From Salegentibacter echinorum (lineage in GTDB: Bacteria > Bacteroidota > Bacteroidia > Flavobacteriales > Flavobacteriaceae), in assembly GCF_900129445.1 (NCBI RefSeq), contig NZ_FQVT01000014.1, positions 1-64,000 of the forward strand: a stretch of DNA of 64,000 bases, read 5' to 3'. The notes beneath the pieces were generated by a model. The model ran no database searches, had not been told where the DNA came from, and was given only the letters and a program-made list of their open reading frames with translations. Every line of letters starts with the position of its first letter. Position 1 is the stretch's first letter. Below, piece after piece: positions 1 through 64,000 of the stretch. A program made the translations under genes and the position numbers.

Positions 1-103
1 GACGCCAAAGGAAAATATATCCATAATGTTAAATCTAAATATTTAATCAAATATAGGATATTTTCCGGTATTTAGGAATGTTTACGGATATACAGAAAAA
101 ATA
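1..103. other. Downstream flank of the B12 operon
   Basis: AT-rich sequence after the last gene of the minus-strand B12 operon. I see no gene and no convincing terminator in it. Confidence 0.5.
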
Positions 104-1222
104 TTATTCGATTAAACTTAAATCTGCTATTCCTACAATTTCTGTAGATAATTCTCCCAGCCAGCCCATATTGGCTTGTATTCCAGTTTGAATTTTCACG
201 AAATCAATTCCGCTTAAATTTACTGGATTGCCTTCGGCATCAATAGCATCTGCAAGGTCTATATAATCTCCACCGCTGGTATTATCGGCATAACCGTATT
301 CAAAAGGTAAGCTGGTGATATAGGAAGGATTGCTCATGTCTATATTTTCATAAGACAATATCGTTCCTGAAATGGAGTAGGAGTCTTCTTTAATCCATTC
401 CGGATAATAAGCTTGTTTATGAAATGCGTTTTTTGCAACCACCCCGGTATTCCCGTTACTATCTTCCCAGGCGACATCATCTGCCGCTGTTTCTGGTTTA
501 AAATATGTTATTTTATAACCTCTATCTGTTTCTTCCAAACCATGTGCAGATCCTTTAATTTCATACCAGATGTCATCTGCTAATCCATTGGCATTATCAT
601 CTTGCATCACATAAATAACACCGGGTTCGGCGAAACCTGGCAAGGGATTTCCATAGATAATTAGGTCATTTTTATCTTCGTGATTCATCACCGTATGGTC
701 AAAAGCATAACTTACAGTGCCTCCCCAGGCGCCCAGGCTTAAAAGTCCACGACCTCCAATTAATCCCTGGGCACTTTCTAAATTCCCCGGACTTTTATTA
801 ATAAATTGCCCGGGAGCCGGGTTGTATGCTAAAAGTTTAGAGACATAGGCATTACTGTTTTCGATTATGGGCCTTATTTTAGGTTCTACATTTATTTCGT
901 ATTCATAATTAAATGATCCACTTTCATTAGAAGCTTCATAAGAAAGCATATAGTTCCCTGAATTTTTTGGTGTAAAAACATAGGTATCAGTATCAGTCAC
1001 AGTACTGTCGCCAAGTGACCATTTTTCAGTATAAACCGCATTATTTTCATTTATTGCTGCAAATTCCAAACTATCGCCAACAGTAACCTGATGCTCTTTT
1101 TCTTGTTTAGACATAGCAATTTGAGGTTCTAAAATTTCAACTTCGTCATCTTTAGAACAGGACGTAATTAGAAAGGAAAGACCAAAAAAAGCCGCGATTG
1201 GTTTTTTGTAACTCTTTTTCAT
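104..1222 (-). CDS. PKD-domain surface lipoprotein, third gene of a B12 uptake operon
   Basis: A 372-residue lipoprotein, last of three co-directional genes behind a cobalamin riboswitch. The N-terminus is a lipoprotein signal with the acylated Cys at about residue 22, followed by S-K-D-D-E, an acidic tail of the kind that sends Bacteroidota lipoproteins to the cell surface. Residues about 35-115 read as a PKD/Ig-like beta-sandwich. The rest (about 120-372) is a globular surface domain rich in Trp, Gly and Asp, with no catalytic motif that I recognise. The gap to the upstream BtuG-like gene is only about 25 bp, so they are probably co-transcribed. Similar 'cell surface protein' genes accompany btuB/btuG in Bacteroidota and some bind corrinoids (BtuH). 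Corrinoid binding by this protein is inference from position. Confidence 0.8.
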   Translation of the reverse strand: MKKSYKKPIAAFFGLSFLITSCSKDDEVEILEPQIAMSKQEKEHQVTVGDSLEFAAINENNAVYTEKWSLGDSTVTDTDTYVFTPKNSGNYMLSYEASNESGSFNYEYEINVEPKIRPIIENSNAYVSKLLAYNPAPGQFINKSPGNLESAQGLIGGRGLLSLGAWGGTVSYAFDHTVMNHEDKNDLIIYGNPLPGFAEPGVIYVMQDDNANGLADDIWYEIKGSAHGLEETDRGYKITYFKPETAADDVAWEDSNGNTGVVAKNAFHKQAYYPEWIKEDSYSISGTILSYENIDMSNPSYITSLPFEYGYADNTSGGDYIDLADAIDAEGNPVNLSGIDFVKIQTGIQANMGWLGELSTEIVGIADLSLIE

Positions 1223-1247
1223 TTTTTGTTATTTAAGATTTAAGTAA

Positions 1248-2387
1248 TTAATATTTAAAAGCAATATGGGCGGGAATATCGCCGGTCTCCACAGACCATT
1301 TGAGTTCTCCCTGGGGAGTGAAACAATAAAGATTACCCGGCGTCACGTAATCTTTAGCATCGGTAATAAACACGTCATCGGTTTCTGGATGCACTGCTAT
1401 CCCATAAGGCATTTCAATAAGTTTTCGGTAGTTTTCAGCAATAAAAGTTTTATCCAGAAAAGTTTCTGTTTGGGTATCTAACATGCTGTATGTTATTGTA
1501 TAATCGCCAGATATATAACTAAACTCTGTACTGTACATATAGGCAATATCCTTATGTATCGTGAAATCGCTAACTCCAATATCAAAGCTTTTCTTTACTT
1601 TTTCTTTTTCGGTATCTATTACAAATAACTTTGAAGGAATTTCATAGTAATCCCCTCTCGAGGTCACGTATAGATCTCCTTCGCTATCAATATTTAAGCG
1701 ATGAAGGTTTTTGGCCACTTCTATTTGTTTGGTTTCGGTAAAATTATTGATGTCAATTACCGAAATAGTAGTTTCATAATCTGGAGGACTATAGCCTCCC
1801 GAGTTAGCTACATAAATTTTATCATTGTAAGCCAACAGTTCTTCCGGTTGCCGGCCTACTTCTACCCGACGGGTAATTTCCAGGCTGGTAGTGTCAATTT
1901 CGGCCACGATTCCGTTTGGAGCGCTGGGATCGCCAATTGCTCCTAAATACGTACTTAAATAAGCCTTTCCTTTATAAAAAGTCAAATACCTGGGGTTATC
2001 TATGTCTATTTGTTTAAGACGCTCTCCGGTTTCTGCTTGAAGCACTTCAACTTTATTGGAGGCATTCACTACCACATATAATTTTGAACCGTATATTCCC
2101 AAATCGTTCCCCACGTCTCCCAACCCACCTACTAAATTGGGGTTAGCCTCACTAAATACATTTCTATTGTATTCCCCCGTTTCATAATCCATGAAATCTA
2201 ACGAGGCCTTGTTCATAGACATATTGCCTTCATTGAGCAGGTAAAAACCTTTTACAGAGGCTGAGGTGTCCGGCTCGCCTTCACCTGGTGTTTCCGGGTT
2301 TTGGGATTCGTCTTTTGTGTTGAGATCATCGGTTTGACAGGAAAACATTCCGCATAAAATAATCAATAATAAACAGCATTTTTTCAT
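1248..2387 (-). CDS. btuG: BtuG-like beta-propeller surface lipoprotein (YncE/DUF5074 family)
   Basis: A 379-residue lipoprotein (Cys about residue 17 after a short hydrophobic signal) whose body is built from YncE-like propeller blades. Recurring short strands with patterns such as V-x-V-I-D-x, K-x-Y-V-A-N-S-G-G and G-R-Q-P-E-E-L lie between residues about 45 and 379. BtuG of Bacteroides is a surface beta-propeller that captures cobalamin and hands it to BtuB; the family, the lipoprotein signal and the place directly downstream of a BtuB-like receptor under a cobalamin riboswitch all agree. It starts 10 bp after the receptor stop, so the genes are one transcript. A general DUF5074 protein without B12 affinity cannot be excluded from sequence alone. 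Confidence 0.82.
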   Translation of the reverse strand: MKKCCLLLIILCGMFSCQTDDLNTKDESQNPETPGEGEPDTSASVKGFYLLNEGNMSMNKASLDFMDYETGEYNRNVFSEANPNLVGGLGDVGNDLGIYGSKLYVVVNASNKVEVLQAETGERLKQIDIDNPRYLTFYKGKAYLSTYLGAIGDPSAPNGIVAEIDTTSLEITRRVEVGRQPEELLAYNDKIYVANSGGYSPPDYETTISVIDINNFTETKQIEVAKNLHRLNIDSEGDLYVTSRGDYYEIPSKLFVIDTEKEKVKKSFDIGVSDFTIHKDIAYMYSTEFSYISGDYTITYSMLDTQTETFLDKTFIAENYRKLIEMPYGIAVHPETDDVFITDAKDYVTPGNLYCFTPQGELKWSVETGDIPAHIAFKY

Positions 2388-2397
2388 ACTTTTTTAT

Positions 2398-4404
2398 TTA
2401 AAATTCATAATTAAGGTTTACCCGAAATGACCGGCCGGGCATCGGGAAATTCTTTATTACCGCATATTGCTGGTCTAAAACATTATTCAGTTCTACCCCA
2501 ACTTTTAATGGATTTTTTAAAAATCGAAGGGAGTAGTTGGTAGAAATATCGTGCGTGTACCAGGGCTGTAAATAGTTGGATGGAATATTGGTTTTTTGGC
2601 TATATCGCTCCCCGGTGTAAATAAAACTATAATTGAGGTTCAGGTTTTTATAGTTGGTCATAAGACTTAAACTACCGCTATGTTTAGGGATATAAGGGAT
2701 TTGTTGGCCATAGCTGTTTCCCCTGGGAGTAACATCTAGAGATTCCTGAAACGTATAGGTAAGGATTGCCGTATAATTAAAGCTTGTTCCTATTTTTCCC
2801 GAATTAGTGATATTGGTTTCTACCCCATTTGTTTCTACTTCTCCCAGGTTAAGCATAGTCCACCTAAACAGGTTAGTACCGGGAACTGCCACTATTTTAT
2901 CTGTAATCCATATTTTATAGATATCGCTGGTTATGTTGAAAAATGTATTGCCCTGGTCTTTTTGCCAGGAAAAACCCAGGTTAATTTGATCGGAATATTC
3001 GGGAGCTAAAAAAGTGTTGCCAACAAAGGTGTAGTACAAATCATTGAAAGTTGGCATTCTGAAAATATTTTTATAAAATCCCCGTATCCTGAAATTGGGC
3101 GAAGCAAAAGGCTGAACATTAAAAAGGAGGGACGGTGAATATTCCTGAAAATCATCGGCAGCCTCATAATACTTTACAGATTCATAAATACCGGTGCTTA
3201 ATAGGCTTACCTGGAGATTGAACCAATCAAAATCCAAATTGGAAGCCAGAACGTTTAGCAGGGAATTCCTTTTTGGGTAGGCAAAACGATACAAATTGGC
3301 CTGCATGGCATTATGCTGAAAATCTGTGGCAAAACTTAAAGTCCAATATGGTTTAATTTTGTAAGAATGAACCAGAGATAAATAATATTCCTGTTGGTCG
3401 TATTTATTGTCAAGCAGTCCTTTTGTGGTTACGATTTCAGGATCTAAATACCTGGAAAAATTTTCGCCATATTTACCACGGATTTTAATAGTGTATTTAT
3501 CCCCGAATTCATGCTTATAATCTGCCTGAATAAAATCCCCCCGGTCCCAAAGTCTTTGCGGCCGATTAAACCTGTTGGCCACGATAGCTCCGGGCAAGCC
3601 TCGTTCAGAATCATAATGATAATATTTCACCTTCCAGGTGTCCCTGTTTTTATGCTTCCCATGAACGGAAGCTTCCAGGCGATAAGAAATTATATCTGCA
3701 TTGTTTCTAGTTGCAGTAGTATCGTAAACTCCATTGGAATACTGAAATTTATACTTCCCATCTGCTTTCACCATTTCTGTACTTACACGAGCAGAAATAG
3801 CATCGTTTATTTTATAATTAATGCTTAATGAAGGATTAAAAAGCCCAAAGGAACTGGTGCGTATGCCAGCTGAAATTTTATAGTTTTTAGCAACTGAAAA
3901 TTCCGGGGTTTTCGTTTTTAAATAAATCGTATTGGCTGAAGCATAGGATTTTGCAGACTGGAGCATTGCGGTGCGCTGCCCCTGGTAAAGGCTCACCTTT
4001 TCCATATTTTCCAAAGAAAATTTCCCCAGATCAACCTGCCCATTTTGGGCATTTCCCAGTTGAATTCCGTCGTAAAAAATACCAGTATGCTGCGACCCCA
4101 TACTGCGTACATTCACCGTTTTTATGCCCCCAACGCCACCATAATCTTTTAATTGAATTCCGCTGAAATATCGCAATGCATCAGCTACATTTAAAGTATT
4201 CAGTTTTTCTAACTTTTCTCCCGAAATAGCTTGCACGGGAGATGGAGAATTGTGAGATTCATAGTCGTTTTTGTGATGACTTAACAGCACCTCCTGTAAT
4301 TCAATAGGAGATATGGTATCCCGTTCCTGGCCTACAAGCAAGGTAGAACAAAGTAGTAGCCCCGAAAAAGATAAAATGGTAATATATTTTAGATACTTCC
4401 TCAT
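2398..4404 (-). CDS. btuB: TonB-dependent outer-membrane vitamin B12 receptor
   Basis: A 668-residue TonB-dependent receptor, about the usual size of BtuB-type proteins. It has an N-terminal signal peptide (residues about 1-25) and then a plug domain (about 45-160) with the pattern V-A-D-A-L-R-Y-F-S-G-I and a V-N-V-R-S-M-G stretch. A long beta-barrel follows and ends in the terminal aromatic residue (Phe) expected of outer-membrane barrels. No carboxypeptidase-like N-terminal extension and no SusD partner are present, which fits small-ligand uptake rather than glycan uptake. The gene directly follows a cobalamin riboswitch, and two surface lipoproteins of the BtuG type follow it. Uptake of cobalamin or other corrinoids is the strong inference. 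The inner-membrane BtuCDF system is not in this window. Confidence 0.93.
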   Translation of the reverse strand: MRKYLKYITILSFSGLLLCSTLLVGQERDTISPIELQEVLLSHHKNDYESHNSPSPVQAISGEKLEKLNTLNVADALRYFSGIQLKDYGGVGGIKTVNVRSMGSQHTGIFYDGIQLGNAQNGQVDLGKFSLENMEKVSLYQGQRTAMLQSAKSYASANTIYLKTKTPEFSVAKNYKISAGIRTSSFGLFNPSLSINYKINDAISARVSTEMVKADGKYKFQYSNGVYDTTATRNNADIISYRLEASVHGKHKNRDTWKVKYYHYDSERGLPGAIVANRFNRPQRLWDRGDFIQADYKHEFGDKYTIKIRGKYGENFSRYLDPEIVTTKGLLDNKYDQQEYYLSLVHSYKIKPYWTLSFATDFQHNAMQANLYRFAYPKRNSLLNVLASNLDFDWFNLQVSLLSTGIYESVKYYEAADDFQEYSPSLLFNVQPFASPNFRIRGFYKNIFRMPTFNDLYYTFVGNTFLAPEYSDQINLGFSWQKDQGNTFFNITSDIYKIWITDKIVAVPGTNLFRWTMLNLGEVETNGVETNITNSGKIGTSFNYTAILTYTFQESLDVTPRGNSYGQQIPYIPKHSGSLSLMTNYKNLNLNYSFIYTGERYSQKTNIPSNYLQPWYTHDISTNYSLRFLKNPLKVGVELNNVLDQQYAVIKNFPMPGRSFRVNLNYEF

Positions 4405-4522
4405 AACGATACAGGCATACGAGGAAGAATAAGAGCGACAAACCGCTCCTTTACAATAGAAGAGTTTATATAACTAATCCAAGCTTCAATCCCCGAAAGC
4501 TTTACATGAATTAAAAAGAAAT

Positions 4523-4682
4523 GGCAGGTATTCTGACTTGCTTTATCCACCCGGCCTTCCCATCTAAAAAAGAAAGTGACCAATTATTGGGCTTCATCAA
4601 AAAGCTTACAGCTGCGGGACAGTTCTGGAATTTCACCAGATTCCCTTTTTAATGCCTACGCAGGTAGGCAACCATTGCTAAA
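4523..4682 (-). promoter_or_regulatory. Cobalamin (AdoCbl) riboswitch
   Basis: Read on the minus strand, the leader holds the conserved core G-G-T-G-A-A-A-T-T-C-C-A-G-A followed by a C-T-G-T-C-C-C-G-C motif (about 4646-4611), and it ends with A-G-T-C-A-G-A-A-T-A-C-C-T-G-C-C (about 4539-4523). These are hallmarks of cobalamin riboswitches. It ends about 120 bp before btuB and should turn the operon down when B12 is plentiful. A short open frame overlapping it (4401-4583) is not a gene. Confidence 0.93.
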
Positions 4683-4866
4683 AAATAAAATGCAAATCTA
4701 GATATAGTTTTTAGAATATATTAAGGTTTTTGAATAAAAGTTTTTCAAAGGTATTTTTAAGACTCAAAATCGAGAATTTTGGGAGATCAACACGAGCGAA
4801 AAGAATTTTATAACAACAATGCAGGCCATGTAGGATAAGAAACTCTGAAAGAGTAAAAAAAGTCCC
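4683..4866. other. Intergenic, upstream of the riboswitch
   Basis: About 180 bp between the riboswitch and the end of the next minus-strand gene. The promoter of the B12 operon must lie here; I see no gene. Confidence 0.4.
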
Positions 4867-5232
4867 CTACTCTATTTTCTGCAAAAGATAAAACGCTAAG
4901 CCACCTAGAAAATAACAAAATACATCCCACACATCACCGGTATAGCGATAAGACTGTTGTGGTAAAAAATATTCAAAGTATATTGAAAAAAGAAGAACCA
5001 GGCTAGCAATTGAAAAAAGATCTAATCTTATACTTCTATCCTTTTTTATAAACCACACGCCATGCAGGCACAAAGTCGCCACAATAGGAGTTACCAAAAA
5101 ATCATTGAGATGATTAAAAATCCAATTAGGGCTATTTATAGCGTAATATTTACAAATTTGTACGCCAGTAAATACTAGAATAAAAAAGAAAACGGAGAAA
5201 TGTAAGCATCTTAATGGAAGATTTCGCATCAT
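4867..5232 (-). CDS. Small integral membrane protein, about four TM segments
   Basis: About 121 residues when started at the Met codon at 5232. This start makes a 4-bp ATGA overlap with the stop of the upstream gene. A longer reading from 5331 would lie inside that gene and begins with an unlikely sequence. The protein is nearly all hydrophobic helices (about residues 10-28, 40-55, 68-84, 100-118), with polar turns such as N-S-P-N-W-I-F-N-H-L-N-D-F and a conserved-looking D-V-W-D-V-F near the last helix. Similar short flavobacterial proteins are often labelled VanZ-like or transporter-like without evidence. I do not assign a function. Translational coupling to the preceding small membrane protein suggests they work together. 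Confidence 0.6.
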   Translation of the reverse strand: MMRNLPLRCLHFSVFFFILVFTGVQICKYYAINSPNWIFNHLNDFLVTPIVATLCLHGVWFIKKDRSIRLDLFSIASLVLLFSIYFEYFLPQQSYRYTGDVWDVFCYFLGGLAFYLLQKIE

Positions 5233-5507
5233 ATAAATAGGAGCGCTATTAACCAGGCGATAAGACCCCCAATGGCCATGACAACTATCCAAACTGAATA
5301 AAAAATATGATAGGTTGCGCGAATTACCCAAAAGCGATTGGTTTTCCAGCGTTCTGAAAAAGACTGCTCTTGTGCAACATCTTCTTCTAAAACATGCTTG
5401 GTATCTTTCTCCTGTTCTTTCGCTTTTTTAAAGGAATTTGTAGAACTCCGCGCTTCTAAATCAGATTGATTGGGGTTATTATTTTGGTTATTAATTTGCT
5501 GGGACAT
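5229..5507 (-). CDS. Small membrane protein with disordered polar N-terminus
   Basis: A 92-residue protein. The first 55 residues are Asn/Gln/Glu/Lys-rich and probably disordered; residues about 60-92 hold one long or two short hydrophobic helices (I-F-Y-S-V-W-I-V-V-M then G-L-I-A-W-L-I-A-L-L-F-I). It overlaps the next gene by ATGA, so the pair is translationally coupled. The domain architecture suggests a membrane-anchored accessory protein with a cytoplasmic tail. I do not recognise the family. Confidence 0.6.
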   Translation of the reverse strand: MSQQINNQNNNPNQSDLEARSSTNSFKKAKEQEKDTKHVLEEDVAQEQSFSERWKTNRFWVIRATYHIFYSVWIVVMAIGGLIAWLIALLFI

Positions 5508-5657
5508 AACAGACTAAAATCTGCCGTAAAGATACAACTTATTTATGATGAAAAAGAACCGAACTAAAACGAGAACAGACCTGGTTTTTAAGAATATAAA
5601 TTTTAGTAAATCTTTTTAAAATTATTAAAATTATCCCAAACATTTTATTATAACTAA

Positions 5658-5674
5658 CCAATCGTTTAGATTGG
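5658..5674. promoter_or_regulatory. Inverted repeat, probable old TetR operator
   Basis: CCAATC and GATTGG separated by five bases sit immediately in front of the first possible start codon of a TetR-type reading frame. Self-operators of TetR proteins commonly sit here. It differs from the operator of the related cluster at 55616-55639. Confidence 0.5.
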
Positions 5675-5692
5675 ATGAGTGAGATAATAATT

Positions 5693-6001
5693 ATGGCTAG
5701 ACAGAAAGAATATAAAGAAGAGGAAGTTCTTGAAAAAGCTATGAATTTATTCTGGCGCAATGGTTTTGAGACTACTTCGATGCAAATGCTTTTGCATGAA
5801 ATTGCGCTATCGGTTGCCCAAAGCCGTGGCAATATAACACGCAAGGAATTAGAACCTTTCTTTGCAGCCGGTTATAATCAAAGACATTTATTGGAAATTA
5901 TTCTTGGTTTATCCCAAAAGGTAATAAGTAATTACACCAACTATATTGCGGAAATGCCTTTAGATAAAGGTTTTGAGAAATATGCCTGGAGAAAACATTG
6001 A
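5693..6001 (+). pseudogene. Fusion remnant: TetR N-terminus joined to AhpD-like C-terminus
   Basis: This short frame is chimeric. From the Met at 5693 it starts as a TetR/AcrR DNA-binding domain (about 35 residues with E-E-E-V-L-E-K-A-M-N-L-F-W-R-N-G-F-E-T-T-S), and breaks off inside the helix-turn-helix. Without changing frame it continues as the C-terminal helices of an AhpD/carboxymuconolactone-decarboxylase-family protein (F-F-A-A-G-Y-N-Q-R-H-L-L-E-I-I-L-G and K-V-I-S-N-Y-T-N-Y). The junction is around 5800-5815. It lacks the TetR recognition helix and ligand domain and the AhpD Cys-x-x-Cys, so it should be non-functional. TetR and AhpD flank the dehalogenase operon at 55.6-59 kb, so this looks like a deletion scar of a similar operon. 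An alternative start is at 5675. Confidence 0.75.
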
Positions 6002-6015
6002 ACTATTGCAATTAA

Positions 6016-6081
6016 ATGTCAAGTCAAAAAGTCACACAACAACCAGTGCTTTATCAAACCATAGGAATCATAAGAGTTTGA
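6016..6081 (+). pseudogene. Very short reading-frame remnant (21 codons)
   Basis: Between the fusion remnant and the dehalogenase there is an ATG-initiated 21-codon frame beginning M-S-S-Q-K-V-T-Q-Q-P. It reads like the start of a soluble enzyme and stops abruptly. I do not know the parent gene; it fits a region scarred by deletion. Confidence 0.25.
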
Positions 6082-6133
6082 GTGTGGTTATGACTAATCT
6101 TATTTTTAGAAATATTCAAAAAAAATAAAATAT

Positions 6134-6823
6134 ATGTTAGAAAAAAAACGTCCAAAAGCTCTATTTTTTGATGTGAATGAAACACTTTTAGATCTTACTA
6201 AGATGAAAGCTTCGGTAAGCAAAGCTTTAAATGGGAGAGAAGATTTGCTGTCATTATGGTTTACTACAATGTTACAATATTCTTTAGTCACCACTGCGAG
6301 CGAACAATATGAACATTTTGAAGATATTGGAGCCGCTACACTACAAATGGTAGCAGCAAATAATGGGATTTCAATATTAGAAAAAGACGCCCATAAAATA
6401 ATCATGAAATCTCTAAGAGCTTTGCCGGCACATCCAGACGTTAAACCGGCATTATCCGCCTTAAAAAAAGCAGGTTATAAACTGGCTGCTTTTACAAACT
6501 CCTCTAACAAAAGTGTAAAAAATCAATTTGAACATGCAGATTTAACAGCCTATTTTGATGAAGTACTAAGTGTTGAAGATATTGGTAAGTTCAAACCTTT
6601 TTCCGAGACTTATGAGTGGGCCGCTCAAAAAATGAATATAAAACCTGAAGACTGCATGCTTATAGCAGCTCATGGTTGGGATGTTGCTGGCGCAGTTTGG
6701 GCTGGTTGGCGAGCTGCTTTCATTAGCAGACCAGGACAGCAAAAATTCCCCCTGGCGCCAAAAACAGAGCTAACAGAACCCGACTTAAAAAAGTTAGCAG
6801 ATATTCTTGTAACATACAAATAG
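6134..6823 (+). CDS. HAD-superfamily (S)-2-haloacid dehalogenase-like protein, cytoplasmic
   Basis: A 229-residue protein of the type II haloacid dehalogenase family, normal length for it. HAD motifs are intact: nucleophile Asp13 and Thr17 in D-V-N-E-T-L-L-D, T-N-S-S at 121-124, Lys154 in K-F-K-P-F, and Asp183 in A-A-H-G-W-D. By alignment with the Pseudomonas enzyme DehII, the substrate-binding Arg in its W-R-Q-K-Q-L-E-Y segment is replaced here (L-W-F-T-T-M-L-Q-Y), so true haloacid activity is uncertain. The gene follows the TetR/AhpD scar and has a close paralogue at 56256-57053 that carries a Tat signal; this copy has none. It probably hydrolyses a C-halogen or phosphate ester in the cytoplasm. 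Confidence 0.85.
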   Translation: MLEKKRPKALFFDVNETLLDLTKMKASVSKALNGREDLLSLWFTTMLQYSLVTTASEQYEHFEDIGAATLQMVAANNGISILEKDAHKIIMKSLRALPAHPDVKPALSALKKAGYKLAAFTNSSNKSVKNQFEHADLTAYFDEVLSVEDIGKFKPFSETYEWAAQKMNIKPEDCMLIAAHGWDVAGAVWAGWRAAFISRPGQQKFPLAPKTELTEPDLKKLADILVTYK

Positions 6824-7292
6824 AGCATTTACTCACTTAAGCCAGAACTTCGAAGCAAGCCTGCCTGGATTCATCCTACTAACTATTGGGAAGATCGAAC
6901 TATGAGAATTAAACAGGGTTTGCTCCTATAACGTCTTTAAGAATAACACAAGTACATAGGAAAGAATCTATTTTACTTTTTGAATACATATAATTGATAT
7001 TATCAATAAATAAATTCATTTTTTAGAACGAGTAAAAATAATCAAACATATTCGACTGACTCTCCATTTAAAGTAGATTTTTGCAGCCAATGAGAATGGT
7101 TAAATTACTATCATTCAGAAAAGCAGCACTAAAACTTTTAGCATAGGTTTTCTATTTTCTGTAGATATATCCTCATAAAGAGAGTAGTATGTGGAAAGTC
7201 TTCCAGGAGTTCACAAGTATGAGTCTCGTAACTCGCTTATCTTTAAATATGAACCTAGCAATCTTTAGAGATCTTAAAAATGTTCCGGTTTT
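6824..7292. other. Intergenic with an unidentified coding-like tail
   Basis: Directly after the dehalogenase stop the same frame stays open for about 35 codons to a stop at 6929-6931, with a protein-like stretch P-A-W-I-H-P-T-N-Y-W-E-D-R-T-M-R. It may be the tail of a lost gene; I cannot name it. The rest is AT-rich without visible genes. Confidence 0.3.
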
Positions 7293-7916
7293 TTATGTTC
7301 TTTTTATTCTTTTCAAAATCCTATCTAAAATCGCTTTATATAGTGGAAGAAAAAACAAAGCATTGATCATTATTTTAAAGATATAATCCACGGTGGCAAT
7401 TTCAACCAGATTTTCAGCGAGATAAGTGTCTGAAGTTTTGTAAAATGCGATAGTGAAAAAGCTTAGTGTATCCATAAAATTCCCGAAAATAGCTGAAGCC
7501 AGAGGAGCATGCCACCACTGTGGGTGTTGCCGAAGTTTATTAAACACGAAAATATCTAAAATCTGTCCTATCACATAGGCTGAAAAACTGGCAATAGCAA
7601 TGCGAGCTACAAAAAGATTGAAGCTGAAGAGCGCGTCAAACCCTAACCAAAGACCGGAACGAAAGCCAATCGTGACTAGATAAGAAACTACCAGGGCAGG
7701 AAACATGGCGTAAAAAATAATTTGTCGTCCTAATCTTGCGCCCAAAAGTCGCACTGTAAGGTCCGTAGCCAAAAAAATAAACGGAAATGTAAAAGCACCC
7801 CAGGTAGTCTTAAACCCGAAAACATTGATAGGAAACTGTACTAAATAATTGCTTGAGGCAATAATAAAGATATGAAACACGACTAGTAATAATACCAGCT
7901 TTTGTTTAGAGGACAT
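7293..7916 (-). CDS. yhhQ: Queuosine precursor (preQ0/preQ1) transporter, YhhQ/VUT family
   Basis: A 207-residue, six-helix inner-membrane protein that resembles E. coli YhhQ almost end to end. Shared stretches include S-S-N-Y-L-V-Q-x-P, F-x-T-T-W-G-A-F-x-F-P-F-I-F-L-A-T-D-L-T-V-R near residues 20-60, F-N-L-F-V-A-R-I-A near 100, and F-G-N-x-x-D-T-L-x-F-F near 145. YhhQ imports 7-cyano- and 7-aminomethyl-7-deazaguanine for queuosine tRNA modification. The gene stands alone on the minus strand; no que genes are in this window and I see no preQ1 riboswitch upstream. The high resemblance to the gammaproteobacterial protein is notable but could simply reflect strong conservation. Confidence 0.93.
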   Translation of the reverse strand: MSSKQKLVLLLVVFHIFIIASSNYLVQFPINVFGFKTTWGAFTFPFIFLATDLTVRLLGARLGRQIIFYAMFPALVVSYLVTIGFRSGLWLGFDALFSFNLFVARIAIASFSAYVIGQILDIFVFNKLRQHPQWWHAPLASAIFGNFMDTLSFFTIAFYKTSDTYLAENLVEIATVDYIFKIMINALFFLPLYKAILDRILKRIKRT

Positions 7917-8626
7917 ATGCCTTTTTTAGTTTTTTAATGTGGGAGAATTTCGAACCACTGGTCTCATTAATGGTAAATTGAAGGTGCAAAATAACTGTCT
8001 TTTGAACGTTTTGGGTATCATTAAAGTTGAATTTAAAAAACTGGAACTCTCCAATGGCAAATCATGCCTTAAAAGCGAGAAGATCATTTTATTCCAATTT
8101 TTATCTGAGAAGTCAAATTCGATTTAATTTCTGTCTTAATGAGGATATTTCAATTTTATAACCCATCAACCCATTATCCTGCATTTAACTAAATAACCTT
8201 TCCTGAGTTTTTCGACTTAACTGAGGAAAAGCTTTTAATCGTAAGACTAAATCCCAGGCAAGAGGCTTTCTTCCCAAAGTCTTGAACACAATCCCAAATT
8301 TTAGTTGTCCATCGCATTACACCTTCCGCCCCGCGGAAGAATTCATTCCATTCCAAACTTAAGATTGGGAATAGCGTTCGCTTTAATAGAATTTCATTTT
8401 TTCAAGTAATACCACTTTCCGTGTTTTTATAATTCATTGTAGTTATTTAGACCTACTTCCCGAGCCACCGCTGCCCCTACCCTTTTTATGTAAGCAAAAT
8501 ACCAATACCCGGAAGTTTAAATAGGTTTCCAAAATCCAGTCAGTAATTGTCGTTTTTGACGCTGAACTGAATTTCTCTAATAATTTAATTATTAAAAAAT
8601 TCTCTACGAAAGATATATTTTAGTAT
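7917..8626. other. Long intergenic region with a GC-rich hairpin
   Basis: About 700 bp without a supported gene. It holds a short GC-rich perfect hairpin (CTTCCGC, three-base loop, GCGGAAG at 8323-8339), conspicuous in this AT-rich stretch. A tRNA-T-loop-like string near 7950 lacks the rest of a tRNA. Confidence 0.4.
8323..8339. repeat. Short GC-rich inverted repeat
   Basis: Seven-base perfect arms around CCC. It has no T-run on either side, so it is not a normal intrinsic terminator; it could be a protein site or a repeat remnant. Confidence 0.4.
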
Positions 8627-11296
8627 CTAAAAATCTTTCTTTATAAATTTAATCAGCTGAATAATAACACTTGGCAATAAACTGGCAATGCCAATAAGTA
8701 TCCAAACGCGCGTTTCCAGATCCTGAAAGTTAAAAACTTCGGCCAGACCGGGAATAAAGTACGCTACAATTACGGTTACAAAACACAAAGCCACGGCCAT
8801 CCAAACATATTTATTGCGCGTTACCTGATTGTTAAAAAAAGATTCGGTGCCATCTCGCATATTAAAAACGTGCAAGAATTGTGAAAATGCCAAACTAAAA
8901 AAGGCAATGTTGTTGGTAATATCTTCGGGACTTTCCCATACAAAATGCGCATAGAAATAAGTACCGCTCACACTTGCCGCAATTATAAGTCCGTAAACGG
9001 CAATTTGGGTCCAGTTCTTTTTAGTAACAATAGGTTCTTCCGGGTCTTTGGGCGGCAGGTCCATCACTCCCGGGTTACCGCGACCAATTCCCAGAGCCAG
9101 CGCGGGAAAAACATCGGAAAGTAAATTGAGAAACAATAATTGCAAAGGCAAAATTGGCAACACAAACAGCGTAAAACTCATTAATGCGATGATGATAATT
9201 TCGCTTAAATGATACGAAAGTTGATACACCACAAATTTACGGATGTTGCCAAAAATAATGCGGCCTTGCTCAATGGCGAGCTCAATAGATTGAAAGGCGT
9301 CATCTTTTAGCACTACATCGGCAACCTCTTGGGCTACCTGTGTACCACGTTTTCCCATCGCAATGCCAATATCAGCTTTTTTTAAGGCGGGCGCATCATT
9401 TACGCCATCGCCGGTCATTCCCACAATTTCTCCCTGGTTTTGGTAAAATTCGATTAATTTTAGTTTCTGTTCTGGCGTTACACGTGAGAAAACTTTGGTA
9501 GCGAGTACTTTTTCAGCGTCTTTATTCAATTCTTCGCCCATATCTTTTCCGTGGACAACACTTTCCTGCTCCTCGTCTTCCTCTTCCGCAAGGTGTACTT
9601 CTTTGGCGACATTTTGTGCCGTGCCCGGATGATCGCCGGTAACCATTACAACTTTTATTCCGGCGTTTTTGGTCATATCCATACTATTGGCTACCTCGGT
9701 TCGCGGCGGATCTATAAAGCCTACCAAACCGGCAAAAACAAGTTCATACAGAAAATCTTCTTCGGCTTCGCCTTCCGGAAGTTCTTTTGGTTCTTTATAG
9801 CCGAAGCCCAATACGCGCAAGCCATCTTTAGAAAGTTGATCGTTTTTTTCGAGCCAGTGTTTTTTATCTTCTTCTTTAAGCTCTTTTACTTTGCCATCAA
9901 TCAAAATCTTTTTGGAGCGTTCTAAAATTTTATCGGCAGAGCCTTTTCCGGCCATATAATATCCGTCTTCTACTTTATAAACTGCTCCCATCACCATTGA
10001 ATCGGAATCAAAAGGATCGTGTAATTTTCGTTCTAATTGTTGATGTTGCTGAAATTTCTCTTTATTGAAAGCGTTGGTAAAATTCAGTAAAGCAATTTCC
10101 AACGGATCGCCCTTGGCACCATTGTCATCTTCTTGCAAGGAAGCATCGTTGGCGAGAACGCTTATTTTGAATAAAGCTTGAAAATTATCCTGATTTTCTG
10201 CATCCTCGGCATCGGGAAGTTTTGGTTGGTCGTCTTCCCAATTTACTTTCCAGTATGTATCTCCCGGAATGGCAAACCCTTTAACGGTAAGTTCGTTTTG
10301 AGTAAGCGTGCCGGTTTTATCGGTAAAAATAACGGTGGTTTCGCCCAGGGTTTCCACGGCACTCAAGCGTTTTATAAGTACATTTTGTTTGGAAAGCCGA
10401 AGCATTCCGCGTGCCAGCGCAATACTGGCAACAATGGGTAAACCTTCGGGAATGGCAGCAATTGCCCAGGCAATAGCGGTTTGTACCAATAAATACACAT
10501 CTTTTCCCGCCAAATAACCAAAAGCAAAAAACGCTGCTGCCAGCCCAAGAATTACGTAAATAAGTACTTTGGTGAGTTTGTTCAGTTTTTTATCTAAAGG
10601 CGTTTGGCTGGCTTTCTGATCTTGCACCATAGCCGAAATACTGCCCATTTCAGTATTCATGCCCGTAGCAACGGCAATGGCTTTTCCTTTTCCGCCGGTA
10701 ACCGGTGTCCCTTTGTAGACCATATTTTTGCGGTCGGCTACTTGTTTTTCTTCTTGTATAGTTTCAGGTTTTTTATCTACCGGAACCGATTCGCCTGTTA
10801 GCGCGGCTTCATCTACTTTAAATTCGGTGGCTTCGATCACACGAGCATCGGCGGCGATTAAATCGCCTGCATTAACAATTAAAATATCGCCGGGAACTAC
10901 TTCTTCGGCATCAATTTTTTCTTCTTTCCCGTCCCGAAGTACATTAGCTTTTACTTTGTCTATTTCTTTAATGGCCTGCATAGATTGCTGCGCTTGATAC
11001 TCCATCCAGAAACCAATAATGGTGTTGACTAAAAGCACGACGGTAATGGCAATCCCTTCGGCCAAATCTCCCATTACAAAAGCTAAAACCGTAGCTACAA
11101 TCAACAGGTAAACTACGGGATTATTGATTTGCGCCAAAATGATTTCCCAAATGCTTTTACCTTCGTGTTCCTCTAATTTGTTGCGACCGTGTTCTTCCAG
11201 CGCTTTTTTAGCCTCATTCTTGCTCCAGCCTTTTTCAGGATTTACCCCGAATTTTTCGGTTACTTCATCAGGTTCTTTTTGGTAAAAATTTTCCAC
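8627..11296 (-). CDS. P-type cation ATPase, PacL/SERCA-like (P2A type)
   Basis: An 889-residue membrane pump with all P-type hallmarks: N-terminal cation-ATPase domain (about 1-70), T-G-E-S at 167-170, the M4 ion-binding P-E-G-L-P at 283-287, phosphorylation motif D-K-T-G-T-L-T with Asp326, a nucleotide-binding domain with K-G-S-A-D, T-G-D-H-P, and hinge T-G-D-G-V-N-D-A-P. The M6 segment N-L-L-S-D-V-F-P-A-L-A-L-G resembles Ca2+ pumps (N-L-V-T-D-G-L-P), with Val-Phe in place of Gly-Leu, so Ca2+ or Mn2+ export is likely but a monovalent or Mg2+ role is possible. Ten TM helices are expected. There is no obvious operon partner; long non-coding stretches flank both sides. Confidence 0.92.
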   Translation of the reverse strand: MENFYQKEPDEVTEKFGVNPEKGWSKNEAKKALEEHGRNKLEEHEGKSIWEIILAQINNPVVYLLIVATVLAFVMGDLAEGIAITVVLLVNTIIGFWMEYQAQQSMQAIKEIDKVKANVLRDGKEEKIDAEEVVPGDILIVNAGDLIAADARVIEATEFKVDEAALTGESVPVDKKPETIQEEKQVADRKNMVYKGTPVTGGKGKAIAVATGMNTEMGSISAMVQDQKASQTPLDKKLNKLTKVLIYVILGLAAAFFAFGYLAGKDVYLLVQTAIAWAIAAIPEGLPIVASIALARGMLRLSKQNVLIKRLSAVETLGETTVIFTDKTGTLTQNELTVKGFAIPGDTYWKVNWEDDQPKLPDAEDAENQDNFQALFKISVLANDASLQEDDNGAKGDPLEIALLNFTNAFNKEKFQQHQQLERKLHDPFDSDSMVMGAVYKVEDGYYMAGKGSADKILERSKKILIDGKVKELKEEDKKHWLEKNDQLSKDGLRVLGFGYKEPKELPEGEAEEDFLYELVFAGLVGFIDPPRTEVANSMDMTKNAGIKVVMVTGDHPGTAQNVAKEVHLAEEEDEEQESVVHGKDMGEELNKDAEKVLATKVFSRVTPEQKLKLIEFYQNQGEIVGMTGDGVNDAPALKKADIGIAMGKRGTQVAQEVADVVLKDDAFQSIELAIEQGRIIFGNIRKFVVYQLSYHLSEIIIIALMSFTLFVLPILPLQLLFLNLLSDVFPALALGIGRGNPGVMDLPPKDPEEPIVTKKNWTQIAVYGLIIAASVSGTYFYAHFVWESPEDITNNIAFFSLAFSQFLHVFNMRDGTESFFNNQVTRNKYVWMAVALCFVTVIVAYFIPGLAEVFNFQDLETRVWILIGIASLLPSVIIQLIKFIKKDF

Positions 11297-12113
11297 AAGT
11301 AGTTGGTTTTTAAATGTTTTAAAAATTATAAAAATTCATTTTATCATACCGTTTGATTAACGTACTTTAACAGGTTAATACACTTTATTTAAACTACCTT
11401 GCGACTTAACTTTTCCAATAGAACAGTACTCATATTTTCAGCTATCTCATTAAACCACAGCACAAGCAAGATTTATTAAAATATTGAGAGAAACTAGACT
11501 AAAAATTTTTAATTACTCCGCAAAATCTTAATTCCCTCTAATAATCGATTAGTTAATTATAGTGTAGAAAAACTTAAGAACAATCTGAATTCCAGGTTTA
11601 CCGTACTTTATATGGTTAACTACTTTTTTAAACTTCAGCTTTATTTATTGTTTTCTAACAGCTTTTTGAAATTAATAAATCAAAAGGTCTATAACTTAAC
11701 ATTTACGAGCTCTTTAAGTTAATTTTCAAACTTAGTAGTTAAGTTGAAATTTACTCCTGTCCCGTAATGAAGCAAGATCCTTGCGGCTGCAGAAAAAAAG
11801 AGAATGGACTAAATTGTAATTAACGGATAATCATAGTTTCTACAACGAACTCTTTTGCCTGAAGATTCAAATAGCAAAGAAGGTAGTTATGAAATCGTTC
11901 AATGACTTTGTTATAAAAAGAAACGTGCTATTCGGTTATATTTTGTATCGATCATCAATGCTTGAAATTTTAAATAGCCATCATTATTTTTTGTTTAAGG
12001 CAAGAAAAAAGTCGTTAACCCCACAAATTTTAATAGAATCACTTTCAAAAAGCCATAAGACACTGGCTTCCTCTTAAAATAAATTAATTTCGATTCTTTA
12101 AAAATTAAACAAG
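11297..12113. other. Long intergenic region upstream of the ATPase
   Basis: About 800 bp, very AT-rich, with no supported gene. It must hold the ATPase promoter (minus strand). I see no riboswitch or strong hairpin. A 62-codon frame at 11889-12077 has no convincing protein character. Confidence 0.4.
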
Positions 12114-13147
12114 TGTGAAATCCATAAAAATAAATTCTCTCCCCTACATAAAGTGGTTAGAGAACTCGCAATAGCCTTTGGAACATATTGCATTGAGCAT
12201 TGTGAAGAATATAGTATCAACATACCACCTAATTTTGGCAAGGGTATAATTAAAGGGATTAATTTTAATAATGGATTAAGCATTTTACAATACGATTGTA
12301 TTTTTAGGGAAGATTTGGAAATTGAATTTAGTAAGAATACAATTCACCTTCTCAAATTTTTATACTGTACAGAAGGTTCTTTGAACATAGCTTTCAGAAT
12401 CATCGCAAAAAACATAAAATACAACAATATCAACGTGCAATTGTAGCAAGTGCTAACCATAATGGCCATATTTTATGGTTCAAAGCCAATAGAAGGGTTT
12501 GTATATTCAGTTTGGAAATTATACGAAAAAAAATTAGAGAAAACCTCGGTTGTGAATTGGAAAGCCTTCATAACGGCCTGGAAAAACTGTTTTTAGATGT
12601 GGATGCAAAACATCAATTTTATCATGAGGGTCAATATAGTCTGCAATTGGCAGATTCCTTTGTAGAGATGACCACTTTTGTTGAGGAATGTTTTTTAAGA
12701 AAAATCTTCTTTGAAAGTATAGCATATCAAATATTGTCACAGCAAATTATAGAATATCAGGACGATATTAAGAAACAAGATGAAAAGTCTCTTCTGAGAA
12801 AATCTGAAGTTGAATTGATTAAAAAGGCTATTCAAATTATTAATAACGGAATTGCTGACCTCGGAACTATTAATGAATTGGCGAAAACAGTTGGTTTAAA
12901 TGTAAATAAGCTGCAAGACGGTTTTCAGCATTTATATGGTCTTTCTGTAAATCAATACGTCAAAAAAACAAGACTGGATATAGCTAAAAACCTCTTAATG
13001 AGTACCGACTATAGTATTTCTGAAATTGTTTATAAAATTGGGCTTAACAGTAAGAGCTATTTTTCCAAGATTTTTAAAGAGGAATATCACACAACACCCT
13101 CCAAACTTAGAAAGTCCATAAAAAAAATAACCCAAATATCCTTATAA
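12114..13147 (+). pseudogene. AraC-family regulator, frameshifted tandem paralogue
   Basis: This is a damaged copy of the intact AraC-type regulator that follows it. The first part (frame of 12153-12446) matches the paralogue's N-terminal domain (I-P-P-N-F-G-K-G-I-I-K-G-I-N-F). The second part (frame of 12512-13147) matches its middle and C-terminal HTH domain. The two frames meet around 12375-12383 in a T-rich run, where one missing base explains the shift; after restoring it the frame continues H-K-I-Q-Q-Y-Q-R-A-I-V-A-S as in the paralogue. Homology also extends upstream of the GTG at 12153 to about 12114, where no ATG remains, so the start codon is probably lost too. The C-terminal piece (211 residues, including both HTHs) could still be translated from TTG at 12512. 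Confidence 0.82.
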
Positions 13148-13291
13148 CGATCTATTAATATTCAATTAATTAAAAATAAGTATGGTTATTTAGCCTAATA
13201 GCAATTTTAGCTCTTAGAATAAGACATTAAAAATCAAGTTTTTGTCCATAAAAACCTGTACCTTATAAAAAACCTGCCAAAAAACATAATA

Positions 13292-14350
13292 ATGAACATT
13301 ATACAAAGTAATTCTATTCCGTTAGACAAAGTCATCATGGATATCTCTGATTCTCTTAACACTAAGTTGATACAGGAATGCAGCGAATTCACCCTTGAAA
13401 TTCCCCCAGAATGGGGCGAAGGGACTATTAAAGCTATAGATTTTCAAAATGGCTTGGGACTTATACGTTATGACTGTACTTTTAAAGAGGATCTCGAAAT
13501 ACGATTTATTGTAAATGACGTGCATCCTTTAAAATTTTTATACGGTTTAGAAGGGGAATTTCATCATCGCTTCGAAAATGAAGAAGAATTACATAAAATA
13601 AAGCAGTACCAAAATGCTATTGTGGCCAGTTCGGGAAATAACGGGCACATACTTTATTTTAAAGGAAATAATAAGACGGCCATTAATAGTTTAGAGGTCA
13701 CTAGATTTGATTTTAGGGAACAATTAAAATGTGAATTAAAAACTTTAGAAAAAACGCTATCCGATCTTTTTAACGATGTAAAAGCGGTGAAGAGTTTTTA
13801 TTTTAAAGGATATTACAGCCTGGTAATTGCTCATCTATTTAATAAGATTTTAGATCTGGGAGATGGTGATTTTGCAAGAAGGATATTTTTGGAAGGAATC
13901 GCCTACAATATGTTGGGCGAAGAAATTTTACACTACCAGGATAGTTTAAAAAAAGATGGTGATGGCACCAAGGGTTTGTTATCCCGTATAGAAGTAAAAC
14001 TTATCGACGAAGCGACTTTGGTAATTAAAAATAATCTTGGTGATTTAGGAACTATAGAAGATATTTCAAAACAAGTTGGTCTAAACGCCAATAAGTTGCA
14101 AGATGGTTTTCAAAAAGTTTATGGCAAAAGCGTTAATGGCTATGTAAAACAGGAACGTTTAGACCTTGCCTCCTATTTACTGCTTAATACTGACAAGCAA
14201 ATGGGAGAAATCGTTGAAATTATAGGCTTAAATAGTAAAAGTTATTTTTCTAAAATTTTTAGGGAAGCTTATGGCGTGTCCCCCTTACAGTTTCGAAAGA
14301 CCAACTTTACAGAAAAGCAACAACGAATTCAGAAAAAATATGAAAAATAA
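13292..14350 (+). CDS. AraC-family transcriptional regulator
   Basis: A 352-residue regulator. Residues about 25-95 form a small beta-rich sensor-like domain (E-I-P-P-E-W-G-E-G-T-I-K-A-I-D-F); a helical linker follows, and residues about 240-340 hold the double HTH of the AraC family with L-G-T-I-E-D-I-S-K-Q-V-G-L-N-A-N-K-L-Q and I-G-L-N-S-K-S-Y-F-S-K-I-F-R-E-A-Y-G-V-S-P-L-Q-F-R. The ligand is not evident. It lies directly downstream of a frameshifted paralogue in the same orientation, so the pair arose by tandem duplication. No target operon is obvious next to it. Confidence 0.9.
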   Translation: MNIIQSNSIPLDKVIMDISDSLNTKLIQECSEFTLEIPPEWGEGTIKAIDFQNGLGLIRYDCTFKEDLEIRFIVNDVHPLKFLYGLEGEFHHRFENEEELHKIKQYQNAIVASSGNNGHILYFKGNNKTAINSLEVTRFDFREQLKCELKTLEKTLSDLFNDVKAVKSFYFKGYYSLVIAHLFNKILDLGDGDFARRIFLEGIAYNMLGEEILHYQDSLKKDGDGTKGLLSRIEVKLIDEATLVIKNNLGDLGTIEDISKQVGLNANKLQDGFQKVYGKSVNGYVKQERLDLASYLLLNTDKQMGEIVEIIGLNSKSYFSKIFREAYGVSPLQFRKTNFTEKQQRIQKKYEK

Positions 14351-14442
14351 CATTATAAAACACTAAAAGCGTTAAAGGTACTGCGGATAAAGCCGCTTTT
14401 AAACCTGAAAAATTGCTTACTTTATCCAGACTTATTTATAAT

Positions 14443-14537
14443 ACTATTCGGTCTTAAAAAATAACTTAAAGCAGAAGTTATTTTCTTCCAGGGCATTAAC
14501 TTCTGACGATAAAAGGTATTTGTCCAGACCGAATAGT
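14443..14537. repeat. Nested inverted repeats, structured intergenic element
   Basis: Two nested perfect inverted repeats: outer arms of 12 bp (ACTATTCGGTCT at 14443-14454, complement at 14526-14537) and inner arms of 9 bp (CAGAAGTTA at 14472-14480, complement at 14497-14505). It sits between converging genes, so it may act as a bidirectional transcription barrier, but its size and nested form go beyond a simple terminator and could be a small MITE-like remnant. Confidence 0.6.
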
Positions 14538-14713
14538 TCCTCTTGCGTTATTATTTTTCTTTAAGAATGTTCTTTCAAGCAAAAACTAAATTAGGTTTTT
14601 CTCCAAATTTTGAAATAAACGGTGACTTTAATTTCGAATTCAAAAATAATAGGATTTGATCAAGCTGTATAATTAAGCCCGACAATTAAAACGGCAAAAA
14701 ACTTACTTTATAG
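14538..14713. other. Intergenic, converging genes
   Basis: AT-rich spacer after the nested repeat; nothing else recognisable. Confidence 0.4.
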
Positions 14714-15151
14714 TTAACGCCTATGCCATCGCTTAGAAAACCACCAGATAGCGGCGTGCACGAAAGCTGTCATTCCGCAGATTAAAAGAATGTTTTTAAG
14801 TATGACAAAGAATAGCTTTTTGTCATATACATTAGGAATATCCCAAAGGTTTCTTTCTACACCTAAATTCAAGTAATATCCGAAGAAAAGAAAAGCGATA
14901 AAAGCACTAGTGTAAGTGATAATGAATAAGGTGTGTATACCTTTTGTCCACCTAAGATAAGTACTTGCACCTGTTAATAAAAGCCAACCACACCATATGC
15001 TAATTTGATAATGTTTAAGGGCCTGCAGGGTTTGCTCAGAATCTCCATTCCCCGAAAATGAGGAGTGTAAAATTATTAGAAAAAATAAAATTATGCCCAA
15101 CCCTAGACCAGCAAAAATCCAACTAAATAAATTTTTTCCAGACATCTTCAA
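14714..15151 (-). CDS. Four-helix membrane protein of unknown function
   Basis: A 145-residue protein with about four transmembrane helices (residues about 8-30, 48-65, 73-92, 115-136) and short polar loops; the C-terminus is basic (K-R-W-H-R-R). I see no catalytic or transport motif. It stands alone, convergent with the AraC gene and divergent from the erythromycin-esterase-family gene. The coding call rests on length, membrane pattern and the lack of a competing frame. Confidence 0.65.
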   Translation of the reverse strand: MKMSGKNLFSWIFAGLGLGIILFFLIILHSSFSGNGDSEQTLQALKHYQISIWCGWLLLTGASTYLRWTKGIHTLFIITYTSAFIAFLFFGYYLNLGVERNLWDIPNVYDKKLFFVILKNILLICGMTAFVHAAIWWFSKRWHRR

Positions 15152-15696
15152 ATATTTAAACGATGATTGTTATTCCCGTGTTTGTATAAAATAGTCCTGT
15201 ATTCTAATTATAAAAATTCTTAATCTTATAAAATTTTAAAAGTTGGATCGCAGAAAAATAGGGGGGAAAACACCCGAATCGCTAAGATTTAAATCCTAAA
15301 TCCAAGTACCGCATATTATAATAAAAAAGAAGCGAAATAGCTTCAAAAATTAACATAATTAAGATTTAGGAAATAATAAACTCACCAAGATTAAAATTTA
15401 AACAAATAACAAATTTGCTACTTTTTCTAACACAATTGCTTAGTTTTTTAAAATTTCAATTGCTTCTATGTTTTTAATAAGGTAGCTTAGAAATATAGTG
15501 ACAATTAAGATATTTAGCTAAATTAAAGATCTTAAGTGGGTTTATTTTTTTGGTATAAAACTTACCAATAATATGTCATAATTAAGAATTTTGCTATTCC
15601 TAAAATTAAATAGTAAATTAAATTTGATATAATTTGTATAGGCTATTTGAATGAGAAAAGCATCCCAGATAAACTTTAGAAAATAAAAAAATAAAT
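15152..15696. other. AT-rich divergent intergenic region
   Basis: About 545 bp of very AT-rich DNA holding the promoters of two divergent genes. A -7-like TATAATTTG stands near 15630, about 60 bp before the plus-strand gene. No gene is seen. Confidence 0.4.
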
Positions 15697-16968
15697 ATGG
15701 AAAAATATTTTCATCCGCTTCAATCTTCCGAAGATCTGGATCCTTTAATAGATCGTATTGGAGACTCCAACTATGTACTTTTAGGAGAAGCTAGCCATGG
15801 AACTCATGAATATTACACCTGGAGAGCAAAAATATCCAAACGTCTTATTGAAGAAAAAGGTTTTTCTTTTATTGCCGTAGAAGGAGATTGGCCAGATTGT
15901 TACCATATCAATAGATGGGTCAAAAATATTGATAATTCTAACGATAGTATTCAAAAGGTACTAAGCAAATTTAAACGCTGGCCGACCTGGATGTGGGCCA
16001 ATTGGGAGACAGCCGCTTTTACCCAATGGCTAAAAAAGCACAATGAACGTTTAACTGATGATCAAAAAATAGGTTTTTACGGCCTGGATGTCTATAGTCT
16101 ATGGGATTCTTTAGATATCATGGTGAAGTATCTACAGAAAGAAGATCCTGAAACTGCAAAGCTTGCCAGGGAGGCTTTTCATTGTTTTGAGCCCTATATA
16201 GAAAATGAAGCTTACCACAGAATTTTTCGAAACTCTCCCGAAGGCTGTAAAAAAGAGGTGATTAATTTATTAAAGAAGGTACGTAAAAAAGCTCACACTT
16301 ACGATACTGAACAGGAAGCAGATTTAAATGCTGAAATAAACGCTCTGGTGATGGTAAATGCTGAGAAGTATTATAAAGCCATGGTAGGTTTTGGTGAAGA
16401 TTCCTGGAATGTACGGGACCGTCATATGGTACAAACACTTAATACCCTTATGGATTATCATCGTCCAAATGCAAAAGTGATTGTATGGGAGCATAACACC
16501 CACATTGGTGACGCACGTGCCACAGATATGACAGCCTCTGGTCTGGTAAACGTAGGACAACTTGTGCGGGAACAACATAAAAGTGAAGATGTAGTATTAG
16601 TAGGTTTTGGTTCTTATGAAGGTTCGGTAATAGCAGGATCCAGTTGGGAAGCCCCTATGCAAAAAATGAAAGTACCTAAAGGAGTTGAAGGTAGTTTGGA
16701 GCATAAGCTACATAAAATTTCTCCCCGCGATAAACTTATTGTTTTTAACGAGGATAAAGAATTGAAAAAAGCTTTTTCTTATAGGCAGGGACATCGTGCC
16801 ATTGGTGTTGTTTATCATCCCCAGCGGGAGAAAGGAAACTATGTTCCGTCGGAGGTTTCCAGTCGGTATGATGCTTTTTTGTACATAGACAAAACCAAAG
16901 CATTACATCCACTTAACATCCAGCCCAATGGAAAGCTTACTCCGGAAACTTATCCTTTTGGAATTTGA
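15697..16968 (+). CDS. Erythromycin esterase family hydrolase
   Basis: A 423-residue member of the EreA/EreB-like family (PF05139), about full length. The family's key residues are in place: G-E-A-S-H-G-T-H-E with Glu31 and His34, V-E-G-D-W with Glu62, and W-E-H-N-T-H at about 264-269. Only some family members inactivate macrolides by opening the lactone ring; environmental homologues of this shape are often of unknown substrate. No signal peptide, so cytoplasmic. It is monocistronic amid stress-type genes, which argues against calling it a resistance gene without testing. Confidence 0.88.
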   Translation: MEKYFHPLQSSEDLDPLIDRIGDSNYVLLGEASHGTHEYYTWRAKISKRLIEEKGFSFIAVEGDWPDCYHINRWVKNIDNSNDSIQKVLSKFKRWPTWMWANWETAAFTQWLKKHNERLTDDQKIGFYGLDVYSLWDSLDIMVKYLQKEDPETAKLAREAFHCFEPYIENEAYHRIFRNSPEGCKKEVINLLKKVRKKAHTYDTEQEADLNAEINALVMVNAEKYYKAMVGFGEDSWNVRDRHMVQTLNTLMDYHRPNAKVIVWEHNTHIGDARATDMTASGLVNVGQLVREQHKSEDVVLVGFGSYEGSVIAGSSWEAPMQKMKVPKGVEGSLEHKLHKISPRDKLIVFNEDKELKKAFSYRQGHRAIGVVYHPQREKGNYVPSEVSSRYDAFLYIDKTKALHPLNIQPNGKLTPETYPFGI

Positions 16969-17137
16969 AAGATTTAACTAAAAGAAAATATTATTCTTGT
17001 TGAACTTTACCATCTTCCTTTTAGTTCCAGATAAAAGACTGTTTTTTAAAAATTTAGTAAACCTTGTAATAACTATTATGACAAATTAAACGATCTAAAA
17101 TTCGCAAATTCTTTAAAACCCAATGCTTATAAAGCTC

Positions 17138-17611
17138 TTAAACTAAGAAACGATTCACTCCCATAACTTTCATCTCTCTAATTATCCGCTGTATTTGTGT
17201 TTGGTGAAGTTCTAACAAATAGCTAATTTCCTCATCTTCAAACTGTTTTAAAGCTCTATTATATCTTTCTAACGCCTTAGATTCCTTCTTAAAACACTCT
17301 TTAATTATCTTATTTTTATTCCATTTAAAATCATAGTAATGAAAGCAATTCAATGAATCGCAGTTTTTACTCGATTTTTGAGAACGATTAAAAAAATCAC
17401 GTGATTCATCTTCAGTTTTTTCGTCTAATATCAAAATTTCCAGGGCAGTACAAAACGATTGTTTTTGCCGGCTTAATCTTTTAAAAAAACTCTGAAATAG
17501 GATGCGTTTTGCAAAACTTGAAGCATTTTTATAAAAAGCCTGGTCGCCACAATTTAAGGAATAGAGTTCCTTTAATAGTTCAAGTTTTAAATTTGGTGCT
17601 GTGGTTCTCAT
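17138..17611 (-). CDS. DUF2383 / PA2169-type four-helix-bundle protein
   Basis: A 157-residue, almost all-helical protein. Residues about 8-60 (L-L-K-E-L-Y-S-L-N-C-G-D-Q-A-F-Y-K-N-A and F-F-K-R-L-S-R-Q-K-Q-S-F) and 105-150 (E-S-K-A-L-E-R-Y-N-R-A-L-K) have the pattern of the ferritin-like DUF2383/PA2169 family, often found with stress genes. The middle contains a Ser/Asn/Cys-rich insertion that makes it diverge from typical members. It is the second gene of a two-gene unit with the small protein 34 bp upstream. Metal binding is not evident, since the Glu/His ligand set of ferritins is not clearly conserved. Confidence 0.6.
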   Translation of the reverse strand: MRTTAPNLKLELLKELYSLNCGDQAFYKNASSFAKRILFQSFFKRLSRQKQSFCTALEILILDEKTEDESRDFFNRSQKSSKNCDSLNCFHYYDFKWNKNKIIKECFKKESKALERYNRALKQFEDEEISYLLELHQTQIQRIIREMKVMGVNRFLV

Positions 17612-17645
17612 AGTAAATGAATTTTCGAAATTTTTACAAAAAATA

Positions 17646-17927
17646 TTAGTATGAAACGTTTTTCTGATAATTCTTTACTCCAATTAAACAAAGCATCTTC
17701 ACTTCCCCACTGGGAAAACTCTTGTACCTAATTCTTACCTTATAACAGGTATCTCTTTCTTCAGGATGAAACTCTCCGGTATCTAAATCAAAACCACCAT
17801 CTACCGTATAAGAAATACTATGCACTTCACAATCTTTAATTTTCCCAAGAAGCTCTTTTTCACTGGTACGAAAACGATATTTCTTTTTAAACCTTTTTAA
17901 GCAATTTGCTACGTCTGATGCTTTCAT
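17646..17927 (-). CDS. Small hypothetical protein, first gene of a pair
   Basis: A 93-residue basic protein with mixed alpha/beta pattern, two N-terminal Lys/Arg-rich stretches (K-R-F-K-K-K-Y-R-F-R) and beta-like repeats around S-Y-T-V-D-G-G-F-D and Y-K-V-R-I-R-Y-K. No signal peptide or membrane helix. It starts 34 bp upstream of the DUF2383 gene, so they likely share a transcript. I do not recognise the family. Confidence 0.55.
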   Translation of the reverse strand: MKASDVANCLKRFKKKYRFRTSEKELLGKIKDCEVHSISYTVDGGFDLDTGEFHPEERDTCYKVRIRYKSFPSGEVKMLCLIGVKNYQKNVSY

Positions 17928-18377
17928 AATAACGAACTTTAATTATTAAACATTTAAAAGATACAACTACCTCAATAGTGCTTATCGTTACCCTTAATTA
18001 CAGGCGAAAACAATAAGCCTCTTTCTTATGAAGAATTTATTTTATGGAGAGTGTAAGACATAACGCTTAGGACTGCATAAATGTTTTTTACCTTATACTA
18101 ATACTAGAGTTAAACAGTATTGTTTGCCTAAGCAGAGAGATATATCTTGATATTTTTAATTCCACTCAATAACATGTAGAAATTATCTCTGGAAATTTTT
18201 AGAATTCATAAGTTTCTTTTTTTGGTTGGTTGTATGTTTTACTAAATTATTGGAAATGTTCGTTTTAGTTTTGCTTTTTTCAACTTAAAAATAACGCTAT
18301 AAATTTATTTAATACTTTTTTAATATTTTGATTAATAATCAGTTAATGGATTTCCACCTAAAGTGTAGGATAAGAAA
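17928..18377. other. AT-rich intergenic region
   Basis: Upstream region of the small-protein pair. No gene is recognisable. Confidence 0.4.
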
Positions 18378-18402
18378 AAACCGACAGCAATTGTGTCGGT
18401 TT
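18378..18402 (-). terminator. Intrinsic terminator (minus strand)
   Basis: A perfect 9-bp stem (AAACCGACA / TGTCGGTTT) with a 7-base loop, followed on the minus strand by a T-run. It lies about 325 bp beyond the aldolase stop, so the aldolase transcript or a separate short transcript ends here. Confidence 0.75.
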
Positions 18403-18727
18403 AGAAAGTTAAAAAAGGCTTGATTGGTTAGTTAGAATCTTGCTCCTTTTGCCCAACCTTTTAGAAAACTATCCCATCCACAAGAAAACTTTAAATTTTA
18501 AGTCCCCAAAAATTTCAACCCTACAAGGAAAAATTTCTTAAAATTGTCATTTTCATTAATGAATCAGGATAGTTATGGTTTAAATTTTTCAAGACAAATA
18601 TAGATACACCTTTTGTTGAATAATGACTTTAAACAACTAAATTTTAATAATTCTGATATTTTTTAAAACATTCAATATAAACTTTTCTTCTCCCTTAAGT
18701 AAAATTGCACAAATAAGAATTTAGGAA
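18403..18727. other. Stretch between aldolase and terminator, short peptide-like end on minus strand
   Basis: On the minus strand a frame ends with G-W-D-S-F-L-K-G-W-A-K-G-A-R-F just ahead of the terminator, but an in-frame stop sits about 21 codons upstream and no ATG lies between. It may be a decayed small peptide gene or chance. Confidence 0.25.
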
Positions 18728-19786
18728 TTATGCTACAGTTATTCGGCCATCCAGAAAGACATTCTGCACCGTATTTAAAATTTCTATCCCTTCCTTTAAA
18801 GGTTTTTGAAAGGCTTTTCTACCCATAATCAAACCTGAACCACCTGCTCGCTTGTTAATAACAGCTGCTTTAACTGCCTCCTTAATGTCAGAATCTCCCT
18901 GGGAAGCTCCTCCGGAATTGATTAAACCTATTTTCCCCATATAACAGTTTGCCACCTGCCACCTGCATAAATCTATAGGATGATCTGTACCTAATTTCTG
19001 GTACATCTCCTCATCATATTTTCCTAAATCGAGATCTCGAAAACCATAATTTAGCGTAGGTAATTTTTGTTTTATGATGTCAGCTTTTATCGTTACTCCA
19101 ATATGGTTGGCCTGGCCGGTAAGATCTGCAGCTGTATGATAATCTGTACCGTTTTGGTTAAACTTATTATTTCGAGTATAACACCATAAAATAGTAGCCA
19201 TTCCTAACTCGTGTGCCTTTTCAAAAGCCAAAGCTATTTCTTGTATTTGACGATCACTCTCTTCCGATCCAAAATAAATCGTAGCCCCAACAGCAGTTGC
19301 TCCCATATTCCAGGCTTCGATAACAGAACTAAATTTAATTTGATCGTAGGTATTGGGATAAGTGAGTAACTCATTATGATTTAGTTTTACTACAAAAGGA
19401 ATTTTATGAGCATACTTCCTGGAATGCATTGCCAACACTCCTTTAGTACTGGCCACAGCATTACACCCAGCCTCTATAGCAAGTTTAATTATGTTTTCAG
19501 GATCAAAATAATCGATGTTTTTATAAAAGGAAAAAGCCGCCGAATGTTCAATGCCCTGATCAATTGGTAGAATATTCAAATAGCCGGTATTTTTTAATCT
19601 ACCGTGATTATATAATTCAGAAATACTCTTAAGAACGCGAGTACTCCTATCTGAATTTGTAAAATTATCAATAACACAAGAACTGGGAGCAGCAAGTTTA
19701 CCTTTTGGGATTTTCTTTGATTCATGACCCAGAAAATATTCTGCTTGATCTCCTAATACTTGTTGTACTTTTTCAAATGTATCCAT
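18728..19786 (-). CDS. fbaB: Class I fructose-bisphosphate aldolase, DhnA/FbaB type
   Basis: A 352-residue protein matching the DeoC/DhnA-type class I aldolase of E. coli (FbaB, about 350 residues) along its length. It has the N-L-P-x-D-Q-G-x-E-H-S-like segment (I-L-P-I-D-Q-G-I-E-H-S, residues 72-82), K-L-N-H-N near 134-138, and the Schiff-base Lys234 in V-T-I-K-A-D. It cleaves fructose 1,6-bisphosphate to the two triose phosphates without a metal. In Bacteroidota this type often coexists with a class II enzyme. The gene is single, with a terminator about 325 bp downstream. Cytoplasmic. Confidence 0.94.
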   Translation of the reverse strand: MDTFEKVQQVLGDQAEYFLGHESKKIPKGKLAAPSSCVIDNFTNSDRSTRVLKSISELYNHGRLKNTGYLNILPIDQGIEHSAAFSFYKNIDYFDPENIIKLAIEAGCNAVASTKGVLAMHSRKYAHKIPFVVKLNHNELLTYPNTYDQIKFSSVIEAWNMGATAVGATIYFGSEESDRQIQEIALAFEKAHELGMATILWCYTRNNKFNQNGTDYHTAADLTGQANHIGVTIKADIIKQKLPTLNYGFRDLDLGKYDEEMYQKLGTDHPIDLCRWQVANCYMGKIGLINSGGASQGDSDIKEAVKAAVINKRAGGSGLIMGRKAFQKPLKEGIEILNTVQNVFLDGRITVA

Positions 19787-20325
19787 AATTAAAATTTAAA
19801 TCAATATAAAACAATCATTTATTATCAAAAACCACTAAAGTTAAGCTATTTGTTATCAAGAATGATATAAAAAACTCCATTCTTCTGATAGTTATTAATT
19901 TACGCAATTTCTAAAGTTATGATAAACATAGATAGAATCTTAAAGCAGACTTATAATTTTTGCAATAAATAATAACAAATTCCATCTAGTGCTCTAATTT
20001 GAATATACTATAGCAGAAGTCCGAGAGAATGCAATAACTTGCTTAGTCTAATATTTCAAAAGCCCTTATAAAATAAGTGACTTTTGTTCAAATGTTTCAA
20101 AAAGCATATTAGGCTTGGGCTGAGAAAACCTATCCTTGAAAAGCAAACGAGGTTTGCTTACCACCAATTTAATTTACCTTAAGCTGTTTAGCTGTTATTT
20201 GAAAACATCGCTCGTTTTTTAATAATTCCTTAATAGATCTACTCAACCTGTTATAATAAGTTAAATATTAGCTCTTTATATTGTTCTTTGTTAGTTTTAA
20301 GAATTAACCAATAAAATTTAATATT
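19787..20325. other. Divergent intergenic region
   Basis: About 540 bp between divergent fbaB and dodecin genes. It contains a perfect 8-bp hairpin (20141-20159) and otherwise AT-rich sequence with the two promoters; no gene seen. Confidence 0.45.
20141..20159. repeat. Perfect 8-bp inverted repeat
   Basis: AAGCAAAC and GTTTGCTT around GAG, about 165 bp upstream of the dodecin gene. It could be an operator or a weak terminator for minus-strand transcripts; no strong T-run follows it. Confidence 0.45.
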
Positions 20326-20529
20326 ATGAGTATTGTAAAAATTATTGAAGTAATCGCTACTTCTAATGAAAGTTTTGATGATGCAGTACGTAATGCATTG
20401 AAAGAAGCTTCAAAAAGTGTAAAAAACATTGAGTCTGTGTATGTTAAAGAGATGCATGCGAATGTGGAAGGAAGTGAAATTAAAAACTTTGCTGTAAATG
20501 CTAAAATTTCTTTTAGAAAAGAAAGCTAA
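20326..20529 (+). CDS. Dodecin, flavin-binding storage protein
   Basis: A 67-residue dodecin of normal size, with the beta-alpha-beta-beta fold pattern: V-K-I-I-E-V-I-A-T-S, helix D-D-A-V-R-N-A-L-K-E-A-S-K-S-V-K-N-I, then V-Y-V-K-E-M-H-A-N-V and N-F-A-V-N-A-K-I-S-F. Dodecins assemble into hollow dodecamers that bind flavins or CoA and buffer free flavin. It is monocistronic with a clean terminator right after the stop, and lies among oxidative-stress genes, which suits a protective role. Confidence 0.9.
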   Translation: MSIVKIIEVIATSNESFDDAVRNALKEASKSVKNIESVYVKEMHANVEGSEIKNFAVNAKISFRKES

Positions 20530-20537
20530 ATTTTTCT

Positions 20538-20568
20538 AAATAGGGAAGTAAATGGAGCTTCCCTATTT
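20538..20568 (+). terminator. Intrinsic terminator after dodecin
   Basis: Perfect 11-bp stem (AAATAGGGAAG / CTTCCCTATTT) with a 9-base loop, followed by a T-rich stretch, starting 9 bp after the dodecin stop. Confidence 0.88.
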
Positions 20569-20589
20569 TCTTTTCTTAAAAAACTACTA

Positions 20590-21069
20590 ATGGCCATATA
20601 CTGTATTTACATTCTTTTAGTCTCTGTAGCAGCCACTACAGCGATGACTGCGTTTAGCTATTTAGCAGGTACGGCAAGGAAAGAAAAGTTCCACGAACCA
20701 GAATTACTTAATGAGCTTATCTATGGAGCTAAAAGCTTGGATTTTGATCCCTCAAAAAACAACGTATTAGGATGGATCTTTCATTTTCTTATTGGGTTAT
20801 TTTTCACCGCTATTTTTCTTCTTTTATATGTAGTAGAAATTATTAATATAAATATTTTATCGGCGCTGATTTTTGGTATTGCAGCAGGCGTTGTAGGGAG
20901 TATTGGATGGCGTATTATGTTCAGTATCACAGAAAACCCGCCAAAAGTTCATTTAAAAGAATTTTATCTTCAATTAATTATAGCTCATATAATATTCTCA
21001 ATTTTTATAATGCTTGGTTTTCACTGGATCGAAATTTATATTTTAATTGATAATATCAAATCGAGATAA
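20590..21069 (+). CDS. Four-helix membrane protein of unknown function
   Basis: A 159-residue integral membrane protein with helices at about 4-22, 60-82, 86-105 and 128-150, and a polar segment (R-K-E-K-F-H-E-P-E-L-L-N-E-L) between the first two. The second half contains N-P-P-K-V-H before the last helix. I do not recognise a family. It starts 22 bp after the dodecin terminator, so it needs its own promoter or read-through, and is 67 bp upstream of the LigD-type phosphoesterase gene, with which it may be transcribed. Confidence 0.7.
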   Translation: MAIYCIYILLVSVAATTAMTAFSYLAGTARKEKFHEPELLNELIYGAKSLDFDPSKNNVLGWIFHFLIGLFFTAIFLLLYVVEIININILSALIFGIAAGVVGSIGWRIMFSITENPPKVHLKEFYLQLIIAHIIFSIFIMLGFHWIEIYILIDNIKSR

Positions 21070-21136
21070 TATCTAAAAATGCTACTACCACCGCGAAAAC
21101 AGCCATTATTACACAAAACCCTTTAATCTTTATCTA

Positions 21137-21727
21137 ATGTCACTTCAAGATTATAACAAGAAACGAGATTTTAAGGTTACCGGGGAACCAAAAGGGAGTC
21201 AATCCAAAAACAAATCCCGGAAACCGTTGTTTGTTATTCAAAAACACGATGCTACTAATTTACATTATGATTTTAGATTAGAAATTGATAATACATTAAA
21301 ATCCTGGTCTATTCCAAAAGGCCCAAGCACCAATCCAGAAATTAAAAGGATGGCTATACCAACAGAAGATCATCCAAAGGAATATGCCAATTTTGAAGGC
21401 GTTATCCCAAAAAAACAATACGGTGGCGGAACCGTCATGATATGGGATAAAGGAACTTTTAGAAGCATGAATAAAAATAAAGATAACGAAGCTGTAGATT
21501 TAAAAGCGGCTTATGAAAAAGGTGCTATAGATATTTATTTGGAGGGTGAAAAAATCTATGGAGGTTATAGTCTTATAAAAATGAAATCTGGACAAATGAA
21601 AGGAAACTGGTTATTGATTAAAAAAGATGATGATAAGGCTGATGCCCGTAGAAATCCTGTAAGCACAGAGAATAAAAGTGTCGTTTCTGGACGAAGTATG
21701 GAGGAAATTGCAGCTGAAGAACAATAG
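21137..21727 (+). CDS. Stand-alone LigD 3'-phosphoesterase domain protein
   Basis: A 196-residue protein consisting of the phosphoesterase (PE) domain of the non-homologous end-joining ligase LigD. Residues that bind Mn and catalyse removal of 3'-ribonucleotide/phosphate in Pseudomonas LigD are recognisable: His37 (K-H-D-A-T), His43/Asp45/Arg47 (H-Y-D-F-R-L-E), His79 and Tyr83 (D-H-P-K-E-Y). The conserved F-E-G-V-I-P-x-x-Q-Y-G-G-G follows. The end (V-V-S-G-R-S-M-E-E-I-A) looks like the linker that joins PE to the ligase domain in full LigD, but no ligase or polymerase domain follows. It therefore either trims 3' ends on its own or is a shortened LigD. Confidence 0.9.
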   Translation: MSLQDYNKKRDFKVTGEPKGSQSKNKSRKPLFVIQKHDATNLHYDFRLEIDNTLKSWSIPKGPSTNPEIKRMAIPTEDHPKEYANFEGVIPKKQYGGGTVMIWDKGTFRSMNKNKDNEAVDLKAAYEKGAIDIYLEGEKIYGGYSLIKMKSGQMKGNWLLIKKDDDKADARRNPVSTENKSVVSGRSMEEIAAEEQ

Positions 21728-21962
21728 TCTAATAAAAAACCTTTAAAATAAATTGACACAAAGGGCAACTTTTAATGAACCTGATGCGGTTAAAACCAGC
21801 CTTACACTTGGGTTTCGATAAAATTTCCGATTATTTAAGAGAGTGTAATTTACAGACCCCTAAAATCATTTTTTTTCACTTACACACTGTCCCTCTATCT
21901 TTTAAATAATTGTTTAGATAGAATGATAGCAACATTAATCACTACACAGTATTTAGGAGCTT

Positions 21963-22601
21963 TTAAAATGATTTTTCAGTAGTAAACTCGTCAATATAAG
22001 TATGACACTTTAATCTGAGTTCTTCATTGTTGTAAGCGTAGAAATCAATTTGATTTTCTTTTGCTGCATCATAATCGTTTATGGAGTCACCTATCAAACA
22101 CGTTTCATCACTAGCATAATTATATTGAGTTATAAGTTCTGAAACTAATTTGGTTTTAGGCGTAGGTGAACCTTCAATGGATTTAAAATATTCCCTTATT
22201 TCAAGTTTCTTACATAAAAAACGTAGTTCCTTTCCATCGGAGCCAGAAACAATGTGCATCTTAAACTTTTTCTGGTTCGATTTTATGAAATCTAATACGT
22301 TAACGTTAAGAAGTCGTTTTGAGGTTAGTTTCGTTCTCATTATTTTGGAATAGGATGCTGCGAAATCCTGAATCATCTCTTCATTCACACTTTCACCTAA
22401 AATTTCTTTTATAAAATATCGGAATTTAACATATCGAGAAAGTCCGCCATTTTTATTATGGTATTCTAATAATTCTTCTACAGTCGAGTTTGGATAATGA
22501 GACAATACTTCTTTAAAACCTTCACCTCTAATACTCATAGAGTCTATTATCACACCGTCAAAATCCCATAGGATATTCGCCTTGTTTTTAAATATTTCCA
22601 T
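21963..22601 (-). CDS. HAD-superfamily hydrolase, phosphoglycolate-phosphatase-like
   Basis: A 212-residue HAD subfamily IA protein: motif I D-F-D-G-V-I-I-D-S with nucleophile Asp13 and acid Asp15, helical cap (about 20-85), motif II S-G-S-D near 119-122, Lys in P-T-P-K-T-K near 148-150, and motif IV G-D-S-I-N-D-Y-D-A-A near 171-180. The substrate is not predictable; small sugar phosphates or phosphoglycolate are typical for the family. No operon partner; it converges with the LigD PE gene. Confidence 0.85.
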   Translation of the reverse strand: MEIFKNKANILWDFDGVIIDSMSIRGEGFKEVLSHYPNSTVEELLEYHNKNGGLSRYVKFRYFIKEILGESVNEEMIQDFAASYSKIMRTKLTSKRLLNVNVLDFIKSNQKKFKMHIVSGSDGKELRFLCKKLEIREYFKSIEGSPTPKTKLVSELITQYNYASDETCLIGDSINDYDAAKENQIDFYAYNNEELRLKCHTYIDEFTTEKSF

Positions 22602-22742
22602 ATAAAATATTTTTAGAATCGACCTGTAATAAGGTAAAATGCTATTAATGTATCCTTATTTACATACTATATTATAATGTAATTAAAAGTTTTATTTTTC
22701 TAATCTGTTGAGCTTTTTGATCAAATATAGACTAATCAAAAT

Positions 22743-23591
22743 TCAGGAGCCAATCTGCTCTCCTCCATTTACGTGGATGAATTGTCCAGTAATATAACTA
22801 CTGTCTTCACTGGCCAGAAAAACATATGCGGGAGCTACTTCACTAGGTTGGCCTGCACGTCCCATAGGTGTATCTTTACCAAAATTCTTTACATCATTAA
22901 AAGTAGAAGGAATTAAAGGAGTCCATATAGGCCCAGGGGCAACACCGTTCACCCTAATCTTTTTATCAATTAGCATTTTAGATAGAGATCGAGTGAAGCT
23001 AACTATAGCGCCCTTGGTACTAGAGTAATCTAACAAGTGTTCGCTCCCACGGTAAGCTGTTACCGAGGCGGTATTAATTATAGTACTTCCTGGTTTTAAA
23101 TAATGTAAAACCTCTTTTGTCAAATAGAAATAGGGAAAAATATTATTTTTAAAAGTTTCTTCGATTTGATCGAAATCTACATTATCTACCTCATCTTTCG
23201 GAAATTGAACAGCGGCGTTATTTACTAAAATGTCAAGCTTTTTATAAACTGATATGCATTTTTTTATTAAAGCGCTGCAAAAACTTTTCTTCTTGAGATC
23301 CCCCCTTAAAATAAGGCAATTGCTTCCCTCCTTCTCAACCATTTTTTTGGTAACCTCTGCATCTTCATTTTCTTCTAAATAGACAATGGCTATTTGCGCA
23401 CCTTCTCGTGCAAAATGTACTGCAACACTTCGTCCTATGCCACTATCTCCCCCAGTAATTAAGGCTATTTTCCCCTCCAATTTGCTACTACCCTTATACC
23501 CTTTCTTAATAATCTCGGGTTCAGGATGCATTTTAGATTGTTTTCCGGGTTGCGATTGATCTTGTTCAGGAAATTTATTTGGTTGGATCAT
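22743..23591 (-). CDS. Short-chain dehydrogenase, general stress protein 39-like
   Basis: A 282-residue SDR. The N-terminal extension (about 40 residues: P-G-K-Q-S-K-M-H-P-E-P-E) is typical of the GSP39/YhdF subgroup induced by general stress. Cofactor motif T-G-G-D-S-G-I-G at 46-53, N-N-A-A at 124-127, catalytic Ser176, Tyr189 and Lys193 (Y-S-S-T-K), and P-G-P-I-W-T-P-L after it. NAD(P)-dependent oxidation or reduction of an unknown alcohol or aldehyde in the cytoplasm. Single gene. Confidence 0.92.
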   Translation of the reverse strand: MIQPNKFPEQDQSQPGKQSKMHPEPEIIKKGYKGSSKLEGKIALITGGDSGIGRSVAVHFAREGAQIAIVYLEENEDAEVTKKMVEKEGSNCLILRGDLKKKSFCSALIKKCISVYKKLDILVNNAAVQFPKDEVDNVDFDQIEETFKNNIFPYFYLTKEVLHYLKPGSTIINTASVTAYRGSEHLLDYSSTKGAIVSFTRSLSKMLIDKKIRVNGVAPGPIWTPLIPSTFNDVKNFGKDTPMGRAGQPSEVAPAYVFLASEDSSYITGQFIHVNGGEQIGS

Positions 23592-23969
23592 CTCAAAAAT
23601 GTGGTTTTATTTTTTAAACAATTTAAAATAACACGGTTACTTCACTATTAGGTACTAAGCATTTATCTAAATACATAGATTTAAGAAAATTCCTGGTTCG
23701 TTAACAACTCACTATTTGTTTAGAACATCTATAGTAACTATCTGGATCACCAAAATTAAAAATAATCTCCATAATCTCTTTGGTCCTACACCCATGAATA
23801 TCTCCTTAAATTTATACATTTTTTAACCAATCAAACAATTTAGATAAATAATCCTTAGCAGAATAAAAATTAATTTTACTATTCTTCAAATGAGTTAAAA
23901 GGTTAGTTGATACAATCAATAAAGAAACTTCTTATCTCGCATATTTGCTAATTACTAAAATTAATCTGA
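23592..23969. other. Divergent intergenic region
   Basis: About 380 bp with the promoters of the SDR (minus) and the DUF421 gene (plus). No RNA or gene seen. Confidence 0.4.
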
Positions 23970-24497
23970 ATGATGGAAAATTGGTTTGATGCTTCTGCAA
24001 GTTCACTTTTAGCAATCTTATTGTCTAGTATTGGAATTTATATTTCGATAATTCTCTTTACACGTTTATTTGGAAAACGTAGTTTTTCAAAGATGTCCAG
24101 TTTTGATTTTGCCATGACCGTTGCGGTAGGATCGATTATCGCAAGTACCATTTTGTCTAAATCTGTAAGCTTAATTCAAGGGGTAACTGGATTATTCTTT
24201 ATTTATGCCTTACAATTAATTGCTGCCTACTTTAGAAAATACAAAGCTTTTCAAAATCTTATAGACAATACCCCATTATTACTTATGGACGGTAAGGAAG
24301 TTCTATATGAAAATTTAAAAAAGGCCAGGGTTACCGAATCTGATTTAAAAGGGAAATTAAGAGAAGCAAACGTAATAGAACTAAAAGAGATTCGAGCTGT
24401 GATATTTGAAACTACCGGTGATATATCCGTGTTGCATACTGCCTATGATGACAAAAAAGTAGATAGCTATATATTAGAGGATGTAGCTTCCCGGTAA
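23970..24497 (+). CDS. DUF421 (YetF-family) membrane protein
   Basis: A 175-residue protein with two or three N-terminal TM helices (about 10-30, 45-62, 70-88) and a cytoplasmic C-terminal domain. The family signature R-L-F-G-K-R-x-x-x-K-M-S-S-F-D-F-x-x-T-V-A-V-G-S-I-I-A appears at about 31-58. YetF proteins affect spore or stress physiology in Bacilli; the biochemical role is not settled. It begins 48 bp upstream of the glycosyltransferase operon and runs in the same direction, so it may be its first gene. Confidence 0.88.
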   Translation: MMENWFDASASSLLAILLSSIGIYISIILFTRLFGKRSFSKMSSFDFAMTVAVGSIIASTILSKSVSLIQGVTGLFFIYALQLIAAYFRKYKAFQNLIDNTPLLLMDGKEVLYENLKKARVTESDLKGKLREANVIELKEIRAVIFETTGDISVLHTAYDDKKVDSYILEDVASR

Positions 24498-24545
24498 ATC
24501 AGTCTTTTTCAATAAACACTTAAAAGCTTTTTATAAACTTTATAT

Positions 24546-25976
24546 ATGTCCCAAATCCAAACATTATATCAGTTATTAAGCCTTTTAGAACTTTACGAAC
24601 AAACTTTGTTGGGGAGTATTTTATTTGTTTTATTGGCTATTATAGGCTTGGGATTGATGCGTTTGTATTTTTTAAGACATTCCCGCAATACTGCGTTCAC
24701 TACCACTGTAAATGGTAAACCTAAAGTGAGTATTCATTTACCTATTTGCAATGAACCTCCTGGACTAGTTCTTCAAACCATACAAAGTGTCGTTGAATTG
24801 AACTATGAAAATTTTGAATTACTGGTAATTTCCAATAATACTGAAGATCCCAAATTATGGAAACCAATAGAGAGTAAACTTCGTGAATTAGGCGAGAAAT
24901 TTAAGTTTATACATCTTAAAAAATTAAAAGGGTATAAAGCAGGAGCTTTAAATTATGCTCTAGACCTAACCTGTCCCAACGCTGAATATATTTTCACACT
25001 TGATTCTGATTATACTTTAGACCCTGAAGCACTTGAAATTGCACTTGGCACCATTCAGAAGTTAAATTTGGATATCCTCCAATTTCCACAAGCTTATAGA
25101 AATATCTCTCCTGAAACCAGCGGACTTGAGATTAATTATAAGCATTATTTTGATTGTTATCTTTCAAGCAGCAAAAGTTCTTTATTGGCACTACCCACCG
25201 GAACTTTGACGCTAATCAAAAGAAAGGTGTTTAAAGGTGGCTTAAAATGGCCTACAGATTCTATCACGGAAGATGCGAGTTTGGGAGTAGATTTGATTAA
25301 ACGTAAGCTAAAAACAGGATTTTGTAATTGCAATATTGGTAAAGGAACAATGCCTACAGAAACCATAGACTATGAAACGCAATTCAAAAGATGGGTTTTT
25401 GGTAATTTTCAGGTTTTAATAAAGGTTTGGAAGTCGAATGGCATCTCTTTAAAAAATAAATTTCACCTAAGTACTCTTTTAACGGCCTGGCTCAATTTGC
25501 TCGGTTTAATTTTTATCATTTTAATTTTAGCATTACCCTTACTTTTCACTAATCAAAAAAATGTAGTTCTTATTTATTATCTGGGTTTTGGCGGAATTTT
25601 CATGCATTGTTTTTTTCAGCTTTGCATACTAAGAAAAATTGCCGCCAGGAACTTCTCAAAAATTTGGAGTGGTTTTCTTATTCATCTCAGCTCAATAGAA
25701 ATCGGGGCCTTTTATTGGATGAGCTACGTCATATCCAGTAAGAAACCATTTTTGCGAACTAATAAATTTCTATCTAAGATTACAAAAAACGAACATAGAT
25801 TAAATGTTTTTCCAATTTCACTTTTTTTGGTTGGAATCCTTAGTTTCCTATTGAGCTACTATATCATCGCTCTACTGCTATTTCTATTAGGGTTTCAAAT
25901 CACTTATTCAAAATTCCATATAACCCGGGAGATCTTCTGGTCTAAAATTAATCTCTCTAAAATTCAAACAAAATGA
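24546..25976 (+). CDS. Membrane GT2 glycosyltransferase, cellulose-synthase/MdoH-like
   Basis: A 476-residue processive-type family 2 glycosyltransferase. One N-terminal TM helix (about 20-42) precedes the cytosolic GT-A domain, which starts V-S-I-H-L-P-I-C-N-E, has D-S-D near residue 155, the T-E-D triad near 240, and the Q-F-K-R-W motif (near 280) typical of polymerising enzymes. About four C-terminal TM helices follow. It should extrude or assemble a polysaccharide or transfer sugars to a lipid. First of four overlapping glycosyltransferase genes; its stop overlaps the next start by ATGA. Confidence 0.88.
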   Translation: MSQIQTLYQLLSLLELYEQTLLGSILFVLLAIIGLGLMRLYFLRHSRNTAFTTTVNGKPKVSIHLPICNEPPGLVLQTIQSVVELNYENFELLVISNNTEDPKLWKPIESKLRELGEKFKFIHLKKLKGYKAGALNYALDLTCPNAEYIFTLDSDYTLDPEALEIALGTIQKLNLDILQFPQAYRNISPETSGLEINYKHYFDCYLSSSKSSLLALPTGTLTLIKRKVFKGGLKWPTDSITEDASLGVDLIKRKLKTGFCNCNIGKGTMPTETIDYETQFKRWVFGNFQVLIKVWKSNGISLKNKFHLSTLLTAWLNLLGLIFIILILALPLLFTNQKNVVLIYYLGFGGIFMHCFFQLCILRKIAARNFSKIWSGFLIHLSSIEIGAFYWMSYVISSKKPFLRTNKFLSKITKNEHRLNVFPISLFLVGILSFLLSYYIIALLLFLLGFQITYSKFHITREIFWSKINLSKIQTK

Positions 25977-27025
25977 AAATCGGTTTTATATGTCACGATG
26001 CTTTTCCCATTAAAGAACCTTTTCAGGGCGGTCTTGAAATGATAACGGCATTGATTGTGCAAGAACTCGTAGAAAGAGGACACGATGTAGTATCTCTATG
26101 TTTGCAAGGCTCAGAACTACCCGGAAAAATGGTTTATTACGAAAAAGATCTTTCTTCAGGAAGTTCAAATTCAGAACTTGAGAATATAATTTCAGTATCG
26201 AAGTCTTTAAACGAATTTCTATTAAGGGATTTTGATGTAGTGCAAAACCATTCCATGCATTTTCAAGCTATCCTTATGGGGAACATCTGTCCCCAGCCTT
26301 TTGTAACCACCTTTCATACGCCGGTTTTTTCTTTTATAAATGTAGGGCTTGAAGCCATTTCCAAAAAAATTAATCAAACTTTCATTGGCGTTAGTGATTT
26401 TACAAGCAAATTGTATGAAAAATCCTTACCAGAGGTAACTACCATTTATAACGGTATCGATTTGTCAAATTGGCAGTATAATTTTAGTAACACTAAAAAT
26501 TATTATTCCTGGAGCGGTAGGATTTGCAAAGAAAAAGGCCTGGATAAATTATTGCAGCTTTGCGTACAGGAAAAAATTAATCTAAAAATAGCCGGGCCAA
26601 TTTCAGAACCATCCTACTTTAAAGAGAAAATTGAACCATTGCTTTCACTTGAAATTTTTGAATATGTAGGCCACTTAAAACAAAAGGAATTAAATAAATT
26701 AATAGGAACCTCAAAAGCATTCATTTTTTCCAGTGTTTGGGATGAACCTTTTGGATTGGTAATAGCCGAAGCATTAGCCTCGGGAGTACCCGTTATTGCC
26801 AATAATTTAGGGGCGGCGCCAGAAATTATTAATGAAAAATCCGGATGCCTGTTCAATTTAGATGATCCTGAAACTTTTAAGCACGCGCTGAAAAAAGTAA
26901 ATTCTGTAAACCGAAGGAATTGTAGAAAAAGAGCAGAAGAGTTTTGTGACCACAAAATTATGGTAGATAAATACGAAGCGCTATATAAAAGTTTCAACAA
27001 AAATTATTTAAAGAAAGTTATTTAA
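25973..27025 (+). CDS. GT4-family glycosyltransferase
   Basis: A 350-residue GT-B fold enzyme. The N-terminal half binds the acceptor (G-G-L-E-M-I-T near 20); the C-terminal half has the family 4 pattern W-D-E-P-F-G-L-V-I-A-E-A-L-A-S-G-V-P-V (about 255-275) that binds the nucleotide sugar. Soluble, cytoplasmic. It overlaps the upstream GT2 gene by four bases and the following gene by one base (TAATG), showing tight coupling. Confidence 0.88.
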   Translation: MKIGFICHDAFPIKEPFQGGLEMITALIVQELVERGHDVVSLCLQGSELPGKMVYYEKDLSSGSSNSELENIISVSKSLNEFLLRDFDVVQNHSMHFQAILMGNICPQPFVTTFHTPVFSFINVGLEAISKKINQTFIGVSDFTSKLYEKSLPEVTTIYNGIDLSNWQYNFSNTKNYYSWSGRICKEKGLDKLLQLCVQEKINLKIAGPISEPSYFKEKIEPLLSLEIFEYVGHLKQKELNKLIGTSKAFIFSSVWDEPFGLVIAEALASGVPVIANNLGAAPEIINEKSGCLFNLDDPETFKHALKKVNSVNRRNCRKRAEEFCDHKIMVDKYEALYKSFNKNYLKKVI

Positions 27026-28050
27026 TGGTAGCCTATTATGCACATTCGCACGGTAGCGGCCATCTAAATACGGCTAAACTGTTCTGTGAAAACATTTACG
27101 GAGATTCCATCATAATTACCTCAAAAGAGACTGATGCTGAAAACATTCCGATAATTAAAATTAATGATGAAGATACTACGGTTGAAGAATATAAACCGGC
27201 ATTACAAAACCTGCCCTTTTATGCCCATTATCTTCCTAAAGGGAATAATAAAATTACGCTTAGAACAAAGCAAATTCTAGATATTATAGTTGAACACAAT
27301 ATCAACCTGGCGTTTATTGACGTTAGTGTAGAAACCGCAATAGTTTTCAGGATCTCTTCAATACCATATGCATACCATCTTTTACCCGGAAACAGAAGCG
27401 ATTTGCCCCACCAAATTGCTTTTCAAGCGGCTGAATTCTTATATGTGTTTCTTCCTTCGGAAATGACTATGGCAGTACCACAGGAATTAAAGACTAAAAC
27501 CTTTTTTCTAGGCTTCCACTCTAAATATAAATATACCGGCAACTATTGCCTTGTAGAAGAAAAACCAACTTTAAAAGATAAAAAAATCCTAATCTTAACT
27601 GGAACCGGTGGCACTAAGATTAATCGGCATCTAATTGATGAAATAGTAAAAAAAGTTCCCGATTGTCGAATTACTATAGCAGGTGAGATTAACGGCAACG
27701 TGGAGAATTCATCCTCAGTTGAATTTCTGGGTTTTGTAAAAAATATAGAAGTGCATCTTAAAGCCAATGATATTATTCTAAGCAGTTGCGGACTCAACCT
27801 AACATCAGAAATATTAGCCGTTAAAAATAAATTCATTGCCGTACCGGAAGACCGCCCTTATAATGAGCAGGAAGAACTATGTAAAGCTTTGGTTGCCAAC
27901 AATCTTGGCGTTCGCTTTGATGAAGGAAACATTGTAAATTGCTTTACGCATTTCCTTGAACTTGAGCCTCCTAAAAATTTAGAGAAATGGTTTTTTAAAA
28001 AATCTAATGTTGCAAATTTTATTGAAAAGATAAAAAGTTATGAGAACTGA
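27025..28050 (+). CDS. GT-B glycosyltransferase, MurG/GT28-like
   Basis: A 341-residue protein with the G-S-G-H-L-N start typical of MurG-like transferases (about residues 10-15). A glycine-rich L-T-G-T-G-G segment stands near 191-196, and the C-terminal donor-binding part has S-S-C-G-L-N-L-T-S-E-I-L-A-V and P-E-D-R-P-Y-N-E-Q-E-E-L. Homologues are usually annotated 'glycosyltransferase family protein'. It shares one base with the preceding stop and overlaps the next gene by 11 bp. The specific sugar is unknown. Confidence 0.8.
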   Translation: MVAYYAHSHGSGHLNTAKLFCENIYGDSIIITSKETDAENIPIIKINDEDTTVEEYKPALQNLPFYAHYLPKGNNKITLRTKQILDIIVEHNINLAFIDVSVETAIVFRISSIPYAYHLLPGNRSDLPHQIAFQAAEFLYVFLPSEMTMAVPQELKTKTFFLGFHSKYKYTGNYCLVEEKPTLKDKKILILTGTGGTKINRHLIDEIVKKVPDCRITIAGEINGNVENSSSVEFLGFVKNIEVHLKANDIILSSCGLNLTSEILAVKNKFIAVPEDRPYNEQEELCKALVANNLGVRFDEGNIVNCFTHFLELEPPKNLEKWFFKKSNVANFIEKIKSYEN

Positions 28051-28903
28051 AGGTATTTCCTTAATAATAATCTTCCATAAAAGGATGAAACACCTCATCA
28101 ATACCTTAAACGGTCTTGCCAGGGGAAGTATGTTACCAGATGAGATTATTTTAATTGAAATGGATTCCAGAAAATCGCAATTGGAGGAAACTGGACTTGA
28201 GATAAAGCATAAACTGCTGGAAGTTAAGAACAAAAACTATTTACCTATCGCTGAAGCCAGAAATTTTGGGGTTTACAATTCCAAATTTAATAAATTGGCT
28301 TTTTTAGACGTAGATTGTATTCCGTCCGAGTCATATATAGAATCATTATTCAAGTTTAACTTTCATGATGATGAACTTTATATGGGGCTTCCAAAGTATC
28401 TTTTTTCTGAAGTTGAAAATTTTAATCAGGAAGAATTGGATGCTAAAAGTATTATCCATCCTCACAGACCAGAACATAACAAAGTAAAGATTATTGAAGA
28501 TTACGGTATGTTTTGGTCGCTTACTTTCTTTTTAACGTATGATACTTTTAAAAAAATAGGTGGTTTTGATAATTATTATAAAGGCTACGGTGCAGAGGAT
28601 ACCGATTTTGCTTTTAAAGCAAGAGAATTAAATATCGGGTTTATTCTAACTCCTTTTACGGTTTACCACCAACAGCACTCATTTTGCCGACCTCCACTAA
28701 ACAGTATGAAGTCTATTGTAAGAAATTGCAATTATTTTTATAAAAAATGGCAAATCTGGCCAATGGCTAATCATTTAGAAGAGTTCGCTAAACGTAGTTT
28801 AATTCTTTGGGATGAGAATTATACGAAACCAATTAAAATTTTACGCCAGCCAACTATTAAAAGTATTGAGCAGGTTACTGTTTTAGATGAACCATTTTCC
28901 TGA
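28040..28903 (+). CDS. GT2 glycosyltransferase with galactosyltransferase-like C-terminus
   Basis: A 287-residue GT-A enzyme without membrane helices: D-V-D metal-binding motif near 95-97, and the second-half signature G-G-F-D-x-x-Y-x-G-Y-G-A-E-D-T-D-F-A-F-K (about 173-192) of the Glyco_transf_7C/GT2 type, with a H-Q-Q-H-S pair nearby. Last of four overlapping transferases. Two GT2, one GT4 and one GT28-like enzyme together could build a short oligosaccharide, with the membrane GT2 as exporter or polymerase. Confidence 0.87.
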   Translation: MRTEGISLIIIFHKRMKHLINTLNGLARGSMLPDEIILIEMDSRKSQLEETGLEIKHKLLEVKNKNYLPIAEARNFGVYNSKFNKLAFLDVDCIPSESYIESLFKFNFHDDELYMGLPKYLFSEVENFNQEELDAKSIIHPHRPEHNKVKIIEDYGMFWSLTFFLTYDTFKKIGGFDNYYKGYGAEDTDFAFKARELNIGFILTPFTVYHQQHSFCRPPLNSMKSIVRNCNYFYKKWQIWPMANHLEEFAKRSLILWDENYTKPIKILRQPTIKSIEQVTVLDEPFS

Positions 28904-28968
28904 AATTCAGGAGGATTGATTATCTAATTGTAACTAATTTCAGAAAATTGAAAGTTCAGATCTAATTA

Positions 28969-29008
28969 AAATATTTATCAGAATCAGCTTTGATTCTGAT
29001 AAATATTT
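28969..29008. terminator. Perfect 18-bp hairpin between converging genes
   Basis: Arms of 18 bp (28969-28986 and 28991-29008) match perfectly around a 4-base loop. It lies about 65 bp after the glycosyltransferase operon and about 30 bp after the catalase stop, so it probably ends transcription from both sides. The stem is long and AT-rich; flanking T-runs are weak. Confidence 0.7.
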
Positions 29009-29036
29009 AATCCTGAAGTTTTTATAAAATCAAAAA

Positions 29037-31172
29037 TTATACAGGAATCTTAGCTGCTTCTTTCTCTCTATCCCAATTTCTATGTTGGGCGATAGCGTCT
29101 ATAAAAGCTTTAGGTTCCTCATTGATTAAAATAGCTTTATCGTCCTTAAAATCTTTTACATAAGTTGCATCCAGCAACTCTTCCCCTTCTTTATAGGCTG
29201 CAATGGCTTTACAGTGTTTAAAAGCTTCATTGATAAATTTTAGCGCTTTGGCTTCTTTGCTTAAAGCATCGATGCTTTTCCTGCCGCCGGGAATATAAAT
29301 GGCATCGAAAACCACACTTTCAGTAGTCAGTAAGGCCGCATCTACTTCAAGTTCGTTATCGTTGCCACACTTTACCGTTCCGCCGTGGTTTGCTACAATC
29401 TTTACCATGGCGTCCTCCGCTTCCAGCTTCTTTTTCATGGTTTCCAGTTGCTCGCCGTTAAAACCATCGGCAACCAAAACGGCAATTTGCCTACTGCGAA
29501 TACCTTCTGATTTAAGATGGGTTTGACTTAATGCCGGGGATTTTTCCAAATACATTTTTTTAGGACCGGGTTGGTGTTTTTCCACATCGGCGTCTGCGCC
29601 AATTGCCTGGTTAATTGGCCGCTCAATATCATCTGGAACTTTCATTCCCAAAGATTTAGCTACTTTTTCAGCCAAATCCTCATCTATTTGAGCGATAAGC
29701 CATAACATCCTTTCCTTGATGTGCTTATAGGTACATTTTCCAATCTCGAAAGCATAACCGCCTGCTACGTGTTCTTTCTCCCATTCTTCCAAACTTCGGT
29801 AGAAAAGCGCCGGTTGGGAAAAGTGATCGCTAAAGCTCTCGCTGCGTCCCCTTACTTTTTTAGCATCTATCCGTTCTTCGTGAGAATCGAAACCACCTTG
29901 GGCAATTTTCGCCAAATGCGGACACCCGCCACTAATGGAATTAGGAAAATAAGCTGTTTTTCCTTTATTAACCGTCATTCGCATATGGGCATCACGCTGA
30001 TTGTTATGCGTTTCATTTACAGGTCGGTTAATCGGGATTTCGTGGAAGTTCGGACTTCCCAATCTGGACAGTTGCGTATCGGTATAAGAAAATAAACGGC
30101 CCTGTAACAATGGGTCGTTAGTAAAATCTATACCCGGTACCAAATGCCCGGGATGGAAAGCTACCTGTTCGGTTTCGGCAAAGAAATTATCTGGGTTTCG
30201 GTTTAGCGTCATTTTCCCAATAATTTTAACCGGCACCATTTCTTCAGGTATTAGTTTTGTTGCGTCCAGTAAATCGAAATCAAATTTATGCTCATCTTCT
30301 TCAGGAATTACCTGCAAGCCCAGTTCCCATTCAGGATAAATTCCTGCATCTATAGCGTTCCATAAATCCCTACGGTGAAAATCTGAATCTGCTCCGTGTA
30401 TTTTTACGGCCTCATCCCAGGTAATAGATTTAACGCCTAACATAGGTTTCCAATGAAACCTTACAAAATGAGATTTCCCCTCCTTATTAATCATTCTAAA
30501 AGTATGAATCCCGAAGCCTTCCATCATTCTAAAACTTCTGGGAATAGCGCGATCACTCATTAACCAGATATGGTTGTGCAAGGTTTCGGTGGCGTGGGAT
30601 ACAAAATCGTAAAAAGTATCGTGTGCCGAAGCGGCTTGCGGAATTTCCCTATGTGGTTCAGGTTTAACCGAATGGATTAAATCTGGGAATTTCATGGCAT
30701 CCTGAATAAAGAAAATGGGCATATTGTTACCTACTAAATCAAAAATTCCTTCTTCGGTGTAAAATTTAGTAGCAAAACCACGTACATCCCGGGCCAGATC
30801 TGCCGATCCTTTGGAACCCGCCACGGTAGAAAACCTAACAAAAACTGGTGTTTTCCGGGATGTATCGGTGAAAATTTCCGCTTTGGTGATATCTTCCTGA
30901 CTTTCGTATAACTCAAAATAACCGTGGGCTCCACTTCCCCGGGCGTGCACAATTCTTTCCGGGATTCTCTCGTGGTCAAAATGTGTTATTTTCTCCCGTA
31001 AAATAAAATCTTCAAGCAGGCTGGCCCCTCTTTCTCCCGCTTTTAAAGAATTGTTGGTGTCGTTTACTTTCAAACCCTGGTTAGTAGTCATAGCGCCTTC
31101 TAACTTCGTGGTGTTTTTACTCATATCATCTTTCTTCTGATTACCAGAGTTTTTTGGTTGGTCTTTTTTCAT
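29037..31172 (-). CDS. katE: Monofunctional large-subunit catalase HPII
   Basis: About 711 residues from the Met at 31172; a start at 31199 would add nine residues. It matches E. coli HPII: N-terminal disordered region, then T-T-N-Q-G and [20 protein letters not shown] at about 55-75. The distal haem His sits in [15 protein letters not shown] near 110, and proximal [11 protein letters not shown]-terminal class I glutamine amidotransferase-like flavodoxin domain (about 555-711) is typical of clade 2 catalases. It detoxifies hydrogen peroxide in the cytoplasm. Divergent from the ion-channel gene. Confidence 0.95.
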
Positions 31173-31471
31173 GGTTAACTTATTTGTAGTGAATTTCATT
31201 AAATTTAGTAGATTTTAAATTTTTAGATGCTAATCTTTAGTTAAATTGAAAAATTCTATAGTCTTGGAATAGATAAAAGTAACGTTGACTTTTGTGGGAA
31301 TTCTAACTAAATTTCTTATCAATGAAAAACGACTATCTATTCTTGAAAAAGGAATAAATACTAGAAGACATTACTATAAAACAATTTGCCTTATGGAGTT
31401 ACAAAGAATGTGCATCAAGATATTAAAATACATTTTTCAGGCTTTATTTTGTTTCTCTAAAGACTTGTATT
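31173..31471. other. Divergent intergenic region
   Basis: About 300 bp of AT-rich DNA holding the promoters of katE and the channel gene. A 68-codon frame here is not credible. Confidence 0.4.
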
Positions 31472-32527
31472 ATGAATTATCTGCTTTTTAGTTCCATTCC
31501 AGCGCCTTTCAATTATATATTTTTTATAATCGGAATTTTTATTTTGATTGGGGTGGTAATCGATATTTTTAAAACCGTAATTTATATAAATGGCGGGGGC
31601 CGGCTTTCTACCTTTGTCGCCGATCTTATTTGGAAAATTTTCTATCGTCTAGCGGGACGCAATGGAAAATCTTCCATATTGAATATTGCCGGCGGTATAA
31701 TTTTGCTCTCCCTGGTTTTTATGTGGATTTTTTTAATTTGGTTGGGGTATAGTCTTATCTACCTGGCAGACACTAATTCTGTTATAAACAATGATACTGG
31801 AGAACCTGCAGACATCATTGGAAATATCTATTTTGTAGGCTATACGCTAACTTCCCTTGGAAATGGTGATTTTAGTCCCGGTACCGATGGCTGGAAAATG
31901 GTTTCTAACATCATGGGGTTAAACACCACTATATTTATCAGTTTGGGAATTTCTTATCTCCTACCGGTGCTACAGGCAGTCATTGATAAACGTACTTTGG
32001 CAATTCACATCAACAAAATGGGTACTACACCCGATGAAATGATAAAAAATGGGTACAACGGTACTAATTTTGAACCTCTTTATCGGCGTTTTAGCAACCT
32101 TGAAACCCTTTTATTAAAACACGGCGAAAGACACCTGGCTTACCCCATTTTGCACTATTTTCACAGTAATAATAAGAAGCATTCCCTTTCCCTAAGCCTT
32201 GCGGTATTAGACGAAGCTATGACCATTCAGGAAATTTATAAAATAGATGAATCGGAAAAAGCCTATCATTGGGAGGTGCTTCGCGGTGCTTTAAACAACT
32301 TTTATTACCGTCTTGACGACAAGTTTATCATATCGGCAGAGACCCCACCTCCTTTCGATTATAAAACTAAACTCCCAGAGGAATTTTCTAAAGATCATAT
32401 TGGTAAGCAAGATATCGATTTAGAAAAATTCCAGAATAGACGTTGCAAACTATTAGGGTATATACATAAAAATGGATGGACCTGGGAGGATGTTGTAATT
32501 CCTGAGGAAGAAATTGAGGAAAATTAA
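31472..32527 (+). CDS. Two-TM ion channel with atypical selectivity filter
   Basis: A 351-residue membrane protein with a hydrophobic N-terminal region (three to four helices within residues 10-160) and a pore loop T-L-T-S-L-G-N-G-D-F at about 125-134 in the position where K+ channels carry T-V-G-Y-G-D. Pore-lining helix follows (about 145-168), then a soluble helical C-terminal domain (170-351) unlike RCK/TrkA domains. Fold and filter position fit the Ion_trans_2 family, but G-N-G-D replaces G-Y-G-D, so K+ selectivity is uncertain. It is divergent from katE. Confidence 0.75.
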   Translation: MNYLLFSSIPAPFNYIFFIIGIFILIGVVIDIFKTVIYINGGGRLSTFVADLIWKIFYRLAGRNGKSSILNIAGGIILLSLVFMWIFLIWLGYSLIYLADTNSVINNDTGEPADIIGNIYFVGYTLTSLGNGDFSPGTDGWKMVSNIMGLNTTIFISLGISYLLPVLQAVIDKRTLAIHINKMGTTPDEMIKNGYNGTNFEPLYRRFSNLETLLLKHGERHLAYPILHYFHSNNKKHSLSLSLAVLDEAMTIQEIYKIDESEKAYHWEVLRGALNNFYYRLDDKFIISAETPPPFDYKTKLPEEFSKDHIGKQDIDLEKFQNRRCKLLGYIHKNGWTWEDVVIPEEEIEEN

Positions 32528-32763
32528 TTCATATAATTACGTGCAATTAAATTCAATAATTACCTCTTTCTCAAAATTAAATATTTCCGAATTCATACTA
32601 ATAACGCAATATTTCCATTCAGCATTAGATAATCTACTTAATCTAAATCTTTAAATTCGTATAGTAATCGCTGCAAAAAAGTTTATCTTTTTTAGTTTGG
32701 ATTTAATTCAGCTTTAAAGTGAAAAGGAAATTAAACATAAAATTTGCTCCTAAAAGGTTACTA

Positions 32764-34230
32764 TTAATTTTCTGAAATATTCTCATCATTTATAAATTCT
32801 TCAGAAGAAAAATCTTCTGAAGCATCAAAACTTAAATTCTTAGAGAGTTCAAATAAGTGTGCTTCGGTTTCAAAAAAATGCATCATATAACCTGCGGTAT
32901 TAACAAAAGCTACATAATCTCCAGGCTGCGGTAATTGTGGTAAACTAATTTTTCTTTTAAGCAACAAGTCCCGCTCCAAACAATAAGCACCGGTAAAAAA
33001 CACATCAACCGGCAAACCAGCTCCTGCTTTTTTTCTATAAATAATAAAAGGGTCCAATAAGAAATCTGAACTGGAACTCATCATTTGGCTCATATTCATT
33101 TCTAGTCCCACAAGCCATTGTCCCTTATAATCCTGTTTTCGGTGTGCCACCCGTGCAACGGTCATGCCAACTTGATTGAGTAAAGAACGTCCCGGCTCAA
33201 TACGAATTTCAAGTTGATGTTTCTTTAAACGCTCTGCATTTGATCTTCCAGATTTTAAATCCTTATAGTCTAGAATGGCTTTTAAGAAATCGGTACCGTT
33301 TAAGGAATTATAATAAGGATATGTTTTGAGTGTTCGCACCACCTTTCCCTCAATTTTTTCATATCCCAGCCCATTATTATTAAATGTAAGATTTCCCTTA
33401 CCCGAACTAACTTGTTCGCGCAATTGTGCATCAAAATCTTTCCATTGCTGCTCATCTTGAAGATAATTCATTAGAATTCCGCCGCCAATATCAATAAATT
33501 TTATTTGAAAACCTTTGTCGTTTAGCTGCTCAGTTAAACTTATAGAATCACTCAAAGCTTTACCACGCTGCAGCGTAGAATAACCATCTAAATGAAAATG
33601 AATACCATCTACACACAGATGTTCAAAACGTTTTCCCTCACCCACATTTTCTAAAATAAACGTACTAACTTGGGTTATATCAAAACCAAAGCGGCTATAT
33701 AATTTTTCGTCTTCTACGGTAAAACCACTTACCCGAAACCCTACGATGGCTTTTTTACCCAATTTCCTGGCAAAAACGTTGGCCTGTTCACATTCATCTA
33801 AATTATCTAAAATTATAGGGACTTGATTTTTAATGGCAAGTTCATATTGGTCCTGTGTTTTAATTGCTGCAGTTAACACGAGATTTCTGCCAGGGGCACC
33901 TAAATTCAAAGATTGTTCCAACTCCCTGAAACTTGCGGTGTCAACTCCAATACCCGATGCAAAAGCTTGCTTTACCAAAGACTTACATTTATTAGCTTTG
34001 CGCGCATAAAAAATTTGATGACGCAATCCATAATCATTAAAAAGATATTGATACTTCTTGATATTAGTGGAAAATGTAGGTAGATGGTGAATGTTAATGG
34101 GAGAACCGTATTTGCCAAACAGATCATTGAGCAAAGCTTCATCATTAAATATAGAATGCATCCATTTTGAAGTTATGGGGCTAAGCCCTCCTTGCGGATT
34201 TCCTTTAGTATATGTTGTATTTTTATTCAA
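32764..34230 (-). CDS. PLP-dependent decarboxylase, SbnH / LysA-like
   Basis: A 488-residue group IV (ornithine/diaminopimelate/arginine) decarboxylase fold. The PLP lysine is Lys78 in F-Y-A-R-K-A-N-K, followed by H-F-H-L-D-G-Y near 211-217, G-G-G-I-L near 249-253, E-P-G-R-S near 341-345, and C-L-E-R-D near 420, which supplies residues at the dimer active site. The closest functional group is SbnH, which decarboxylates the diaminopropionate part of staphyloferrin B; genuine LysA is normally shorter. It is the last gene of a three-gene operon, with an 8-bp overlap with the preceding gene. Substrate not known. Confidence 0.82.
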   Translation of the reverse strand: MNKNTTYTKGNPQGGLSPITSKWMHSIFNDEALLNDLFGKYGSPINIHHLPTFSTNIKKYQYLFNDYGLRHQIFYARKANKCKSLVKQAFASGIGVDTASFRELEQSLNLGAPGRNLVLTAAIKTQDQYELAIKNQVPIILDNLDECEQANVFARKLGKKAIVGFRVSGFTVEDEKLYSRFGFDITQVSTFILENVGEGKRFEHLCVDGIHFHLDGYSTLQRGKALSDSISLTEQLNDKGFQIKFIDIGGGILMNYLQDEQQWKDFDAQLREQVSSGKGNLTFNNNGLGYEKIEGKVVRTLKTYPYYNSLNGTDFLKAILDYKDLKSGRSNAERLKKHQLEIRIEPGRSLLNQVGMTVARVAHRKQDYKGQWLVGLEMNMSQMMSSSSDFLLDPFIIYRKKAGAGLPVDVFFTGAYCLERDLLLKRKISLPQLPQPGDYVAFVNTAGYMMHFFETEAHLFELSKNLSFDASEDFSSEEFINDENISEN

Positions 34231-36061
34231 TTGCTTTTTCTTTAGTTGCTTTGTTCTGTATATTCAGGATAACATCTTTCGCCCATTGTGATGCAAAATT
34301 GTTTCGCCTTCTGGAAAGTGTATCATTATCATAAGTTACTCCTTCGGTAGGAGTGCCGTAAAGGGAAAGTCCAGCTTGTGCATTCCCGTTAATATCCCGG
34401 CCCCGTCCTTTAAAATCTATATCTATGCCTTTCGATATGTAATTTCCCCCATTTGTATTGCAAAAAATTCGCAACAAACCATCTTTTATAAGATTATGAT
34501 ATAAAGTATTGTTAGATGGAATACTGCTCCTCGGAATTCTCGCATTAATAAGAGTATGAATATGTACTTTCTTTAAAGTCTTTTTTGAATGCTTTTGAAG
34601 GTAGAATAATTGATATTCTCCTGTTTCTTTCAATTCAATTAATTGCGGATTTCGAATCATATCAAAGCAGATTATTCCTGCTTTTGCAAGCGCTAATATT
34701 TTTTGCATATTCTCAATAGGTGGTCCGTAAGCGATTCGGTTGAATAAACCAAAGTATTGCTCATCAAACAATTTATGTGATTCAGCATCCAAACGACCAA
34801 AACTATAAATTTTATTAAACACGGGACTAATTGTACGCCAGGTTCCTACAGCTGCCATTAAAGCACTTTCTTTAGGACCTTTTTTAGCTTCAGAAATTAA
34901 ATAGGTTATATAATTTACCATCTCCGTATGGGAAATATATTGCTGATTTAAAAATGGATCTATAATTTTACACCAATCAAACTTTTCTTCAGAAGTAAAG
35001 TCGATGTGGAATTGCCTTACCTGAGCCACAATATTTTGAAAATCATGATGATATTTAAGCTTGCGGTTTCGATTTTTGAAAAGTACACTGTAATACCTAA
35101 AATAACATTCTTTTTTTATGAGAGGCAGCAAGGTTTTTAAAAATGATACTCCTGTTGGAGACTTTGTTGCTGCTATATTTTCGTTAGTAAAGAAAAATAA
35201 TGAGTTTATGTCATCTCCAGCTCCACTTCTGGGAAACATGGGCAAACCTGTTCGCGAAAAAGGATAAATACACGTTGGTTCTTTTGCAGAACGTTCATAA
35301 GCATAGTTATTTTCCGAAGTTACTTTAAAAACACCTCCCCTGCCTTCAGTCACTTCAAGGATGGCGTCTATACAAGTCAATCCGAATCCCTGTATGGCGA
35401 TCGAGGATAATTTTGAAATAGATAGCAATTTTGACCTGGTGGGATAAATAAAATCAATGTAATGGGACTTTGTAACCTTCTCGTCAAATTTAGCTCCGGC
35501 TCCCAAATGACCTGTAGTCAATAATACAACGTCAAAATTAGAAATTTTAGAACTTGTGTCTATATCAGTTTCAATTGTAAATTGCTTTCCTACTTTGATA
35601 ATATTAGTAACCGTAGCAATATGGGTATGCCAAAAGATATTTTTGGGTGAACTTTCACGCAGGCGTAAAAAAGCTTTCTCTAAATAGGTTCCCACCAATG
35701 CCCTCGATGAAAATTTATCGGTATTAATACTAACAGGAGCTCCTGTTCGCTGTGCTATCCAATCTGAAAAATTTAAAGCACCATCTACTACTGCATCTGG
35801 TTTTTCTCTACACCAAATGTCAATATTTTTATTGGCGTAATTCATTATCAAATAATTAGGTTGGTCGCTTCGATATACATTTCCCGAACCAAAAAATGGA
35901 TTCTGATTATAAATATGTAGTTCAATAAAAGAAGTGATTTCCCTGTCCTTTATTTCAGCTAAAAATCGCTCTAAAGCAAAAAGACCTTTGGGTCCCAGTC
36001 CTACAATGCCCAGCTTGTAACAATTCCCAACAGAAGATTGATTATTTGGAGAGCTTACCAT
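34223..36061 (-). CDS. FAD/NAD(P)-binding oxidoreductase (NAD_binding_9 type)
   Basis: A 612-residue flavoprotein. N-terminal Rossmann motif G-L-G-P-K-G-L at 21-27; the family's G-S-G-N-V-Y-R-S-D-Q-P-N-Y-L-I-M-N near 58-75 is present, followed by a second nucleotide-binding region (L-L-T-T-G-H-L-G near 180-187) and G-F-G-L-T-C-I-D near 224. A C-terminal stretch carries R-I-P-R-S-S and L-S-L-Y-G-T-P-T-E-G. It is the only redox enzyme of the operon and is flanked by SbnA- and SbnH-like genes, so it may oxidise or hydroxylate an amino-acid intermediate. It is not SbnB, which is an ornithine-cyclodeaminase-type protein. Overlaps both neighbours by 7-8 bp. Confidence 0.8.
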   Translation of the reverse strand: MVSSPNNQSSVGNCYKLGIVGLGPKGLFALERFLAEIKDREITSFIELHIYNQNPFFGSGNVYRSDQPNYLIMNYANKNIDIWCREKPDAVVDGALNFSDWIAQRTGAPVSINTDKFSSRALVGTYLEKAFLRLRESSPKNIFWHTHIATVTNIIKVGKQFTIETDIDTSSKISNFDVVLLTTGHLGAGAKFDEKVTKSHYIDFIYPTRSKLLSISKLSSIAIQGFGLTCIDAILEVTEGRGGVFKVTSENNYAYERSAKEPTCIYPFSRTGLPMFPRSGAGDDINSLFFFTNENIAATKSPTGVSFLKTLLPLIKKECYFRYYSVLFKNRNRKLKYHHDFQNIVAQVRQFHIDFTSEEKFDWCKIIDPFLNQQYISHTEMVNYITYLISEAKKGPKESALMAAVGTWRTISPVFNKIYSFGRLDAESHKLFDEQYFGLFNRIAYGPPIENMQKILALAKAGIICFDMIRNPQLIELKETGEYQLFYLQKHSKKTLKKVHIHTLINARIPRSSIPSNNTLYHNLIKDGLLRIFCNTNGGNYISKGIDIDFKGRGRDINGNAQAGLSLYGTPTEGVTYDNDTLSRRRNNFASQWAKDVILNIQNKATKEKAIE

Positions 36062-37053
36062 CCAATTGCCGAATTTTTAATTTGATGACTTTCAGGAAAT
36101 TGTTTGGCTACCCATTCTGGATTGAAAATTGTATCCAAATAACGTTCTCCGCGATCACTCAATAAGAAAACACAATTTGTTGAATTGTCCATTTTACTCT
36201 TATAGCGCTCTATTGCTGAAATCACACCACCGGTGGAGCCACCACAAAGAATACCTTCTTTTTTTAGAAGAGACCAACAGCCTTCAATGCAATCCAGATC
36301 ACTTACCGCAATGTGATCCCAAATTTTATTTACATCTAAAAATTGCGATGGAACACCGGCACCGTGGCCTGGTATAATTCTATTTTTTGAAGGTCCCCCA
36401 AAAAGCACGCTTCCCACGGCATCTACCGCGACGATCTTAATATTTAAGTTATTTTCCAAAATATAATCTGCATACCCCATTAGTGTTCCGCAAGTACTCG
36501 TCGCAACAAATATATAATCAACATCGCCATTCATTTTCTTAATAATTTCATCAATAGTTTGATGATGCGCCAAAGGATTATTAGGATTACCGTATTGGTC
36601 TGTCCAATAACTGTTAGGTATCTCTTGCAATAATTCTTGTACTCTGTTTAAACGAGCAGCAAGAAAACCTTTATTTTTAACTGCAGTATGAACGTAAGAT
36701 AATTTAGCCCCATATGCTTTTAATAATCTTTCAGTATGTGGATTCAAGTTTGGATCTACAACTACCACCAACTGCAAATTAAAATGGATGCAAGCCTGGG
36801 CAAGTCCCAGTGCCATATTTCCAGAACTCGATTCTATAATAGTGTCCCCCTCTTTGATACTGCCATTTTCCATGGCTTTTTTTAATATAAAGACAGAGGT
36901 TCTATCTTTAAGACTTCCACCAGGATTTGAAGCCTCCATTTTTCCGAAGAAATTTATGTTATTCGTAGAAAATAATTTCTTTAATTGTATTAAAGGAGTA
37001 TGACCTATAGCATCAGCAATATTTCCGGCAGGTTTACAGATATCTAAGATCAT
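36055..37053 (-). CDS. Cysteine-synthase-fold enzyme, SbnA-like
   Basis: A 332-residue PLP enzyme of the beta-replacement family. PLP lysine Lys49 in N-P-G-G-S-L-K-D-R; substrate loop E-S-S-S-G-N-M-A at 74-81, where Met replaces the Thr of cysteine synthase, as in SbnA. G-G-S-T-G-G for the phosphate is near 271-276. SbnA joins O-phosphoserine to glutamate on the way to L-2,3-diaminopropionate. First gene of a tightly overlapping trio on the minus strand. No SbnB or siderophore synthetase (IucA/IucC-like) is in the window, so the final product is unclear. Confidence 0.85.
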   Translation of the reverse strand: MILDICKPAGNIADAIGHTPLIQLKKLFSTNNINFFGKMEASNPGGSLKDRTSVFILKKAMENGSIKEGDTIIESSSGNMALGLAQACIHFNLQLVVVVDPNLNPHTERLLKAYGAKLSYVHTAVKNKGFLAARLNRVQELLQEIPNSYWTDQYGNPNNPLAHHQTIDEIIKKMNGDVDYIFVATSTCGTLMGYADYILENNLNIKIVAVDAVGSVLFGGPSKNRIIPGHGAGVPSQFLDVNKIWDHIAVSDLDCIEGCWSLLKKEGILCGGSTGGVISAIERYKSKMDNSTNCVFLLSDRGERYLDTIFNPEWVAKQFPESHQIKNSAIGW

Positions 37054-37464
37054 AATATACTTTTAAAAATTGAGACAGGGTATTGTTGTATAACTTTAGT
37101 TTACTTTAAAAAGATTAAAAACGACTTTCTAACATAATAATTCTTTGCTACAAAGATCACACGAATAAGAGTAAATCTACAACATATTCAACATTATAAT
37201 TAACAGTTTAAGACGAATTTATAGCTTATTATTTCTATGTTATCATTCTCCAAAAGCGACCACATCCAAAATTATTCAGGTATTACTTTTGAACCAGGGT
37301 TAGATAATTTAATCTTAAGCATTCATACAAAATGGCCATTTGTAGAAGAAAATTTATTTTTATAACCTGGTTAGTATCTTGCTGTTATTTACACCGAAAT
37401 TGACTTTTCTTAATGAATTACAATTTCTGCCCCCGGCGGTAACCTTCATTTCATCACTGGATCA
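37054..37464. other. Upstream region of the SbnA-like operon
   Basis: About 410 bp on a very AT-rich background. It should hold the operon promoter. A short plus-strand frame (37237-37365, 42 codons) reads like protein but has no recognisable family. No Fur-box-like palindrome was found by eye. Confidence 0.4.
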
Positions 37465-37740
37465 TTATCCTTCCGTCAACCTAAAATTGTTAATACTCCT
37501 TTCTCCCAGCATCTTTTGCCACTTCTCCAACAAAGGTTTTTCCAAAGACTCTTCCCTGAATTCGTCTGGATTCATAATGGGAATGCCACTAATGATAGGA
37601 TAAATACGACGGCAATTGTCGCAGGTTAAAATGCCTTCAATCACATTTTGAGTTTTTTCCTCCATGGTTATTGGATCTAAAGTCAAATCGGATTTATCAA
37701 ACGGACAGCACAACTTATCCTTAATCGTTTGGTATTTCAT
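37465..37740 (-). CDS. Trm112-like small zinc-binding protein
   Basis: A 91-residue protein with the Trm112 layout: N-terminal L-C-C-P-F-D-K (Cys11, Cys12) and the L-T-C-D-N-C-R-R-I-Y-P-I pair (Cys40, Cys43), then G-I-P-I-M. Trm112 proteins bind and stabilise SAM methyltransferases. It is the last gene of a TPP-riboswitch operon whose first gene is a SAM methyltransferase, so it may be that enzyme's partner. Its start overlaps the stop of the ThiE-like gene by ATGA. Confidence 0.8.
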   Translation of the reverse strand: MKYQTIKDKLCCPFDKSDLTLDPITMEEKTQNVIEGILTCDNCRRIYPIISGIPIMNPDEFREESLEKPLLEKWQKMLGERSINNFRLTEG

Positions 37741-38369
37741 TGTTCAATTTCTTTTAATAGGTTATTGTATTTTCTCAATATTTTTTGAGGATTTTTGGCA
37801 TTCATTATAGATGAGACCATAGCAATGCCATCAAAAGGTAATGATTTTAGCAATTCAATTTTTTCCAGATTTATTCCACCGGCCAGATAAATGGGCAACT
37901 GGGTGAGACTTCTGCATTTTTCAATGCTTTTCCACCGCACTATCTCGCAATTATCTACGGTAGAAGAGGGAAACAGAGAGCAAAATGAAAAGTAATCAAA
38001 GCCTAGATGTTCAGCGTTTTTTACATACGACAAATCATTTTCTAAGGTTAATCCTTTTAAAAGTAAACGGTCTAAATTTTGCTCCACCCGGGAAATGTTT
38101 TCAGGAAGCATATCAAAATGGATTCCGTCAAAATTCATTTCCTGGCATAATTCCCATTGGTTGTTAATTAAAACCGGTGTTTTCGTAGAAGAAAACAAGT
38201 CGATAATGGCTTGCAACAAGGCTTTGTCCCAGGTTTTAATTTTGGGATTATCCCAAATCTGCAGTGCAGCTATTTCTTCCTCTTTTATTTGAGTGAGCTG
38301 AGATAAAATCTGGTCGGCTTCCATCGCCGGATCAATCACTAAGTATATTCCTTTTGACAATTTTTTCAT
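37737..38369 (-). CDS. Divergent ThiE/TenI-like protein
   Basis: A 210-residue TIM-barrel protein related to thiamine-phosphate synthase: it starts G-I-Y-L-V-I-D, has a beta/alpha repeat pattern, and a late A-G-G-I-N segment near 173-177. Several ThiE substrate residues are not in place: the Q-x-R-x-K motif of strand 2 appears as L-Q-I-W-D-N-P-K, and the G-x-I-F-x-T-x-T-K region reads S-L-F-P-S-S-T. It may therefore not be a normal thiamine-phosphate synthase. One base separates it from the upstream HypE-like gene, and a 4-bp overlap joins it to the Trm112-like gene. Confidence 0.72.
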   Translation of the reverse strand: MKKLSKGIYLVIDPAMEADQILSQLTQIKEEEIAALQIWDNPKIKTWDKALLQAIIDLFSSTKTPVLINNQWELCQEMNFDGIHFDMLPENISRVEQNLDRLLLKGLTLENDLSYVKNAEHLGFDYFSFCSLFPSSTVDNCEIVRWKSIEKCRSLTQLPIYLAGGINLEKIELLKSLPFDGIAMVSSIMNAKNPQKILRKYNNLLKEIEQ

Positions 38370-38370
38370 A

Positions 38371-39420
38371 CTAATCTAATCTATTTTCCAGGGCGTTAAA
38401 AAAAGCTTTCCAATAAGGATCTTCTTTATAAATCAATTTTTCTTCATCTTTGGCAGTTATTATCTTTCGATTCGTTTTTTCAGATAGTGTCTCTCCAATT
38501 TTTCCAGCTCTTATTCCATTTTCCTGTAATAAATTGACCACATTTTTCGTTATTTCCTTTGGGCAGGCTATCAATAAACTTCCCGCCGCAATACAGCGGT
38601 AAGGATCTATGTCGAAGAGTTGACAGAGCTGGTTTTGCGCTTCTCCCAATGGAATTTTATTTCGGTGAATTTCAACACCTGTTTCGCTGGCTTCACAAAG
38701 TTCATATATCCCGCCCAGTACACCACCTTCTGTGCAGTCGTGCATTCCCGAGATTTGACTAAATAATTCTTTATCACTCCTTAAAATTTGTAATTCTGGT
38801 AGTACACTAATTTGGTACAGGCTATCTGCCAAATCCTTTTGCATTTCCTGTCCCAAATGAAGAGAAGTATGTTTTGGAAAGCTTTTAGCCAAAATCGCCG
38901 CACTGGATAAAGCCGCTGTCTTTGTTAAAATAAGATCCTGATTGGGCTTGATAAATACTGTTGACTTTGCGAGAGAGAGTTTTACTTCTGAAAACATTGT
39001 AACCGCCCCTGAAATGGTCGTTGGACCTTTATTGCTAAAACCGGTATGCCCGCCCGTAATGGAAATTTTCATTCCTTTACAAAACAGATGAATTTGGTGC
39101 CAATATTCATTTAGCTCTTCATCCCTTAAATCTTCGGAAAAATTAAATACAAACTGTGCGTATTGAGGTAAGAAACCGCTGGTAGCAATATCATTAGCCG
39201 TTAAAACGACCGATAACCAGGCAGAATCTTTCATTCCCAATGAAGGCACTAAGCTCGTAGGATCACTGGCGGTAACTAGTCCTGTGTTTTCTCCCGTTCT
39301 AATGAGTGCGGTATCTACTCCAAATTGTGGTCCTTGAAGAACTTTTGAATTTTTAAACCCTGTTTGTTGAGTGAACAACTCTTCCAATAAATCACGCTCA
39401 ATTTTGCCTGTCTTAGCCAT
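38371..39420 (-). CDS. AIR-synthase-related (HypE/ThiL/SelD-like) ATP-binding protein
   Basis: A 349-residue member of the PurM-type superfamily. The N-terminal half has D-T-A-L-I near 32-36, T-A-S-D-P near 49-53, and L-T-A-N-D-I-A-T-S-G near 72-81, which line the ATP site; a glycine-rich I-S-G-A and a second D-C-T-E-G-G-V-L-G-G-I-Y-E-L near 226-240 follow. ThiL, a thiamine-phosphate kinase, belongs to the same superfamily, but the pattern here is closer to HypE-like proteins. Its start shares bases with the stop of the methyltransferase. Confidence 0.8.
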   Translation of the reverse strand: MAKTGKIERDLLEELFTQQTGFKNSKVLQGPQFGVDTALIRTGENTGLVTASDPTSLVPSLGMKDSAWLSVVLTANDIATSGFLPQYAQFVFNFSEDLRDEELNEYWHQIHLFCKGMKISITGGHTGFSNKGPTTISGAVTMFSEVKLSLAKSTVFIKPNQDLILTKTAALSSAAILAKSFPKHTSLHLGQEMQKDLADSLYQISVLPELQILRSDKELFSQISGMHDCTEGGVLGGIYELCEASETGVEIHRNKIPLGEAQNQLCQLFDIDPYRCIAAGSLLIACPKEITKNVVNLLQENGIRAGKIGETLSEKTNRKIITAKDEEKLIYKEDPYWKAFFNALENRLD

Positions 39421-40142
39421 TATACTACATCTTTAAATTGAATATACATCCCAAAAAAATCGCCTAAGGGGTAATCCCATTGCTGTACAGGAAACCATTT
39501 TGGCAAGCCTGTACAATGCCATCTTATGGTATAATCCCGACCGTGCAAAGCTTGTTCTATCAGCTTTTTTAGCTTGTTGGGCGTATAGAATGTAGCGGTG
39601 TTGTAGAATTGATTTTTTCCAAAAGCTTGCTGCGTGCGGCGTCGAATCAATTTAGGAGTGTTACGATTCATCATCCCCATAATGATTCCGTATTTCCCTA
39701 CCCGGGCTGCTTCGCGTAAAACCTGAATTGGATCTTTATAATATTCAAAAGTGGTGATAAATGCCACGGCATTAAAAGTATGATCTTTAAATGGAAGGTA
39801 GTGCGAATCGGCCATCACCAATTCACCATCAAAACGATGTAAAGCCTGTGACAACATAAACGGCGAAATATCTCCACCCGTTGCCTGGATGCCAATTTCT
39901 TGCCACCACCGGGTAAACCTTGTAGTGCCGCAGCCAAATTCCAGCAAGTTTTCTACCCGCGTATCTGCTTTAATTAGTTGTTCTAGCAGTCGTTTTTGAT
40001 ATACTTCTGCCCTTTTGTAGGGTCCCTCGTAATACTCTTCATATGTATCGGTATATTTCCTGTTAAAAAACCATTCTGATCGTCCTTGCCAGGTTTCGGT
40101 TTTTTCGGGTACGAGTTGTTGATTTATTTTTTTTATATCCAT
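39420..40142 (-). CDS. Class I SAM-dependent methyltransferase
   Basis: A 240-residue methyltransferase. SAM motif I is E-F-G-C-G-T-T-R-F at 68-76; G-G-D-I-S near 94 binds the ribose; the D-S-H-Y-L-P-F motif is near 108-114. The first 45 residues are charged and aromatic-rich (W-F-F-N-R-K-Y-T-D-T-Y-E-E-Y-Y-E-G). It is the first gene after a TPP riboswitch. No clear substrate; the Trm112-like gene at the operon end may be its partner. Confidence 0.88.
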   Translation of the reverse strand: MDIKKINQQLVPEKTETWQGRSEWFFNRKYTDTYEEYYEGPYKRAEVYQKRLLEQLIKADTRVENLLEFGCGTTRFTRWWQEIGIQATGGDISPFMLSQALHRFDGELVMADSHYLPFKDHTFNAVAFITTFEYYKDPIQVLREAARVGKYGIIMGMMNRNTPKLIRRRTQQAFGKNQFYNTATFYTPNKLKKLIEQALHGRDYTIRWHCTGLPKWFPVQQWDYPLGDFFGMYIQFKDVV

Positions 40143-40169
40143 TGTTTAAATTCTTTTAAAAATAAAAAA

Positions 40170-40198
40170 ACCATTCCCTGGGAATCCAACGGAATGGT
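40170..40198 (-). terminator. Terminator hairpin of the TPP riboswitch
   Basis: Between the aptamer and the methyltransferase, the minus strand shows ACCATTCC pairing with GGAATGGT, followed by seven T residues. This is an expression platform for transcription termination when TPP is bound. Confidence 0.88.
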
Positions 40199-40223
40199 GC
40201 AATGGAATATATAATATTCATAA

Positions 40224-40300
40224 ATCTGCATCCCTACGTTGGCATTATCCAAATCAGGTTTCGGGTTTTATCTCAGCCTTCCGGCACCCCGTGCATCTAT
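40224..40300 (-). promoter_or_regulatory. TPP (thi-box) riboswitch
   Basis: On the minus strand the leader carries G-G-G-G-T-G-C, G-G-C-T-G-A-G-A, A-C-C-C, then A-C-C-T-G-A-T-T-T-G-G-A-T-A-A-T-G-C-C and G-T-A-G-G-G-A: the conserved core of the thiamine pyrophosphate aptamer, with pairing P2 to P5 in order. It controls the four-gene operon that runs from 40142 down to 37465. Confidence 0.95.
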
Positions 40301-40924
40301 ATTTCAAGGTTTAATTTTAGTAATTACACTAAAACTTTACAGCTTAATTGGTAAAGGTACAAAATAAGAAAGAACATGAAGAATTTTCTAGTCAGACTTT
40401 TGTAAGTAAAATCTCACCCTCATTGCTTCAAAAATTTTTCTGAATATTTGAAAAAATTAATACGACATCTTTGTTGGTATTAAATTCTCAATGCGATTTA
40501 TTATCATTCCGCCTAACATTTAAACACCTATTAGCCAGTTTTTTAAGAAAAATTAATTCTAAAAAATAAAAGCTTTAATTAAGTGATGTTAAATTTCACT
40601 CCTTATTCTGTAACGAGAACATTAGCTATTTTCGAAATGAGCAATTTAGCTGAAGAAAATTACAAAAAAAATATTTAGGTGCTATTCATCGGATTTTTTG
40701 TACCTTTCGTCTGACTTACTGTTTTAGTAATACAAATGTATTATCCTATAAAGTCATTTTACAGAGACAAAAACACTTGTAATTGTCGTTTTACCCTACA
40801 AGGAGAAATAAAAATTTTATTAATCCTTTTACCGCATTTTCAGTGCTAGACTGTAAATAATTCTTGATTAAATAAAAGTCTTGTTATTGTAAACTTTCTT
40901 CTTTTAGAAAGAGAATCTTATGCT
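40301..40924. other. Long divergent intergenic region
   Basis: About 620 bp. It holds the promoter of the TPP operon (minus) and that of the TPR/HTH regulator (plus). A -7-like element TACCTTTCG is near 40700. No gene seen. Confidence 0.4.
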
Positions 40925-42277
40925 ATGAAGTTTTTATATTATCTTATATTTCTATTCATTTTTTTTAAAAAAAATGATTTAGCTGCAGGAAATATTACTT
41001 TAAATGAAAGGAAACCGTTTCCCGTTTCTTTAACAGATGAAAGCGTGTCTAATCTTTTAGAAAAAGCTCAGGTTTTTATAGACAAGGGGGAATATGATAA
41101 AAGTACTATTTATTTAAATACTATTGCTAAGCGTTATAAAGGAAATAATATAGAGATAGAAACTAGGGTACTGGGAGCGTTAGCACGTAATTATTTACAT
41201 ATTGGACTTGAAAGGAAAGCTTTAATTTATTGGAATGACGCTTTAGGACTGATAAAAGGCCTTCCTAACGAAAAATACTTTGCAGCCATTTTTCAAAATG
41301 ATATGGCAAAAGCTTTTCTCAAAATAAAGAAACCAGAAAAAGCGCGAGAATGTTTAGAGAAAGCTCTTACTGCATATCCTTTACCTCAAACCTATCAAAA
41401 ACTTTCTAAACTTGCTATAGATACGAAAAGTAATTATGAATTGGCTAAATACTATTTAGATTCGGGTTTAAAACTCATCCAAAACAAATACAGGTCTGAT
41501 TCTTATACAATGAAAGTAAATAATAATCCTGAAGGGAATTTAGCTTATGCTATGATTTTGGAAGGTTATGCCTATTATTACTTAAAGAATGGCGATCTTA
41601 AAACTTCCTTAAGAAAATACACAGAAGCACTACATCTTACCAGAATTTTAGAGAGAAAAAACTTAAGAACAAGGATAATTAAGAAGATAGGGTATCTTCA
41701 TCTAACTCTGGGCAAGGTAAAGGAATCCAACAATTTTATGGCTGATTCGGTGGCTCTTAACGATAGTTTAAATGTAAAAAAAAGTAAAATTCTAGATATT
41801 GAGTTTGAAGATGTAAATAAAACAGATTATGGTAAAAAAGATAATAACGGTGTTTATCTAACAATAATAAGTTTTGTACTTATAATTGTAATTCTTACAA
41901 CTTATATAGTATTTAAATATTACAAATGGCAACGGAGAAGAAAATCTTTAAAAAAGAAAAATGCAGCTTTAAGAGCACGCTTAAATAAAAATTTTGATTC
42001 TCTTATAAAACTTGCTAAAACTGGGGATTCTTCTTTTTTAGCAAAATTTAAGCAAGTATATCCCATTCTATATGCTAAGTTAGATTCCAGGGAAAAAGCT
42101 TTAACAGACTCCGAAATAATTTTATGCGCCATGATATGGCTAAAATTCTCTACCAAGGAAATTGCTCAATATACATTTGTGCAACACAAGACTGTACAAA
42201 TTAAAAAATACAGATTACGAAAAAAGCTTTCACTTTCAAAAAATACAGATTTGTATAAATGGATTTGTGAATTATAA
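40925..42277 (+). CDS. TPR - transmembrane - LuxR-like HTH regulator
   Basis: A 450-residue protein of a Bacteroidota-typical design: a signal/anchor peptide (1-22), TPR-like helical repeats in the periplasm (about 40-290), one TM helix (about 310-332), a coiled basic linker (Q-R-R-R-K-S-L-K-K-K-N), and a C-terminal helix-turn-helix (about 385-445: L-T-D-S-E-I-I-L-C-A-M-I-W-L-K-F-S-T-K-E-I-A). It likely senses envelope signals and acts on DNA directly at the membrane. It sits directly upstream of the secreted adhesin/T9SS cluster, a plausible target. Confidence 0.85.
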   Translation: MKFLYYLIFLFIFFKKNDLAAGNITLNERKPFPVSLTDESVSNLLEKAQVFIDKGEYDKSTIYLNTIAKRYKGNNIEIETRVLGALARNYLHIGLERKALIYWNDALGLIKGLPNEKYFAAIFQNDMAKAFLKIKKPEKARECLEKALTAYPLPQTYQKLSKLAIDTKSNYELAKYYLDSGLKLIQNKYRSDSYTMKVNNNPEGNLAYAMILEGYAYYYLKNGDLKTSLRKYTEALHLTRILERKNLRTRIIKKIGYLHLTLGKVKESNNFMADSVALNDSLNVKKSKILDIEFEDVNKTDYGKKDNNGVYLTIISFVLIIVILTTYIVFKYYKWQRRRKSLKKKNAALRARLNKNFDSLIKLAKTGDSSFLAKFKQVYPILYAKLDSREKALTDSEIILCAMIWLKFSTKEIAQYTFVQHKTVQIKKYRLRKKLSLSKNTDLYKWICEL

Positions 42278-42968
42278 TTAGTAAAAAAAAATAGTACGGT
42301 TTTTCCAATCAATTTATTTTGGCAGAATTTAAAACTTTAAAATTTATATATCCGTACAAGATCAATTGACTTTAATGCTTGCTATTATAAGTTATATAAT
42401 TATTCTATCTTCCAAATATTCCAGTTCCTTTTTTTGCCTTTACTAATAATAATCTCCGTCTTACTGCAGGGATGGACCTTTAAAATTCGGAAGATGAGAT
42501 TTGGTTTCGATGCTAAACTTCACTCTGCTCAATTACTATTTTAAAGGTGTAATAGCCTCCTTATTTTCAATCTGTATTATTTGGATTGTATCCCATATCC
42601 CAAACCGTTTCGTAAGGTTTTAACTCCGGTTTGCGTAGAATTTCGTAATAAAAAATCCTTAGAAACTTCGAAAAGACTTATTCAAAAGTATAACAATGCT
42701 ATTCGTTCAAGATAGAATTAAAGTATATAATTATATATAATTTTTCGCCCTCACTTTTCTCAAACTAAAAAACATTTTAAGACTGAAGATGAACTTAAAA
42801 CTACGATTACTACCATTCTAATGCGCTTGTAGTACATATGTAATATATATGTAGTAGATCTGTAATAGGCTAAAATTGAGGGATTACCCCTATTGTTTTG
42901 CAGTTTTATAAAGTATTAACACCTACTCTATTAATACTTCAGTGTAAATCATATTAAAAACCGTCTTT
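42278..42968. other. Regulatory region before the adhesin cluster
   Basis: About 690 bp of AT-rich DNA with four 11-bp direct repeats (see 42828-42871) close to the adhesin start. No gene is recognisable. Confidence 0.45.
42828..42871 (+). promoter_or_regulatory. Four tandem 11-bp repeats, candidate operator
   Basis: Four units of 11 bp, each starting TGTA and following TGTA-R-T-A pattern (42828-42838, 42839-42849, 42850-42860, 42861-42871); units 1 and 3, and 2 and 4, resemble each other most, giving a 22-bp higher period. The repeat is in phase with the DNA helix and lies about 100 bp upstream of the adhesin gene, which suits cooperative activator binding. Confidence 0.55.
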
Positions 42969-45926
42969 ATGAAGAAACTATTACTTATCCTGTTTATTTT
43001 TATTGGTTTTTATGGAAATGCCCAAGTGGGTATAGGAACCGATATGCCCAATCCTTCAAGTCAACTTGAAATTGTCGCAAATGATCGCGGGGTTTTAATA
43101 CCCCAGGTACCTCTTTCCGGATTGACCGACAAAACAACCATAACTAACGGAAATGTAGAGAGCTTGCTTGTATTTAACACCTCTACTACCAATAATATTG
43201 TACCAGGGTACTATTATTGGTATAACGGTAGCTGGAAAAGAATTGCTTCCTCCGATAATACAAACACTAATATCCCAGATAATATTGTAATATGGAACAG
43301 TGAAAATGAAGAGTTCGTTTATTTGAATAAAGACGGTGATCGTGTAAATATAAGTTTAAATGAAATTGCAAATGAAAGTATCACTACTCTTATTGATAAC
43401 TTAGACGGAACTTATACTTATACAAGTGAAGACAATACAGTTACCACGATAAATGTTCCTGCCGATGTTATAGGTAATATTAATAATAATGGAATCATTT
43501 ATGAAAAGATAATTAATCTTATAACCAGCAATAATTTTAATTCGAGTATAACTGATAATGGAGATGGAACTTTTACCTATACAAATACACAAGGAAATTC
43601 GACAAATTTCGACGCTAACACTACAACCCTTGTAGACAATGGGGATGGAACTTATGATTTGACCAATGCTGATGGCAGCACGATCAATATTAATACCAAT
43701 GCTGCTAGCAATACATACGACAACACCAACTCCGGCCTTGCCTCTGGTAATGTACAGGACGCTTTGGATGAGATCCAACAAAACCTGGAGGATACCAGCA
43801 GTGATTTTGGCAATATCGATCTAACCGATAATGGAGATGGCACTTTCACTTTTACCGATGGAGATGGAAACCCTACAAACTTTGATGCCAATACCACGAC
43901 CTATACCAACAATAACGATGGCAGTTATACCTTTACCAATGCCAACGGGGAGACTATGACCATATCAGTGGTTTCAGACGTGGTGACCAATATCCAAAAT
44001 CAAGGTGATATTTATAATGAAATCATCAATATTGTAGGTGATACTTCAGATGCTTTGGTCGATAATGACGATGGTACTTTTACCCATACCGCAATGGATG
44101 GCACCGAAGTAACCTTTAATGCCAATACCACTTCTGTAACCGAAACCGATGGGGTTTATACTTTTACCAACCCTGCCGGCAATACCATCACAACCATAGA
44201 TACCAATGCCAGTGCTTTGGGATATGACAACACCAACTCCGGCCTTGCCTCCGGTAATGTACAAGATGCTTTAGATGAAATTGCAGGAACAACTGGTATT
44301 GTTTCTCCTTTATCTGATAATGGAGATGGTAGCTTTACTTATACCGATGAATCGGGAGCTTCAACTACGTTTGATACCAATAACGTAAATGTTTCTTTAG
44401 CTTCTGGTATTTACACTTTTAACGATGCTGATGGAAACACTATCACAACCATAGATACCAATGCCAGTGCTTTAGGATATGACAACACCAACTCCGGGCT
44501 TGCCTCTGGTAATGTACAGGACGCTTTGGATGAGATCCAACAAAACCTGGAGGATACCAGCAGTGATTTTGGCAATATCGATCTCACCGATAATGGAGAT
44601 GGCACTTTCACTTTTACCGATGGAGATGGAAACCCTACAAACTTTGATGCCAATACCACGACTTATACCAACAATAACGATGGCAGTTATACCTTTACCA
44701 ATGCCAACGGGGATAGTATGACGGTAACACTGGTTTCAGACGTGGTGACCAACATCCAAAATCAAGGGGATATTTATAATGAAATCATCAATATTGTAGG
44801 TGATACTTCAGATGCTTTGGTCGATAACGGAGATGGGACTTTTACCCATACCGCAATGGATGGCACCGAAGTAACCTTTAATGCCAATACCACTTCAGTA
44901 ACCGAAACCGATGGGGTGTATACCTTTACCGACCCTGCCGGCAATACTATCACAACCATAGATACCAATGCCAGTGCTTTAGGATATGACAACACCAACT
45001 CCGGCCTTGCCTCTGGTAATGTACAAGATGCTTTAGATGAGATTGCGGGAACAACTGGTATTATTTCTCCTTTATTAGATAATGGAGATGGTAGTTTTAC
45101 TTATACCGATGAATCCGGAGCTTCAACTACTTTTGATACCAATAACGTAAGTGTTTCTTTAGCTTCTGGTATTTACACTTTTAACGATGCTGATGGAAAC
45201 ACTATCACAACCATAGACACCAATGCCAGTGCAATTGCTTTTGATAATTCCACTAATCAATTCACTGCAAATAATGTTCAAGATGCTCTTGAAGAATTAG
45301 CTACTTTAGTTGATACTAATAAAGGAGATTTAACTGTGGACGGTGGTATTGAGTTTACAGGTGGCACCGATGGGGTTAATAAGTTATTAGACGATATGGG
45401 GATTCAAATTGCAGACGGTGGAATCAACACAATTAAACTTGCAGATGGTGCAGTAACTGCTCCAAAACTGTCATCTGGGGTAGGTGCTCCCAATCAGGTC
45501 CTAACAACAGATGGTAATGGGAATGATGCGCAACTCGCCTGGAAAAATATAGAAGATTTTGCGCCTGCACCGAATTTTTTCTATATGCCCGCAGTAATAT
45601 TTGAAACTATTCAAACAGGTACAGGTTTACAGCGAAACCTTTACGAGGATTATAAAAATCAATTTTCCGGGCAGCAGTTTGATGTAGCTCATGGTGCAAG
45701 TGGTTCTTCAAGAACATATACAGGTGGATTAGTGGGTAGTACTGGAGCTCCTTCAGCTATCCACGTATTCGAATCTAACGAATTATACTATTACATCACA
45801 TATTATGATCAAGACGTTTTTGCAAACCTAACTATAGACGAAAACGGGGTACTAACATATGATATCATTAATGATGCCTCCCCTACTTCCTATATGAACA
45901 TCGTATTTGTAATTAAGAATGAATAA
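42969..45926 (+). CDS. Large secreted repeat protein (adhesin-like)
   Basis: A 985-residue secreted protein. A signal peptide (about 1-18) is followed by a domain starting Q-V-G-I-G-T common to flavobacterial surface proteins. From about residue 135 to 757 it consists of beta-strand modules with D-N-G-D-G-T-F-T-Y-T and N-T-N-S-G-L-A-S-G-N-V-Q-D-A-L-D-E-I motifs, then a C-terminal globular domain (about 790-985), with L-A-D-G-A-V-T-A-P-K-L like phage tail-fibre proteins. The central 254-residue block is duplicated nearly exactly (43716-44477 and 44478-45239). D-x-D-G loops may bind calcium. No T9SS CTD is visible at its end. Confidence 0.85.
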   Translation: MKKLLLILFIFIGFYGNAQVGIGTDMPNPSSQLEIVANDRGVLIPQVPLSGLTDKTTITNGNVESLLVFNTSTTNNIVPGYYYWYNGSWKRIASSDNTNTNIPDNIVIWNSENEEFVYLNKDGDRVNISLNEIANESITTLIDNLDGTYTYTSEDNTVTTINVPADVIGNINNNGIIYEKIINLITSNNFNSSITDNGDGTFTYTNTQGNSTNFDANTTTLVDNGDGTYDLTNADGSTININTNAASNTYDNTNSGLASGNVQDALDEIQQNLEDTSSDFGNIDLTDNGDGTFTFTDGDGNPTNFDANTTTYTNNNDGSYTFTNANGETMTISVVSDVVTNIQNQGDIYNEIINIVGDTSDALVDNDDGTFTHTAMDGTEVTFNANTTSVTETDGVYTFTNPAGNTITTIDTNASALGYDNTNSGLASGNVQDALDEIAGTTGIVSPLSDNGDGSFTYTDESGASTTFDTNNVNVSLASGIYTFNDADGNTITTIDTNASALGYDNTNSGLASGNVQDALDEIQQNLEDTSSDFGNIDLTDNGDGTFTFTDGDGNPTNFDANTTTYTNNNDGSYTFTNANGDSMTVTLVSDVVTNIQNQGDIYNEIINIVGDTSDALVDNGDGTFTHTAMDGTEVTFNANTTSVTETDGVYTFTDPAGNTITTIDTNASALGYDNTNSGLASGNVQDALDEIAGTTGIISPLLDNGDGSFTYTDESGASTTFDTNNVSVSLASGIYTFNDADGNTITTIDTNASAIAFDNSTNQFTANNVQDALEELATLVDTNKGDLTVDGGIEFTGGTDGVNKLLDDMGIQIADGGINTIKLADGAVTAPKLSSGVGAPNQVLTTDGNGNDAQLAWKNIEDFAPAPNFFYMPAVIFETIQTGTGLQRNLYEDYKNQFSGQQFDVAHGASGSSRTYTGGLVGSTGAPSAIHVFESNELYYYITYYDQDVFANLTIDENGVLTYDIINDASPTSYMNIVFVIKNE
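43716..45239 (+). repeat. 762-bp tandem duplication inside the adhesin gene
   Basis: Two near-identical units, 43716-44477 and 44478-45239 (254 codons each). Within each unit the N-T-N-S-G-L-A-S-G-N motif recurs after 507 bp and then 255 bp, so the unit itself arose from smaller modules. The repeat keeps the reading frame, so copy number could change the protein's length. Confidence 0.9.
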
Positions 45927-45932
45927 TATCTC

Positions 45933-45960
45933 CCGGACACTTGAGCAATGGAGTGTCCGG
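45933..45960 (+). terminator. Hairpin after the adhesin gene
   Basis: Perfect 9-bp stem (CCGGACACT / AGTGTCCGG) with a 10-base loop, starting 6 bp after the stop and followed by TTAATTTAATT. The T-run is weak; it may terminate partially. Confidence 0.65.
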
Positions 45961-46123
45961 TTAATTTAATTATTAAGCTTAAATCTTAATTACAACTTGA
46001 AGAGTAGCAATTACTAAACTGTAGAAAATATGTTGAAGCTTAAAATTAATCAAAATATAAAGCTATAAACCTACTCATATTTTGCAATGCATTTTAAAAC
46101 CTTCAACTAGAAATCATCAGACA

Positions 46124-49100
46124 ATGAAGAGATCTTTACAAAATTTATTTTTCCAATATATAAGAACCTGGAGCCTGGGCACGCTATTCTTAGTCATGGC
46201 TTGCTTACCAACGCAAAGTTTTGCTCAAAATAAAGAATATGCGAGCCAACAAGACAATGGAAAGAATAGGGCTACGATTGTATTAGGCCTTATAAGTGGA
46301 GGCTACAACCCCACAAGTGGTACAGCAGTTGCTAATGTAGAAAATCCTAATAATGCGGTAGATGGAAATGAGGCCACCCATGCCACGATGATTGCCAAAA
46401 ATGTGAGTATACTACTAGTTGATTACTCTGGTGAAGCCTGGTTGCAAATGAACTATTCTAACCAAGTATCCTCTAATACTACAACCTATATAAAAATAGA
46501 TCAACCAACAAGTACGGGATTTAATTTGGACCTTTTAGAAACAGTGGGGGGATTATTGGGCCTACTTGACGAGGATATTTTAATTACAGAAGTATATAAT
46601 GGTAATAATTTAGTTTCATCCTCTGAAGTGCATAGTACAATTGCTCGGGATGCCGATGGCAATGTATATTTAGCTGTAACTTCGAGTGAAGCATATTCAG
46701 GTGTACGAATTAAGCTTCGTTCTCAAAGTAATCTTTTAGGACTTTCTTTAGGAGGAGGTCTAAATTTAAAAGTTTATGATGCATTTTATTATTCAGATGC
46801 TGCTGATTGTGGCAAGCCTGCATATACTTACTATGAAGATTCTGGACTTAATATTGGTTTATTAGAATTTCAGAATAGAAATTTAGAAAATGCCGTTGAC
46901 ACAGATTTAAATACTTATTCCACATTAAAACAAGGTGCTTTGCTTTCAGCTTCTGTTGCTGGATCAAAATCACAGATATTCAATTTTCTTGCTCCATCTT
47001 CCGAAACATCTACACTAAATATAAAATTTTCTTTAGGTTCACAAGGTCTTGTCAATACAGATTTGCTGGGCTCGGCCGAAGTGATTATGTATAATGGTAG
47101 TGAAGAAATATATCGTCGTTCCTTACAAAGTAGTCTTTTAAATAATACAGACATATTAAATTTATTACAATCAGGCAATCCAGTTACACTCACTTTTGCA
47201 CCGGGAAAAAGCTTTGACCGTGTAACAATACGTTTGAGTTCTCCTGTTGGTTTAAGCGTAGCTGGTTCTGCTTTACAAATCTACGATGTTGAACGTTACG
47301 ATGACAGCGCCGGTTGTACCAATCCAGAAATTGCTGCTTTACCGACATCTACAGAAAATCCTTTTCAATCTCCATCTTGTGCAAATGGTTTAATAGATTT
47401 TGATAATGTAGATTTTGCAAATCGTGCGGTAGATGGTAATAATGAATCATTTACAACTCTATATGCCGATTCCGGAAATTTATTGGTGAGTAATCCTACT
47501 GCTGGATTCGTGGAGATGGATTTGGGGCAAAACCTTCCCGCCAATAAAACAACTTATGTTCGCATTAATTATGATAAAGATGTACTGGATAGATTGCTAG
47601 GTGGTAGCCTGGGAAAATTAGTAGGAGATCTAGCTAATAGTTTACTATTAGGAAATCAGTTTATCGAAGTTGAGGCAAAAAAGGGAAACATAAGCGTACT
47701 TAATGGAACCAGCTCAATTGCGTTTGAAGGTATCTCAAACGGGGATATCTCCCTGGTACAGGATAACATAGGTCGTTATTATATTGCTATCACACCTAAT
47801 GCAGATTACGATCGTATTCGTATTACTAATCATGTGTATGCTGTTTTATCGACAGGTAAAAAGGCCTCTTTAGATGTTTATAATGCATGTTTTGAAATAG
47901 GAACAGACTCTTGCTTTGCAGCAAATTTCACTTCTTATCGAGGTGGTGGTGTAGGTTTAAATGTTGGTAATATTTCTAATGTAGGAGTTAAAGATGCTTA
48001 TAAAGCGATTAACGAAAATTCTTCAGATTATTCTGAAATTAATTTAGGGGTTGCAGGTATTGCTGCAAATGTTTACCAATCAATTTACTTTAACCAGCCA
48101 TCGCAACCAAATGATAAGGTTAAAATTAGGTTAGCCATAGAACCTTCTTCTGCATTAAGTTTGGATGTATTAGGAAGATATAAGATCAAATTTTATAAAG
48201 GTGAAACGCAAGTTGGAAATGATGAAACTTTACAATCTGGTATTTTAAATAATATTGATTTGTTAACATTGTTCAATTCTGGTGGTATTGTCGAACTAGA
48301 ATTCGAACCAGATGACACTTTTAATAGAGTGGATATAGGCGCAGAATCTATAGCAAGTGTTAATGTAGATACAGAACCTTTACGTTTGTATGGTGTAGAA
48401 CGTTATGGAGATAATTGTCCTTTAACTATAACAGAATCTCCCTTCGAAAACCCGGCTTGCGCAACTGAATTAATAGACGCGAATAACGTTGACAACCTTC
48501 AGAATTTATTCGATGCCGATTTTGATAGTTTTGCCACGCTAAAATCTGGAGCGGGCTCCCTTCTCGGTATTAATAATTATGAAGGATATGTTGAACTTGG
48601 TTATGACCAGGTTGTACCTGCAGGAACCACTTCTTATATCCGTATTGATTTTGAAGAAACCATTCTGGAAGCTTTGGTAAGCGGAAGTCTTGGAAATATT
48701 GTTACTGGCCTATTAGATGGTTTAGTGCTTGGAGATCATTTCTTTCAGGTAGAAATAAAAGATGAAAATAGCAACATTATCAATTCTGCTAGCAGCAATC
48801 AGGCTTCTGCAGGTGGTAACGAGGCTATACGTGTAGTACAGGATAAGCAAGGTCGTTATTATATAGCTGTAACGCCCGCGGCAGATTACAAATCTGTTCG
48901 TATCACAGATGCTACAAATAGTGCTTTAGGCCTGCTTGCCCAACCAAACACTATGAATGTCTATGGCATGTGTCACGAAACCAATTTAGACGCTTGTTCT
49001 GCAGCATTTGCTACTTCTTATGAGTACAATGGTGTAAACCTTTCTGTGAATGATTTATCAGGTGCAGGTGTTACCAATAAAGAACAGGCTATTGACGATA

Positions 49101-49534
49101 ATACACAGAATTTTTCAGAAATAAGTAATGGTACTTTGGGCGTGGGATCTTCTACTAAACAATGGATATTTTTCAATTCCCCTTCTAACAAAATGGATAT
49201 CGCAGTAATCAAGTTTAAAACTCAAGGCGGAGGTGTAGATGCAGATGTACTGGGGGGATTAGAAATAAAAGCATATTTAGGAAATACAGAAGTCGCACAA
49301 TTCGATTTCCAAAATGGAATAATCAATGGGGTAAACATCATAAATCTCCTGAATAACAATCAAATGGTAGAATTAAGTTTTAGGCCTGGTGTTAGTTATG
49401 ATAGGATAAGCGTAGGAATTAAAACTTTGGTTGGCACCTCTATTTTGTCTCCAATTAACCTCTTTGAAGTGGAACGATTATGTGGAGGTTCTGCTTTGAT
49501 TACAAATCCAATGATTTATCCAAAAGTCGATTAA
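46124..49534 (+). CDS. Large modular secreted protein with repeated lectin-like modules
   Basis: About 1136 residues from the Met at 46124 (an upstream start at 46082 gives a poor N-terminus). A long signal peptide ends near A-Q-N-K. The body is built from about six related modules with the pattern N-A-V-D-G-N-E-A-T-H-A-T / D-A-D-F-D-S-F-A-T-L-K, then beta strands ending A-x-A-D-Y-D-R-V-R-I-T, each about 170-200 residues. Modules of two kinds alternate, and conserved Cys near module borders suggest disulphides. Fold prediction is not possible here; galactose-binding/discoidin-like is a guess. No CTD at its end. Probably a cell-surface or matrix protein exported with the neighbouring T9SS proteins. 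Confidence 0.8.
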   Translation: MKRSLQNLFFQYIRTWSLGTLFLVMACLPTQSFAQNKEYASQQDNGKNRATIVLGLISGGYNPTSGTAVANVENPNNAVDGNEATHATMIAKNVSILLVDYSGEAWLQMNYSNQVSSNTTTYIKIDQPTSTGFNLDLLETVGGLLGLLDEDILITEVYNGNNLVSSSEVHSTIARDADGNVYLAVTSSEAYSGVRIKLRSQSNLLGLSLGGGLNLKVYDAFYYSDAADCGKPAYTYYEDSGLNIGLLEFQNRNLENAVDTDLNTYSTLKQGALLSASVAGSKSQIFNFLAPSSETSTLNIKFSLGSQGLVNTDLLGSAEVIMYNGSEEIYRRSLQSSLLNNTDILNLLQSGNPVTLTFAPGKSFDRVTIRLSSPVGLSVAGSALQIYDVERYDDSAGCTNPEIAALPTSTENPFQSPSCANGLIDFDNVDFANRAVDGNNESFTTLYADSGNLLVSNPTAGFVEMDLGQNLPANKTTYVRINYDKDVLDRLLGGSLGKLVGDLANSLLLGNQFIEVEAKKGNISVLNGTSSIAFEGISNGDISLVQDNIGRYYIAITPNADYDRIRITNHVYAVLSTGKKASLDVYNACFEIGTDSCFAANFTSYRGGGVGLNVGNISNVGVKDAYKAINENSSDYSEINLGVAGIAANVYQSIYFNQPSQPNDKVKIRLAIEPSSALSLDVLGRYKIKFYKGETQVGNDETLQSGILNNIDLLTLFNSGGIVELEFEPDDTFNRVDIGAESIASVNVDTEPLRLYGVERYGDNCPLTITESPFENPACATELIDANNVDNLQNLFDADFDSFATLKSGAGSLLGINNYEGYVELGYDQVVPAGTTSYIRIDFEETILEALVSGSLGNIVTGLLDGLVLGDHFFQVEIKDENSNIINSASSNQASAGGNEAIRVVQDKQGRYYIAVTPAADYKSVRITDATNSALGLLAQPNTMNVYGMCHETNLDACSAAFATSYEYNGVNLSVNDLSGAGVTNKEQAIDDNTQNFSEISNGTLGVGSSTKQWIFFNSPSNKMDIAVIKFKTQGGGVDADVLGGLEIKAYLGNTEVAQFDFQNGIINGVNIINLLNNNQMVELSFRPGVSYDRISVGIKTLVGTSILSPINLFEVERLCGGSALITNPMIYPKVD

Positions 49535-49553
49535 TTGAATCAAAACATTCATT

Positions 49554-50786
49554 ATGAAAAAAAAGATATTGTATATAGCGATACTTCTACTAAGTACGGG
49601 TTTGCACGCGCAGACTAGTAACGAAGGAACATTATACGTAAGTGAAGATACCGAATTTTCAACATTGGAGCGTTTTAACAACTTAGAAACTGGGAATTTT
49701 TTTAACGATGGTAATACCTTTATTTACAATCATTTCAACAATGATGGTGTAATAGATTTTTATAACGAAACTGGATTAACCCAATTTATTGGCAGTAATC
49801 CGCAGCGAATTTCAGGCGGGAACGCAAGTTATTTTTACAACGTGCTTTTTGAGAATAATAGTGAAAATGCGCCTTTTCAATTATCTGGTGAGATAAATAT
49901 TGCAGGTGAATCAAACTTTTCCCAGGGTATTGTGGATAATGATAATTACGGCGGAAATATAATTTTTGAAGAAAAGGCACACCATATAAATACTTCTAAT
50001 GCCAGCCATGTGGATGGTTATGTTATTCATTATGGCACCGAAGATTTTATATTCCCTGTTGGAGACCAGAGTTTTTATCGATTTGCGGGTACGGCCGAAA
50101 TACAAAACACGAGCAGTATCGTAGAAGCAAAATATTACCTTGAAAATAGTAATGAAATGTACTCCCAAGAATCACGCTCAGATATAATTCAAGTTATTAA
50201 TAAAAATGAATATTGGACCATTGAAAATATTGGAGAAACAGAAGAAGCATTTATCACACTTTCCTGGAGCGACGAAACTACTCCGCCAGAAATCCTTGCT
50301 ACCCCCCGGGAAGAGACAATTCATATTGTAAGGTGGGATGAAACAGAAAACAGATGGATAGATGAAGGCGGAATAGTGAATAGTGACAACCAAACGGTTT
50401 CAACTATGGTAAATAATTTCGGCATTTTTACCCTGGCCAGGGTTGATGAAGGAGAATCCCTTCCCTGTCAAATTTCAGTTTACAACGCGGTTACGCCAAA
50501 CGGAGATGGTGTAAATGATTACTTCTCTATAAACTCTGAATCCTGTATTGAAAATATTTCGGTTGAAATCTATAATAGATGGGGAGTAAAGGTTTTTGAA
50601 ACTAACAATTATGGTAAACAAGGAGACTTATTTGATGGGTATTCCCGTGGCAGGCTTACTGTTAATAAAGATGAACAACTTCCCACCGGCACTTATTTCT
50701 ACATTTTAAAATTTGACTATGAATCAAGTACAAATAAGCTGGAAACCTATAAAAAGGCCGGATACTTATATCTTAATGGAAACTAA
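49554..50786 (+). CDS. T9SS substrate with gliding-type (type B) CTD
   Basis: A 410-residue secreted protein. Signal peptide (about 1-20, ends H-A-Q-T); an N-terminal beta-rich region; then a C-terminal type B sorting domain (about 300-410): V-Y-N-A-V-T-P-N-G-D-G-V-N-D-Y-F, I-Y-N-R-W-G-V-K-V-F-E-T and G-T-Y-F-Y-I-L-K-F. Such CTDs target proteins to the type IX secretion system with SprF partners. It begins 19 bp after the large modular gene and is followed by the SprF-type gene. Confidence 0.9.
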   Translation: MKKKILYIAILLLSTGLHAQTSNEGTLYVSEDTEFSTLERFNNLETGNFFNDGNTFIYNHFNNDGVIDFYNETGLTQFIGSNPQRISGGNASYFYNVLFENNSENAPFQLSGEINIAGESNFSQGIVDNDNYGGNIIFEEKAHHINTSNASHVDGYVIHYGTEDFIFPVGDQSFYRFAGTAEIQNTSSIVEAKYYLENSNEMYSQESRSDIIQVINKNEYWTIENIGETEEAFITLSWSDETTPPEILATPREETIHIVRWDETENRWIDEGGIVNSDNQTVSTMVNNFGIFTLARVDEGESLPCQISVYNAVTPNGDGVNDYFSINSESCIENISVEIYNRWGVKVFETNNYGKQGDLFDGYSRGRLTVNKDEQLPTGTYFYILKFDYESSTNKLETYKKAGYLYLNGN

Positions 50787-50827
50787 AGAATTAGTAATAT
50801 CTCACCTGGTGAGTAAAAAACTTAAGA

Positions 50828-51757
50828 ATGACAATACAATCTAAAATTACGTTATTTCTCTCGTGTTTGAGTACTATGTTGTTTTTTCAAGATTCGCAGG
50901 CGCAACAGGATTCACAATATAGTCAATACATGTACAATACAAGTGTTATCAATCCCGGTTATGCCGGTAGTAGGGAAATGTTATCTATGTATGGAATGTA
51001 TAGAAACCAGTGGGTTGGTCTTGATGGTGCGCCAGAAACCCTAAATTTTTCTATTAATTCTCCAAGTGGATTTAAAAGATTAGGAGTAGGTATCAACTTT
51101 ATTAGTGATCGTATTGGTCCCTCCTCAGAAGATATTTTAACGGTAGATTTCTCTTACACTATACCGGTTTTTAATCCTGAAACTAAACTGGCTTTCGGCT
51201 TAAAAACTGGTATTAATATGTTTAATCTCGATGTAAATAAATTGGATGCAGAAAACCCAAATGACGTGAATCTTATAGACCGAAATCTTACCTCCCCGGT
51301 TATAGGTTTAGGTTTCTATTTTTATGCTGAAAAATGGTATTTTGGAATTTCTACACCAAATATGTTAGAAACCGAACATTATGATGAAATTGCAGTTTCA
51401 ACAGCTACAGAAAAATTGCATTTATATACTATAGGTGGATACGTTTTCGATATTAATAGAGATTTAAAATTAAAACCTGCTTTTCTGGTTAAAGCGGTTT
51501 CGGGAGCACCATTGGCTGTAGATATTTCTGCTAATTTTCAATTTTACGATCGTTTTAGCCTGGGAGCATCATACCGCTGGGATGCTTCAGTAGGAGCACT
51601 TGCAGGGTTTAAAATTTCTGATAATATTATGATTGGCTACGCTTACGATTATGACACTACACCTTTACAAAAGTATAATTCTGGATCTCATGAGGTTTTT
51701 CTAAGATTTGAATTAGGAACACGAGTTCGCAGTAGTGTTAGTCCGAGATTCTTTTAG
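50828..51757 (+). CDS. PorP/SprF-family T9SS outer-membrane protein
   Basis: A 309-residue outer-membrane protein. Signal peptide (about 1-25, ends S-Q-A-Q), then Q-Y-S-Q-Y-M-Y-N-T-S-V-I-N-P-G-Y-A-G-S-R (about 31-50), the PorP/SprF signature, followed by amphipathic beta strands to the C-terminus. SprF-like proteins help secrete or attach the CTD-bearing protein encoded next to them. It starts about 40 bp after the CTD gene. Confidence 0.93.
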   Translation: MTIQSKITLFLSCLSTMLFFQDSQAQQDSQYSQYMYNTSVINPGYAGSREMLSMYGMYRNQWVGLDGAPETLNFSINSPSGFKRLGVGINFISDRIGPSSEDILTVDFSYTIPVFNPETKLAFGLKTGINMFNLDVNKLDAENPNDVNLIDRNLTSPVIGLGFYFYAEKWYFGISTPNMLETEHYDEIAVSTATEKLHLYTIGGYVFDINRDLKLKPAFLVKAVSGAPLAVDISANFQFYDRFSLGASYRWDASVGALAGFKISDNIMIGYAYDYDTTPLQKYNSGSHEVFLRFELGTRVRSSVSPRFF

Positions 51758-51824
51758 ATAATGTAGAATTTAAGTTAGATGTAAAGAAAAAAAAGGAAAA
51801 CGCTCTGGATAGAATAAATAATAA

Positions 51825-51856
51825 ATCAGTTTTAAAAAATATAAACCAAAACTGAT
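51825..51856. terminator. Hairpin after the PorP/SprF gene
   Basis: ATCAGTTTT and AAAACTGAT pair perfectly around a 14-base A-rich loop, about 68 bp after the SprF stop. It may mark the end of the T9SS cluster transcript. Confidence 0.5.
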
Positions 51857-51990
51857 CAAAAGGCCTGGGGAGCATTTGTAACCAAACTACTTGTATTAGC
51901 AGGCAGATTTAAATATTTTATTATGAGCACTTTATAAAATCATATATAGTTAATCGGAAACGTGCACGAAGTACACAAATTGTTGTATCC

Positions 51991-52021
51991 AAAAAAAGGC
52001 CTCACATTTCTGTGAAGCCTT
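51991..52021 (-). terminator. tRNA-associated intrinsic terminator (minus strand)
   Basis: On the minus strand AAGGCTTCACA, loop GAAA, TGTGAGGCCTT with one mismatch, then a T-run. It stands right behind a tRNA 3' fragment, as expected for a tRNA transcript. Confidence 0.85.
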
Positions 52022-52032
52022 GATTTTCTTTG

Positions 52033-52072
52033 TAGCGAGACCGAGATTTGAACTCGGGACCTCCGGGTTATG
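52033..52072 (-). other. Partial tRNA, 3' half only (CAT anticodon), probable att site
   Basis: On the minus strand: anticodon CAT with A-A and stem C-C-C-G-G, variable A-G-G-T-C, a perfect T-arm (CCGAG, loop TTCAAAT, CTCGG at 52041-52057), acceptor strand TCTCGCT and discriminator A. The 5' half is missing: the sequence stops being tRNA at the anticodon (about 52072). This is what a tRNA 3' end displaced by integration of a mobile element looks like; an integrase remnant starts 160 bp away. The intact tRNA is not in the window. Confidence 0.82.
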
Positions 52073-52179
52073 AAAATTCAAAATCGTAAATCAAACTAAT
52101 ATTAAAACGCTTAAATTCAATTAGTTGTATAAAATTTGTCGTCAGATGATATCATATAATATCAAGGAAAATGGCCATT

Positions 52180-52201
52180 TGTTTTACCTATGTTTTACCT
52201 A
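52180..52201 (+). repeat. Two perfect 11-bp direct repeats
   Basis: TGTTTTACCTA twice in direct succession between the tRNA fragment and the integrase remnant. This position suits arm-type recombinase binding sites or a promoter element. Confidence 0.55.
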
Positions 52202-52235
52202 AAATTTAGTACCTTAAATATCTAAAAATCAAATT

Positions 52236-52463
52236 ATGGCATCTATTCAGACGGTACTAATGAACAAACCAAATAGACGAATGTTTTACCCAATCGCTAT
52301 TAGAATTACTAAAGACCGTAAATCTTCTTATATTTTTACTGGTCAGTATATTGATAAATTACAGTGGAATGATGCTAAAGGTCAAGTAAGAAAATCCCAT
52401 CCTGATGCACTTTCTATTAATCAACTCATATATAAAAAGCTTAGTGATGTTGAGCCAGGTTAG
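52236..52463 (+). pseudogene. Truncated tyrosine recombinase (N-terminal arm-binding domain)
   Basis: A 75-residue piece with the pattern of the Bacteroidota integrase arm-DNA-binding domain: I-A-I-R-I-T-K-D-R-K-S-S-Y-I-F-T-G-Q-Y-I and W-N-D-A-K-G-Q-V-R-K-S-H-P-D-A. The core-binding and catalytic domains (R-H-R-Y) are absent; after the stop at 52461-52463 no frame continues them. It lies about 160 bp from the tRNA fragment and thus marks a decayed genomic island boundary. Confidence 0.75.
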
Positions 52464-52775
52464 AGACAAATGAAAAGTTCCAGGGGCTTCAATAAACCAG
52501 CAAACACAATAAACCGGTCATTTGTAATTATATTTTAAGCCTTATGAAATAATTTCAAGATTTTCCGAACGTCATCTCTTCACCTTCGCACATTGAAAAC
52601 AAACTGCACAAGTGCTTTGTTATTCGTATCGTAAAGAAGTCACAAATGGTTTAACGTACATTAAAGATTCCTTCCAGATACATTTAAGATCGAAGACTAT
52701 GTTTTTGTCTGACAAACTTTAAGATTGTTGTAATTAAAATTTAAAATCCTATGTTTATAGGAAAATTCTCACACT
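52464..52775. other. Decayed island sequence
   Basis: About 310 bp with no gene I can support, presumably remaining from the deleted part of the integrase and following DNA. Confidence 0.4.
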
Positions 52776-53241
52776 ATGATCCATGTGATTACTACAGGAG
52801 GAACCATTGGGGGACTGGATTCGGATTTAAACAAAGATGCGTCAATAAACATTAGGCGTTTTCTCGAAGCAGCTAATCTTTCAACATCTTTTACCATTGA
52901 AAAGTTTTTACACAAAGACAGTCGAGATATAACTGAGGAAGATCAGTGCGAACTTAGTAGTAAGAATCAAAGCTTCTCAATTAGAACAAATCTTAATCAC
53001 TCCCGGCACCTATACGATGGAAAAGACAGCAAGCTATCTTGGACAAGCCAATTTGAAGAAAACCATTGTCCTGGTAGGATCTTTTATTTTAGGTTCCTCC
53101 CATCATTCGGATGCACCTCTTAATTTAGGTTATGGCTTTGGCGCATTACAGTTTCTAAAGCCTGATGTTTACATTGCTATGAATGGAACATTTTTCCATT
53201 GGAAAAATGTGACAAAAAAATTTAGAGACCAACCAATTTGA
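52776..53241 (+). pseudogene. Small asparaginase-domain protein, frameshifted
   Basis: The frame starts as an asparaginase N-domain (V-I-T-T-G-G-T-I-G-G at 4-13), runs to D-I-T-E-E-D-Q, then loses homology. One extra T at about 52947 explains this: skipping it restores a frame that continues L-I-T-P-G-T-Y-T-M-E-K-T-A and G-S-F-I-L-G-S-S-H-H-S-D-A-P to a stop at 53239-53241. The corrected protein has about 154 residues, which fits a small asparaginase-like family in Bacteroidota rather than full-length AnsA/AnsB. The T-H-G-T-D-T motif of true asparaginases is T-P-G-T-Y-T here, so activity was doubtful even before the frameshift. Confidence 0.75.
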
Positions 53242-53426
53242 GATTAAGAGAAAGTAATAGAAATGTTCAAAAAGCTGAAAGTTTATGTATTCACATGAGG
53301 AAGAAAGTTTTCAAATAATAGCACAACAAAACAACTAATAATTGAAGTCGTTCTGGTTCTGATATATAATTTAAAGATTTCCCTTAACAATTTTAAACGC
53401 TTTTATGAAGAGCAGCTAAATGACTT

Positions 53427-54323
53427 TTATCGAGGAAGTTTTTGTTTGGAAAGCTGAATAATTTCTTCCAGTTTTTCTACGATTTCCATAGGTTTTTCTT
53501 CCTGTAAAAAGTGACGAGAACTAAGTTCGTGAATCTTTGATAAGCCTGCAATCTTTTTTATCTCCTCTCCTTTTTCTTTAAGTGTTAAAAATGGATCGTC
53601 TGCTCCCCAAACCGCTTGCACCGGATAGGGCACATCCTGCACCGCCTTATAACACAAGCTTCTAAATTCTTCTGAATCGTCAAAGTTTTTCATCATTTTC
53701 AGGTAGGCATCCCCGCCATCATTTTGTTTTAAAATATCAATATGTGCGTTGATTTCATTTTTTGGAATTCCAGAGCTATCATTCACGCCCATTTTATTGA
53801 ACATTACCTGCCAGGTAGGATGTTGAAGGCTTGCTAATTCTATTTCTCCTAAAACAGGTTTTTCAAATGGACGCATTGGCCATGGTTTCTTAAAGTTTAC
53901 CACATCTATCCAGGTATTAAGTATAGTAATTGATAAGATTTTCTCCTGATTTTCTGCGGCGAGGGCAAAACCAATAGGGCCTCCAATATCATGGATCAAA
54001 AGATGATATTCATCCAGTCCTAATTTCTCAGCAGTTTTGGCGCTAAACCTGGCTAAGGAAGAAAATGAATAGTCAAAATCCTCTGGCCTGTAAGAAAATC
54101 CTAAACCGGGAAAATCTATAGCTACACCTCTATACCCTTTTTCGGACAATGCAGGAACTATTTTTCGGTATAAAAAAGAAGAGGTTGGCACCCCGTGCAG
54201 ACAAAGTACAGCTTCCCCACTCCCCTTATCTAGCGCAAAACATCGAACGCCATCAACATCTACATATTTTCCGGAAGCTTCGTGCTTCTCCATTATCGTT
54301 TCAACAGAAGCTTTATCACTCAT
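53427..54323 (-). CDS. Alpha/beta hydrolase, haloalkane dehalogenase / epoxide hydrolase-like
   Basis: A 298-residue alpha/beta hydrolase. Oxyanion segment H-G-V-P-T-S-S at 43-49; nucleophile elbow H-D-I-G-G-P with Asp112; acid Asp in W-G-A-D-D-P-F; catalytic His in S-S-R-H-F-L-Q-E-E. An Asp nucleophile is typical of haloalkane dehalogenases and epoxide hydrolases. The Trp that follows the Asp in classical haloalkane dehalogenases is Ile here, so halide binding is uncertain. It is near HAD-type dehalogenases, which suggests, but does not show, a role with halogenated compounds. Confidence 0.82.
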   Translation of the reverse strand: MSDKASVETIMEKHEASGKYVDVDGVRCFALDKGSGEAVLCLHGVPTSSFLYRKIVPALSEKGYRGVAIDFPGLGFSYRPEDFDYSFSSLARFSAKTAEKLGLDEYHLLIHDIGGPIGFALAAENQEKILSITILNTWIDVVNFKKPWPMRPFEKPVLGEIELASLQHPTWQVMFNKMGVNDSSGIPKNEINAHIDILKQNDGGDAYLKMMKNFDDSEEFRSLCYKAVQDVPYPVQAVWGADDPFLTLKEKGEEIKKIAGLSKIHELSSRHFLQEEKPMEIVEKLEEIIQLSKQKLPR

Positions 54324-54401
54324 AATTCGGGATTTATTTTGTTATAGAGGTCAATAGATAATTACGTATTCAAATTTGATATTCTCCTCTTTTGTACCAT
54401 T

Positions 54402-54505
54402 TAGCCTTTCGGCAATGCTCAAGATAAACTAAAGTCGAAACGTAATTTATAAGTTCCAATAGTTCTCGACTGCGCTCGAACTGACAATAAAAATGCTTTT
54501 TATTG
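54402..54505. repeat. Flavobacterial-type intergenic repeat and hairpin
   Basis: Two short motifs of a kind seen repeatedly between genes in Flavobacteriia, CCTTTCGGCAATGCTCAAG near 54406 and CTCGACTGCGCTCGAACTGA near 54465, are followed by a perfect 9-bp hairpin (54485-54505). The copy number in this genome cannot be judged from one window. Confidence 0.5.
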
Positions 54506-54528
54506 TATTGATAGTCAAATAGTCTTCA

Positions 54529-55458
54529 TTATTCAATCTCTGCTGCAGAATTTGCTAACATTTCCAGAGCAGTGGAAATTTTCTCTATTTCTTCATTATT
54601 GCCATCCAGCTGATGCTTTTGCTTTAAAAAGCCAGGATCGTTATAAGAAATTTGTACGCTTCCCTCTGCATCTTCCCAAACCAGCATTTTTTGTGGTAAA
54701 TCGAGGCCTAGGCTCCTCTCAGATTGCATTAAAGGCGTTCCCAAATTAGGGTTCCCAAACATTATTATCCTGGTGGGGCGAAGTTCCATTTCAACACTCG
54801 CTGCATTTTGCTTATGGTCCAACTCGGCAACTACATTTAAATTTTCATTAGCTTCTATGGAAGACTTTAAATTATTGTAAGTAGTTTCAAAATCTGTGGT
54901 GCTTTCGACACTTACTATACCTTCTTCCAAATCCACATCTTGATCACTTGTTTGCTTCCCTTGCGCATCAACTGCTGTGCCTACCAGATTCTTTAATGCA
55001 TCGGAAATTTGTGGCAGACTCTCTACTTCATGTACCCCATACCGGGAAGCGAAATATTGCGTACTGTTATACATCGAAAAAACTTCATTTTCATCTTCAT
55101 AAAACAGCACTTTTTGCGGAAGGTCCAAACCGGCCAATTGATTTTCCTGCATTAATGGAGTTCCAAGATTGGGATTTCCGAAGAAAACAATTTGAGTCGG
55201 TGGTAGTTCCAGTTCTACCGAAGCCGCATTCTTGGAATGATCAAGCTCCTCGACGATGCTTATATTTTCATTGTTTTTAAGTGCAGTGGTAAAATTAGAG
55301 TAAGCCTTAGCTAAATTGAGATTACTCTGAAGATAGACTACACCTGTGGCATTCGGCGGGTTTAAGGGTACCTGCGGCGGGGGAGTTTTATTATTCTCAT
55401 CGTCTGAACAAGAACCCATTAAAAAGACAATAGCAAAAATTAAATTTAGTCTCAACAT
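54529..55458 (-). CDS. Surface lipoprotein with two tandem DUF302 domains
   Basis: A 309-residue lipoprotein (Cys at about 17, followed by S-D-D-E, a surface-export type signal). Two copies of DUF302 (about 40-165 and 185-305) share A-A-S-V-E-x-E-L, F-G-N-P-N-L-G-T-P-L-M-Q and L-D-L-P-Q-K; most DUF302 proteins have one. DUF302 is of unknown function. Single gene on the minus strand, divergent from the TetR operon, with which it may share a regulatory region. Confidence 0.88.
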   Translation of the reverse strand: MLRLNLIFAIVFLMGSCSDDENNKTPPPQVPLNPPNATGVVYLQSNLNLAKAYSNFTTALKNNENISIVEELDHSKNAASVELELPPTQIVFFGNPNLGTPLMQENQLAGLDLPQKVLFYEDENEVFSMYNSTQYFASRYGVHEVESLPQISDALKNLVGTAVDAQGKQTSDQDVDLEEGIVSVESTTDFETTYNNLKSSIEANENLNVVAELDHKQNAASVEMELRPTRIIMFGNPNLGTPLMQSERSLGLDLPQKMLVWEDAEGSVQISYNDPGFLKQKHQLDGNNEEIEKISTALEMLANSAAEIE

Positions 55459-55615
55459 AATTTTACATTTTGATTAATAGTAATAATAATTTTAAAATCT
55501 GTTATTAGACTTAACAAGATTTAACTTTGGATTATTACATTTTAGCAAAGTATTCGGCTTTTCAACTATTTTAATTAAATTTTAATGCAGTACTTGGTTG
55601 TTAAACTCACGCCAA

Positions 55616-55639
55616 AAAACATTCTACTTAGAATGTTTT
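55616..55639. promoter_or_regulatory. Perfect TetR-type operator
   Basis: AAAACATTCTA and its exact complement TAGAATGTTTT around a 2-bp centre: a 24-bp palindrome ending 15 bp before the TetR start. A -7-like TAATTTCG follows directly, so a bound repressor would block the promoter. Confidence 0.82.
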
Positions 55640-55654
55640 ATATAATTTCGCACT

Positions 55655-56251
55655 ATGCAACAAGATTTAAAAACAGAAGCCACCCGAAAATTGATAACAG
55701 AAAAAGCTTTTCAGCAATTTTATAAATACGGTTATAAAGCCACCAGTATAAATGAAATTATGAAAGAGACTGGTTTATCTAAAGGAGCCTTCTACCATAA
55801 TTTTAAAAATAAGGATGAACTGGGAGTACAAGTAGTAAAAGCAAAATTACATAGCAGGATTTACAAAGCGATGATTTCTCCTTTATATACTAAAGGCGAA
55901 GCTAAAACGATTCTAAAGACTACCTTTTTAAATAAATTTCAAGCTTTTACCAGTACCGAAAAATTACTGGGTTGTCCACTAAACAACTTAATAAACGAAG
56001 TTGGCGGCTCTCTAAATTTGCTTAATGAAGCTTTAAAAGGCCTCATAGATACCTGGATAAAAGCAGTAGTTCAAATTATTGAAAGAGGTCAAATAGATGG
56101 CTCCATAAAACCCGAAACCAACGCACAGCAAGTGGCTATTTATTTGGTAAGTTCTTTTGAAGGAATGCGAGGTATTCAAAAATTATATCAAGATGATTCG
56201 CAATGGGATGCTTACCACGCGGCTTTAGAAGAATATATAGACCAAATTTAA
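55655..56251 (+). CDS. TetR/AcrR-family repressor
   Basis: A 198-residue TetR regulator. N-terminal HTH (about 8-55: A-T-R-K-L-I-T-E-K-A-F-Q-Q-F-Y-K-Y-G-Y-K-A-T-S-I, then T-G-L-S-K-G-A-F-Y-H-N-F); C-terminal ligand-binding helices with L-G-C-P-L-N-N-L, as in the AcuR/YxaF-like group, where ligand and dimer contacts lie. It is the first gene of the operon and is preceded by its own perfect palindrome, so it should repress itself and the four genes downstream until an inducer binds. Confidence 0.92.
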   Translation: MQQDLKTEATRKLITEKAFQQFYKYGYKATSINEIMKETGLSKGAFYHNFKNKDELGVQVVKAKLHSRIYKAMISPLYTKGEAKTILKTTFLNKFQAFTSTEKLLGCPLNNLINEVGGSLNLLNEALKGLIDTWIKAVVQIIERGQIDGSIKPETNAQQVAIYLVSSFEGMRGIQKLYQDDSQWDAYHAALEEYIDQI

Positions 56252-56255
56252 ATAT

Positions 56256-57053
56256 ATGCGTAATTCAAGAAGAAAATTTATTAAAAAAACCGGATTAGTA
56301 GGCGTCGCAGGGTTATCATTTCCTGCTACCGGATTGGCAAACCTCAAAACAAACTCAATGGAAAACCTAGAAAACAAACGTCCAAAGGTTTTATTTTTCG
56401 ATGTAAATGAAACATTACTCGACCTTACAAAAATGAAAGATAGCGTAAGGAAAGCTCTAAATGGGAAAGAAGATTTGCTTCCACTATGGTTTACTACAAT
56501 GCTGCATTATTCGTTAGTAGAAACTGCTGCAAATCAATATAGAGATTTTGGTGAAATTGGTGCCGCCAGCTTAATTATGGTAGCGGCCAATAATAATATA
56601 CAGTTGAGTATGGAGAAAGCTAAAGAGGCCATTGCTCCAATCACTTCTCTTCCGCCCCACCCCGAGGTTAAGAATGCTTTACAGAGATTAAAAGACGACG
56701 GTTACCGGCTTGTATCGCTTACAAATTCATCTAATGCAGGTGTTAAAAAACAGTTTACTAACGCCGGATTATTAGATTTCTTTGAAGAGCGTCTAAGCAT
56801 TGAAGATATAGGTAAATACAAACCACACTTTGACTCCTACAATTGGGCAGCGAGAAAAATGGGAATAAAGCCTGAAGAAGCTATGCTAATCGCTGCACAC
56901 GGTTGGGATGTTGCAGGAGCAATTTGGGCTGGCTGGCGCGCAGCTTTTATTAGTAGGCCGGGGCAACAAAAATACCCAATGGCACCCGAAACTGAAATTA
57001 GCGCTCCAAATTTAAAATTAATTTCAGAAAAACTTATCGCGCTGGGAAAATAA
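56256..57053 (+). CDS. Tat-exported HAD dehalogenase-like protein
   Basis: A 265-residue HAD protein with an N-terminal twin-arginine signal (S-R-R-K-F-I-K, hydrophobic core L-V-G-V-A-G-L-S-F), then the same catalytic domain as the copy at 6134-6823: D-V-N-E-T-L-L-D (Asp49, Thr53), T-N-S-S, K-Y-K-P, G-W-D. The extension is unusual for this normally cytoplasmic family and would put the folded enzyme in the periplasm. Four bp after the TetR stop. As in the other copy, the Arg used by DehII to bind haloacids is replaced. Confidence 0.88.
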   Translation: MRNSRRKFIKKTGLVGVAGLSFPATGLANLKTNSMENLENKRPKVLFFDVNETLLDLTKMKDSVRKALNGKEDLLPLWFTTMLHYSLVETAANQYRDFGEIGAASLIMVAANNNIQLSMEKAKEAIAPITSLPPHPEVKNALQRLKDDGYRLVSLTNSSNAGVKKQFTNAGLLDFFEERLSIEDIGKYKPHFDSYNWAARKMGIKPEEAMLIAAHGWDVAGAIWAGWRAAFISRPGQQKYPMAPETEISAPNLKLISEKLIALGK

Positions 57054-57088
57054 GACCGGCAAATTATTCAATTTTTAAAACAATTATT

Positions 57089-57649
57089 ATGATCAAGAAT
57101 ATTAAAATCTTCACTTTCTCATTAGTAACTTTAGTTCTCTTTGCAGCCTGTAATTCTGGAAATTCGAAGTCTTCGGAAGAAGAAAAAGAAACAACAGAGA
57201 ACCAAGCAATAGAAGAAAATAACAGCAACAAGAAAAAAGCTCCTCAATTTGAAGTTATTACCATAAACAACAAAAAAATAAGCCTGGAGCAATCGTTGGA
57301 AAATAATAAACCAATGGTAATTTATTTCACGGCTTCCTGGTGCCCAATGTGTGCGAAAAACTGGCCAGCAATTTCAGAAGTTTATCCTGATTATGAAGAC
57401 AAAATTAATTTTGTAGCCATAAGTATAGACCCAACAGATGATCATGAGGTAATGACAAAACTGGCAGAAGAAAAGAACCTGAACTTCCCTTTAGTTAAAG
57501 GCACTCCTCAGGTTATGATAGATTTTGATGTAGACAGCCAAGCTACAACTGTTGGTGTTAATGCAAAAGGATATGTAGAATTTCAGAAAGACAAAGCAGT
57601 ACTTACAACAGAAGAATACCGTGCTCTTTTTGAACAACTAATAAACTAA
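57089..57649 (+). CDS. TlpA/ResA-like thioredoxin lipoprotein
   Basis: A 186-residue lipoprotein (Cys at about 21). After an acidic, Asn/Lys-rich linker (about 25-50), a thioredoxin-like domain with W-C-P-M-C (Cys85, Cys88) follows. The typical TlpA insertion is present, with I-S-I-D-P. It acts on periplasmic or surface disulphides. Directly followed (0 bp) by a CcdA-like membrane reductant supplier; together they form an extracytoplasmic redox relay. Confidence 0.9.
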   Translation: MIKNIKIFTFSLVTLVLFAACNSGNSKSSEEEKETTENQAIEENNSNKKKAPQFEVITINNKKISLEQSLENNKPMVIYFTASWCPMCAKNWPAISEVYPDYEDKINFVAISIDPTDDHEVMTKLAEEKNLNFPLVKGTPQVMIDFDVDSQATTVGVNAKGYVEFQKDKAVLTTEEYRALFEQLIN

Positions 57650-58318
57650 ATGGAATTTATAGGATTTTCATTTTTACAAGGCGTATTGGCGTTCTTAGCG
57701 CCATGCGCCGTGGCATTACTACCCGGTTATATTCTCGCTTTTATATCCAGAAACCCAGAAAGTGGATCAAAAGTTTCTACCCGCTTAGCGCGCGGATTTA
57801 AACTGGCCTCGTTAAGTATTTTAGGAATACTATTAATATACAGCATTGCAGGCGCAATGATTGTTATGGCGGGACAGTTTCTTAAAGATTATATGAAATG
57901 GATTACTGTGGTAATGGGAGCCATTTTAATTCTTTTAGGAATTCTAATGCTATTAGGTAAAAGCATTTCTTTTTCTTTCAACATCCAGAATTCCAATCCA
58001 AAAACAGAAGCTATAGAGGCCTTTATTTTTGGCATTGGTTATGCTATTGGAGCATTGGGTTGCCTTTTTCCTTTATTTCTAATAGTGGCTACTCAAGCAA
58101 TGGCTGCTGAGACCATTTGGGAAGGCAGTTCGTATATTTTGGCTTATTTTTCTGGTATAAGTATCATGATGATTCTCACTATACTGCTGGCCATTTTCGC
58201 CAAAAATTTACTATTACAAAATCTAAGAAAAATACTTCCATATATGGAAAAGATTACTGCAGTACTGCTAGTTTTTGCAGGTGTTTATGTAATCTATTAC
58301 CAAATGTCGCTTTTTTAA
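57650..58318 (+). CDS. ccdA: CcdA/DsbD-type membrane thiol transporter
   Basis: A 222-residue protein with six TM helices, A-P-C-A-V near residue 17-21 (Cys19) and G-A-L-G-C-L-F-P near 134-141 (Cys138), which in CcdA/DsbD pass electrons from cytoplasmic thioredoxin across the membrane. It starts one base after the TlpA-like stop, so the pair is coupled, and probably supplies electrons to that protein. Confidence 0.92.
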   Translation: MEFIGFSFLQGVLAFLAPCAVALLPGYILAFISRNPESGSKVSTRLARGFKLASLSILGILLIYSIAGAMIVMAGQFLKDYMKWITVVMGAILILLGILMLLGKSISFSFNIQNSNPKTEAIEAFIFGIGYAIGALGCLFPLFLIVATQAMAAETIWEGSSYILAYFSGISIMMILTILLAIFAKNLLLQNLRKILPYMEKITAVLLVFAGVYVIYYQMSLF

Positions 58319-58386
58319 TTTTATAGTCTATGACCAATAATCAAGCGCATTTTTTTAAACAATGTTTAATTTTAAAAACTAAAATT

Positions 58387-58953
58387 ATGTCAAATCAAAC
58401 GTACAAAATCGGACTTGATCCGGTACAACTTGAAGACGCAAACAAGCAACAAAAAGATATACTTGAAAAAGCCAAAAAGGCGAATGGAATGATTCCTAAT
58501 ATGTATAAAAACATCGTGAATCTTCCTGCTTTGCAAAACACCTATGACACGGGTTATCATCAATTTAGAAAAGATAGCGGCTTTACAGCTGCCGAGCAAG
58601 AAGTTGTGTTGCTAACCATAAGCATAGAAAATTCTTGTGGTTATTGTACTGCAGCCCATAGCTATATAGCAGAGAATGTTTCAAAAACACCAAAAGAGGT
58701 AATTGAAGCTATTCGAGAAGGAAAAGAAATTCAGGATAAGAAATTAAAAGCTCTTTACGAATTTACTAAGGTAATGAATGAAAGTCGTGGTAATCCAACC
58801 CCTGAAGAAGCCAAAAAGTTTCTTGACGCTGGATATTCTGAAAAACAAATCCTGGCTATTATTTTAGCTCAGGCAGTAAAAACAATTAGTAATTATTCTA
58901 ACCATGTTTTTCACACAGAAGTTGATGAGGCTTTCACCGATTACAAGTTGTAA
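58387..58953 (+). CDS. AhpD-like / carboxymuconolactone decarboxylase family peroxidase
   Basis: About 188 residues from the Met at 58387 (an upstream start at 58330 adds 19 unlikely residues). Core E-N-S-C-G-Y-C-T-A-A-H with Cys84, Cys87 and His91, the redox-active site of AhpD-type alkylhydroperoxidases, and an N-Y-S-N-H-V-F-H-T-E-V-D-E-A-F end. Last gene of the TetR operon. Its C-terminal half resembles the piece fused to the TetR remnant at 5.7 kb. Confidence 0.9.
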   Translation: MSNQTYKIGLDPVQLEDANKQQKDILEKAKKANGMIPNMYKNIVNLPALQNTYDTGYHQFRKDSGFTAAEQEVVLLTISIENSCGYCTAAHSYIAENVSKTPKEVIEAIREGKEIQDKKLKALYEFTKVMNESRGNPTPEEAKKFLDAGYSEKQILAIILAQAVKTISNYSNHVFHTEVDEAFTDYKL

Positions 58954-59314
58954 TTACATAAATTATTGATGTACAAAAAGGGAGGCTGATTTTGCTTCCC
59001 TTTTTTTATAAAAAAAGTAAACCTAAAACTTACTTTAAACTCCCCCCTTCTGTTTTATAATCTAAATGCTACTAGTAGGTCGTAAATTTTATTTTTAAAA
59101 ACTTATTGAACAATACTGTATTCTTAAGAAGCACACTATAATATGTTTTGATACGAAACCTAATAGAGGAAAAGCCTCTCTACCTATAACAAATTTACAT
59201 TTCTAGCACTCTTCAAGTAATTTGACACTAATACTACGCCACAAAAAAAGATTGTATTTTTGAAAAGTATTCCATTCATAGAAGCCAAAAATCTTTGCAG
59301 CAGCGTCTTTTTTA
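58954..59314. other. Intergenic with terminator and a possible promoter
   Basis: It contains the operon terminator (58975-59005) and a -7 element TATTTTTG (59255-59262) 50 bp ahead of the PL6 gene. I see no -33 TTG at normal spacing and no gene. Confidence 0.45.
58975..59005 (+). terminator. Intrinsic terminator of the TetR operon
   Basis: AAAAAGGGAGGC pairs with GCTTCCCTTTTT (one G-T pair) and is followed by TTTTTTT, 22 bp after the AhpD stop. Confidence 0.85.
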
Positions 59315-60598
59315 ATGGCTTTTATGATAATAACTATATTTAAATTACTCCTAAAAAGCGTGTATAAAGATATTTTTATGAATATCGAAAAGGATGGGCT
59401 TATTGTAACAGCTGAAAAGGCGGGGGATGTTGTTTTTAGTGGAGCTTCAAAAGTAGAAATAAATGCCGATAAAATTGAGCTATCTGGATTTCAATTTACA
59501 GGGGGAGACATTGGCAAAGATGATATAATCAGTATAACAGGAAGTGATGTACTTATTACTCAAATAAATATTAAGGACTATACCAGCTATAAATATCTGA
59601 TCGTTGATAAAGAATCCCGAAGGACCACTATTAGTTATTGTAATTTTGAGAACCGGATCAACCGCGCAGATCAAAATATTCTATCCATTCTGGTAGATGA
59701 CGAACCTGGTTATCATAAAATACAATATTGTTCCTTCAAAAACTTTTCGGGCACAGGTGGCGATATGGGTGTAGAGCCCATTCGTATTGGAGTGAGTACA
59801 CAAGCACATTTGGATAGCCGCACGATTGTGGAATATTGTTATTTTGAAAACTGTGATGGAGATAGTGAAATTATTTCAAATAAGGCAGCACAGAATGTAA
59901 TTCGATACAACACTTTTATCGACAATAAAAAAGGCGAACTGGTGCTGCGCCACGGTGACGAAGCAATAGTATATGGCAACTTTTTTCTGAACAATAAGGG
60001 AGGAATCCGGATACGCGAGGGGCAAAATCATTTTATCTATAATAACTACTTTTCAGGACTGACCGGCCGCGCCATCAATTTACAAAATGATCCATCAGAT
60101 CCTTTAGATTCCATTCATTTCTACTTTAATACTGTTGTTGATTCTAAAGAAATATTATTGGGGGGAAATGGCGATCACCCACCTCAGCATGTAGTCTTTG
60201 CCAATAACATTTTTGCCAAGCCAAAAGATGTGTTATTTGATGATCCCACCGGAAATGAAAAATGGATGGGTAATATTTACTGGGGCAAACCTGGTATAGA
60301 CACGGTTTACGGTCTAAAAAACCTGGATCCCTGCCTTATGGAAAATAGCCACGGATATTTTCAGCTGAACAAAAAGAGTCCCGCTATTGATGCGGCTATT
60401 TCAGGCTTTCCGGCCATTCCGCAGATTGAGGGTCTGGATTTTGATGACCTGGAGCTCGATATAATGAAGCAAACAAGACCAGATGCGATTCCGCAGCAAG
60501 ACATAGGAGCGTCTGAATTTCCAAATACTGTGAATGTACAGCCACATGCTACTCAATTCAATACTGGTCCGGCTTATATAGATCACGAAACCAAATAA
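59315..60598 (+). CDS. PL6 polysaccharide lyase (alginate lyase), N-terminally shortened
   Basis: A 427-residue right-handed beta-helix enzyme of lyase family 6. Catalytic Lys190 in S-N-K-A-A and Arg212 in L-R-H-G-D are present, with Glu185 and Asn189 nearby for Ca2+. Repeated beta-helix coils such as N-x-F-x-N-N-K-G-G-I-R-I-R-E-G. The start is odd: PL6 proteins normally begin with a signal peptide and an A-x-P-G-D strand of about 40-50 residues before the helix, which are missing; the first 20 residues here (I-I-T-I-F-K-L-L-L-K-S) do not resemble them. Export is therefore uncertain. 33 bp before a PL7 gene. Confidence 0.85.
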   Translation: MAFMIITIFKLLLKSVYKDIFMNIEKDGLIVTAEKAGDVVFSGASKVEINADKIELSGFQFTGGDIGKDDIISITGSDVLITQINIKDYTSYKYLIVDKESRRTTISYCNFENRINRADQNILSILVDDEPGYHKIQYCSFKNFSGTGGDMGVEPIRIGVSTQAHLDSRTIVEYCYFENCDGDSEIISNKAAQNVIRYNTFIDNKKGELVLRHGDEAIVYGNFFLNNKGGIRIREGQNHFIYNNYFSGLTGRAINLQNDPSDPLDSIHFYFNTVVDSKEILLGGNGDHPPQHVVFANNIFAKPKDVLFDDPTGNEKWMGNIYWGKPGIDTVYGLKNLDPCLMENSHGYFQLNKKSPAIDAAISGFPAIPQIEGLDFDDLELDIMKQTRPDAIPQQDIGASEFPNTVNVQPHATQFNTGPAYIDHETK

Positions 60599-60631
60599 TC
60601 GAAAGAATTTTAAACCTTAAATATCTACTAA

Positions 60632-61699
60632 ATGAAAATCTTTAAATTATCCTTACAAGCTTTTTTAATACTCGGTTTAGTCCTATCACTCAATAGTTGT
60701 GCAGATAATGCCAAAAAGTCCGATGAGGAAAAAGAAAATACCAAAGCAAGAGCCGAGGTATATCCAAGCGATGTAATTCCTTTTATGGATGAATGGAGTA
60801 TCCTTTTAGGTAATGGTACTCGTACGGAAGAATTGGAAGATTTTAAGCATGAGGATTTTTTCTATGTCGAAAATGAAGACAATACAGATTGGGTCGTTTA
60901 TAAAACACCTAATTCGGGTGTTACCTCGAAAACTTCCAGTAATACAAGGACAGAATTAGGACAATTAGAACACTGGACTCCTGAGGAAGGTGGGAAATTA
61001 ACCGGTACACTAAAAGTAATGCATGTTTCCACTTCCGGAGATGCAAGGGTTGCTGCTTCCTATGCGGTAGTAGTGGGGCAAATTCATAGCGATGAAGGCC
61101 ATGAGAACGAACCTTTAAAGATCTTTTATAAGAAATTTCCGGGGCACACCAAAGGTTCTGTTTTTTGGAACTATGAAATTAACACAAAAGGGGATAATTC
61201 TGAAAGATGGGATTACTCCACCCCGGTTTGGGGACATGCTATGTCTGTTATTGGTTCAGAACCTGATGTCTATCCTGAAGAACCTGAAAACGGTATTGAA
61301 CTGGGGGAAGAATTCAGCTATGAAATAAATGTTTTTGACGGCATTATGTATCTCACTTTTAAAAGTGAAGGCCATGAGACCAAAACTTTCAGCAAAAACC
61401 TACTAAAATCAGAATTTGCGAAAACTGAAGATACTCCACAGCAAATATTAACCTTATATGAATCAATTGGTCGGGACGGTGTTGAACGTGAAGAAGCATA
61501 TTCGGGCGAATTGCAATACTTCAAACAAGGAGCTTATAATCAGACAAACGGAAAATCCCCGGAAGAAAACCTGGTTTGGAGCACGGGAGCAGATGTTTAT
61601 GAAGGTGATATCGCCAAGCAATATGCCAATGGTGACTATGCAGAAGTCTGGTTTAAAGATGCCACGGTAGGAGCAGGCACCGCACCAGAGGAAAATTAA
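60632..61699 (+). CDS. PL7 alginate lyase lipoprotein
   Basis: A 355-residue lipoprotein (Cys about 23 in L-N-S-C). The jelly-roll lyase domain carries the three PL7 sequence blocks: R-T-E-L at 106-109, Q-I-H at 150-152, and Y-F-K-Q-G-A-Y-N-Q at 296-304, with the catalytic His and Tyr. Endolytic cleavage of alginate at the cell surface or in the periplasm. It follows the PL6 gene closely and the two likely form one alginate-degradation unit. Confidence 0.93.
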   Translation: MKIFKLSLQAFLILGLVLSLNSCADNAKKSDEEKENTKARAEVYPSDVIPFMDEWSILLGNGTRTEELEDFKHEDFFYVENEDNTDWVVYKTPNSGVTSKTSSNTRTELGQLEHWTPEEGGKLTGTLKVMHVSTSGDARVAASYAVVVGQIHSDEGHENEPLKIFYKKFPGHTKGSVFWNYEINTKGDNSERWDYSTPVWGHAMSVIGSEPDVYPEEPENGIELGEEFSYEINVFDGIMYLTFKSEGHETKTFSKNLLKSEFAKTEDTPQQILTLYESIGRDGVEREEAYSGELQYFKQGAYNQTNGKSPEENLVWSTGADVYEGDIAKQYANGDYAEVWFKDATVGAGTAPEEN

Positions 61700-61769
61700 C
61701 TTCCGTAGAATAGACACGTAGCCCAATTGCCTTAATAAATAAGATGATGTTATCGATATCTATTAATGT

Positions 61770-62504
61770 CTAAGGATTCAGGGAGTTATTACTGATGAAA
61801 TCCAAAAATTTCGACTTATATTGTCCAGAAACCGTAATACGTTTGTTATTGATAATAATTTGGCTGCGCTCAATCACCTCAACATTTTTCAGTGAAATAA
61901 TGAAAGAACGGTGCACGCGCATAAACTGGGTTTCCGGAAGCTCTTCTTCTAAGGATTTCAAACTCGTAAGCGTCAAAACAGGTTTCGGATTATCATTTAA
62001 CCAAATTTTGACGTAATCTTTTAAGCCTTCAAAATATAGCACATCTGCTAATTTGATACGCAGTTGTTTGTATTCAGATTTTACAAAAAGAAATTCCTTT
62101 TCTTGGGAAAGAAAGCTTTTCTGTTTTCTTTTTACCAACTCAAACCACGTATTGGCTTTGTTGGCTGCTGCCAAAAATTCGGCATAATCAAAAGGTTTCA
62201 ACAAATAATCTAAAGCCTCAACTTTGAAGCCTTCCAATGCATATTGATCAAAAGCTGTAGTAAAAATAATTCGGGTTTCCTTTGGAAGCATTTTCGAAAA
62301 TTCAATCCCTGATAAATCTGGCATTTGGATATCTAAAAACAATAAATCAACAGGATTTCTCTTTAAAAATTCCATGGCTTCAATGGCGCTACTGCATTTA
62401 TTTTTAAGCGCTAAGAAAGGTGTTTTTTTAACATAACCTTCTACTAAATTCAACGCCATTGGCTCATCATCAACAACAACACAGATGATTAGTTGAGTAC
62501 TCAT
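61770..62504 (-). CDS. LytTR-family response regulator
   Basis: A 244-residue regulator: receiver domain with phosphoacceptor Asp58 (L-F-L-D-I-Q-M-P-D) and acidic V-D-D-E near 11-14, then a LytTR DNA-binding domain (about 145-235: F-V-K-S-E-Y-K-Q-L-R-I and F-M-R-V-H-R-S-F-I-I). Its kinase gene lies 3 bp upstream; both belong to an operon with a MacB-like permease. Confidence 0.93.
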   Translation of the reverse strand: MSTQLIICVVVDDEPMALNLVEGYVKKTPFLALKNKCSSAIEAMEFLKRNPVDLLFLDIQMPDLSGIEFSKMLPKETRIIFTTAFDQYALEGFKVEALDYLLKPFDYAEFLAAANKANTWFELVKRKQKSFLSQEKEFLFVKSEYKQLRIKLADVLYFEGLKDYVKIWLNDNPKPVLTLTSLKSLEEELPETQFMRVHRSFIISLKNVEVIERSQIIINNKRITVSGQYKSKFLDFISNNSLNP

Positions 62505-62507
62505 ATT

Positions 62508-63560
62508 TTAAGCTGTTTCTATTTCTAAATGTACTAAAAAACGATTATCCTTTACAACTGTATTAATAATGTGTTTATTGGGATATAGTAATTCCAAGCG
62601 TTTCATTAAATTTTGCAGTCCAATTCCTGAACCACTTTTATCTTCTGTTTTTTTAGGATAGTTATCGTTTTGAATTGTAAATGAAACTGTTTTTTCATCA
62701 CAAACCATAGAAATGCTAATATGACTTTCTTTACTTGCAGAAACTCCGTGTTTAAATGCGTTTTCAATTAATGAAATAAATAACAATGGGGCAATTTGAA
62801 TGCCTGTTTCTTCCATTGGAAAATTATAACTGACTTTTGTTTTTTCCGATACCCGTAATTTCATTAGGTCGATATATTTTTTTATAAATTCGATTTCTTT
62901 TGAAAGTGGCAATACATCCATATTGGTTTCATAAAGCATATAACGCATCAATTTGCTTAAACTATAAATGGAAGATTTGGCTTGGTCTGGCGATATATCA
63001 ACTAAAGAATAAATGTTGTTTAAGGAGTTAAAAAAGAAATGTGGTTGTAACTGGTAATGTAAATGTTGTAACTCAGACCGCAACTTAAAATTGGCTGCTT
63101 CCTTACGTTCTGCCTCTGTTTTTACCCAGCGTTTGGTGGTTTTTATTGCTATTGAAAAAAGTAGAGGTACTACATAGGAAAGCATTTGTACATAAACAAG
63201 CATTTTTAAAGGTGGTCCTGTCCCATTACTATCATTCCCTCGTTTTCTAACAATATCTTGAAAAAAATTGTCCTCTATTTGTAATTTTATGAATAAGAAA
63301 AATGAAATAATCAATACATTTATAATTATAAATTGTAGCGTGTTATTTGCAAATAAAAATCGGTCTATAAGTATCACATAATTGAGATAAAATATAATGG
63401 TATAAAACGCTATCGGAATCCAAAAACGGAAAATAATCCTATCAATATCTTGCTCTTGACCATAGGACAGCACATAAGGAATGCTGAAAAGGGTAATCCA
63501 AACAAGCAAATGTGAAAAGATGGTTATTTTTTTATTTTTATCTATCATTACTTTATTCAT
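62508..63560 (-). CDS. LytS/YehU-type sensor histidine kinase
   Basis: A 350-residue kinase with about four TM helices (15-33, 45-66, 75-92, 118-138) and a HisKA_LytS core: His174 in Q-L-Q-P-H-F-F-F-N-S-L-N-N and an ATPase domain with E-N-A-F-K-H-G and G-I-G-L-Q-N. No separate sensor domain, so the membrane part may sense the signal. It overlaps the permease stop by 8 bp. Confidence 0.93.
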   Translation of the reverse strand: MNKVMIDKNKKITIFSHLLVWITLFSIPYVLSYGQEQDIDRIIFRFWIPIAFYTIIFYLNYVILIDRFLFANNTLQFIIINVLIISFFLFIKLQIEDNFFQDIVRKRGNDSNGTGPPLKMLVYVQMLSYVVPLLFSIAIKTTKRWVKTEAERKEAANFKLRSELQHLHYQLQPHFFFNSLNNIYSLVDISPDQAKSSIYSLSKLMRYMLYETNMDVLPLSKEIEFIKKYIDLMKLRVSEKTKVSYNFPMEETGIQIAPLLFISLIENAFKHGVSASKESHISISMVCDEKTVSFTIQNDNYPKKTEDKSGSGIGLQNLMKRLELLYPNKHIINTVVKDNRFLVHLEIETA

Positions 63561-64000
63561 AACGCAACGCTGTAATAGGATCCAAAGCCGATGCTTTCCT
63601 TGCAGGATACCATCCGAAAAATATACCTGTTATAGCACACACAGCAAAGGAAATTATTATTGAGTATAAAGCCACACTTGTTGGCCAATTTATAAATTTC
63701 TCAATGAATACCGTAGAACCAAGTCCTAAAAGCACGCCTAAAGCCCCACCTGTTACACTTATTAAAATAGCTTCTATTAAAAACTGCATCAAAATATCCG
63801 AACCTTTGCCACCTACAGCCATTCGCAGACCAATTTCTTTTGTACGTTCTTTTACAGAGACATACATAATATTCATAATTCCAATACCACCAATTAATAG
63901 CGAAATACTGGCAACTGCCACTAAAAGGATAGTCAACATTTCGCTGGTAGAACTAAAAGTTGAAATTAGTTCTTCCATAGAGCGCACACTAAAATCATCT
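63553..64000 (-). CDS. MacB-type ABC transporter permease (cut by the window edge)
   Basis: The visible C-terminal 149 codons contain the FtsX-like domain end: helices I-L-L-V-A-V-A-S-I-S-L-L-I-G-G-I-G-I-M-N-I-M, coupling helix V-S-V-K-E-R-T-K-E-I-G-L-R-M-A-V-G, then two further helices, and the end P-A-R-K-A-S-A-L-D-P-I-T-A-L-R-Y-E, typical of MacB. The frame stays open to the last base, so the 5' part and probably a MacA-like adaptor lie outside. First visible gene of an operon with the LytTR two-component system. Confidence 0.88.
   Translation of the reverse strand, partial: DDFSVRSMEELISTFSSTSEMLTILLVAVASISLLIGGIGIMNIMYVSVKERTKEIGLRMAVGGKGSDILMQFLIEAILISVTGGALGVLLGLGSTVFIEKFINWPTSVALYSIIISFAVCAITGIFFGWYPARKASALDPITALRYE

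Follow-up and report, generated by a model that had tools for sequence, protein, structure and literature searches.

A conserved four-gene operon under TPP-riboswitch control in Bacteroidota and its possible role in thiamine salvage

The operon and its riboswitch

The stretch analysed, referred to as the window, comprises 64,000 nucleotides of Salegentibacter echinorum (assembly GCF_900129445.1, contig NZ_FQVT01000014.1, positions 1 to 64,000 of the forward strand). The ORF list of the window contained four minus-strand ORFs, neighbours of which overlap or are 1 base apart, preceded by a TPP riboswitch. The features, in the direction of transcription, are:

40214..40301, minus strand: TPP riboswitch aptamer RF00059 (Rfam score 66.9 bits, gathering score 54.3, E 5.7e-11)
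40155..40205, minus strand: expression platform, a terminator-type hairpin and T-run between the aptamer and the first gene (folding against shuffles, and strict script)
39420..40142, minus strand: class I SAM methyltransferase, 240 aa (Pfam Methyltransf_11)
38371..39420, minus strand: AIRS/AIRS_C ATP-type enzyme of the HypE/SelD/ThiL/PurM superfamily, 349 aa (Pfam AIRS and AIRS_C)
37737..38369, minus strand: ThiE-fold protein with a substituted pyrophosphate/Mg site, 210 aa (Pfam TMP-TENI)
37465..37740, minus strand: Trm112-like protein with CC...C..C, 91 aa (Pfam Trm112p)

The RF00059 aptamer was found over the gathering score, 5' of a gene and with an expression platform. The hairpin and the T-run that follows it lie before the first ATG; the folding energy of the hairpin was -15.6 kcal/mol (z -3.07), a value matched by 1 of 200 shuffles, and the hairpin was absent from the list produced by a simple terminator consensus scan of the window. 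Among the relatives described below, the strict script detected a terminator-type hairpin in 25/82 loci and in 0/82 shuffled ones. The aptamer-terminator arrangement proposed in an earlier note on this DNA is thus clear in the window, and its terminator part went undetected in most relatives.

The aptamer was more constant. A pattern for its core matched upstream of the operon in 78/83 loci and Rfam recovered the remaining 5, so that all 83 carry it; the same pattern gave 0 matches in 649 other 700-base pieces of the operon loci and 0 in 83 shuffled upstream regions. TPP aptamer control, also proposed in the earlier note, was therefore supported, and the loss of the aptamer in close relatives, which that note had said would count against its reading, was not seen. 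Judging from the aptamer class, the operon is probably repressed by TPP, and the riboswitch would permit readthrough when TPP is scarce.

Distribution among the Bacteroidota

A scan of genome contigs with a single protein gave no match, and relatives were found by an alignment-based scan. The search of Bacteroidota genomes for the four-gene neighbourhood, suggested in the earlier note, showed the same four genes in the same order and on the same strand in 82/82 complete loci examined (one further locus, L045, ends after the AIRS gene), while the flanking genes varied. Taken with the aptamer in all 83 loci, this arrangement is more than chance: the operon is real and widespread, not a local oddity, and its four genes are as tightly coupled as had been supposed.

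The methyltransferase was the most conserved member, with a median pairwise identity of 0.81 against 0.45-0.59 for the others, a difference inflated by locus selection, since this protein was used to find 220 loci, of which the best 80 were kept. Between the four proteins, pairwise distances correlated only moderately (r 0.47 to 0.77), and with values no higher than these, genes may have been exchanged inside the unit. The operon tree conflicted with taxonomy, which suggests horizontal spread.

Several origins and associations were examined and rejected. A viral scan with the ThiE-like alignment found no relative, which argues against a phage origin. Plasmid carriage was dismissed on a search of the plasmid collection with the methyltransferase, which gave no match at E 1e-12; a search with the AIRS protein gave 22 plasmid records, all under 60% identity. 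Matches to defence systems in PADLOC were weak (mad2, 25.8 bits; Csn2, 27.3 bits). The SbnA-like cluster downstream of the operon in the window was absent from the other genomes, whose flanks differ.

Searches of the open-access literature, which excludes most subscription journals, yielded no description of the operon, in keeping with the earlier note, whose author knew of no described pathway with this gene set.

The four proteins

All Pfam matches of the four window proteins (Methyltransf_11, AIRS and AIRS_C, TMP-TENI, Trm112p) were over cut-off, and 0 of the 4 reached an NCBIfam equivalog cut-off. By these cut-offs none is a standard thiamine biosynthesis enzyme, as had been claimed.

The ThiE-fold protein matched PF02581 with 84.7 bits. 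Residues R59, K61, D93, D112 and K159, which we take to be the pyrophosphate/Mg residues of ThiE, were kept in 0/82 sequences: R59 is replaced by W, K61 by N or H, D93 by N, Q or E, D112 mostly by P and K159 mostly by A, S or V. The claim that the protein lacks the substrate residues of ThiE thus held for the pyrophosphate/Mg set. The model of the protein (pLDDT 95.3) had as its best structural match B. subtilis ThiE (2TPS/1G4x/3O15; TM 0.83), with which it shares, besides the barrel fold, Q57 (82/82 sequences), N92 (81), H107 and the GGI loop (82). It differs from ThiE also in its profile score, 80.3 bits against a thiE equivalog cut-off of 145.1. Two cysteines, C130 and C141, were invariant in the 82 sequences.

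Similarity to the thiazole tautomerase TenI lay in the ThiE fold (TM 0.70-0.74): the profile match was weaker than that to ThiE (50 against 80-81 bits), and the score for the TenI equivalog PRK07695 was 37.8 of the 251 bits needed. TenI has a catalytic histidine, which was not seen in the GxTxxN stretch of the alignment of family members. A standard ThiE was rejected on curated cut-offs and residues, and a standard TenI chiefly on its cut-off.

The AIRS enzyme has both domains of the HypE/ThiL/SelD/PurM superfamily and fell below every equivalog cut-off of that superfamily in NCBIfam, scoring 79.1 of 251.6 bits for hypE and 48.3 of 184.15 bits for thiL. HypE carries a C-terminal cysteine. In the AIRS enzyme a cysteine occurred among the last six residues in 1/83 sequences and was absent from the other 82, and a standard HypE, SelD or ThiL was ruled out on cut-offs and residues. 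A distant homologue adjoins genes for thiamine binding and thiamine ABC transport in 3/3 Haloarcula plasmids inspected, which are close kin; five other homologues inspected included 0 beside thiamine genes, three having hydrogenase or cobalamin genes and two other genes as neighbours.

The Trm112-like protein exceeded the PF03966 cut-off of 22 with 32.1 bits, keeps all four Trm112 cysteines in 82/82 sequences and did not reach the cut-off of NCBIfam Trm112_arch (57.3 bits; cut-off, 77). A SAM methyltransferase encoded with a Trm112-like protein, as described in the earlier note, is accordingly supported, and the two products probably pair. In archaea and eukaryotes, the targets modified by Trm112 partners include tRNA, rRNA and a release factor. 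The model of the methyltransferase was moderate (pLDDT 69.4) and its fold matches generic. Among these matches, at ranks 15 and 18, was an archaeal Trm112-bound methyltransferase (6f5z).

Thiamine genes of the carriers

Genome contents were compared between 37 carriers of the operon and 21 non-carriers, the latter all Flavobacteriaceae (L061 was left out, and G419 and G451, whose coordinates are identical, were treated as one). ThiG and ThiD were accepted as full-length above 340 and 160 bits respectively, which gave the same 12 genomes for each; short weak matches (at most 31.8 bits for ThiG and 59.1 bits for ThiD), many of them over the low family cut-offs, were read as other proteins. By these measures 33/37 carriers lacked ThiC, ThiG and ThiD; ThiC occurred in 4/37, and these alone had full-length ThiG and ThiD. 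Canonical ThiL exceeded its cut-off in 58/58 genomes searched, carriers included, a true ThiL gene lying at G000:C29; the AIRS enzyme is therefore not needed as a missing TMP kinase. TPK was found in 8/37 carriers, and the genomes negative for it may have an undetected kinase.

These contents bear on the direction of the pathway. Degradation of thiamine for carbon, nitrogen or sulphur, an option raised in the earlier note, would suit the two cysteines that never vary in this thiamine-enzyme fold. We consider it hardly credible, since TPP control would shut the pathway when its substrate is plentiful; the lack of ThiC, ThiG and ThiD in most carriers also tells against it. Of the earlier "salvage, modification or degradation", salvage is thus favoured and degradation fits badly.

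The ThiE-fold protein was the sole TMP-TENI member over cut-off in 29/37 carriers, as would be expected if the operon stood in for ThiD/ThiE or for some of the de novo pathway. In such a non-canonical synthesis of thiamine phosphate, the protein would still join pyrimidine and thiazole phosphate, but the leaving group would differ from pyrophosphate and would be supplied by the action of the AIRS enzyme and the methyltransferase. The retention of Q57, N92 and the GGI loop with loss of the pyrophosphate/Mg set agrees with this, and C130 and C141 could, at a guess, serve as nucleophile. However, with ThiC and ThiG as the genes looked for, the 33 carriers that lack both offered no source of the pyrimidine or thiazole, and 8 carriers retain another TMP-TENI gene over cut-off, one of them marginal. 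We regard this synthesis as unlikely.

Importers under TPP aptamers

In 15 carriers, a search with an E-value limit of 1e-4 found 39 TPP aptamers, not all of which reached the gathering score; 15 of them belong to the operon. Twenty of the 24 others were inspected; the remaining 4 were two in tandem inside inspected stretches and two weak ones, left out. Thirteen precede a TonB receptor similar to that of the window genome and 5 a PnuT-like transporter, and two stretches (L156 and L167) had neither a TonB nor a PnuT gene. Most other TPP aptamers inspected in carriers therefore precede importers of thiamine type.

An acyl-CoA-dehydrogenase-like flavoprotein matched at E 1e-10 in 20/37 carriers and 4/21 non-carriers, and adjoins PnuT in 15/37 against 1/21 (Fisher p 0.005, a comparison confounded by kinship, the non-carriers being all Flavobacteriaceae). 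At the flavoprotein loci a TPP aptamer exceeded the Rfam gathering score in 3/20 and matched a loose pattern in 13/24. The confounding by kinship and the Rfam aptamer in 3/20 loci weaken the case for the flavoprotein as a fifth enzyme.

Quite unlikely, in our judgement, is an operon whose product is a different small molecule or a modified tRNA, rRNA or protein, made to save TPP or to take the place of a TPP-dependent step. Modification of macromolecules is a known task of Trm112-methyltransferase pairs in archaea and eukaryotes, and a macromolecular target might demand the high conservation of the methyltransferase, itself inflated by locus selection. Such a product would leave unexplained a ThiE-fold protein with a partly kept ThiE pocket. 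Nor would it explain why TPP controls the operon in genomes where importers follow most of the other TPP aptamers.

The imported compound might instead be a thiamine antimetabolite or damaged thiamine, to be inactivated or repaired: an analogue could be mended or made harmless by methylation together with ATP-dependent chemistry, and horizontal spread suits an ecological trait. TPP repression would be odd for detoxification, and we hold this to be very unlikely.

A proposed salvage module

The reading we prefer, to which we give an even chance, is a self-contained, TPP-repressed acquisition module that salvages or repairs an imported thiamine-like compound and delivers thiamine phosphate to ThiL. 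It draws on the observed gene order, TPP aptamer, folds, residue changes, gene absences and presence of ThiL; the salvage direction and a thiamine-phosphate-like ligand are what we infer from them, and the sequence of steps and their chemistry are guesses. The compound would enter by the TonB receptor and PnuT, which are co-regulated with the operon. In what was once the ThiE pocket, the ThiE-fold protein would bind a phosphorylated compound that resembles a thiazole or thiamine phosphate, making no use of HMP-pyrophosphate; the AIRS enzyme would activate a group on it with ATP, by phosphorylation or by ring closure or dehydration of the PurM/HypE kind; and the methyltransferase, kept active by the Trm112-like protein, would methylate it. 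The product would be thiamine phosphate or an immediate precursor of it, to be carried on to TPP by ordinary ThiL.

The Haloarcula homologues beside thiamine transporter genes speak for salvage, though they are close kin and the five other homologues inspected have different neighbours. Other points count against it. Thirteen of the 21 operon-free Flavobacteriaceae likewise lacked ThiC, so that such cells manage without the operon, and we know of no obvious place for a methyltransferase in known thiamine salvage.

More tentatively, and with doubt prevailing, thiamine-auxotrophic Bacteroidota may obtain thiamine phosphate by an undescribed route that spreads horizontally and starts from an unrecognised environmental vitamer. 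The route would combine SAM methylation with an ATP enzyme of the PurM superfamily and a ThiE-fold enzyme that has given up pyrophosphate, and in some genomes the acyl-CoA-dehydrogenase-like flavoprotein beside PnuT would take part. That four uncharacterised proteins form a conserved unit under TPP control, in carriers mostly without ThiC, ThiG and ThiD, may mean that the vitamin B1 cycle as now known lacks both a vitamer and a pathway.

Comparison with known systems

The operon resembles the Trm112-methyltransferase holoenzymes (e.g. H. volcanii Hvo_0019-Trm112, 6F5Z) in encoding a class I methyltransferase together with a Trm112-like CC...C..C protein. Unlike them, the operon pair is bacterial and TPP-controlled, and its Trm112-like protein scores below the Trm112_arch cut-off.

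Operons of the Bacteroides TPP regulon named in PMC5613172 include thiSEGCHF-tenI, OMthi and pnuT-tnr3. The four-gene operon is not one of these, and the word "methyltransferase" occurs 0 times in the main text; what the operon shares with the regulon as described there is control by a TPP aptamer and the same kinds of importers.

Organization of the operon in the window

The window corresponds to contig 33 of its genome (G000). Its minus strand carries a TPP aptamer, a terminator-type hairpin and, between 37465 and 40142, four packed ORFs with the Pfam domains Methyltransf_11, AIRS/AIRS_C, TMP-TENI and Trm112p, bearing out the claim of the earlier note that a TPP aptamer with a terminator precedes four tightly coupled genes. 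None of the four proteins reached an NCBIfam equivalog cut-off. Other features of the window were:

4506-4691, minus strand: cobalamin riboswitch (110.1 bits)
7920-7964, minus strand: PreQ1 riboswitch (41.8 bits)
32764-37053, minus strand: cluster of three genes for an SbnA-family enzyme (381.4 bits, above the NCBIfam cut-off of 349.95), an FAD-NAD-binding protein and a LysA-like decarboxylase
42969-45926, plus strand: ORF of 985 aa, its translation with long internal repeats of the type DNGDGTFTFTDGDG

Three riboswitches (cobalamin, PreQ1 and TPP) lie within one 64 kb window, and the three-gene cluster looks like a siderophore-type (diaminopropionate) pathway.

Distribution and integrity of the four-gene unit

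Close orthologues of the ThiE-like protein, with E-values of 1e-48 or lower, were found in 3 of 149 relatives at the level of the family Flavobacteriaceae, and the methyltransferase at E 1e-60 in 11 of 296 genomes of the phylum; both counts include the window's genome. When the methyltransferase alignment was scanned against named genomes, 220 relatives emerged. The best 80 were kept; their titles span many Bacteroidota genera and include one MAG labelled as Fibrobacter. Adding the window and two more genomes gave the 83 loci analyzed.

The neighbourhood search across genomes suggested earlier showed that the order methyltransferase-AIRS-ThiE-like-Trm112, on a single strand, was preserved in all 82 of these loci that hold the four genes. 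Loss of the aptamer in relatives, another point raised in the note, was not observed: the TPP aptamer precedes the operon in 83/83 loci, its core being recognized by pattern in 78 and by Rfam in the other 5, and the same pattern occurred in none of 649 other pieces from these loci. Flanking genes vary from lineage to lineage, which defines the unit as these four genes. With a strict script, a terminator-type hairpin was detected in 25 of the relatives' 82 loci versus 0 of 82 shuffled sequences; the expression platform is therefore either non-uniform or poorly detected in relatives.

Two Arenibacter species have two operon copies each (loci L062 and L076; L064 and L077), all four with a TPP aptamer.

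Median pairwise identity was 0.81 for the methyltransferase, a value inflated by the selection of loci through this protein, 0.58 for AIRS, 0.45 for the ThiE-like and 0.59 for the Trm112-like protein. Two relatives that were instead identified by their ThiE-like protein show the same pattern (methyltransferase 81 and 68%, AIRS 39 and 38%, ThiE-like 41 and 37%, Trm112-like 53 and 51%).

Of the 82 concatenated four-protein sets, 37 were placed in a tree. Although some of its nodes are weak, families are intermixed: the window groups with Parapedobacter and the MAG labelled Fibrobacter (support 1.00), and Salegentibacter pairs with Albibacterium (0.95). This suggests horizontal transfer of the operon. 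Pairwise distances among the four proteins correlate with r between 0.47 and 0.77, the methyltransferase and the ThiE-like protein giving the lowest value, so that genes may to some extent have been exchanged within the unit.

Thiamine genes and importers of the carriers

ThiC was present in 4 of 37 distinct carriers of the operon, the same 4 having full-length ThiG (above 340 bits) and ThiD (above 160 bits), versus 8 of 21 non-carrier Flavobacteriaceae (Fisher p 0.02, confounded by kinship). The ThiE-like protein was the sole TMP-TENI member above cut-off in 29 of the 37 carriers. TPK was found in 8/37 carriers versus 4/21 non-carriers; canonical ThiL occurred in all 58 genomes, and hence the ThiL route from thiamine phosphate to TPP is open to every one of them.

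TPP aptamers away from the operon mostly precede importers in carriers. The window's genome has two more (47 and 42.6 bits, both under the gathering score), preceding a PnuT-like gene and a TonB receptor. Fifteen other carriers have 39 aptamers at E 1e-4, 15 of them at the operon; 20 of the remaining 24 were examined and precede a TonB receptor resembling that of the window's genome (13), PnuT (5) or neither (2).

Several genes adjoin importers. An acyl-CoA-dehydrogenase-like flavoprotein immediately follows a PnuT-like transporter in the window's genome (G000:C14 21175-22182, minus strand; L039/L175); the pair occurs in 15/37 carriers versus 1/21 non-carriers, and the flavoprotein match in the window's operon-less congener (G031:C3 33738-34055) is short, with three stop codons. 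In two carriers, the gene immediately 3' of the TPP-controlled TonB receptor encodes a DUF6687 protein (L159:1746-2813, L162:1376-2455). In Marivirga, a TPP aptamer accompanies a PnuT-like gene that is followed by a NadR-like AAA_28 protein (L160:3849-4400), a candidate thiamine kinase.

The ThiE-like protein and the proposed role of the operon

The structure model of the ThiE-like protein was confident (pLDDT 95.3), its nearest fold being ThiE (TM 0.83; TenI 0.70-0.74). Sequences were aligned with B. subtilis ThiE, numbering being anchored on the K159A entry 3O16. Five pyrophosphate/Mg positions of ThiE were changed throughout the 82 sequences: R59 to W (82/82), K61 to N or H (82/82), D93 to N (80) or to Q or E (2), D112 to P (74, D in none) and K159 to A, S, V or other residues (K in none). 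Q57 (82/82), N92 (81/82) and the GGI loop (82/82) were kept, as was the S130 position in the form of T (82/82), and C130 and C141 were invariant. From the altered and the retained positions, we infer that the protein has retained binding of a thiazole- or thiamine-phosphate-like ligand and lost pyrophosphate chemistry.

Given this ThiE-type pocket, the TPP aptamer, the importer-linked aptamers and the lack of ThiC, ThiG and ThiD in most hosts, our preferred reading is a unit for salvage or repair whose product would pass to ThiL. No title describing the four-gene operon was found in the open-access literature searched, which included a paper on thiamine in Bacteroides (PMC5613172) and PMC10881298.

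The methyltransferase and the AIRS protein

The methyltransferase model was moderate (pLDDT 69.4) and its fold matches were generic, the Trm112-bound Hvo_0019 among them (ranks 15 and 18).

Distant homologues of the AIRS protein adjoin thiamine-binding and thiamine ABC transporter genes in 3/3 Haloarcula plasmids examined; five other homologues examined do not. The operon protein itself is closest to HypE, followed by SelD and ThiL. HypE has a C-terminal cysteine; in 82 of the 83 operon AIRS proteins, none of the six C-terminal residues is a cysteine.
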